DNA of 34,765 bases, from NCBI GenBank assembly GCA_003245575.1, contig QKCR01000097.1, positions 1 through 34,765 of the forward strand. Reading direction: 5' to 3'. A program made the translations under genes and the position numbers. The notes beneath the pieces are model-generated. The model saw only the letters and a list, made by a program, of their open reading frames with translations, did no database searches and was not told the DNA's origin. The DNA comes from Alphaproteobacteria bacterium. GTDB taxonomy: Bacteria > Pseudomonadota > Alphaproteobacteria > Micavibrionales > Micavibrionaceae. The first letter of the stretch is position 1. The number at the start of each line of letters is the position of its first letter. Positions 1-34,765 of the stretch are shown in pieces.

Positions 1-506
1 AATACTTTATCAGGTCCGGCTGAGATCAACGCCACAACAGGATAGACTGTCCCGACAGAACTCCCTTCCAAACGTTCCGGCGGGTTATCCCCGGCTCCCG
101 TCTCGTCATCACAGGCTCCGGATGTTCCGTGATCCCATACGCAATAGCCGTATTCTGTTCCCCATGGGTCCTTCTTACTAATCCCGATGCTCATCGGAAC
201 CAATCCACCGCCGATCGGCTTCGGGCTCGTTCCCGCATCACGCCATTCCAAAGGCTCTACATAGCCGTCCGAGTCACAATCCCCGCTCGTGGCTGTGTTG
301 GTCGCGGCCATCACCGCAACTTGGGCACCGATCGCCATTTGCGTCTCGGCTGTATTTATTCTTGTGATTTTGACTGATGTCGATAGCGGACCTTTCATAA
401 AGGTCATCACTCCAGCACCGAGTATCCCTACCAGCGCTACCGCCCCAAATAGTGCAAAAAAGATGTTTCCTGATTGGTGCCTATTTTTATCCAACAAGTT
501 ATTCAC
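1..506 (-). CDS. Pilin-like N-terminal domain protein, partial (C-terminus beyond window)
   Basis: This is the 5' part of a gene that runs off the left edge, about 168 codons. I start it at the GTG at 506-504 because AGGA lies 5-8 bases upstream and the earlier ATG nearby (around 529) is out of frame and hits a stop. The protein opens NNLLDKNRHQSGNIFF and continues as a hydrophobic helix, then a GspG-like DPWGTEYGY motif about 110 residues in. The first 60 or so residues are almost identical to the next gene upstream (642-4199), so the two are tandem paralogues. This resembles type II secretion or type IV pseudopilins in layout. However, if cleavage follows the Gly of QSG, the residue at +5 is Ala, not the usual Glu. 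Function is unknown; a surface or secreted role is inferred. Confidence 0.75.
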   Translation of the reverse strand, partial: MNNLLDKNRHQSGNIFFALFGAVALVGILGAGVMTFMKGPLSTSVKITRINTAETQMAIGAQVAVMAATNTATSGDCDSDGYVEPLEWRDAGTSPKPIGGGLVPMSIGISKKDPWGTEYGYCVWDHGTSGACDDETGAGDNPPERLEGSSVGTVYPVVALISAGPDKV

Positions 507-641
507 CAATTCCTGCCAAAGTTTCCCATTAAATATTCTATAATATTTATATTAAACTTAGCTTAAATTGGTGCTCAGCAAATTACTATGCTGTTCCCTC
601 AATAAAAAAAGATATACGCAGCTTTATATTTTTCAGAAAAT

Positions 642-3600
642 CTATTGCTCGATACAGAATAACGCTCCTGCCGATGTACATAACCAATAGCCCTGAGTAA
701 TAACAGCACTTAATGAGGAAGAGTTTCCTTGCATGTATGTTGCGGAGCACTGATGTGCAGTCCAGTTGAAAAGGTTTGATAGATCAGAAGCTGTGGAATA
801 GGTAGAGCCATCAGACTTTGTTCCACTCAAAATACGTGCCGAAGCTCTCTGAGTACCGGTCTCATCCATATCAATTGCGTGAAGCAAGGTTGACCATAAT
901 CCCCCATTCGCCATTGTCGTTACGACAGTGCTATCATCAACTAAGCGCAACTCATCCCAGTTATACCCAACCCTGTTTACAGCCCAATCTGTTTCTGCCG
1001 TTCCTGAAAGAACAGCTTTCCAATCTCCTGCATGTCCAGCTGCATTTGCCTTGGATTTACAAACAGTATCTGCGCCGGATGCACCACCGAACGAGCTTCC
1101 GCTTACATCTGCTGCAGTTACAAATATATGCTTTACAACACCTGTTGTTGCAGGTCCCGTCCAAACACGCCAGTATGCCGTCATTGATCCGGCAGTCGCC
1201 GTCATTTTATAGCTGGAGCTCGCAACGGCAGGTGACGTCATGTGGAATGTAATTTTATCACTATTTTGCACTGTATAAGACGTCACGCCTGTTGCAATTG
1301 TAGACCCACCTCTTTCCACATCGAAGTTTGGAGATCCTCCCGTTGCCGACACGGATAATGTCTGGGTCGCGCCGTTACTCATGCCCCCTACAGCAATTTG
1401 ATCTGATGTCACAACACTTGAAAGTGGCTCTAGTGTCTTATATGGGATACTCATGTTTGCTGGCGTTGTGTCTGACATATCATCGACATCCTCGATGCAA
1501 TAAATCCCGTTACTTGTGTTGGAAGATTCTGTGCCTTTATAAATCCATGTTGAAGATGAGCTTGATGACGAGCCTTCCGCTGCATAGACATAGCCTGTTG
1601 TCCAGCTTGATGCTGTAGATCCTGAAATTTTAAATCCGGATGATGTAGACCCCGTAAATACATCAGTAATTCTTGTATTTCCACTTTCATCCACATCAAT
1701 AGCCGATGCTAGACTCCCATCGAAGAGATCTCCTATGCCATTACTGACAACTGTCGTTCCGTCCGTCTTATAAAGTGTTTTCCAGTTCCATGGGATACGG
1801 TCATAAGCATCTACGGTTTCATCCGACATAATTGCTTTCCATTTAGCAGATAAACCTAGGGGTGAATTTGCAGCATCTGAATTACAGTATGAATCATATG
1901 TCGTTAGCCCCCCGTCAGAGCCCCTATGAGAAGAAGATGTTACAAATATTTTTCCTGTTACAGTGGAATCTCCATAACCAACCCACCAAGTATATGTATC
2001 GCTGCCTATACTAATTGTTGCTGAATTTTTTGTCCCCAACACCGAAGGGGCATCCATTGTAAATGCCAATGTATCATTCAGCTTTACTCCTGATATAGAT
2101 GTACTCCCTTGAGGGGTTCCATTCCAGATAATGTCCATACCTGTACCGCCTGATATTGAAACGGTTATGGTCTGCAAAATTCCGGTTATAGTCACGGTAT
2201 TTGACGTATAACTTCCACCAGATGAGAATACAACTCCATGCCTGACTGAAACGTTATCCGGGTCTATATCAGTCACCGGGGATGGGAGTGGTAATGACTC
2301 CCTACGTACACATCTGATCTTTTGTGCATTCCCTCTAGAGTCTGCGCGGTAGGACATGGATGACCCACCGACAAATTCCAGAGATTGGTTTGTCGAGCCG
2401 TACATATCAGATAATTTCCATGCTAGGTAAGGCAAGCTAAATTTACCAGCCGATGCAGCTAATCTAATATACTCCCATTCCTTGTAAGACGGCAGAAACC
2501 AGTCGGCATATCCATTATAGACCATACTGTCGCAGTAGTTTGCTGCCGGCCAAGATGTTCCGGTTACACCAGCATATGCCATGATATTTTGATGTTGTTG
2601 CGCTCCGGAAGATTGCGTTGGATATGTTGTCACGCCGACCGGAGACTCTCCGAATGGGCCATATGTTGCCGTTGCAGCGGAATCTGCCGTCATGTTCGTA
2701 CCGCAGACAGGATTTAATGTTGAGCCACTACATCCTCCCGGCATCACAATCAAATCATATGTTCCATCAGGATCACTAATCCCACACCCTGCATAGTACC
2801 CACCGCCACCTTGACGACCCGCTACGCAGCCAAAATTTGTAGCTGTACCCTGAAGAATGGAGAATGGGCTATTATCCGTACTGATTTGAAGGTTACCCGT
2901 AAAGTTAACATTTCCGTCTGCTTTAGGAATGACATCAATCGTACAGCTTTCGTTTGGATCAAGCTTGCCATCCGCATTACCCCCGGAAACCGTACAGGTT
3001 TCAGCTTTAACGTAAAAATTGGTGCTATTGGTCAAACTAATTACAATTGTTGAAGATTGCAGTGTTCCCGAGTTGCTAAGAGTAAAGGTTACCGGATTGC
3101 CGCACATATAGATTGTGTCATCACAAATACCACTAATGCCCGGGTCAACGTTATTATCTGCATCAATATCCATGCCGTTCTGCTGCTGCGGGCTTAGAAC
3201 AAGGTTAATTCCAGGGATATTGATCGTGAATGGTAACCAATCAGTTCCATTACAAAATTCAGGAAGTTCACTTGTTGTATTATAGCGAACTTGACCTGCC
3301 GTCGTTCCATCACATGCAATCGTGTTATCGTTGCTAAATCCGTCGGCTGCGCCGCCCCCTCCGGAAATAGCATCCCACGTAGCACCGTTGCAAATATCAA
3401 TTCCTCCCGATGCGTTACGCGCCATAACACCTGCTGTGGTCGCATCACATGTGATTAAAGAACTGTCCGGCAACAAGACACCACCCGCAAAGCTCGCTGT
3501 ACCGGTTGCTTCAATTTTCTTATCAATAACAGCCGTGTCCGGATCACCTGACTTGATACTCCACAAACCACCTGACGCGCCTGTAGCTTCTTCATAGGTG

Positions 3601-4199
3601 TACGAAAAAATTATATCATCGTCCGTCTCGACTGCCTTAGATACCAGCGGAGAATCTCCTGCATCCTCCAAATCACCATCTGCATTCGCATCTGCTGTAG
3701 AGAAGTCACGACAAGTTGTGGTGAACACTTTGTCTATTCCTGCCGATATGATTGCCACTACAGGATAGAAACTGGAATTGGTCCCACCCAGCATATTAGC
3801 TCCGCATCCGGATCCAGAAGTAATTGGGCCATGGTTCCAAACACAATATCCGTATTCCGTTCCCCAAGGGTCTTTTTTGGAAATGCCTAACGTCAGAGGG
3901 ATCAATCCCCCTCCGGTCGGCTTGGGACTTGTTCCTGCGTCACGCCACTCACTGGGTTCCACATATGTATCACTATCACAGTCTCCATTATTGGCTCCAT
4001 TTGCGGCAGACATCACAGCCACTTGCGCCCCGAGTGCCATTTGCGTTTCGGCCGTGTTGATCCGTGTAATTTTGACTGAGGTCGCCAGAGGCCCTTTCAT
4101 AAAGGTCATTACCCCTGCACCAAGTATACCGACTAGAGCTACGGCTCCAAATAACGCAAAAAATATATTTCCCGATTGGCCCAATGGTTTTTTATCCAC
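642..4199 (-). CDS. Large mosaic surface protein: pilin-like N-terminus, DUF1566-like and two DUF1554-like domains
   Basis: A 1185-residue protein starting at GTG 4199, with AAGGA nine bases upstream. Residues 11-34 form one hydrophobic helix and KDPWGTEYGY at 109-118 resembles pseudopilin GspG. Two C-D-x-T-T-A-G...C-N-G-x-x-W motifs follow at about 251-275 and 296-321, a pattern seen in pilin and phage-like tip proteins. Residues 340-455 look like a beta-sandwich. Residues about 480-632 fit the DUF1566/Lcl fold (WFLPSYKEWEYI, then CVRR). The C-terminus repeats a unit of beta-sandwich plus DUF1554-like domain (645-903 and 925-1185), each with IFVT near its start, WKA, W-x-x-L and a final CIE. 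It contains many Ser, Thr, Gly and Cys residues. Inferred to be anchored or assembled through its N-terminal helix and exposed outside the cell, possibly as an adhesin. No partner secretion genes lie nearby. Confidence 0.8.
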   Translation of the reverse strand: MDKKPLGQSGNIFFALFGAVALVGILGAGVMTFMKGPLATSVKITRINTAETQMALGAQVAVMSAANGANNGDCDSDTYVEPSEWRDAGTSPKPTGGGLIPLTLGISKKDPWGTEYGYCVWNHGPITSGSGCGANMLGGTNSSFYPVVAIISAGIDKVFTTTCRDFSTADANADGDLEDAGDSPLVSKAVETDDDIIFSYTYEEATGASGGLWSIKSGDPDTAVIDKKIEATGTASFAGGVLLPDSSLITCDATTAGVMARNASGGIDICNGATWDAISGGGGAADGFSNDNTIACDGTTAGQVRYNTTSELPEFCNGTDWLPFTINIPGINLVLSPQQQNGMDIDADNNVDPGISGICDDTIYMCGNPVTFTLSNSGTLQSSTIVISLTNSTNFYVKAETCTVSGGNADGKLDPNESCTIDVIPKADGNVNFTGNLQISTDNSPFSILQGTATNFGCVAGRQGGGGYYAGCGISDPDGTYDLIVMPGGCSGSTLNPVCGTNMTADSAATATYGPFGESPVGVTTYPTQSSGAQQHQNIMAYAGVTGTSWPAANYCDSMVYNGYADWFLPSYKEWEYIRLAASAGKFSLPYLAWKLSDMYGSTNQSLEFVGGSSMSYRADSRGNAQKIRCVRRESLPLPSPVTDIDPDNVSVRHGVVFSSGGSYTSNTVTITGILQTITVSISGGTGMDIIWNGTPQGSTSISGVKLNDTLAFTMDAPSVLGTKNSATISIGSDTYTWWVGYGDSTVTGKIFVTSSSHRGSDGGLTTYDSYCNSDAANSPLGLSAKWKAIMSDETVDAYDRIPWNWKTLYKTDGTTVVSNGIGDLFDGSLASAIDVDESGNTRITDVFTGSTSSGFKISGSTASSWTTGYVYAAEGSSSSSSSTWIYKGTESSNTSNGIYCIEDVDDMSDTTPANMSIPYKTLEPLSSVVTSDQIAVGGMSNGATQTLSVSATGGSPNFDVERGGSTIATGVTSYTVQNSDKITFHMTSPAVASSSYKMTATAGSMTAYWRVWTGPATTGVVKHIFVTAADVSGSSFGGASGADTVCKSKANAAGHAGDWKAVLSGTAETDWAVNRVGYNWDELRLVDDSTVVTTMANGGLWSTLLHAIDMDETGTQRASARILSGTKSDGSTYSTASDLSNLFNWTAHQCSATYMQGNSSSLSAVITQGYWLCTSAGALFCIEQ

Positions 4200-4508
4200 T
4201 GCCTGATCCTTTTCGAATATTCCACCTAAAATATAGCTATACGCAAATCTTAGACAGATAATGTTAAGTTTTATCTAAAGACCTTACCCATTGTTAGTTC
4301 TTGGAGTTTAGCAATATGCCGCGCCTCTGATCTATTCTGTCCTCATCAAGGGGCATGGGTTTTCCCCAAAAAAGATCAATTATCATAATATCATAGGTTG
4401 TCCGGGACGAATATTGTCCTATATCGAACCACCCGTTGCATTTTTCCCGAAAACCCTATAAAAAGAGGCCGATTTAACGAAAAACTCATTGGAGTCCCGT
4501 ACTGAAAT
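4200..4508. other. Divergent intergenic region, 309 bases
   Basis: It separates the minus-strand mosaic gene from infA. I see no ORF or RNA gene. It should hold two promoters. The infA side has a candidate listed separately. On the other side the minus strand is AT-rich over about 4215-4270 and carries the ribosome binding site AAGGA just before GTG 4199. Both paralogous pilin-like genes have CTAAG followed 30-38 bases on by GAATATT in their leaders, which may be a shared upstream element. Confidence 0.5.
4436..4462 (+). promoter_or_regulatory. Candidate promoter for infA operon
   Basis: TTGCAT (4436-4441) and TATAAA (4457-4462) are separated by 15 bases, slightly short for sigma-70. Transcription would begin around 4469, giving a leader of about 40 bases. 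GGAG at 4491-4494 is the only ribosome-binding-like stretch and sits rather far (14 bases) from the infA ATG. Confidence 0.35.
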
Positions 4509-4727
4509 ATGTCGAAAGAAGATCTTATAGAATTTAAAGGCATTGTTAGCGAAGTCCTGCCAAATGCCATGTTTCGCGTCAAACTCGAAAACGACCACGA
4601 GATTCTGGCCCACACAGCCGGAAAAATGCGCAAGAACCGTATTCGCGTCCTGCAAGGTGATAAGGTTGTCGTCGAGATGACCCCTTATGACTTGACCAAA
4701 GGGCGTATTATTTTCCGTGAAAAATAG
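4509..4727 (+). CDS. infA: Translation initiation factor IF-1
   Basis: A 72-residue protein, the normal IF-1 length, consisting of a single S1-type OB fold that binds the ribosomal A site of the 30S subunit during initiation. Recognisable segments are [11 protein letters not shown] near the start, [31 protein letters not shown] and the C-terminal [11 protein letters not shown]. Its stop codon overlaps the start of maf by 11 bases, so the two are probably cotranscribed and translationally coupled. The order infA-maf-RNase E/G is common in alphaproteobacteria. Confidence 0.97.
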
Positions 4728-5310
4728 TCGTTACTCCAAACTCATCCTTGCATCCGCCTCTCCGCGGCGTGTGGAACTGCTGGAACAGGTCGGTGTTATT
4801 CCCAACCAAATTATTCCCGCAAATATTGATGAGACCCCATTACCGCGCGAGAAAGCATCTGACCTTGCCTTACGGCTCGCTATTCAGAAAGCCCAAGCCC
4901 TTCCTCTTCCTTCACAAGACACACTTATACTTGCGGCTGACTCTGTCGTCGCACTAGGGCGTCGTGAAATTCCAAAAGCAGAAGATCTTGATACAGCTCG
5001 AACATGCCTCAATGCCCTATCCGGTCGCAAACATGTCGTTTATGGTGGGATTGCTTTACGCCTACCTGATGGTAAAATTATTTCCCGACTTGTCGCCACT
5101 TCAGTCAGATTTAAAGTTCTCACCCAAGATGAAATTCAAGTCTATCTGGACTCGGGAGAGTGGGACGGAAAAGCCGGAGGCTACGGAATTCAAGGATTGG
5201 CTGCCAGATTTGTGAAAAATATCAACGGGTCATATTCCAATATCGTCGGGTTATCTTTATATGATACAATGAATATGCTGGAAGGGGTCGGTTTTGGACA
5301 TCATCATTGA
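4717..5310 (+). CDS. maf: Maf family nucleoside triphosphate pyrophosphatase
   Basis: A 197-residue Maf/HAM1-superfamily protein. These enzymes hydrolyse dTTP, UTP or modified nucleotides to the monophosphate and pyrophosphate. The family signature [14 protein letters not shown] is at residues 9-22. [20 protein letters not shown] follows, then [12 protein letters not shown] with the catalytic Asp. [19 protein letters not shown] is near the C-terminus. The start is GTG at 4717, inside the end of infA. The end overlaps the RNase gene by 17 bases. Which subfamily (dTTPase or 7-methyl-GTP) I cannot settle by eye. Confidence 0.93.
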
Positions 5311-6526
5311 AGAACAGGACGGGTGCTTGTGGGTTGCCGCAACCGAGCGCAGCAAGATTGAGGGCTTGGAAGTTGATCCTCCTCATGAGTTAGTGCGTTG
5401 GGGCTCAATCTTTTGGGCGCGCGTAGATCGTATTGATGCCAAACTCGATGCTGCTTTTCTTGACCTTGATGGTGAAGTCACAGGTATTCTTTATAATAAA
5501 GATATTCGCTTCAAAGATAGTGACGGCAATTTGGTTAAAGGTGGGCAATCCCCTATAGGACAACTTCTCAGATCAGGTCAATTTGTTCTAGTACAAGCCA
5601 AGCAAGGTTATCTTGAACCAGAATATGAAGATGACACAGCCTATGAAGACAAATGTCCTCGCATGAGCATGGATGTTGCTATTCAAGGGCGCTATCTGAT
5701 CTACACCCCTCTCGATGACAGTAATCGTATTTCATCCCGCATTCGCGACAAAAAACTTAGAAAACAACTTGGAGACATGTTAACTGCCATGGAAGATGTC
5801 CATGGGTGCATTCTCCGCGCGTCTGCTGCCAATACACAAGGCGATGTTCTGATGCGCGAAGCGCGTATCCTGAAAGCCATTTGGGAAGGCTTAAGCGAAT
5901 TTGCCGCTGGAGAAGACTCCATTCTAATCATGGAAGGGCCGGATGCCCTGCAACGCTCTCTTAGCGATAACTCCCTCAAGCCAATCCGTCGCATTGAAGT
6001 CGTGACTATGGATCATTACGCAACAGCGGAAGATTGGTGCGAGCTTTTTGCTCCTGATCTGGTTACCAAGATCAGACCGATCGAGATTAAAAATGCGACC
6101 AAAGATTTGGCTTTGCTGGATCACTATGATTTGATCCGCCCGATTGAAGAATTGTTCCAGCCCTATGTGATCTTGCGCAACGGTTCGAATATCATCCTGC
6201 AAGGAACTGCCGCCTTGACTGCTATTGATGTCAATCGCGGGGCAAACAAAGATTCAAACCTGACGGTTAATCTGGAATCTGCGACCGAGATTATTCGCCA
6301 AATCCGCATCCGAAATCTTGGCGGAATTATCATGATTGACTTCCTGCGGCTAAAAACCGAGAAGGAACGCCAGCAGCTATTGGGGCATATCGAGACACTG
6401 GTTGACGATGACCCTTGCACAGTTCAAATACACGGCTTCACAGCTATGGGACTTTTAGAAGTGTCCCGCCAACGCAGAACCCCCACTTTGTTTGAGCGTG
6501 TCGGCTTTATGTTTGAAGAAGTCTAA
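5294..6526 (+). CDS. Ribonuclease E/G family protein, short form
   Basis: A 410-residue endoribonuclease of the RNase E/G family, which cleaves single-stranded AU-rich RNA in mRNA decay and rRNA processing. Residues 35-110 match the S1-like domain. The metal-binding aspartates are kept: D312 in TAIDVNRG and D349 in IIMIDF. NLESATEIIRQIRIRNLGG is the typical linker between them. The protein stops at about the point where RNase E and RNase G carry the CPxC zinc-link used for tetramerisation, so that motif is absent. There is also no long degradosome scaffold tail. The start is TTG at 5294 with GGAAGGGG upstream; it overlaps maf. It could be called rng, but the missing zinc-link makes the exact orthology uncertain. 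Confidence 0.88.
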   Translation: MDIIIEEQDGCLWVAATERSKIEGLEVDPPHELVRWGSIFWARVDRIDAKLDAAFLDLDGEVTGILYNKDIRFKDSDGNLVKGGQSPIGQLLRSGQFVLVQAKQGYLEPEYEDDTAYEDKCPRMSMDVAIQGRYLIYTPLDDSNRISSRIRDKKLRKQLGDMLTAMEDVHGCILRASAANTQGDVLMREARILKAIWEGLSEFAAGEDSILIMEGPDALQRSLSDNSLKPIRRIEVVTMDHYATAEDWCELFAPDLVTKIRPIEIKNATKDLALLDHYDLIRPIEELFQPYVILRNGSNIILQGTAALTAIDVNRGANKDSNLTVNLESATEIIRQIRIRNLGGIIMIDFLRLKTEKERQQLLGHIETLVDDDPCTVQIHGFTAMGLLEVSRQRRTPTLFERVGFMFEEV

Positions 6527-6534
6527 AGTTCTTT

Positions 6535-6564
6535 TTCATATTTATTGACCTGGTTTGCTATTAT
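6535..6564 (+). promoter_or_regulatory. Candidate promoter for the nucleotidyltransferase gene
   Basis: TTCATA (6535-6540) and TATTAT (6559-6564) are spaced by 18 bases in the 54-base gap after the RNase gene. The predicted leader would be only about 10 bases and no clear ribosome binding site precedes ATG 6581. Read-through from the upstream operon is equally possible. Confidence 0.3.
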
Positions 6565-6580
6565 TTGCTAAACCCATCGG

Positions 6581-7894
6581 ATGACACTTGATACTAACGC
6601 TATCCGGACAGATATTCTGCAATTTTTAGCGGAGACACACCCTAAACTTCCCATTCCTACTCTCGGGTTTTTAGGAGGATCTCGTGCAGCTACTGACAAA
6701 AATCTAGCCACACGTAGCTCTGATTATGATGTCTTGTTATTTTTCCCTGAAATTGATGTACCAGTTTCATATACGTTCTGGTCGGATAGAATGCAGAGGA
6801 AATACGATCTGATTTTGCGTGATGCAGAAACTTTTGCGCATGATATTAAGCAAGAAGTTGAGATTACCGGTCGCGGAACACTTTTACATCTAGCATCTTA
6901 TAGCCAAATCTTATTTGGAAATGAGGAAGATGCTCATCGCTTCAGACGCTATACTACAAAGCTGCATCAAACTGGCCCTTATGTTCTGCATCCACAAGAT
7001 AAAAAAGAAATTCAAGGTCGCCATATTCAGAGCATACACCGCTTTCAAACTCAAACAACGACGGCAGATCAGCATACTCTTTTTTCACTGGCCTTACTTA
7101 ACAGACTCTCCTCTGATTTGCTTCGCGCCTCTCCGGCATGGTCAGCTCAGGGAAAAATTGCCTTTCGTTTTTTAACAGAATTCTCTGCCTCAGCAGGTTT
7201 GGGAGTCCATTATGTTTTACAAGACACAAAAACACGACTTCAGCAAGCTTTTCAAATGGCCGCGAATAACCAGCGATATGAAGGCTTTAATAATCTGATT
7301 TCAGGGCGTCTAATGACTCTTTATGCACTTGCTCAATCAACCGGAAAACAGGTATCACCTGCACGGGAAAATATTATTTCTTTTGACATTGATGATGACT
7401 TTGCCAGAGCTATTACCAATTCCAGAATTGATCCGGATTCCATGGCTTTCTATCGCCGACAAAATGCATCTACACAAGGGGCCTTTGCCGCCAGCACTTG
7501 GGCAATAATTAAAGTCGGTGTTGTTACAGAGGCCATTAGTCGTGAGCGTTTCACTTCGCGTAAAGATGAATATCTCTTTGCGTTGGCCAGAGGCGCTTGC
7601 ACGTTTACGGAGATATGCGCCACCATTTACTCTGATCATCCAAACTCATTAAGCTTAGACGAGCGCGTTCATTTGGCTTTTGACCACCACCCTGAAGTTG
7701 GATTTCGTTTAAAACAAGCACTATCAGGCCAACCAGAGCCTTTTGTTGATTTATTCAAAAGCCTATTGGATCACTTTCCTACCAGAGCGGCAAAATATCT
7801 ACATCGACCAAGTCCTGGCCATTTCAGAACAGAGCCTTCCCCGGAATTGGCTCAGGCCCTTAATTTATCCACTGCACTTCGCCATCCTGCGTAA
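6581..7894 (+). CDS. Nucleotidyltransferase-fold protein of unknown substrate
   Basis: A 437-residue protein. Residues 28-55 (GFLGGSRAATDKN, then SDYDVLLFF) carry the GS...DxD signature of the polymerase-beta nucleotidyltransferase superfamily, with D48 and D50 as likely metal ligands. A third carboxylate is not obvious. The remaining 350 residues look mainly helical, with FRFLTEFSASAGLGVHYV in the middle, and match no family I can name. No signal peptide or membrane span is visible. It lies alone between the RNase operon and the opposing glpK gene, and its last 43 bases overlap the end of glpK. It may modify a small molecule, a protein or an RNA end. It lacks an adjacent HEPN partner of the kind found in MNT toxin-antitoxin pairs. 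Confidence 0.75.
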   Translation: MTLDTNAIRTDILQFLAETHPKLPIPTLGFLGGSRAATDKNLATRSSDYDVLLFFPEIDVPVSYTFWSDRMQRKYDLILRDAETFAHDIKQEVEITGRGTLLHLASYSQILFGNEEDAHRFRRYTTKLHQTGPYVLHPQDKKEIQGRHIQSIHRFQTQTTTADQHTLFSLALLNRLSSDLLRASPAWSAQGKIAFRFLTEFSASAGLGVHYVLQDTKTRLQQAFQMAANNQRYEGFNNLISGRLMTLYALAQSTGKQVSPARENIISFDIDDDFARAITNSRIDPDSMAFYRRQNASTQGAFAASTWAIIKVGVVTEAISRERFTSRKDEYLFALARGACTFTEICATIYSDHPNSLSLDERVHLAFDHHPEVGFRLKQALSGQPEPFVDLFKSLLDHFPTRAAKYLHRPSPGHFRTEPSPELAQALNLSTALRHPA

Positions 7895-9324
7895 TGATGA
7901 TCTCGGTTTTTTTGCGTCATTTCTGGATTAAAATGGCTAGAAACATTCCAATTTTTTGAAATATCCTCCAAATTCTTAAACACTCCACTTCCCAACGCTG
8001 CAAGGTAAGCTGCACCAAGCGCAGTGGTTTCTCGACATGAAGGAATATCCACCGGCGTATCCAGAATATCTGACAAGAATTGAACCATAAATTTATTGGC
8101 TACTAGCCCCCCATCGACACGGAGAACATTTGGCTTTACCCCTGTGTCCTTTATAAAAGCCGACATCAAATCCTGTGTCTGATATGCTTGTGCCTCAAGA
8201 GCTGCGCGCGTGATATGCGCCCGTGTAGTATCTCTGGTTAACCCCATAATTGCGCCACGGGCATCAGGATTCCAATATGGTGCGCCCAATCCCGTAAAGG
8301 CGGGAATAAAGTAAACCCCATGCGTTCCTTCTACAGAATTTGCTAAGGCCTCACTTTCACCTGCATTCGAGAAGAACCCCATATTATCCCGTAAAAACTG
8401 GATCGCTGCGCCTGCAATAAAAATTGATCCTTCTAATACATAGGTTGTTTGACCATTTAGACGGTAGCCAATGCTGGTCAGAAGCTTGTTGTCGGATTTT
8501 TTATAGTCATGCCCTATGTTCATCAGGGAAAAACATCCTGTTCCATAGGTTGATTTCACCATGCCTTTTTCAAAGCAGGCCTGACCAATCAGGGCCGCTT
8601 GCTGATCTCCTGCAACACCAAGAATTTGATATTGTTTTGCAAATAAAGTTTCGGAAGTTGTTCCAAAATCCGCAACGTTATCCAAGACTTCTGGAAGAAT
8701 AGTTTCTGGGATACCAAATAAACCCAACAACTCCTGATCCCATTGATTTGTTCTGATGTTATAGAGCATCGTCCGACAAGCATTTGTTGCGTCTGTAACG
8801 TGACGCGCCCCATTCGTCAATTTCCAAATCAAATAGCAATCGACAGTGCCAAAGGCCAAATGACCTTCTTCTGCCAAATGTTTTACACCTTCAACGTGAT
8901 CCAAAATCCATTTTATTTTTGTGGCCGAGAAGTATGGGTCCAGTAAAAGGCCCGTCTTATCCGTAACCCTTTCTTCATGGCCCTTGGATTTAAGACCTGC
9001 GCAATATTCGGCGGTACGACGATCTTGCCAAACGATAGCGTTGTAGACAGGTTCTCCGTTGCGTTTATCCCATAAAATAGTTGTCTCGCGCTGATTGGTA
9101 ATTCCGAATGCTTTGCAATCAGGGTGTTTCTTCAATACATCCTTGATGCACGCATATGTATCTTGCCAGATCTCATCTGCATTTTGTTCGACCCATCCGT
9201 TTTGCGGGTAATAAAGCCGAAGTTCCTTTTGGGATGTTTCCAGCATGTCCCCTTTATCGTTAAAGACAATAGCTCTGGATGATGTTGTCCCTTGGTCAAT
9301 TGCCAGAAATTTATTCTGCATCAT
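7852..9324 (-). CDS. glpK: Glycerol kinase
   Basis: A 490-residue FGGY-family kinase that phosphorylates glycerol to glycerol-3-phosphate using ATP. FLAIDQGTTSSRAIVF near the N-terminus is the phosphate-binding motif. ITNQRETTILWDKRNG and YNAIVWQDRRT are glycerol kinase signatures, and VDGGLVANKFMVQFLSDIL with ETTALGAAYLAALG form the C-terminal FGGY region. Length is close to the usual 500. The start codon lies within the end of glpD (14-base overlap), so the two form one operon. Kinase plus dehydrogenase converts glycerol to dihydroxyacetone phosphate. No glpF or glpR is visible nearby. Confidence 0.96.
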   Translation of the reverse strand: MMQNKFLAIDQGTTSSRAIVFNDKGDMLETSQKELRLYYPQNGWVEQNADEIWQDTYACIKDVLKKHPDCKAFGITNQRETTILWDKRNGEPVYNAIVWQDRRTAEYCAGLKSKGHEERVTDKTGLLLDPYFSATKIKWILDHVEGVKHLAEEGHLAFGTVDCYLIWKLTNGARHVTDATNACRTMLYNIRTNQWDQELLGLFGIPETILPEVLDNVADFGTTSETLFAKQYQILGVAGDQQAALIGQACFEKGMVKSTYGTGCFSLMNIGHDYKKSDNKLLTSIGYRLNGQTTYVLEGSIFIAGAAIQFLRDNMGFFSNAGESEALANSVEGTHGVYFIPAFTGLGAPYWNPDARGAIMGLTRDTTRAHITRAALEAQAYQTQDLMSAFIKDTGVKPNVLRVDGGLVANKFMVQFLSDILDTPVDIPSCRETTALGAAYLAALGSGVFKNLEDISKNWNVSSHFNPEMTQKNRDHHYAGWRSAVDKLRA

Positions 9325-10708
9325 GACGATCTCCCTTTTCCAATAGAGATTGGGTCATTTTTTTGACCTGTTCAAGCTTATCTTTCGGGAGATGTAATCC
9401 CCATTTCGTTCTGCGCCAGATAAGATCGTCGACTTCCCTGACCCATTCTTCGCGGATAAAATATTTAATGTCTTTCTCGTCGGGACTATCGGTTATTAGT
9501 TTGATCGGACAATAAGGAAGCTCTTTCTGATCTGTCCATTTTCCTCTCAACTGCGGAAAATCATTTCTTAGTATTTCCATGACTTCTTCCGCCAATGTCC
9601 GATAGGTGGTAATTTTTCCTCCGAAGATACTTAGGAGCAGCGCACCATCTTTTCTGCGATCCTGATAAAATCTGTAATCCCGAGAGATTGTGCGGACATC
9701 TGTTTCATGATCTTCGAATAAGGGACGCACACCCGAAAAAGACCACACAATATCATCCGGATTCGTCTGTTTTTCGAAATGGGCATTCAAGGCTTTGCAC
9801 AAATATGATTTTTCGGATTGGGTCGCTGATGCCTCTATCGGGTCCCCACTAAAATCTGTTTCAGTTGTGCCACACATCGTATATCCCCCATAGGGAAAGA
9901 CAAATATCACACGCTTATCAGGAAGCTGCAGCAGATAAGAGTGATCTCCATCATAAAGCTTAGGCACGACGATATGTGAGCCTTGCACAAGCCTCAATGT
10001 TGGCGTGTCATTCATTAAATGGTTGGTGGTTTTTAGAAACTCATGGACATATGGGCCTGTCGCATTGATAACTACTTTGGCTGATACCTTGTCATCATGA
10101 CCTGATTTCATATCTTTTAAAGATATGGTCCAGCTTTGCCCGCTTCGTGTTAGATCAGTACATCTTGTATAGTTTTTGACCGTTGCCCCTTTTAGTTCTG
10201 CAGACTTCAAGTTCAGGATCACAAGGCGCGCATCATCAACCCAACAATCCGCATATGTGAAGCCTTTATCAATATTCTTTCCTAGAGGCTTCCCGAACTT
10301 ATGAGTTTTCAAATTAATCATGGATGAGGCGGGCAATTTTTTTCTTGGCCACAGATGGTCGTATATAAACAACCCTATGCGTACCATCCATGCCGGACGC
10401 ACCGCATTCTGGTGTGGAATACAAAATTCCATAGGATGAACAATCTGCGGGGCGATTTTAAGCATAACCTCTCGTTCAGCCAGAGATTTTCTCACCAAAC
10501 CGAAGTCATAAAATTCCAAATACCGCAAGCCGCCATGGATCATTTTCGAACTTGCAGACGACGTACAACCTGCGAAGTCTCCTTGATCAACCAGAAGCAC
10601 CTTCAGACCACGGCCGGCCGCATCGCGTGCAATTCCTGCCCCGTTTATGCCCCCGCCGATAATGCATATGTCATATTGCGACTCAACCATCTTTAAATGG
10701 TAGAGCAT
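9311..10708 (-). CDS. glpD: Aerobic glycerol-3-phosphate dehydrogenase
   Basis: An FAD-dependent membrane-associated enzyme that oxidises glycerol-3-phosphate to dihydroxyacetone phosphate and passes electrons to quinone. YDICIIGGGINGAGIARDAA is the FAD Rossmann motif, followed by SSKMIHGGLRYLE; SGVRPLFEDHE and LSIFGGKITTYRTLAEE are family signatures. EEWVREVDDLIWRRTKWGL is the conserved C-terminal helix. The protein is 465 residues against about 500 in E. coli. The shortening is internal: the stretch between WTDQKELP and IKYFIREEW is only about 15 residues instead of roughly 60. The start may be the ATG at 10708 or the one at 10690 (MVESQYD); neither has a strong ribosome binding site. Confidence 0.93.
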   Translation of the reverse strand: MLYHLKMVESQYDICIIGGGINGAGIARDAAGRGLKVLLVDQGDFAGCTSSASSKMIHGGLRYLEFYDFGLVRKSLAEREVMLKIAPQIVHPMEFCIPHQNAVRPAWMVRIGLFIYDHLWPRKKLPASSMINLKTHKFGKPLGKNIDKGFTYADCWVDDARLVILNLKSAELKGATVKNYTRCTDLTRSGQSWTISLKDMKSGHDDKVSAKVVINATGPYVHEFLKTTNHLMNDTPTLRLVQGSHIVVPKLYDGDHSYLLQLPDKRVIFVFPYGGYTMCGTTETDFSGDPIEASATQSEKSYLCKALNAHFEKQTNPDDIVWSFSGVRPLFEDHETDVRTISRDYRFYQDRRKDGALLLSIFGGKITTYRTLAEEVMEILRNDFPQLRGKWTDQKELPYCPIKLITDSPDEKDIKYFIREEWVREVDDLIWRRTKWGLHLPKDKLEQVKKMTQSLLEKGDRHDAE

Positions 10709-10751
10709 GCCTTAAGGGGATGCAACGCGTTATGGCGTGTTATGCCATTCT

Positions 10752-11168
10752 TTAGGCCACTCTTTGCGCATCCATTTTTGACTTAATGACCCGTAATTTT
10801 ATTTCCAAATGCGCCGGAGAAAACGGTTTCCGGATATAGGCTGTAACCCCGCTGGATTTTGCCATAGAAACTGACTCTACATCGCTGCGCCCTGTAATCA
10901 TAAGGAACGGGACATCAGGGTAGACTGTACGCATTTGCTTTAATAGGTCTATTCCTGACATTTTCGGCATATTCCAGTCGCAAATGACAATATCAATCAT
11001 ATCCATTGCACTATCCGTAAAGACCATGGCTTCCTTCCCATCTGGTGCTTCGAAAATTTGGGTAATCCCCAATTCCGTTAGCATATTACGGATCATAGCG
11101 CGTACCTCCAGTTGATCATCAACAACCAGAATCTTAAGATCTTTGATTGACTGTATATTTTTAGACAT
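10752..11168 (-). CDS. Single-domain response regulator (CheY-like)
   Basis: A 138-residue stand-alone receiver domain. D17 and D18 (VVDD) form the acid pocket. D64 in VICDWNMPKMSG is the phosphoacceptor, T92 in MITGRSD and K114 in YIRKPF complete the active site. There is no output domain, so it must act by binding a partner or as a phosphate relay. It follows the hybrid kinase gene on the same strand with a 33-base gap, which makes it the likely phosphotransfer target of that kinase. It may be cotranscribed with glpD and glpK, 43 bases further on. Confidence 0.93.
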   Translation of the reverse strand: MSKNIQSIKDLKILVVDDQLEVRAMIRNMLTELGITQIFEAPDGKEAMVFTDSAMDMIDIVICDWNMPKMSGIDLLKQMRTVYPDVPFLMITGRSDVESVSMAKSSGVTAYIRKPFSPAHLEIKLRVIKSKMDAQRVA

Positions 11169-11201
11169 GTGGTCCTCCCCTGAAAAATGTCTGATTACTT
11201 G

Positions 11202-13238
11202 TTACTTTTCCCAAACAACACCCGCAGCCGCTTGTATCGGGTTACCGAGCGCTGTTTGCTCCATAATTTTTTTCAAATTTTCCTGCATAATCGGTTTAGC
11301 CAGAAATACGACATCATCCGGCAAATCTATTTCGGATATTTCGCCCCTGACAGGGTACCCGCTCATAAAAACGATATGTGTGTCAGGTCGAACTTCTTTA
11401 AATAATTCTGCCAGTTCTAATCCACCCAATTGGGGCATCACCATATCCGTCAACAGAAAATCAATTTCTCCGTCATATTCATCCTGCAGTTCAAGGGCTT
11501 CATTCCCATTAGCAGCCTTCATCACTTTCATTCCGAACCCTTCCAGAGTCGATTGCATTAGTTCCAGTAAGTCCGGTTCATCTTCGGCGACAATGACAGT
11601 TTTCCCCAAAAGCTGCGCGGGAGACTTATCCTGATCTTCCACTCTATTTGTTTCGGGTGCTGCATCACTTTCGGGGAACCAAATAGAAAAGCTTGTGCCC
11701 TTACCTATCTCCGAATCCACATTCATGTCTGCATTCATTTGCTGGATTAAGCCGTAGACCATTGATAACCCAAGGCCCGTACCTTTACCTTGTTCTTTTG
11801 TAGTAAAGAACGGATCAAACATTCTTTCCATGACTTCTCTGGACATCCCCGTCCCAGTATCCGAAATCTTAAGAAGGGAGCCTCTTCCTTTATCTTCGCG
11901 GCTGAGAGCTTCCAGACTGATTTTTATACTGCCTCCATCAGGCATGGCATCCCGGGCGTTTATGCTCAGATTCATGATTATCTGCGAAATTATATCTGCC
12001 GTCGCTCTGATATAATGCGAGTTTTGATCACATGTAATTTCCAATGATACATTGACCCCAAGCAATGGCGTCAGAAGTGTTTTCATCTCCTGAATTTGGT
12101 CAGCTAGATTTATTGTTCTTGTTTCACCAACACGATGCTTTCCAAATGTAAGCAATTGGCGAGTTAAGCCACTCCCACGTTGCGTGGCTTGCAATATTTT
12201 TCCTAAATGCATATCTATTGCATCGCCGCGTTTCAGTGCTGTTTGAGCCATGCAAGCATAGCCCTCTATAATCGCCAGAATATTGTTGAAATCATGGGCA
12301 ACCCCCCCTGCCAATTGACCGATAGCTTCCAGCTTTTGTGTTTGGCGCAACCTGTCTTCCTGAAGCTTTGTTTGGGTTTGGTTTGCCAAAAAACCAATCA
12401 GCAGATTTCCATCTTGTCCTGACTTATAAAAATATAATTCTAACCATTTATCTTCATTTTCTTTAGATACGCGATGCCAGACACTACATTTAGACAACTC
12501 TCCATTGAGAACTTGTTGCAGATTATCCATTTCGTCAGAAAAAGCACCTTTCATAAATTTTTCTCCGGGTTCTCCGATATGCTTCTCCACGTTTATATCC
12601 AATAAATTTGCAACAGCCTGATTTGCGAAGATCAGTCTTTTTTCTTCGGTATCATTCTCCAATATGAATATCCCTTTTCTGGAAGTCTGGATCGCTTCTG
12701 TCAGAATGCGGTTTTCTCTATTCAGTTTGAACAAATCATCTGACCTATATTTGAGGGCAGAAATATCGGTCAGTTCTACAATAATCCCTTTTGATGATTG
12801 GGGTATGACACGGACGATGTAGAAAGATCCGTCTTTTGGAGAAATAATTTCATGAAATACCGTCGTGCGCGGATTGGTACTCTCAAAAAGCAGTCCTGCC
12901 TGCTCTTGTGCATCCAGAGAATTGTCAAAAATATAAGAGATTAATTCCCGATAATTTTTTATTTTCTCCTGAGATTTATTTTTACAAGCATCGAGTATTT
13001 GGCATTCTTCACATTCATCGGTTCTTTCTTCCTTTGCGCCGGCTAGTTGAGGGATAAGCTCACAGGCCCGACAGTTGGCCGTTATCAGCTCCCCGGAAGA
13101 GTCAAAGTAAATCAACGCCAACTCAAGCGAGTTTAGCGCTTCTTCCAATATGTCCTTCTTTTGAGGAAAAATCCCTTTGATAAAAGATTTTAAATCCCCC
13201 CAGATTTCAGAATCCTGATTTTTTCTTAGCTTCAGCAT
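11202..13238 (-). CDS. Soluble hybrid histidine kinase with two PAS-like domains, CckA-like core
   Basis: A 678-residue protein with no membrane span or signal peptide. Order: PAS-like domain at about 30-160, second PAS at 180-290, HisKA dimerisation domain with H315 in [11 protein letters not shown], HATPase at 412-522 ([31 protein letters not shown]), and a receiver at 546-665 with D598 and K648. The HisKA sequence and the hybrid layout are close to the CckA type, but CckA is membrane bound, so I would not name it cckA. The first PAS carries a five-cysteine cluster (C56, C59, C76, C79, C85) that may bind metal or sense redox state. The start ATG has AGGA upstream. The single-domain regulator follows directly. 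Confidence 0.9.
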
Positions 13239-13290
13239 GGCATTACATCCTATGATTGTAATATTAGCCTGAAATTCCTAATAGATCACT

Positions 13291-13319
13291 TTGACATACA
13301 CCCGTATTTCCTGCACATT
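13291..13319 (+). promoter_or_regulatory. Candidate promoter TTGACA before the YjbH gene
   Basis: TTGACA at 13291-13296 is a perfect -35. The only -10 candidates at 17-19 bases are CACATT to CATTAT, which abut ATG 13320. If this is the promoter, transcription starts inside the first codons of the long ORF, and the true start would be ATG 13350. Confidence 0.4.
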
Positions 13320-15455
13320 ATGCCGATCAAAAAATTTGTAGTGATAACAATGTATTTACCAAGAGACGTTCAACGAAAAATCTCTTTGGCATACTGCCTA
13401 TGCATTCTGTTTACAGGTGTATGTGTGGTTGCACAGTCGGCGCTTGCCCAATCCAGTGCTGATTTTTCCGGTTCACTTGGCCTCAATGTTGTTCCTAATG
13501 CCCGAATGGATCCAGTTGGCACAATTCGTCTCGGCGCATCCAATGTCGGAGACTATCAGTTCGGAACGTTTGGTATGCAAATTTCGGATAGGCTATATCT
13601 GGGTGTTCGACAGTCATCCTTAAAAAATCCCGACACAGATCAGAAGCAACTTTTCCCCGGAATGGACCTTAAATATAGGCTCTTTCGTGAAAGATCCATG
13701 CGACCGGAAATTTCAGTCGGCTTTCAATCCTTGTTTGGGCACAAAAGAATGTCTGCCGAATACTTGGCTCTTTCAAAACGCTATGAGCAATTTGATTTTA
13801 CAGCAGGTGTCGGGTGGGGAAGGTTGGGAACACGTCATAGCATCCCCAACCCCTTATTGATAAAATCCTTATCTTCATCTTCACGTGATCTGGACGGAGA
13901 TGACCCAAGTGGTCTCAATAATTTATTTCGTGGAGATGCAGGATTATTTGCAGGTATCCAATATGATGTGCCAGCAATTTCTGGTCTATCCCTAAAAGCT
14001 GATTTGAGCAGCGATGGATGGAAGGCAGAGAAAGCCGCTTATTCTAAATTTGATGCACCATCAGCCTGGAGCCTCGGCCTATCTTACCGACCTTATGAAT
14101 GGCTGGATCTCGGGGCAGCTATGGTCGGAAAAAATCAACTCATGGCCCGTGTGTCTTTTTCTCCCAGTATGGCAAATTGGCCCATTTATGAATCCGGAAG
14201 ACCTACTCCCGTTACACTTCTTGATGGACGCCCAAGCGTTTCACCCCTCTATCGCAAAAGCACTGACGAAGAATCCGAACGACTTGGATTGAAAAATATC
14301 TATACCGAAAATATGTCGACCGGAGCTGATCTGGATTTAAAAGACCATTCCTCAACAGCACTCCAAATAGGACAAGGCGCACGCCATCTTTCAAACATAG
14401 CAGGATCGCGGCCTGAGCAGCTGTCGTTCCATCTCTCGAAATATGGATTGCGTGGCCCGAGCCTATCGCTCAACAGGCGTGACATTGAGATGGCCGAGCT
14501 CACACATCAGGGGAGCGCTGAGGAAGTTTGGCAAAATACATTGATTGACTCTGTATTGCCTGAGAGCATCAAGCGCGCCAAAGACAAATTCAAAGAAAGC
14601 TTCGGGTTCCATATAAATTTCAAGAATGAACTTTCTTTATCTGAAGAAGATTCAGGGTCTATTTATCGTACGATGGTTGTTCCATCTTTTTCCAAACGCA
14701 TCGGTACGCATTTTATTACCGAGCAATCATTGCGCATTAATCTGATGGACAATACGGAGCGGATAGAAAAATATCGCGGCATTAGTCTCTCCCCTATACG
14801 ATCAGATATTTCCTCTTTTACACGACAGCGCATTCTGTTTGACCGTCAATATCTGGCAGGATTTGCAACCATCGCAAAAGATATTCATGTCGCCGGGACT
14901 GTTGGCTATCTTGAAGAGATGTATGCAGGGCTTTCGGGAGAAGTTCTTTATCGCCCATTTGACAGACCTTGGGCTGTTGGTTTGGAAGTTGATTCTGTTT
15001 CCAAACGCGATCCTGCCTCAACATGGGCACTTTCTGTATCGGGCGAAAAAGTTTTGAGTGCCTTTGTAAACGGGTATTACGAATTGCCGGGAACGGGAGC
15101 AACCTTTCAAGCCAGTGCTGGACGCTTCTTGGCGGGCGATGTTGGCGCCGATCTCAAACTGAGTAACGAACTGGATAATGGCGTTGTATTAAGCGGCACA
15201 TTCCGCGCATCTAATCGCAAGGATCCCGATATATACGGCGGAAAAACCAATCTATATGCAGGCATATCTGTGTCTGCTCCACTAGGTGAACTTCCCTTCC
15301 TGCCGAACGGAAGTCGTGCGTCCCTTGATATAAAACCAATGGGCCGTGATACGGCCCAGAGATTAGATCACCCCGTGCCTTTATATCAGGTCACGGAACC
15401 TTTATCCTATCGTTCTATTACGCGGCACTGGTCTGAGTTGACGGGCCGGCCTTGA
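13320..15455 (+). CDS. YjbH-family outer membrane / exopolysaccharide protein
   Basis: A 711-residue exported protein. The first-Met version has a long charged lead. Starting at ATG 13350 (MYLPRDVQRK) gives a normal signal peptide with hydrophobic core ISLAYCLCILFTGVCVV and cleavage near SALAQ-SS. The mature protein opens DFSGSLGLNVVPNARMDPVG, the glycine- and proline-rich start typical of YjbH (E. coli YjbH is about 700 residues). Alternating beta strands with aromatic ends throughout and a C-terminal segment AVGLEVDSVSKRD...FQASAGRFLAGDVGADLKL fit a beta-barrel-like outer membrane protein linked to exopolysaccharide secretion. The rest of a yjbEFG operon is not present here. The 3' end overlaps the opposing dehydrogenase gene by 38 bases. 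Confidence 0.8.
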   Translation: MPIKKFVVITMYLPRDVQRKISLAYCLCILFTGVCVVAQSALAQSSADFSGSLGLNVVPNARMDPVGTIRLGASNVGDYQFGTFGMQISDRLYLGVRQSSLKNPDTDQKQLFPGMDLKYRLFRERSMRPEISVGFQSLFGHKRMSAEYLALSKRYEQFDFTAGVGWGRLGTRHSIPNPLLIKSLSSSSRDLDGDDPSGLNNLFRGDAGLFAGIQYDVPAISGLSLKADLSSDGWKAEKAAYSKFDAPSAWSLGLSYRPYEWLDLGAAMVGKNQLMARVSFSPSMANWPIYESGRPTPVTLLDGRPSVSPLYRKSTDEESERLGLKNIYTENMSTGADLDLKDHSSTALQIGQGARHLSNIAGSRPEQLSFHLSKYGLRGPSLSLNRRDIEMAELTHQGSAEEVWQNTLIDSVLPESIKRAKDKFKESFGFHINFKNELSLSEEDSGSIYRTMVVPSFSKRIGTHFITEQSLRINLMDNTERIEKYRGISLSPIRSDISSFTRQRILFDRQYLAGFATIAKDIHVAGTVGYLEEMYAGLSGEVLYRPFDRPWAVGLEVDSVSKRDPASTWALSVSGEKVLSAFVNGYYELPGTGATFQASAGRFLAGDVGADLKLSNELDNGVVLSGTFRASNRKDPDIYGGKTNLYAGISVSAPLGELPFLPNGSRASLDIKPMGRDTAQRLDHPVPLYQVTEPLSYRSITRHWSELTGRP

Positions 15456-16545
15456 AAATTTCTTCTGCCAATTGATCTGCAGCTTCACCTGTTCCAATCG
15501 TCTTGTTGTCAGCCAGAGTGAACACACGCCCCAAAGTTTCTTCGATGCGCGAGACATGTGACATCATCGTATCACGTGTCAATTCATGTTGATACGGATT
15601 GCGTGCTGTCCGCCAGAAATATTCGTAACCGACGCTGGTAATTCCACCAGAGTTGATTGCGTAGTCCGGCGCATAAACAATTCCTTTTTCCTTGAGCATC
15701 GCGTCATGCCGTCTTTCTGCCAATTGGTTGTTGGCGGCACCACCGATAATTCCTGCTTTTATTTCAGGAATTGTGCGGTCATTCAGGCCTGCCCCCAGCG
15801 CACATGGTGCGAAAATATCTACATCCAGCTTGTGAATTTCTGCTGCAGGCGCAATATGAACCTGTGAACTAAATTGTTGTTGTGCACGTTCCAGAACATC
15901 CTGATGAATATCAGCCACCCAGAGCTCTGCGCCATCTTTTGCCAAATACTCAGCCAGCGCATATCCGACAGCACCCATTCCTTGGATGGCTATTTTTCTA
16001 CCGCTCAGATTTGGTTCACCGTATTTCTCACGTGCACATGCTTTCAGTCCGCAATATACGCCGTATGCAGTTACAGGAGACGGGTTTCCTGCAACACCTT
16101 CACCACTTCCTGTTTCGGGGAGACCTGCGACATAGCTGGTTGCTTTGGAAATTTCGATCATATCTTCTTCCGTAGAGCCGACATCTTCTGCCGTAATATA
16201 GGAGCCACCCATTTGCTCTACAGCTTCTCCGAAGCTTTGCATGAAGCCCGGCTTTTTAATCTCTCTTGGGTTACCGATAATAACGGCCTTTCCACCACCT
16301 AGCGGCAAGCCCGCTAAAGCAGATTTGTAGGTCATCCCTTTGGAAAGACGCAAAACATCCGTTACGGCATCATTAATTTCTGCGTATGGGTAAATACGGC
16401 ATCCGCCAAGTGATGATCCAAGATTTGTGTTATGCACTGCAATAATTGCACGAAGTCCTGTTGCCTGATCTGTAAACATCACAACTTTTTCATGATTATC
16501 AAAGCTAGGGTGGATGGAGACATCTAAATCTTCGCGCGTTAACAT
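15418..16545 (-). CDS. Leucine dehydrogenase-type (Glu/Leu/Phe/Val family) amino acid dehydrogenase
   Basis: A 375-residue NAD-dependent enzyme that deaminates branched-chain or aromatic amino acids to 2-oxo acids. K74 and K86 in LSKGMTYKSALAGLPLGGGK are the substrate and catalytic lysines. GSYITAEDVGST and VAGNPSPVTAYGVYCGLKA follow. IQGMGAVGYALAEYL is the dinucleotide-binding motif, and AGAANNQL is represented here by IIGGAANNQLAE. Leucine dehydrogenases (about 360 residues) match better than the larger glutamate enzymes, but substrate preference cannot be read with certainty. AGGA lies upstream of ATG 16545. It is monocistronic, with an inverted repeat in its leader. Confidence 0.9.
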   Translation of the reverse strand: MLTREDLDVSIHPSFDNHEKVVMFTDQATGLRAIIAVHNTNLGSSLGGCRIYPYAEINDAVTDVLRLSKGMTYKSALAGLPLGGGKAVIIGNPREIKKPGFMQSFGEAVEQMGGSYITAEDVGSTEEDMIEISKATSYVAGLPETGSGEGVAGNPSPVTAYGVYCGLKACAREKYGEPNLSGRKIAIQGMGAVGYALAEYLAKDGAELWVADIHQDVLERAQQQFSSQVHIAPAAEIHKLDVDIFAPCALGAGLNDRTIPEIKAGIIGGAANNQLAERRHDAMLKEKGIVYAPDYAINSGGITSVGYEYFWRTARNPYQHELTRDTMMSHVSRIEETLGRVFTLADNKTIGTGEAADQLAEEIFKAGPSTQTSAA

Positions 16546-16584
16546 TCCGCAGTCCTTCCTGAGGGTTATAGGTCTTCGTTAAAA

Positions 16585-16611
16585 TTTAAGTATCGGGTAC
16601 TTAAAACCCGA
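16585..16611 (-). promoter_or_regulatory. Inverted repeat before the amino acid dehydrogenase (possible operator or leader switch)
   Basis: TTTAAGTA (16585-16592) and TACTTAAA (16598-16605) are perfect 8-base arms around TCGGG. Overlapping them, TCGGGT (16593-16598) pairs with ACCCGA (16606-16611) around a 7-base loop, so the two pairings are mutually exclusive in RNA. An Lrp/AsnC-type regulator site or a leader switch is possible; nothing identifies the regulator. Confidence 0.45.
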
Positions 16612-16640
16612 ACCAACAAAAAATCAAGTGAATAGCAATC

Positions 16641-16669
16641 AAAAAAAAAGCCGCCCCTAAAGGCGGTTT
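16641..16669 (-). terminator. Rho-independent terminator (minus strand)
   Basis: On the minus strand a CCGCC/GGCGG stem with a six-base loop is followed at once by C and nine Ts (plus strand A-run 16641-16649). It lies about 100 bases before the dehydrogenase start, so it ends a transcript arriving from upstream, not the dehydrogenase itself. Confidence 0.75.
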
Positions 16670-16845
16670 GTGAAGTTTGGGTACCAGAACGGAAAAACTT
16701 GCTGGAAAATTTCGCTCTAAAATCCCGAATTCTTAATCAAAAACTATTACTTACCCTTCCCTAAACTCCGCCGCCATCTGCAGAGACACACCTTTTTTCA
16801 CCTAGACTTTTATTTCCGACCGGACATGAAGCCCGTTTATTTCCC
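16641..16845 (-). ncRNA. Candidate small RNA between two terminators
   Basis: The preceding gene already has its own terminator at 16938-16966, yet a second strong terminator ends at 16641. Between them the minus strand has TATAAT (16856-16851) in a very AT-rich context, then about 200 bases without a plausible ORF. A short non-coding transcript of about 200 bases would explain this. The -35 is poor and I recognise no RNA family. Confidence 0.25.
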
Positions 16846-16937
16846 CTATAATTATAATTTACATAAAATTTTAGATAAAAGCAAATAGTATTTTCTATAA
16901 TAAATATCGCATTGATTTTATTATGTAATTTTTTGAC

Positions 16938-16966
16938 AAAAAAAGAGCCCTCACCTTGGAGAGCCC
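16938..16966 (-). terminator. Rho-independent terminator after the phosphatase/small-protein pair
   Basis: On the minus strand GGGCTCTC pairs with GAGGGCTC (8 pairs, two G-U) around a six-base loop, followed by seven Ts. It lies 27 bases after the stop of the gene at 16993-17382. Confidence 0.75.
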
Positions 16967-16992
16967 AAATTTCTTATAGAAATCTGTTAGAA

Positions 16993-17382
16993 TTACCCCT
17001 TCAAAGGTAAAAGTCCCATGCCGAAATGGAGATTTGCGATCTCTATAACCAAATTTACTCTTTCAAACATCGGAGAGCCGGCCTCAAGATCCTTAAACAG
17101 AATAACCCCACCTGTTCCACTTAAGTCATTGTTTAATTTTGGAAATATGTCCACTATTAAGCATCTTGAGTAAAGGTCATAGTATCTGCGTGCATAGATG
17201 TCATCGCGTTTACTGTTGGGTTTTCCTTGCAGCCTTGTTCCCAAAGGGTCATCTGTTCCGCCCTTGCCGATTTCTTCAACCCAACCGTCCGCATTAAAGC
17301 GAATGCGAGTTGTCGATGAAATCTGGAAAATATATTTCCCGTCGACAGGCGTCAAAGCCGGATTATTTGTTGTTTCGTTCAT
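16993..17382 (-). CDS. Hypothetical protein, 129 residues
   Basis: I do not recognise a family. It has no signal peptide or membrane span, and looks like a small alpha/beta protein: FQISSTTRIRFNADGWVEEIG near the start, RYYDLYSRCLIVDIFPKLN in the middle and NLVIEIANLHFGMGLLPLKG at the end. Its ATG overlaps the stop of the phosphatase gene (ATGA, 17379-17382), so it is translationally coupled and may act with that enzyme. A terminator follows, which supports a real two-gene operon. Confidence 0.7.
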   Translation of the reverse strand: MNETTNNPALTPVDGKYIFQISSTTRIRFNADGWVEEIGKGGTDDPLGTRLQGKPNSKRDDIYARRYYDLYSRCLIVDIFPKLNNDLSGTGGVILFKDLEAGSPMFERVNLVIEIANLHFGMGLLPLKG

Positions 17383-17891
17383 ACTGCGCCTTCCAGTGTT
17401 TCCGGTTGGTTTGCTGCGTTATGGCGAATAATCATCCCTAGTAGCTCACCGGTTCCTTTACTTACCATCTCATAGACCTGCAGGAAGTCTTCCATTTCGC
17501 CGTAATATGGATCCGGAACTTCCAGCTTACCGAGTCCCGCATACTCCATGAATAAATGTATCTTAGTGTGATGCCTTTCCGGGCATTTATCTTTGAGGAA
17601 AATCACGTGAGACTTATCCATTCCAAGGATCAGGTCAAACGACTCAAAATCCTGCATGGATATTTGATTAGCCTTAATATTTGATGCGTCTATCCCGTTT
17701 TCCTGACACATACGCACCGTTCTATAATCCGGAGCTTCTCCAATATGGTAGTTATGCGTCCCTACCGATGCAATATTCAAGTCGGGAGGACTCTCCTGGT
17801 TCTTAACTCTTGCTTTCATAACGGCTTCTGCCATTGGAGAACGGCAGATATTTCCGGTACATACAAAAAGGATGTTGCGAATCTTGTGCAT
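17379..17891 (-). CDS. Low-molecular-weight protein tyrosine phosphatase
   Basis: A 170-residue cytoplasmic phosphatase. The P-loop VCTGNICRSP carries the nucleophile C11, R17 and S18. D127 in VPDPYYG is the general acid. AEAV and SVGTHNYHIGEAPDYRT are typical of the family. Bacterial members dephosphorylate tyrosine kinases that control capsule or exopolysaccharide (Wzb, Ptp), or act on arsenate. The general acid loop with two Tyr favours the tyrosine phosphatase role. No tyrosine kinase gene is in view; a YjbH-type gene lies 2 kb away. It is transcribed away from olsB. Confidence 0.92.
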   Translation of the reverse strand: MHKIRNILFVCTGNICRSPMAEAVMKARVKNQESPPDLNIASVGTHNYHIGEAPDYRTVRMCQENGIDASNIKANQISMQDFESFDLILGMDKSHVIFLKDKCPERHHTKIHLFMEYAGLGKLEVPDPYYGEMEDFLQVYEMVSKGTGELLGMIIRHNAANQPETLEGAV

Positions 17892-17979
17892 TAATTTACG
17901 ATACGGGAGTTAAAAAAGATTACAAGCCGGAAGGCGGTTTTTCTGTGACATTTGAACAAAATACAGAGCAGCAGATTTC

Positions 17980-18822
17980 ATGACTATAGAGACAGATGAG
18001 CAACAAGATCGTATCACATTACGACTGGCTCAAAACGAAGATGAAGTACGCGCAGCCCAGCATCTCAGATATATCGTTTTTTATGAAGAGTTTGGTGCAA
18101 AAGCTTCAGATGAAATGAGTGCCCAGCGTCTCGATTTCGATGAATATGATCTATACGCAGATCATCTGATTATCATTGATGAGGCACGTAAACCCGAAGA
18201 AGGGCAGATTGTCGGAACGTATCGATTATTCCGCCGCGAACGTTTACCTGCTGACAAGGAATTCTATACATCGCATGAATTTGACATTTCGCCTCTTGTT
18301 AACAGCGACGCGAAATTGTTGGAACTGGGTCGTTCCTGCGTCCTGCCGGAATACAGAACCAAACATATCATGCAGCGCTTGTGGGAAGGTATTGCTGACT
18401 ATCTTGCCACCCACCAAATTGATCTGATGTTTGGATGTGCCAGTCTGCAGGGGACGTCCCCTGAAGCAGCAAGTGGACAATTAGCCTATCTAAAATATTT
18501 TCATGAGCCTCCGGAGGACCTTTGTCCTGTTGCCCACCCGGATTGTATGGCAGGACTTACTCTTCCGGATAAGGAAAGTATCAATGCGCGCCGCGTGTTC
18601 TCGTCCCTCCCCCCTTTAATTAAAGGCTATTTGAGATTGGGCGCCTATATCGGTAAAGGGGCTTATCTTGATTCAGACTTTAATTGTATTGATGTTTGTA
18701 TTGTTCTTCCTACGGGGAAAGTTACTTCAAAATATGTGAAGCATTTTGAACGTAAGCTCCAAAAAGAAATCATTATAGATTCCAGCTTCAACCAATCCTT
18801 TTCAAAAGAAAATCCCGAATAA
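17980..18822 (+). CDS. olsB: L-ornithine N-alpha-acyltransferase (GNAT-like)
   Basis: A 280-residue protein of the OlsB family, which transfers a 3-hydroxyacyl chain from acyl-ACP to ornithine, the first step of ornithine-lipid synthesis. Recognisable parts are LRYIVFYEEFGAKA near residue 30, the DEYDLYADHLIIID segment, GTYRLFRRERLP, ELGRSCVLPEYRT at about 110 and the later GAYLDSDFNCIDVCIV. The stop codon shares a base with the ATG of the next acyltransferase, which fits the usual olsBA pair. The start has only a weak purine stretch upstream. Confidence 0.88.
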   Translation: MTIETDEQQDRITLRLAQNEDEVRAAQHLRYIVFYEEFGAKASDEMSAQRLDFDEYDLYADHLIIIDEARKPEEGQIVGTYRLFRRERLPADKEFYTSHEFDISPLVNSDAKLLELGRSCVLPEYRTKHIMQRLWEGIADYLATHQIDLMFGCASLQGTSPEAASGQLAYLKYFHEPPEDLCPVAHPDCMAGLTLPDKESINARRVFSSLPPLIKGYLRLGAYIGKGAYLDSDFNCIDVCIVLPTGKVTSKYVKHFERKLQKEIIIDSSFNQSFSKENPE

Positions 18823-19604
18823 TGCGTTCTTTTAAAGCCGTCTTTAAAATCTTTCTTCTTGCTGTATGGACTCTTCCTCTGGTGCTTGTACAAATGCTTG
18901 TCCTTATTTTTCACAGAGGCAAAGGGGCGTACTTCATTCCCCGTTTTTGGCATAAGGGCGTCTGCGCCATTATAGGGCTTAAGACCGAAATCAAAGGAAC
19001 GCCGATTCATAATCGTCAGCTGATTTATATCAGCAATCATCTCTCCTATCTGGATATTCCCGTTATCGGCTCATCCCTATTGGCCTCTTTTATTGCCAAA
19101 GAAGATGTTGCCCACTGGCCTGTTCTAGGTTTTCTCTCAAAAGTACAGCAAACTGCCTTTATCAGCCGTTCCTCTTCACATGCAAAAAAAGTAGCCAATG
19201 CCCTTGATACAATGTTGAAGCAAGGGAAAAGCCTGATTCTGTTTCCCGAAGGAACTTCTTCTGCCGGCACGAGTGTTTTACCCTTCAAATCCAGCCTATT
19301 TTCCCTATCCATGCCCAAAGATATGGCCCCTGTCGCGATCCAACCCTTTGTTTTGAAACTGACACGAGTTAACGGACAACCGACCACAGAACAAAGCAGA
19401 GATTTGTATTCCTGGTACGGTGACATGGATTTTGGCCCACATATCTGGGAATTCATGAAAAATAGCGGCGCCACTGTCGAATTAACCTTCCTAGATGTTG
19501 TAGAACCGTCTGTAGAACTTGACCGGAAAGCGTTGTGCAAATTGGTTCAAGACAAGATCGAATCAGGTCTAGGCGTCGCAATTGGTAGTTCAATTGAGGG
19601 CTAA
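18822..19604 (+). CDS. olsA: Lyso-ornithine lipid O-acyltransferase (PlsC-type)
   Basis: A 260-residue 1-acylglycerol-3-phosphate acyltransferase-family protein. Residues 8-30 are a hydrophobic N-terminal segment. The acyltransferase box is NHLSYLD (H73, D78) and the phosphate-binding block is FPEGTSS (141-147). VAIQPF is also typical. Direct coupling to olsB indicates that it acylates lyso-ornithine lipid, although such enzymes can also serve phospholipid synthesis like PlsC. The product is a phosphorus-free membrane lipid. Confidence 0.87.
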   Translation: MRSFKAVFKIFLLAVWTLPLVLVQMLVLIFHRGKGAYFIPRFWHKGVCAIIGLKTEIKGTPIHNRQLIYISNHLSYLDIPVIGSSLLASFIAKEDVAHWPVLGFLSKVQQTAFISRSSSHAKKVANALDTMLKQGKSLILFPEGTSSAGTSVLPFKSSLFSLSMPKDMAPVAIQPFVLKLTRVNGQPTTEQSRDLYSWYGDMDFGPHIWEFMKNSGATVELTFLDVVEPSVELDRKALCKLVQDKIESGLGVAIGSSIEG

Positions 19605-19610
19605 ATCCGC

Positions 19611-19630
19611 TCTGGACGCGAGCGTCCAGA
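19611..19630 (+). repeat. Hairpin after olsA
   Basis: TCTGGACG and CGTCCAGA are perfect 8-base arms around CGAG. It starts seven bases after the olsA stop and has no T-run, so it is more likely an mRNA-stabilising or processing hairpin than a terminator. Confidence 0.5.
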
Positions 19631-19673
19631 CACGTTAGAACATATTAAAATCGTTGCTATTTATGAGGACAGC

Positions 19674-19892
19674 ATGAATTTAACAAAAGATGATATTTCA
19701 AAACTTCAGTCTTATTTACAGAAAAAATTCGGAAATCCGGGTTTGACCATTCGCGAGCGTCGCGTGGCGGATTCTGTAGAGGTTTACCTGAACGGCGAAG
19801 CCATCGGGACAATATATAAGGATAATGATGAAGGTGAGGTTTCTTACGATTTCAATATGTCCATTCTGGATATTGACATCGAAGAAGCCTGA
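19674..19892 (+). CDS. DUF3126 family small protein
   Basis: A 72-residue acidic protein. LQSYLQKKFGNPGLTIRERR, then VEVYLNGEAIGTIYKDNDEG and YDFNMSILDIDI fit the small DUF3126 family known from alphaproteobacteria, whose role is unknown. The start has GAGG nine to ten bases upstream. It lies between olsA and a secreted protein gene with a separate promoter. It may be read together with olsBA, as only a non-terminator hairpin separates them. Confidence 0.85.
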   Translation: MNLTKDDISKLQSYLQKKFGNPGLTIRERRVADSVEVYLNGEAIGTIYKDNDEGEVSYDFNMSILDIDIEEA

Positions 19893-19915
19893 TTTGGGCT
19901 TATCCCTGATTGAAT

Positions 19916-19966
19916 ATGGGGCTAATTTCGGGAAAATGTCATGTTTGTTTTGCCAAATAGCCCCAT
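19916..19966 (+). repeat. Long-range inverted repeat downstream of the DUF3126 gene
   Basis: ATGGGGCTA (19916-19924) and TAGCCCCAT (19958-19966) are perfect 9-base arms 33 bases apart. No T-run follows. The right arm overlaps the predicted promoter spacer of the next gene. Confidence 0.4.
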
Positions 19967-19987
19967 CCTATTGTAAACTATAGTTTA
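19945..19987 (+). promoter_or_regulatory. Promoter with palindromic operator candidate for the secreted protein gene
   Basis: TTGTTT (19945-19950) and TATTGT (19969-19974) are spaced by 18 bases. The perfect 14-base palindrome TAAACTATAGTTTA covers 19974-19987, exactly where the start site would fall. That is a classical repressor-operator position. Confidence 0.45.
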
Positions 19988-20037
19988 TATGGTCGTTTTT
20001 GCCGAATGTCTTTTGGCAATAGAGAGTTGGAGGAAAT

Positions 20038-20820
20038 ATGGTGTCTTTATTCTCATGTCGTAAGGTTGCGCTCGTTTTCGCGACTCTTGGTATCCTGATA
20101 GCCCCAACTTCTTCGAAAGCGGCCTCGGCAGTCTATGATTCTGCTTGTGATACCAGCTTTATGAATGCACTCAAAGATAAGGCCTGGATGGAAGCCCAGC
20201 GTGAAATGATGCACAACCAGCAAATGGTCTGGAAACCGGATAGCGTTCTGGCGCTCGGATGTTACAAACACTGGATTGACGGCCTTAAAGGTACAATTTC
20301 TTTCTCTAATGATAACGGGAGTGGTCTGAACAGCCTGGGAAGCGACGCCTCCAGCTATTTAAGCTCTGCTTTTAACCACACTCTGGCAGGCGGAAACGGA
20401 AGCGGATCCAACTCGAGTAACTGCGGTAACATCGCGACTTTGTGGCAATATTCCCGCTGTAAAAACCTTAACCTGACCCAAATTCAAACGCTTAAAGATG
20501 TTAGCGGTAGTGATCCGCGTGTTGCACCTGGCGGCGCTTGTGGTTCCACAGGTGGCTGGAGCGGACCAGCAGGTAACGCAGTTGCCGTGGCTTGGGGAAC
20601 AACATTTGACAGCATGAATTTGTTTACCAATGTTGTCGCGCCTCTTTCCGAAGTATCCGGAGGTAAATGTTCCGTCGGTATTCCGACAGGTGTGAAAATC
20701 GGGGGCGGAAGTAACCCTGAAATCGTTTGCCCTAACCCGGGCTGCTCTCCGGATGGAACTGCACATCCGAAATGCTGTAAATCAGGAACTACTTCAAACT
20801 GTAGCGCTGCGTTGCCATAG
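20038..20820 (+). CDS. Cysteine-rich secreted protein of unknown family
   Basis: A 260-residue exported protein. Residues 1-29 form a signal peptide (hydrophobic VALVFATLGILIA, cleavage near SSKAAS). The mature part has 11 cysteines, including CPNPGC and CC near the C-terminus, suggesting disulfides made in the periplasm. FMNALKDKAWMEAQREMMHN is an amphipathic helix ending in WKPDSVLALGCY; the middle is rich in Gly, Ser and Asn. GGAGG lies four bases before ATG, a strong ribosome site. It has its own promoter and a strong terminator, so it is a single-gene unit, probably well expressed. I do not recognise its family. It could be a secreted structural or conjugation/pilus-associated protein, but no such genes are near. 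Confidence 0.8.
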   Translation: MVSLFSCRKVALVFATLGILIAPTSSKAASAVYDSACDTSFMNALKDKAWMEAQREMMHNQQMVWKPDSVLALGCYKHWIDGLKGTISFSNDNGSGLNSLGSDASSYLSSAFNHTLAGGNGSGSNSSNCGNIATLWQYSRCKNLNLTQIQTLKDVSGSDPRVAPGGACGSTGGWSGPAGNAVAVAWGTTFDSMNLFTNVVAPLSEVSGGKCSVGIPTGVKIGGGSNPEIVCPNPGCSPDGTAHPKCCKSGTTSNCSAALP

Positions 20821-20854
20821 AGATGTTTAAAACTGATACTTGGTTTTCTTGTTC

Positions 20855-20884
20855 TCAGGCCCTATAAAGGGCCTGAAGCTTTTT
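20855..20884 (+). terminator. Rho-independent terminator after the secreted protein gene
   Basis: TCAGGCCCT and AGGGCCTGA form a perfect 9-base stem with an ATAA loop, followed by AGCTTTTT. It is 35 bases past the stop codon and isolates this gene from waaA. Confidence 0.88.
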
Positions 20885-20900
20885 AGGAGTTTTGAAACTT

Positions 20901-22217
20901 ATGAGCTTGTTTTGGTTCTATAAAAAGACAATGACGTACGGCGTGCCTATGATTAACGCCGTGCTTCGGAATCGTCTAAAATCCGGAAAGGAAGATCCGA
21001 ACCGTGTCCGCGAACGATACGGAGAAGCATCAATCAAACGACCTGATGGCGTGCTGATGTGGGTTCACGTCGCAAGTGTCGGTGAAGCCCAATCCATGCT
21101 CCCGATGATTTCCCTGTTTCTGGAGCAGAATCCTGATGCTCATGTTCTTGTGACAACTATCACCAGAACAGCAGCGCAGCTTCTTGAAACCCGTTTACCA
21201 GATCGCGCGTTTCACCAATATCTTCCGATCGACAAACCTCAATGGGTTCGTAAATTTCTAGATCACTGGAATCCAACTCTTGTCCTGTGGGCAGAATCTG
21301 AATTATGGCCCTTTATTATCGCCGAAATCGGAAAAAGACGCATCCCTGCCGCACTTTTGAACGCCCGTATGTCCGAGAAGTCTTTCCGCAATTGGAGCTA
21401 CGCCAAAAGCCTTTCGGAAAAAATTCTCTCGGCCTTTGCTGTTATATTGACTCAAACGGATAAGGATCGCGATTTTTATATCAAGTTAGGTGGGCGCAGT
21501 GTTGTGACCAGTGACAATGTCAAATACTGTGCATCTCCTCTCCCCTATAGCACAGCCGAGCTGGATGACTTACGGTCACAAGTCGGAGCGCGGTCGGTAT
21601 GGGTCTATGCCAGTACGCATAAAGGTGAGGAAGAACTTGCTTTAGCAACCCATAAAAACTTAATTAGTAAATTCCCAGACTTGCTGACGATTGTTGTTCC
21701 CCGCCATCCCGAGCGCGCGCCAGACGTTGAATCACTTTTTCAAGAAAGCGGTCTATCTTTCGGAACCAGAACAAAAAACAAATACCCAGCCGCAGACCAC
21801 TCTATTTTCCTCGGGGATACACTCGGGGAGCTTGGACTGTTTTACGCCCTTGCCCCGATTGCCTGTATCGGGCGGAGTTTTAGCGATGATGGCGGCGGAG
21901 GACACAACCCTCTGGAAGCAGCTTTGCTACACAGTGCTGTTCTTCATGGTCCGAACATTCAGAACTTACAGGAAATTTATGACCGGATGGACTTAGCGGG
22001 GGCATCTCTACCTGTTACCCATGGGGAAGATTTATCTGCTTTAATTTATAAGCTCTTGTCCTCTCCGGATATCCTACAAGACCAGATTGATCGCTCTTAC
22101 CAGTTCGCCGAAAGCAAAACGCATATCCTTTCAAAAATTATAGAAGAACTGGAACCTGTTTTTCTTCTGGCTCATCTCCCTGTTCTAACTCATCCAGATC
22201 AAGCGGAGGTCATCTAA
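20901..22217 (+). CDS. waaA: 3-deoxy-D-manno-octulosonic acid (Kdo) transferase
   Basis: A GT30 glycosyltransferase of about 438 residues that adds Kdo to lipid IVA at the inner membrane. RERYG near residue 30, WVHVASVGEAQS at about 54-65, HQYLPIDKPQWVRKFLDHWNP and LWAESELWPFI are family signatures; the C-terminal half has FSDDGGGGHNPLEAALLHSAVLHGP, the donor-binding region. I choose ATG 20901 over an in-frame TTG at 20892 because AGGAG (20885-20889) is 11 bases from the ATG and only two from the TTG. One base separates its stop from lpxK, so they are coupled. Confidence 0.95.
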   Translation: MSLFWFYKKTMTYGVPMINAVLRNRLKSGKEDPNRVRERYGEASIKRPDGVLMWVHVASVGEAQSMLPMISLFLEQNPDAHVLVTTITRTAAQLLETRLPDRAFHQYLPIDKPQWVRKFLDHWNPTLVLWAESELWPFIIAEIGKRRIPAALLNARMSEKSFRNWSYAKSLSEKILSAFAVILTQTDKDRDFYIKLGGRSVVTSDNVKYCASPLPYSTAELDDLRSQVGARSVWVYASTHKGEEELALATHKNLISKFPDLLTIVVPRHPERAPDVESLFQESGLSFGTRTKNKYPAADHSIFLGDTLGELGLFYALAPIACIGRSFSDDGGGGHNPLEAALLHSAVLHGPNIQNLQEIYDRMDLAGASLPVTHGEDLSALIYKLLSSPDILQDQIDRSYQFAESKTHILSKIIEELEPVFLLAHLPVLTHPDQAEVI

Positions 22218-22218
22218 C

Positions 22219-23205
22219 ATGAAAACCCCTGCCTTCTGGTATAAACCTTCGCCCGATCTTCTGGCTTACGCCCTATCCCCTTTGGCATGTTTCTACCAAT
22301 GGGCAGATCGACACAATAAACAGCAAACATATCCCAAACAGGCTTCTATTCCGGTTTTATGTGTCGGTAACATTACCGCAGGCGGCAGCGGAAAGACTCC
22401 CGTTGCCTTGGCTTTGTTCAAGCTTTTGCAAGACAACAACCTCTCGGTCTCTCCTGCATTTTTGACACGCGGATATAAAAGCCATGTTATTGGTCCGGAA
22501 TATGTCGGCACGCCTCATAGCCCTGATATATGGGGGGATGAAGCTCTTCTGTTAGCAGAGCATGGTCCGACTATCGTTGCCAGAAGCCGCTATGACGGGG
22601 CACAGTTAGGATCTGACACTGGGCGGGACATTGTCCTTCTAGATGATGGGCTTCAACATTACGGACTCAAGAAAGACTTATCTTTTTGCGTCGTTGATGG
22701 GGCACATGGACTTGGTAACGGTCGTCCTCTTCCCGCCGGACCATTGCGTGTGACGTTGGCCGATGCCCTACCCAACATAGATGCTTTCATCCTTATCGGG
22801 GACGTGACCCATCCCAGTTGCGCTGCCATCTTATCCAGTGGGAAGCCTGTATTTAGGGCATCTGTTCGTCCGACAAATTTAGATGAACTTCCCCGAAACA
22901 TCCCGTATCTGGCATTTTGTGGGATTGGCTTACCCCAAAAATTCAAAACAACATTAAATCAGAACGGCTTTCATTTGGTTGAATTTGAAGCTTTTGCGGA
23001 TCACCACACATATAGCACTGATGACCTTTTATCATTAGTCAATACAGCCCTTAAACGAGATGCACGCCTGATAACAACAGAGAAAGATTTTGCACGCCTT
23101 CCTGATTTCCCAAAAAAATCCATGATAGATGTCCTTAAAATCGAACTGGTGTGGGAAGATGCCCCTGCTTTGTCTGCATATATTAAAGAGGCGTTGAGAA
23201 AATGA
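22219..23205 (+). CDS. lpxK: Tetraacyldisaccharide 4'-kinase
   Basis: A 328-residue inner-membrane-associated kinase that phosphorylates the 4' position of the lipid A disaccharide to give lipid IVA. The P-loop is GNITAGGSGKTP (50-61). DDGLQHYGLKKDLSFCVVDG, then NGRPLPAGPLR, are lipid A kinase signatures. VEFEAFADHHTYSTDDL and LITTEKDFARLP are in the C-terminal half. Length matches the E. coli enzyme. Its end overlaps the acyltransferase gene by four bases (ATGA). It sits between waaA and a late acyltransferase, as in many Gram-negative bacteria. Confidence 0.96.
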   Translation: MKTPAFWYKPSPDLLAYALSPLACFYQWADRHNKQQTYPKQASIPVLCVGNITAGGSGKTPVALALFKLLQDNNLSVSPAFLTRGYKSHVIGPEYVGTPHSPDIWGDEALLLAEHGPTIVARSRYDGAQLGSDTGRDIVLLDDGLQHYGLKKDLSFCVVDGAHGLGNGRPLPAGPLRVTLADALPNIDAFILIGDVTHPSCAAILSSGKPVFRASVRPTNLDELPRNIPYLAFCGIGLPQKFKTTLNQNGFHLVEFEAFADHHTYSTDDLLSLVNTALKRDARLITTEKDFARLPDFPKKSMIDVLKIELVWEDAPALSAYIKEALRK

Positions 23206-24044
23206 AGAAAATTCGATATTTGATTGAAGCCTCTCTTGTACGGACTTTGATTTTTGTATTCAGTTTGCTGTCTCCTGCCAAGGCCTCTGCACTCGGAGGT
23301 GCAATCCTTGGCACAATCGGCCCTCTGATGTCTTCCAAGCGCAAAGCATTACGCCATATTACAGACTCCCTTCAGGTCGATGACACAACATCCAAGAAGA
23401 TTTTACGCGATATGTGGAATAACCTCGGACGGAATTTTGCCGAATATCCGCATTTGTATAATCTGACCGCGCATCATGTCATTCTGGAAGGCGCAGAAAA
23501 TCTTGAGGATATTCCGCAAAGCGCAGGCCCTGCTATTTTCTTTTCCGCACATCTTGCGAACTGGGAGATTGCCGCGCCATCCCTACGACCACAGAATATT
23601 GATGTTGATCTGATTTATCGCGCTCCGAATAATCCTTATGTTGAAGACATCTTACAAAAATGTCGGAGTATGAACGGGACTTTACGTACCTATCCGAAAT
23701 CATCCCAAGGAATGCGCCAAGTTGTGTCTGCACTCAAGCAAGGACGACGGATCGGTATTCTGATTGACCAAAAATATAATCAAGGTGTTGAAGCCGATTT
23801 CTTCGGGCGCCCTGCGATGACGTCGACGGCTTTTATCCAGCTTGCCAAGAAATTTCAATGCCCACTTGTTCCTGTCCGCGTGGAGCGATTAGACGGCGCG
23901 GAATTTCGTGTGACCGTTTATCCGTCGTTGGACATTTCAAAGCAAGATGATGTGCTGTTGAAAGAAGCACATACGCTTCTTGAAAGCTGGATTACAGAAC
24001 GTCCTGCACAGTGGCTTTGGCTACATAAACGTTGGAAGCATTAA
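23202..24044 (+). CDS. Lipid A biosynthesis lauroyl-type acyltransferase
   Basis: A 280-residue LpxL/HtrB-like enzyme, which adds a secondary acyl chain to Kdo-lipid A at the cytoplasmic face of the inner membrane. An N-terminal hydrophobic stretch (12-24) serves as anchor. The catalytic motif is HLANWE (H117 with E122). LIYRAPNNPYVEDIL, RIGILIDQKYNQGVEADFFGRPAMTST and PLVPVRVERLDG are typical of the family. Linked to waaA and lpxK as the last gene of the unit. Which acyl chain it transfers (lpxL or lpxM type) is not evident. Confidence 0.92.
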   Translation: MKKIRYLIEASLVRTLIFVFSLLSPAKASALGGAILGTIGPLMSSKRKALRHITDSLQVDDTTSKKILRDMWNNLGRNFAEYPHLYNLTAHHVILEGAENLEDIPQSAGPAIFFSAHLANWEIAAPSLRPQNIDVDLIYRAPNNPYVEDILQKCRSMNGTLRTYPKSSQGMRQVVSALKQGRRIGILIDQKYNQGVEADFFGRPAMTSTAFIQLAKKFQCPLVPVRVERLDGAEFRVTVYPSLDISKQDDVLLKEAHTLLESWITERPAQWLWLHKRWKH

Positions 24045-24054
24045 AGAGATTGGA

Positions 24055-24131
24055 TGGTGCGCCAGGAGGGACTCGAACCCCCGGCCAAGCCGTTATGAGC
24101 GGCTTGCTCTAACCAACTGAGCTACTAGCGC
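24055..24131 (-). tRNA. tRNA with CAT anticodon (elongator Met or Ile2)
   Basis: On the minus strand a full cloverleaf of 77 bases including an encoded CCA. The acceptor stem GCGCTAG pairs with CTGGCGC (one G-U). The D arm GCTC/GAGC, the anticodon stem AGCCG/CGGCT with loop CTCATAA, and the T arm GGGGG/CCCTC with loop TTCGAGT are all present. The anticodon is CAT. G1-C72 pairing rules out the initiator type. C4-G69 followed by a U5-G68 wobble does not decide between methionine elongator and the lysidine-modified isoleucine tRNA. Confidence 0.95.
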
Positions 24132-24144
24132 ATCCAGTGGGCGT

Positions 24145-24172
24145 ATTATCCTGAAATCTTAGGAAAAATCAA
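24145..24172 (-). promoter_or_regulatory. Promoter for the tRNA gene
   Basis: On the minus strand TTGATT (24172-24167) and GATAAT (24150-24145) are spaced by 16 bases, about 13 bases before the mature tRNA 5' end. The -35 overlaps the stop codon of the membrane protein gene. Confidence 0.6.
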
Positions 24173-24759
24173 GCCTCTCGGGTAAACAAACGACGGCGGA
24201 ATATGATGGTTGAGACCAAAACCGTGTTCATAATGACCATTCCGACTGAATAGATAATTGTGGCTGGTACGTAATTTTGCACAGCCAGAAGAACAAAAAC
24301 ATGTTTACATGCCGCAATCCCGTGCGTAGTCGCCATTTCTTCATACGGCCTATTCCAAACCTTGCGCAAGGTCGGGATATAGCCTGCACTATCAATTAAT
24401 GTCACCCAGACAGCCGCCGTGACAGGATTTTGAGTGACCAGCCACATTGGAATAGCCGCCAGAGAGGCCAAAAAGACAATCCAATCGCTTCGAGTAATAT
24501 GTTTTTCGCCATGCCGGATTGAGGCCAGCAAAATGGATAAGCACAATATAGTTGAAATGCCCCCGCTCCACGCCCCACTTCCTGCCCCTTCCAGATATTG
24601 AATGAGAAAGGCAATTGCAGTTAGTAATGTCCATATAACCCACGTAAAAATATGCGGTTTATTCGTACCTTTGAGCGTTGCCCAAAGATACGGACCTAAA
24701 GAAAAGAGGGCCAAAGCAACGCTCAGCCCTCCCCAAATTTCCGGTGATAATGTCATCAC
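24169..24759 (-). CDS. Multi-pass membrane protein of unknown function
   Basis: A 196-residue integral membrane protein with about six hydrophobic segments (near 8-27, 37-57, 65-83, 92-109, 111-128 and 150-185). Two proline-aromatic helical pairs, KPHIFTWVIWTLLTAIAF and GYIPTLRKVW, recall PQ-loop/SWEET-like half repeats, but no clear PQ dipeptide is present. It begins 12 bases after the rpoD stop and is on the same strand, so it probably rides on the rpoD transcript. Transport or sensing is a guess. Confidence 0.8.
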   Translation of the reverse strand: MMTLSPEIWGGLSVALALFSLGPYLWATLKGTNKPHIFTWVIWTLLTAIAFLIQYLEGAGSGAWSGGISTILCLSILLASIRHGEKHITRSDWIVFLASLAAIPMWLVTQNPVTAAVWVTLIDSAGYIPTLRKVWNRPYEEMATTHGIAACKHVFVLLAVQNYVPATIIYSVGMVIMNTVLVSTIIFRRRLFTREA

Positions 24760-24771
24760 ATCTCTATCTTT

Positions 24772-27174
24772 TTAGGTATCGAGGAAGCTGCGCAGTTTGC
24801 GGGAGCGTGACGGGTGTTTCAGTTTCCGCAAGGCTTTAGCCTCAATCTGACGGATACGTTCACGTGTCACGTTAAATTGCTGTCCGACTTCTTCCAATGT
24901 ATGGTCGGTGTTCATACCGATACCGAAACGCATACGAAGAACACGCTCTTCACGAGGGGTCAATGTCGCCAATACGCGTGTTGTTGTTTCACGCAAGTTG
25001 GACTGAATTGCACTCTCGACAGGGAGAATTGCGTTTTTGTCCTCGATGAAATCCCCCAATGATGAATCTTCTTCATCCCCGATTGGTGTTTCAAGAGAGA
25101 CAGGTTCTTTGGCAATTTTCAAGACTTTACGCACTTTATCAAGCGGCATGTGAAGGCGAACCGCCAATTCCTCAGGTGTAGGCTCACGACCGATCTCGTG
25201 CATCATCTGACGGGATGTCCGCACCAATTTGTTGATGGTTTCGATCATGTGCACAGGGATACGGATTGTTCGGGCCTGATCCGCAATGGAACGGGTAATG
25301 GCCTGTCTAATCCACCATGTCGCATAGGTCGAGAATTTATAGCCGCGGCGATATTCGAATTTATCAACGGCTTTCATCAACCCGATGTTTCCTTCCTGAA
25401 TCAAATCCAAGAATTGCAAACCGCGGTTGGTGTATTTCTTGGCGATAGAAATCACGAGACGCAAGTTGGCCTCAATCATTTCTTTTTTCGCACGGTTGGA
25501 TTCTTTGTCGCCTTTCTGAACGGTCGAGACAATGCGCTTATACTCAAGGAGTGGCAATCCGCTTTCAGATGCGATCGCGTCAATCTGATCACGAATAGCG
25601 TCTACATCACCTTCATGACGTTCCGCAAATTTATCCCAGCCCTTGCCGGTCAATTTTTTAACGGATGTTTTCCAGTTCCCGATCAGAAGTGCGTCTTCGT
25701 ATTTCCCCAAGAACTCTTCACGTGTCACACCGCAATCGTTAGCAAGACGCAACATGCGCCCTTCCAACGACACCAAGTCACGGTTCATTTTGTAAAGTCG
25801 TTCAATCAACTGGTCGATACGCGCTGCGTTCAAACGTACTTCGTTCATCAATGCAACCATTTCGGCTTTGGCGGCATCGTATTTTTTGACAATCGGAGCG
25901 GACGGATTTTTTCCGGCAGCAATTTTTTCTTGCTGTGCTTTCTGGAGTTTTTTGTATGTCTTTTTAATCTGTTCGAAGATCGGGAATACTTTTGGAGCAA
26001 GTTCTGCTTCCATAGCCGCCAAAGACAATGAATTTTCATCGGCATCGTCGGTTGATCCGTCTTCGCCGTCCTCACCCTCTGGGTTTGGAGTTTCTTCATC
26101 GTCAGAAGATTTCTTTTCTTCTTTCTTTGGTTTTTCTTTTGGTGCAGGAGCCGGTTTTTCGGCAGGAATTGCAGGCGCACCGTCACCGGAACCATCAAAT
26201 GCATTATCTCCGCCGTATGTTGCTTCAAGGTCGATCACTTCACGAAGCAAAATGTCGCCTTTTTGCAAGGCGTCGTACCATGCAATGATTGATTCAATTG
26301 CCAGAGGAGACTCACAAATCCCTCCGATCATGGTCTCGCGTCCGGCTTCAATACGTTTAGCAATTGCGATCTCGCCTTCACGAGACAGCAATTCGACTGT
26401 TCCCATTTCGCGCAAGTACATACGCACAGGGTCGTCAGTGCGCCCAGTGTCATCGTCAGAGATGTTCCCGCCGCTTTCGTACTCTTCTTCGTTGCTTTCG
26501 TCTTTGGACTCTTGCTGCTCGCCCTCTTCACCCGCATCATCAGAGCTGTCAACGAGCTGAACGCCTGAATCAGAGATTGTTGCCATAGCATCTTCGATCT
26601 GGTCAGATGAAAATTCTTCTGCGGGCAACATGTTGTTCAGATCGTCATAGGTTACATAGCCCTGTTCTTTTCCTTTGGAAATGAGCTTTTTAACCATCTT
26701 CTCCAGATTGCCTTTTTGACCGGTGGTAATAGCCAACTCCGCAGGCGGTTTTTTATCCGCAACGGATTTCTTTTTAGAAGCTGGGGCTTTCTTCACGGCT
26801 TTGGTCGCTTTAACCGGAGCTTTTTCTACTTCTGCTTCCTCAACGGCTTTACTTGCCTTTGATGCTTTTGTTTCTTTTGCCGGAGATGCCTTTGTGGCCT
26901 TCTCGGTTGTTTTTGCTGTTTTCTTTGCCGCCGCTGTTTTTGGCATTTTGTCCGTCTGTGTGTTTTTTGTTGTTTTGCTGGTTGTTTCTTTTACTGCTTT
27001 TTTAGCCGGGGCTTTCGTTGTAGAGCTTGGCTTTGCCGTACTCTTCGCTGCTGCTTTGGCCGGCTTTTTCTCAGCCGGTTTTTTTGTATCTTTTGCCTTG
27101 GTTGTTGATCCTACCTTGGCTTTCGTACTCGCAGTTGTCTTAGAGGGTGTCTTTGCTTGCTTTTTCGCCGCCAT
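24772..27174 (-). CDS. rpoD: Primary RNA polymerase sigma factor, with long basic N-terminal extension
   Basis: An 800-residue sigma-70; E. coli RpoD has 613. Residues 1-150 are a Lys/Ala/Thr/Pro-rich low-complexity extension like histone H1 tails. Region 1.1 follows at about 155-212, region 1.2 at 245-282 ([22 protein letters not shown]), and an acidic stretch lies in the non-conserved part (about 340-385). Region 2 is complete ([38 protein letters not shown]), as are region 3 and region 4.2 ([21 protein letters not shown]). It is the housekeeping factor for promoter recognition. It lies downstream of dnaG as in the macromolecular synthesis operon; rpsU is not here. Only weak ribosome-binding sequence precedes the ATG. 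Confidence 0.96.
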
Positions 27175-27229
27175 GCTCTTGCCCGTTTTGCCCGAATTCC
27201 TAATTGGTCATTTCTTCCCGATTAGCGGA

Positions 27230-27235
27230 TTTATA
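27230..27235 (-). promoter_or_regulatory. Possible -10 element for rpoD
   Basis: TATAAA on the minus strand, about 56 bases before the rpoD start. The hexamer 17 bases upstream (TTCGGG) is a poor -35, and it falls in the GANTC-rich palindrome area, so activation or methylation control is possible. Confidence 0.3.
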
Positions 27236-27246
27236 AAACCCGCCGC

Positions 27247-27276
27247 GAATCACCCGAATCGAATCGATTCGATTCG
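27247..27276. promoter_or_regulatory. Array of five GANTC sites with a 22-base perfect palindrome upstream of rpoD
   Basis: CGAATCGAATC is followed directly by its reverse complement (27255-27276). The palindrome is made of four abutting GANTC sites (27256, 27261, 27266 and 27271), and a fifth lies at 27247-27251. GANTC is the target of the cell-cycle methyltransferase CcrM in alphaproteobacteria. The cluster lies in the 151-base gap between dnaG and rpoD, 70-100 bases before the rpoD start. Confidence 0.7.
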
Positions 27277-27325
27277 CTGATTAAAGCCGATTTTGCAGAA
27301 AAAACAAAGGCCTAAGGCGTGAAAA

Positions 27326-29212
27326 TTAGTCACTTTCCTCAGTCTGTTCCATTTGCATTTGCTTGAGTGCCAACATTCTGCCCTCATCCTCTGCTGTCAT
27401 GGACTTGGTCAGCATCTGCTTAGCGGCGTTCAAATCCGCAGAAAACATGGTTTTCTCCCATCGGCTCATGAGAGATTTCCATCCTTCCAGCACCTTTTCC
27501 GGGGTGACATCGGGCCGGGCAAATCCGGCATGGACATAAAGGCGTTCATTTTTGATCAGCCTGTCACAAATTTCTGTCAGCCCCCGCGCAGTTATTTGGC
27601 TCAAAAGAGCCGTTTTGTCAAGGTCTGGCACTGTTTCAGCGTCAATTGACACCTCCATTGCCCCCGCATGGTTTTCCAGAATATCTATATAAGCGTCCTG
27701 CAAGGCTCTCAAATCATAATCGTCCATATCCAGACGGTGACAATCTTCGTGAATGTAGGGATAAATTTCCGGATGATTGATTGCGGTCAAGAGCAACAAA
27801 CGCGGGATCATGGTCTCGGCCTGTCTTTGCCCTACCGGAGGCAGCTTGATCTGCACCCCGCCCCCACCTCTGACCGAAGTGGATGATTTCCCTGCTTTGC
27901 TCCAGCCGAAGCCGAATAGTTTATTCAGTTTTTCACGGAAGGCCTGTTTGTAATGATACTGCAATTGCGCATCCGGGATAATGAGTGCCAAATTTTCTAG
28001 TTTGGTTGATAGTCCGGCACGCTGTTCCGGCGTGACAAATGTCTGACCTGCCGTATTATGCGCCCATAAAAATTCCACTAGTGGAGCAGCTCTATTTAAT
28101 AACTGCTTGAACGCGTCACCTCCGTTTTCACGGATAAAGGTGTCGGGGTCATCGCCTTCGGGCAGGAAGGCAATTTTCACAGAGTGCGAAGATTTTAAAA
28201 GCGGTAAGATGCGATCTGCTGCACGCACTGCAGCTCTGTACCCTGCCTCATCACCATCAAAACACAAGATCGGCTCTTTATTATCGTGTGGAATCATCTT
28301 CCACAAAATCATGATCTGCTCTTCTGTCAGAGCAGTTCCCAAAGGCGCAACCGCCCCTTTAAATCCGGCTTGCTGACAGGCAATGACATCCATATAACCT
28401 TCAACAACCAAAACATCGTGGTCATTGGCTGCAAGCCTTGCGTGCTGCCCTGCGTAGAGCGTCCGCCCTTTATGAAAGAGCGGCGTATCCGCAGAGTTAA
28501 TATATTTCGGCGGTGTAAAATCAGAGCGCGAAGGTGGACGCATATGCTCAGGCAAAACACGTCCTCCGAATGCCACAACACGGCCGCGTGCATCCATCAC
28601 CGGGAAGATCACACGATCACGGAAGAAAGCATAAGGAGCAGTTCCACGCGTTGACGCCTTCGTAACGCCAGCCTCAATCATCTGAGCATCTGAGTATCCC
28701 GCCTGATTTAAATGATTGCGCAAAGCTTGGTCATCTGAAGGTGCGTAGCCCAGGCGGAATGCATCTATAATTTCGTCACCAAACCCACGTCCTTTGACGT
28801 AGTCGAGAACTTCACGGTTGCGCGGATTATGCAGTTGTTCTTCAAACCATTTGGCTGCTGCCTCACACAAGGAGTGAAGGCCTTTATCTTTTTTTGATTG
28901 AGCCACATCTTGTGGGGTTGATTGCGGGACTTGCATTCCGATCTTACTGGCCAATTGCTCGACAGCTTCAATAAACGACAAATTGTCATGGCGCATCACA
29001 AATGCCAGTGCATCTCCGTGTGCACCACATCCGAAGCAATGAAAAAATTGCTTGTCATCATTGACATGAAAGGATGGTGTCTTTTCACGGTGAAATGGAC
29101 AACAGCCTTTAAATTCCCTTCCCGCACGGGTGAGTTTGATGCGCCCGCCGATGACATCGGACAGGGTCAGGCGATCTCGCAATTCCTGTAAAAAGCGCGG
29201 GGACACAGACAT
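27326..29212 (-). CDS. dnaG: DNA primase
   Basis: A 628-residue primase that makes RNA primers at the replication fork. The N-terminal CHC2 zinc ribbon uses C38, H41, C59 and C62 (CCPFHREKTPSFH, then HCFGCG). The catalytic core follows with YAPFS replaced by YAPSDD, GRVVAFGGR, and the TOPRIM domain with VVEGYMDVIACQQAG and FDGDEAGYRAA for metal binding. The C-terminal part (from about 450) would be the helicase-binding domain and is less conserved. The start ATG has no strong ribosome site; a GCATTG/CAATGC inverted repeat lies 13-32 bases upstream. It is divergent from the small gene at 29317. Confidence 0.96.
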   Translation of the reverse strand: MSVSPRFLQELRDRLTLSDVIGGRIKLTRAGREFKGCCPFHREKTPSFHVNDDKQFFHCFGCGAHGDALAFVMRHDNLSFIEAVEQLASKIGMQVPQSTPQDVAQSKKDKGLHSLCEAAAKWFEEQLHNPRNREVLDYVKGRGFGDEIIDAFRLGYAPSDDQALRNHLNQAGYSDAQMIEAGVTKASTRGTAPYAFFRDRVIFPVMDARGRVVAFGGRVLPEHMRPPSRSDFTPPKYINSADTPLFHKGRTLYAGQHARLAANDHDVLVVEGYMDVIACQQAGFKGAVAPLGTALTEEQIMILWKMIPHDNKEPILCFDGDEAGYRAAVRAADRILPLLKSSHSVKIAFLPEGDDPDTFIRENGGDAFKQLLNRAAPLVEFLWAHNTAGQTFVTPEQRAGLSTKLENLALIIPDAQLQYHYKQAFREKLNKLFGFGWSKAGKSSTSVRGGGGVQIKLPPVGQRQAETMIPRLLLLTAINHPEIYPYIHEDCHRLDMDDYDLRALQDAYIDILENHAGAMEVSIDAETVPDLDKTALLSQITARGLTEICDRLIKNERLYVHAGFARPDVTPEKVLEGWKSLMSRWEKTMFSADLNAAKQMLTKSMTAEDEGRMLALKQMQMEQTEESD

Positions 29213-29258
29213 ACGGGTTTTATAGCATTGCTTATGAACAATGCCACCCTCAAATTAC

Positions 29259-29287
29259 TTGACATATAACATTTTCAAATTTAGATT
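29259..29287 (+). promoter_or_regulatory. Sigma-70 promoter for the small unknown gene
   Basis: A perfect TTGACA (29259-29264) and TAGATT (29282-29287) at the ideal 17-base spacing, followed by a short leader with GGAG six bases before ATG 29317. Confidence 0.7.
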
Positions 29288-29316
29288 TTCTAAACCTTAA
29301 CTTTATGGAGAAAATC

Positions 29317-29550
29317 ATGGTGGATCAGGAACCGCATAGCGCTCAAACTGCATATGCACTCTATTTGCTTGGACGAGACAGTAGATATAAGCAGTTAAAC
29401 GACAAGCTTATGACAGCGTTTGAACAAATGAGAGGTGTCGCGGGCACTATCACGGATCCTGACCTTAGCGCTAGACTCACCACTTTGATTAACGAAGCCA
29501 CCCAGTCACAGGAAGCCCTCAAGGAAGAGTTTGGGTTTAAGATTAAATAA
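29317..29550 (+). CDS. Small hypothetical protein, 77 residues
   Basis: I choose ATG 29317 over the in-frame ATG 29305 because GGAG (29307-29310) is spaced six bases from it; the upstream ATG overlaps this site. The protein (VDQEPHSAQTAYALYLLGRD, then LNDKLMTAFEQMRG and SARLTTLINEATQSQEALKEEFG) looks all-helical and soluble, and may be a small coiled or helical bundle protein. No family recognised. It has its own good promoter and a shared terminator, so it is a single-gene unit divergent from dnaG. Confidence 0.75.
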   Translation: MVDQEPHSAQTAYALYLLGRDSRYKQLNDKLMTAFEQMRGVAGTITDPDLSARLTTLINEATQSQEALKEEFGFKIK

Positions 29551-29555
29551 AGAAA

Positions 29556-29584
29556 AGGCCGGAAAATTTCCGGCCTCTTTTATT
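29556..29584. terminator. Bidirectional terminator between convergent genes
   Basis: AGGCCGGAAA and TTTCCGGCCT are perfect 10-base arms separated by one base, with CTTTTATT after it on the plus strand and TTTTCTTT after it on the minus strand. It ends both the small gene and the VWA gene. Confidence 0.88.
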
Positions 29585-29603
29585 ATTGTATTATGACCTA
29601 ACC

Positions 29604-31766
29604 CTATCTTTGGTTTGGCACTGGGTAAGGATATGGCTGGATCACTATGCCGCCGTTCGATCCCCCGACATATCCTCCATTGGATGGTTGTGCTTCCAGT
29701 CCTGCAGCGGTTTTGGCTTTATGGACCAGCGTAATGAACTCAGCGCGGTAGCCATACGGGTCATCTCCTTTGGCCTCTTGTGCCAGTTTGAGCACGTCGT
29801 CATAGGTCATAGCTCCCGTGTATTTACCGCCTTTCAAAATTTGAGCAAAGCTTGCAACTGCCACAGCCCAATCTGTTTCCGATTCCAATGCCTGATTATC
29901 CGTCCCTGTGGTCGCTGTAACCGGTGTCGTCAGAAGTTTTGACGTGTCTTCATTCGGCAATTTGTAGCGCACTTTAACGAAAGCCAGTTCATTTGACGCG
30001 ACTTTGTTTTCTTCCAAAGTAGGTTGAGCATATCTACTCGGATCAACTGCAGTCGGGCCACCGACAGGCGTGATTTCATAGATCGCTGTAACCTCTGCCC
30101 CTGCTCCGATGTCGCCTGCATCAACTTTATCATTGTTAAAGTCTTCAGTTTTCAGTGCGCGGGTTTCATATCCGACAAGGCGATATTCTGCAACGGTTGA
30201 CGGATTAAACTCGACTTGGATTTTGACATCCTTGGCAATCGGGAACAAAGTTTTTGTAGCCTCTTCAACCAAGACTTTGCGGGCTTCGCTCAGGCTGTCG
30301 ATATAGGCGGCTGTGCCGTTACCGTTTTGTGCCAGAGTTTGCATCATAGCATCGTTATAGTTGCCGCGACCAAATCCGAGAACAGAGAGGAATATTCCTT
30401 TGTCTTTTTCGCGTTCGACAAAATCTTTCAGCTCTTCCTGATTAGTGATGCCAACATTAAAGTCGCCGTCAGTTCCTAAGATCACGCGATTGACGGAGTT
30501 TTTATCGAAGTTCATTTCCGCCAATTGATAAGCCTGACGAATACCTTCGGCTCCTGCTGTCCCACCGCCTGCGGAAAGGTTTTGAAGGGCTAATAAAATC
30601 TGATTTTTATTTTCAACGCGGGTTGGAGGAAGAACTGTTCCTGCTGCCCCTGCATAAACAACAATCGCCACCGTATCTGTCGGCTTCAAGGTGTCGAGCA
30701 ACAACGCAATCGATTGTTTCAAGAGCGGGAGTTTTGCGGGTTCATTCATTGATCCCGAGACATCCAACAAGAATACGAGATTGCTGTTCGGCATAGATGT
30801 TTTTGGAATATCATAGCCTTTGATTCCGATGGTCATCAATTTCTTGCCTTCGCCCCACGGAGACGGTTTCATCACGACATTGGTGCTGAACGGTTGGGTT
30901 TTATCTTCAGGCAACGGATACGCATAATCAAAGTAATTGATCATTTCCTCAATACGGATCGAGTCTTTTTGCGGCAAGACACCGCGATCAAGACTGGAAC
31001 GTGCGAAGGAATATGATGCCGTATCAACATCAATCGAGAAGGTCGAGATCGGTTCTGCTTTAACAGCCTTGATCGGGCTTTCTTCAAACTCTTCGAATTT
31101 ATCGCGTCCAAATTCTTGTTGTCTTTGAGCGACAACATCCATTTCAGCAACCATAGGAGCAACAGATGCCGGTGAAGGTACAGATGATACTACCATATCG
31201 CTGGACATTGAGGCACTGTCACCGACCAATCCAGTAGCAGCCCCTACACTCCCAATCCTGCTGACAGTTGCGGCCGTTGCCATTTCTGCTTCGGCTTTTT
31301 CTTTTTTACTTTCAGAGATTCCGAATAAACTTCCCAGAGTTGGCAGTGAGCTGACAGAATTTATCTGATTATTCGCAATATCATTAAATTTTCTTGAAGG
31401 CTGATTTTGATCAGCTTTTTGTTGAGGGGCTGATGCCCCTGATAAATTTGAAATCATAGCGGCATCGGACATGCTGCTTGTTGATAAGGTCGGGGCCGCC
31501 ACATTATAGACCAGTAATGCGACACAAGCTGTTGCCAGACCACCATAGATAACTTTTTTCTTGGAAAAGGACATTTTCTCACTCCTCTGATTAGGTTTGT
31601 TTCCTATCAGACGTGACCAGAATCCATTTCCTTGGGAACTATTTTCACTTTTTTTGTTTTTTTCAAATTCGGCAACCGCCAAATTGAGAGCAACCTTACG
31701 GGCGTTCTCGTCAGGTGTCGGAATTTCCTCAGCAGCGAAGAGGTTTTTGAGGTCGTCTTCGGTCAT
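29604..31766 (-). CDS. VWA-domain protein (YfbK-like) with N-terminal cytoplasmic domain and one membrane span
   Basis: A 720-residue protein. Residues 1-70 are a charged cytoplasmic segment, 73-92 one membrane span, and the rest is predicted periplasmic, so there is no cleaved signal peptide. ISTFSIDVDTASYSFARSSL (240-259) marks the YfbK-type domain before the VWA domain (about 328-505). The metal site is intact: DVSGSM (335-340), GGGTAG (400-405) and GTDGDFN (431-437). The C-terminal part (DYDVL-type KLAQEAKGDDPYGYRAEFITLV) fits the DUF3520 domain. Its ATG overlaps the stop of the ECF sigma gene by four bases. The short cytoplasmic N-terminus and the coupling make an anti-sigma or sensor role likely, but this is inference. 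Confidence 0.87.
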   Translation of the reverse strand: MTEDDLKNLFAAEEIPTPDENARKVALNLAVAEFEKNKKSENSSQGNGFWSRLIGNKPNQRSEKMSFSKKKVIYGGLATACVALLVYNVAAPTLSTSSMSDAAMISNLSGASAPQQKADQNQPSRKFNDIANNQINSVSSLPTLGSLFGISESKKEKAEAEMATAATVSRIGSVGAATGLVGDSASMSSDMVVSSVPSPASVAPMVAEMDVVAQRQQEFGRDKFEEFEESPIKAVKAEPISTFSIDVDTASYSFARSSLDRGVLPQKDSIRIEEMINYFDYAYPLPEDKTQPFSTNVVMKPSPWGEGKKLMTIGIKGYDIPKTSMPNSNLVFLLDVSGSMNEPAKLPLLKQSIALLLDTLKPTDTVAIVVYAGAAGTVLPPTRVENKNQILLALQNLSAGGGTAGAEGIRQAYQLAEMNFDKNSVNRVILGTDGDFNVGITNQEELKDFVEREKDKGIFLSVLGFGRGNYNDAMMQTLAQNGNGTAAYIDSLSEARKVLVEEATKTLFPIAKDVKIQVEFNPSTVAEYRLVGYETRALKTEDFNNDKVDAGDIGAGAEVTAIYEITPVGGPTAVDPSRYAQPTLEENKVASNELAFVKVRYKLPNEDTSKLLTTPVTATTGTDNQALESETDWAVAVASFAQILKGGKYTGAMTYDDVLKLAQEAKGDDPYGYRAEFITLVHKAKTAAGLEAQPSNGGYVGGSNGGIVIQPYPYPVPNQR

Positions 31767-32302
31767 ATTTTTCCTCCCTCTTTCAATATCTTACGGGCTT
31801 CGTTGATGCGCCAAGAGATTGTGCCTTCGGCCATTCCCATGATTTTGGCGACTTCCTTATGAGTTAGACCTTCTCCATAAACCAACCAAACAATTTCACG
31901 TTCCGGCTCGGGCAGATTATAGACCGCGGCCATTTTCTGAGTAGTTTCAAAGGCCTGTTCGGGATTATCACTCGTCGGAAGGACATTTTCGACGGTTTCA
32001 AGGCCTATGGAACCTCGATCATGGCGCACTTGCGTGCGTTTCCAGTCACGGCCCGTATTGAGCACGACTGTATAAAGCCATGTGGTGAAGGAAGAATCTC
32101 CCTTAAAGGACGATATATTTTGAGCCAGTTTAATACAGGTCAATTGCGTCACATCCTCTGCGTCATGTTTGTTGCCACAAAAACGGAACGCCATGCGAAA
32201 GATGGTTGTATAATGGATTTCGAGAAGGTCACGGAAAGCCCGCTCGTCGCCGTTTGCAGCGCGATTAGCCAGTGCCATATCGTCTTTTTTCCCATCTGTC
32301 AT
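31763..32302 (-). CDS. ECF-type RNA polymerase sigma factor
   Basis: A 179-residue sigma-70 family protein with only regions 2 and 4. Region 2 is HYTTIFRMAFRFCGNKHDAE, DVTQLTCIKLAQNI and FTTWLYTVVLNTGRDWKR. Region 4 runs LPEPEREIVWLVYGEGLTHK, EVAKIMGMAEGTISWRINEA, RKILKEG, with the helix-turn-helix typical of ECF factors. It is coupled to the VWA protein by an ATGA overlap. The short leader (minus strand GGATTT around 32342 and CGTCTC around 32324) may hold an autoregulated ECF promoter, though the spacing is 12 bases rather than the usual 16 or so. Confidence 0.93.
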   Translation of the reverse strand: MTDGKKDDMALANRAANGDERAFRDLLEIHYTTIFRMAFRFCGNKHDAEDVTQLTCIKLAQNISSFKGDSSFTTWLYTVVLNTGRDWKRTQVRHDRGSIGLETVENVLPTSDNPEQAFETTQKMAAVYNLPEPEREIVWLVYGEGLTHKEVAKIMGMAEGTISWRINEARKILKEGGKI

Positions 32303-32386
32303 GGTTGTCCATGTTAATGAGACGCTCGGGTGCTGTAAATCCTTGGAAAAAACTTTATCAACTTTAAATTCTCGAGTTGAGGCTAA

Positions 32387-34138
32387 TTACCAGCCGCCGC
32401 CGCCGCCGCCACCGCCACCGCCGCCAGAAGATCCGCCGCCGCCCGAACCACTTGAACTGCTTGGCGGGGTTGATGCGGCAGAGATTCGATCATTCATATG
32501 GGCCATGCTATTCGACATGGCAGAAAAGGAGGCAAAATTTAATGATCTTCTGATATGGCGCATCTGGTTCTGACGCCAGTTATCCTGATCCTCATCAGCG
32601 AGAGACGACATTGCCTCTTTCAGTTGTTTGTCAAAATATTTGCACCACTTTTGTTCGACCCCAAGGGCAAAAGCATAGGGCAAAAACTTCTCAAAAATCT
32701 CAGGCGTAATATTTTCAGGAAACAGCGCGTTTAATCTCGCTTCTTCTGCAACAGACAGATAAAGCTTTAGACCTTCGGCATAATCTGCAAGGTTTTGGCC
32801 TTCTTTGGTGTATTTATTCATCGGAGTCCAGAACGCAACGATCATGCCGACATGACTTGCCAATGTCAAAATAGCGAGAAGTGCTTTTTGTTCTTCTGAA
32901 GCCCCCAGCCAGAATACAAGCCCCATTGTCGCCAAGGCCATCAGAATTGCATTTCTTTTTATGGCACCGTTCAGAGAGAAAAAATGTCTTTGGGAATTTT
33001 CTAATATCCTTTCAATTCCTGAAGTACTGGAGATAAAATTTCTTGCCACTTGTAAGGCTTTGGTTCTTTGAGATTCGCGAAACCCTGATTTGGGGAGTTT
33101 GACTATTTCCTCATCAATAAAGATGCTTTTCATACAAGACGCATAGGTGTCCGACTCTTTAAAATTCTTCTCTCTTTTTAAGATTAAGAATGTACCTTCT
33201 TCCGAAATACTCACATATCCCTTAACCGCCGTATTAATCAATTCGGAAGTGAAGGCTACATTATCAAATCCTTGTCTCCAAACGTAGCGTAAGAATGACG
33301 GGGTAATGTTTTCGGGGATGTCAAAGCGCGGGATAATAGTTCCCGGGGTATCGTCTCCATACCTTTGCCACATGACGAGCAAGTATGTGAACAGAGAAAT
33401 TGTGCCCAAAATAAAAACAACCCATGCTTTGTTATCTTCAAGGAAAATCATAAATTTGTCGAATTCTGTTGGAACAATCATAATTCCTTTTGCAACGCCA
33501 ACGGCAACCGTTAATCCTTCAAAGCGCCCCAGAGGTGTTTTTGTTTGTGCAAAATATTCATTTTTGTATATTTCGCCGAAATAGTTTTTCCCCTGCTGCC
33601 CGAACGCTCCTGTATAAGCTGCAGCCTGTGTAACTTCTGCCTCTACGGGGAACATTACTTTAATTGAAGCGGAGTCAATTCTGAAATCCCAGCCATTTCC
33701 TGTGACATTCCAGTATAGCTCATCTACATCGTCAAAGTATCCGATTGCGTGTTTGACTTTGTAAGTGATTGTGTAGACGTGCTCGCCGATAGATACGTAA
33801 CGGTCTTTATTACCGATATAAATACGCGTTCCGTTCGACATTGAAGCCGTGTGATAATCCTCTGCCGTCCCGTCACGTTCGATGCCGATTATTTTGATGG
33901 GAGCTGAGACCTTATTGCCTAAACGGTCTTTGTAGCTTTCTGGAATATCACGAAATATGCCGCGTTTGATTTGAGCGTGTTCCGATGTCACGCGGATTGT
34001 TTCAGTAACTAAAACGTCACCGCTTTTATCTATGGAAGCGATGACGTCAAAAGATTTTATAACTTCCTCTGCGCGGGCTGCTTGCGCCGCGGTTAATTGA
34101 ATGACACACAGGGCAAGGAGCAGAAGAATTTTTTTCAT
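32387..34138 (-). CDS. DUF2207 domain membrane protein
   Basis: A 583-residue protein. Residues 1-23 form a signal peptide (KILLLLALCVIQLTAAQAARA). The periplasmic DUF2207 domain follows (IKSFDVIASIDKSGDVLVTE, RGIFRDIPESYKDRLG, DELYWNVTGNGWDF). Membrane spans occur at about 233-252, then a pair near 398-440. The C-terminus is a Ser/Gly-rich tail ending in a run of glycines and a Trp, common in this family. It begins one base after the lemA stop, forming the known LemA/DUF2207 pair. Its role is not established; an envelope role is inferred from the layout. Confidence 0.88.
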   Translation of the reverse strand: MKKILLLLALCVIQLTAAQAARAEEVIKSFDVIASIDKSGDVLVTETIRVTSEHAQIKRGIFRDIPESYKDRLGNKVSAPIKIIGIERDGTAEDYHTASMSNGTRIYIGNKDRYVSIGEHVYTITYKVKHAIGYFDDVDELYWNVTGNGWDFRIDSASIKVMFPVEAEVTQAAAYTGAFGQQGKNYFGEIYKNEYFAQTKTPLGRFEGLTVAVGVAKGIMIVPTEFDKFMIFLEDNKAWVVFILGTISLFTYLLVMWQRYGDDTPGTIIPRFDIPENITPSFLRYVWRQGFDNVAFTSELINTAVKGYVSISEEGTFLILKREKNFKESDTYASCMKSIFIDEEIVKLPKSGFRESQRTKALQVARNFISSTSGIERILENSQRHFFSLNGAIKRNAILMALATMGLVFWLGASEEQKALLAILTLASHVGMIVAFWTPMNKYTKEGQNLADYAEGLKLYLSVAEEARLNALFPENITPEIFEKFLPYAFALGVEQKWCKYFDKQLKEAMSSLADEDQDNWRQNQMRHIRRSLNFASFSAMSNSMAHMNDRISAASTPPSSSSGSGGGGSSGGGGGGGGGGGW

Positions 34139-34139
34139 G

Positions 34140-34697
34140 TTAATTAAAGCTCACCTTTTGGACTTCACGATCCGCTTCGTTTTCAATTTCGAAGAATTCC
34201 TTCTTGGTAAAGCCACCCATTCCCGCAATGATGTTGGTCGGGAACTGGTCAATCATGATATTCAAGTCGCGAACTGTTCCATTATAGTAGCGACGGGAAA
34301 GCTGGATTTGTTCTTCAATACCTGAGAGTTCTGTCTGCAGGTTGGTAAAGTTCGCGCTGGCCTTAAGATCAGGATAGTTTTCAGAGACCGCCATGATGTT
34401 TCCCAAGAGGCTTGAAATTTGAGATTCCGCCTGAAAGCGTTCATCGCTAGAGCTTGCATTTTGTGCTCGAGCCCGCATCGCCGTGACTTTTTCCAACGTT
34501 CCTGATTCATGGGTCATGTAGCCTTTGACCGTTTCAACCAGATTGGGAATTAGGTCTGCGCGGCGTTTCAATTGTACATCCACGCCGGAGAAAGATTCTT
34601 CTGCCATCGCGCGCTTTTTGACCAGCGCGTTATAGATCGTTACGGCATAAACAACAGCAAAGCCGACAACTGCGAGTAACCCTAATGTTGCAATCAT
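34140..34697 (-). CDS. lemA: LemA family protein
   Basis: A 185-residue protein with one N-terminal membrane span (about 3-20) and a cytoplasmic or periplasmic helical bundle. YNALVKKRAMAEESFSGVDV, QLKRRADLIPNLVETVKGYM, and SSLLGNIMAVSENYPDLKAS are the family signatures; RRYYNGTVRDLNIMIDQFPT follows. Length matches LemA. AGGAAAAGGAAA upstream of the ATG provides the ribosome site. It is the first gene of the lemA-DUF2207 operon; the gene name is used for the family, not for a proven function. Confidence 0.92.
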   Translation of the reverse strand: MIATLGLLAVVGFAVVYAVTIYNALVKKRAMAEESFSGVDVQLKRRADLIPNLVETVKGYMTHESGTLEKVTAMRARAQNASSSDERFQAESQISSLLGNIMAVSENYPDLKASANFTNLQTELSGIEEQIQLSRRYYNGTVRDLNIMIDQFPTNIIAGMGGFTKKEFFEIENEADREVQKVSFN

Positions 34698-34765
34698 GTC
34701 TTTATTTCCTTTTCCTATATTTTTCGTGCCTTCTTGAAAGACTGACCTTTTTTCTTTTTGTTTCT

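Follow-up and report, generated by a model that had tools for sequence, protein, structure and literature searches.

What do five GANTC sites, four of them abutting in a perfect palindrome, do immediately upstream of the gene for a primary sigma factor? The sites lie between dnaG and rpoD in the window, the whole 34,765-nucleotide stretch of DNA that was analysed, which belongs to a draft genome of 2.30 Mb in 160 contigs. An earlier note, made from the letters of this DNA, had offered two answers, cell-cycle methylation by CcrM and the binding of a dimeric protein to the palindrome, and conservation among relatives supports the CcrM interpretation and not the palindrome interpretation. With a probability of roughly 60%, we read the array as a CcrM-methylated, GcrA-type control element of the rpoD promoter, which probably couples expression of rpoD to cell-cycle methylation by CcrM, with GcrA as its reader, and not to a special palindrome.

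The GANTC array between dnaG and rpoD

The two genes and the palindrome are placed as follows.

24772 to 27174, minus strand: rpoD open reading frame, primary sigma factor of 800 aa (NCBIfam NF004208 RpoD, 886 bits)
27255 to 27276, no strand: perfect 22-bp palindrome of four abutting GANTC sites, single copy in the genome and in none of the 114 relatives
27326 to 29212, minus strand: dnaG, DNA primase, the upstream gene (NCBIfam TIGR01391, 432.7 bits)

Matches to dnaG were found in 110 of 115 genomes. By dnaG, the closest named records are from isolate HKST-UBA28 (85% identity) and, at 76%, from 'Micavibrio sp. UBA6212' and 'Alphaproteobacteria bacterium CG1_02_46_17'; the host is treated here as a Micavibrio-like alphaproteobacterial lineage. 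Elsewhere in the window, at 29604-32302, an ECF-type sigma factor gene is followed on the same strand by a gene for a large von Willebrand-type protein, both named from their translations.

GANTC starts at 27247, 27256, 27261, 27266 and 27271, so that five sites fall within 27247-27275 of the 151-base gap between the two minus-strand genes, and the last four make up the palindrome CGAATCGAATCGATTCGATTCG, as the earlier note had described. This is the longest palindrome of the window, the runner-up measuring 16 bp. A search of the 2.30 Mb genome that allowed up to three mismatches returned no second copy of the 22-mer, and four abutting GAWTC units, like the 22-mer itself, occurred in none of the 114 relatives. 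The symmetry is no separate surprise, since only the N letters need to match: by arithmetic, one in four arrays of four abutting GAWTC units will be palindromic, and the palindrome is largely a by-product of GANTC being nearly palindromic itself. The impression that it is striking in its own right therefore did not hold up, and it is the array, rather than the symmetry, that needs explaining.

The background against which the array stands is sparser than the one site per about 256 bases that had been assumed. The window contains 87 GANTC sites compared to 153 in dinucleotide shuffles, a depletion to about 1 per 400 bases, which agrees with the GANTC scarcity reported for CcrM-bearing Alphaproteobacteria (PMC3973325). 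Abutting pairs are at chance level genome-wide, with 12 matches, three of them in the rpoD array, compared to eight for a reversed-pattern control. The rpoD array does not come from chance.

Promoter anatomy and conservation of the sites

Comparison of the dnaG-rpoD gap across relatives revealed a conserved block, CTTTG(T/A)TTTTTCTGCAAAATCGG(C/G)TTTAATCAGCGAATC, which we read as the sigma-70 promoter of rpoD, with TTTGTT, 17 nt and TTTAAT and a predicted start inside the first GANTC. TTTGTT-17-TTTAAT is conserved in the genus, but an E. coli consensus promoter scan of the region did not report a promoter here. The elements, in the order of transcription, with offsets counted from the -10 hexamer, are these.

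27303 to 27308, minus strand: -35-like hexamer TTTGTT, conserved in the family as CTTTG(A/T)TTT, 17-nt spacer to the -10
27280 to 27285, minus strand: -10-like hexamer TTTAAT, conserved across the family as TTTAATC or TTAAATC
27272 to 27274, minus strand: predicted transcription start, 6-8 nt past the -10 by the usual sigma-70 spacing
27271 to 27275, no strand: GANTC at offset +4, the best-conserved position, which overlaps the predicted start
27266 to 27270, no strand: GANTC at +9, missing from G009 alone among the nine readable genus members
27261 to 27265, no strand: GANTC at +14, common to G000 (this genome), G007, G004, G005 and G002
27256 to 27260, no strand: GANTC at +19, in this genome only, the spacing being that of G007 and the site a product of substitutions
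27247 to 27251, no strand: GANTC at +28, with a site at +28 to +30 in eight of the nine genus members that could be read

All of the GANTC sites fall within -40 to +40 of the predicted, unmapped start. A terminator of dnaG was also considered for this region and was rejected, as the region has no terminator-like site.

The promoter could be read in nine members of the genus, G008 and G010 not being readable in the same way, and the offsets after the -10 were as follows.

G000 (this genome): 4, 9, 14, 19, 28
G007, G002, G004, G005: 4, 9, 14, 28, with an extra site at 40 in G004
G006: 4, 9, 20, 30
G001, G003: 4, 9, 29, plus one at -14
G009: 4, 21

The positions of GANTC relative to the promoter are thus kept in nine of nine readable members, and they extend to 18 of the 24 genera of the family, whereas the 22-mer is in none of the 114 relatives; what relatives keep is the sites and not the palindrome. 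The fourth abutting site was gained by substitution at constant spacing, as seen between G000 and G007. GA and TC are constant in these sites, and the middle base is not (GAATC or GAGTC at +4, GATTC or GAGTC at +28), as expected if a methylase site is the feature that is kept. These sites persist across species with about 70-75% DNA identity, compared to 17/52, 23/57 and 17/49 of the other GANTC sites of the window in G005, G004 and G002, respectively. G010 has a larger dnaG-rpoD gap, of about 630 bases, in which the usual promoter block could not be found. A tRNA-Met (cat) at 24055-24131 on the minus strand, which contains a GANTC at 24070, accounts for a stretch that is about 93% identical between species.

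At the level of the family, promoters were located by their -35/-10 score alone with a motif derived from the genus, nine of the 45 promoters being from genus members. GANTC occurred 0-30 nt past the -10 in 35 of these 45 (18/24 genera), compared to a mean of 7.8 and a maximum of 14 in 300 runs of dinucleotide shuffles of the same stretches, a comparison that overstates independence because family members share ancestry. With the genus excluded, 26 of 36 promoters still had a downstream site, and about one fifth of the recognisable family promoters had none; in the 30 nt preceding the downstream zone, GANTC was present in only 8 of 45. The modal position was +4, with 16 occurrences in the 45 promoters, and 19 promoters had GANTC at offsets 3 to 5 compared to 0.9 in shuffles (maximum 4). 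None of these figures is a clean probability, the species being related. Site density in the gap indicates that the feature belongs to the family and is not general to Alphaproteobacteria: 80 GANTC in 6188 bases (1 per 77) in the family, 11 in 3309 (1 per 300) among those genomes of the relatives sample that belong to other families and classes, and no enrichment in a class-wide alphaproteobacterial sample (9 in 4524, 1 per 503).

The context of the sites is also biased. The motif YGAKTCG, on either strand, was matched by 52 of 63 sites at family rpoD promoters compared to 3 of 82 other window sites, a count that is inflated by shared ancestry and because abutting sites force CG contexts. All four abutting sites match it on one strand, and single sites of other genera are mostly of this form too. 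PMC7987155 gives YGAKTCG as the extended GcrA motif, associated with activation, and reports that the Brevundimonas study detected no extended motif of this kind. A related count in the genus, 233 matches to TTNAATNNNNGANTC compared to 81 for the reversed pattern, led to no conclusion, since CTNAG, which is part of the control, may be scarce for unrelated causes.

Methylation machinery and competing readings

Control by CcrM had been proposed on the condition that the organism has the enzyme, and GcrA and CcrM are near universal among the 115 genomes. The GcrA gene is complete (C106:21003-21464, E 2.5e-45), and its product aligns with Caulobacter GcrA (7ye1, E 1e-36) over residues 1-161, which include the DNA-binding and sigma-binding domains. 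CcrM is represented in this assembly by its last 56 residues alone, at the edge of contig C91 and followed by a folB-like gene; the 5′ part of ccrM was not found elsewhere in the draft assembly. The fragment is 93% identical over 56 aa to CcrM of the sister species G007, where the neighbouring gene is identical in kind and CcrM is complete (389 aa, 533 bits to the CcrM structure 6pbd). A RAMA domain was detected in 108 of the 115 genomes. The proposal that CcrM controls rpoD is thus strengthened by the conserved GANTC positions and by the finding of ccrM, although one of the two things named in the earlier note as speaking against it, a palindrome not conserved in relatives, formally applies.

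In Caulobacter, GcrA is brought to promoters by methylated GANTC and, through its binding to region 2 of sigma-70, promotes opening (PMC3667746, PMC7403470); both binding and activation require methylation of GAnTC (PMC3667746), and GcrA is described as a sigma-70 cofactor (PMC7403470). By analogy, the rpoD promoter would consist of a conserved sigma-70-type element followed by GANTC from the start point into the first 30 or so transcribed bases. CcrM would place m6A on the GANTC adenines, and GcrA would bind the methylated sites, hold region 2 of sigma-70, and in this way be recruited and aid opening of the promoter. Transcription of rpoD would then track the methylation state (full, hemi or none) through replication and the cell cycle, and the extra abutting sites of the genus may give higher affinity or a graded response. 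A feedback loop is conceivable, as the target of GcrA would here be the gene for its sigma partner. We favour this GcrA-assisted, methylation-timed transcription because the arrangement is like that of PmipZ, with more copies, and we infer activation over repression, the direction being uncertain because methylation of the Agrobacterium gcrA promoter represses and Caulobacter promoters with sites outside -35/-10 are low in mid-cycle.

The opposite direction, which we consider unlikely, would have full methylation at the start slow promoter opening or escape of RNA polymerase, with hemimethylation behind the fork releasing a burst of rpoD transcription, and GcrA would not be needed. It is consistent with the placement of the sites at and past +1, outside the -35/-10 spacer, as Caulobacter promoters whose GANTC sites lie outside -35/-10 reach their minimum at 40-60 min, and in the class that is activated at this time the site falls between -35 and -10 and not at the start (PMC4287350). 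Methylation lowers the activity of the gcrA promoter region of Agrobacterium, which has six GANTC, even in E. coli (PMC11514494). However, the YGAKTCG bias (52/63 compared to 3/82) points to GcrA as reader, and the motif is activation-associated (PMC7987155); Caulobacter mipZ, with a site near the start, is activated (PMC3708114).

Quite improbable is the reading in which the bases past the -10 form a methylation-independent element of the core promoter or 5′ leader (discriminator, initial transcribed region or RNA structure) in which GANTC is coincidental. The modal +4 offset does suggest a constraint relative to RNA polymerase, but other genera place GANTC at +9 to +20, mostly as YGANTCG. 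A structured RNA leader was rejected, since the leader folded no better than shuffles (z -0.78) and all Rfam matches were below threshold.

A still smaller chance is given to the palindrome being the operator of a dimeric DNA-binding protein, such as a repressor of rpoD, with its GANTC content incidental. The 22-bp palindrome is perfect and far longer than any other in the window, and its 12-bp core CGAATCGATTCG is common to five genus members, but no relative has the 22-mer, and G006, G001, G003 and G009 lack the core, and with it the dyad symmetry, yet retain GANTC at +4. The sites differ in N but not in GA or TC, and many family members have a single site. The dimer-binding alternative was rejected on the loss of symmetry among these orthologous promoters and the absence of the 22-mer from relatives. 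Functionless, neutral tandem growth of a short repeat, which would fit the confinement of the fourth site to this species, is hardly credible, as that site arose by substitution without insertion and the rpoD sites are kept between species where most other window sites are not.

Related promoters and other GANTC clusters

The reading as a methylated, GcrA-type control element can be placed beside known systems. The GcrA/CcrM-activated promoters of Caulobacter (PmipZ, PftsZ, ctrA P1 and podJ) likewise have GANTC in or near a sigma-70 promoter and share the extended motif YGAKTCG, and both CcrM and GcrA are encoded there, as here. PmipZ has two juxtaposed GAnTC (PMC3667746), with a conserved site close to the start whose methylation activates (PMC3708114). 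The rpoD array differs in starting at the predicted +1 and in containing as many as four abutting sites, and rpoD was not found named as a GcrA/CcrM target in the portions of the literature examined. The gcrA promoter region of Agrobacterium tumefaciens resembles the array in being locally dense in GANTC, with six sites in the 250 bp that precede a core regulator, and methylation alters its activity, by repression (PMC11514494); its sites, unlike those at rpoD, are not reported as abutting, and the gene also differs. MucR-shielded hypomethylated promoters, with up to four GANTC and regulated methylation, are similar in this respect, but they need a shielding protein and their functions are reported as generally not conserved (PMC5172544). 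The earlier statement that no site of this form had been described is therefore borne out for a four-site abutting array, none of which was found in the literature examined, and is too broad in view of the two juxtaposed sites of PmipZ (PMC3667746) and the six of the Agrobacterium gcrA region (PMC11514494).

GcrA grips the primary sigma factor at methylated promoters. Were rpoD itself among the conserved targets of methylation, the reach of the GcrA-CcrM circuit would extend past division genes to general transcription. Within the genus, promoters that are closely similar are followed by one, two, three or four leading sites, a natural graded series in which the effect of site position and number on the methylation response is directly testable. 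The lineage is distant from Caulobacter, and mipZ seems to have been lost from the site-bearing set, which would add a case of regulon rewiring. In the 220 bases upstream of mipZ, a model CcrM/GcrA target in Caulobacter, 7 of 10 readable genus regions have no GANTC.

As to other clusters in this genome, triple GANTC clusters exceeded the control, with 21 matches compared to five for the reversed pattern. Most of eleven such loci examined are in coding sequence; the intergenic ones precede rpoD, gcrA and an HU-like gene behind lon. More tentatively, rpoD and gcrA may in this family both be driven from promoters with conserved clusters of CcrM sites, so that the pool of sigma-70 holoenzyme might be replication-timed, with the four rpoD sites serving as a multi-step methylation sensor of an architecture undescribed before, a possibility that we hold to be doubtful.

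The cluster behind lon lies in the gap before the gene for the HU-like DNA-binding protein (G000:C3:2680-2712), and another triple cluster of this genome overlaps the start of an flhF-like gene (G000:C95:40574-40604). Upstream of gcrA (G000:C106:20000-22000), three GANTC sites with 8/14-base spacing are found 114-136 bases before the gene, near the DnaA-box-like TGTGGATAA. The 250 bases upstream of gcrA hold six GANTC in this genome and nine in G007, and the spacing of the cluster is kept in 10 of 11 genus members, the exception being G010.
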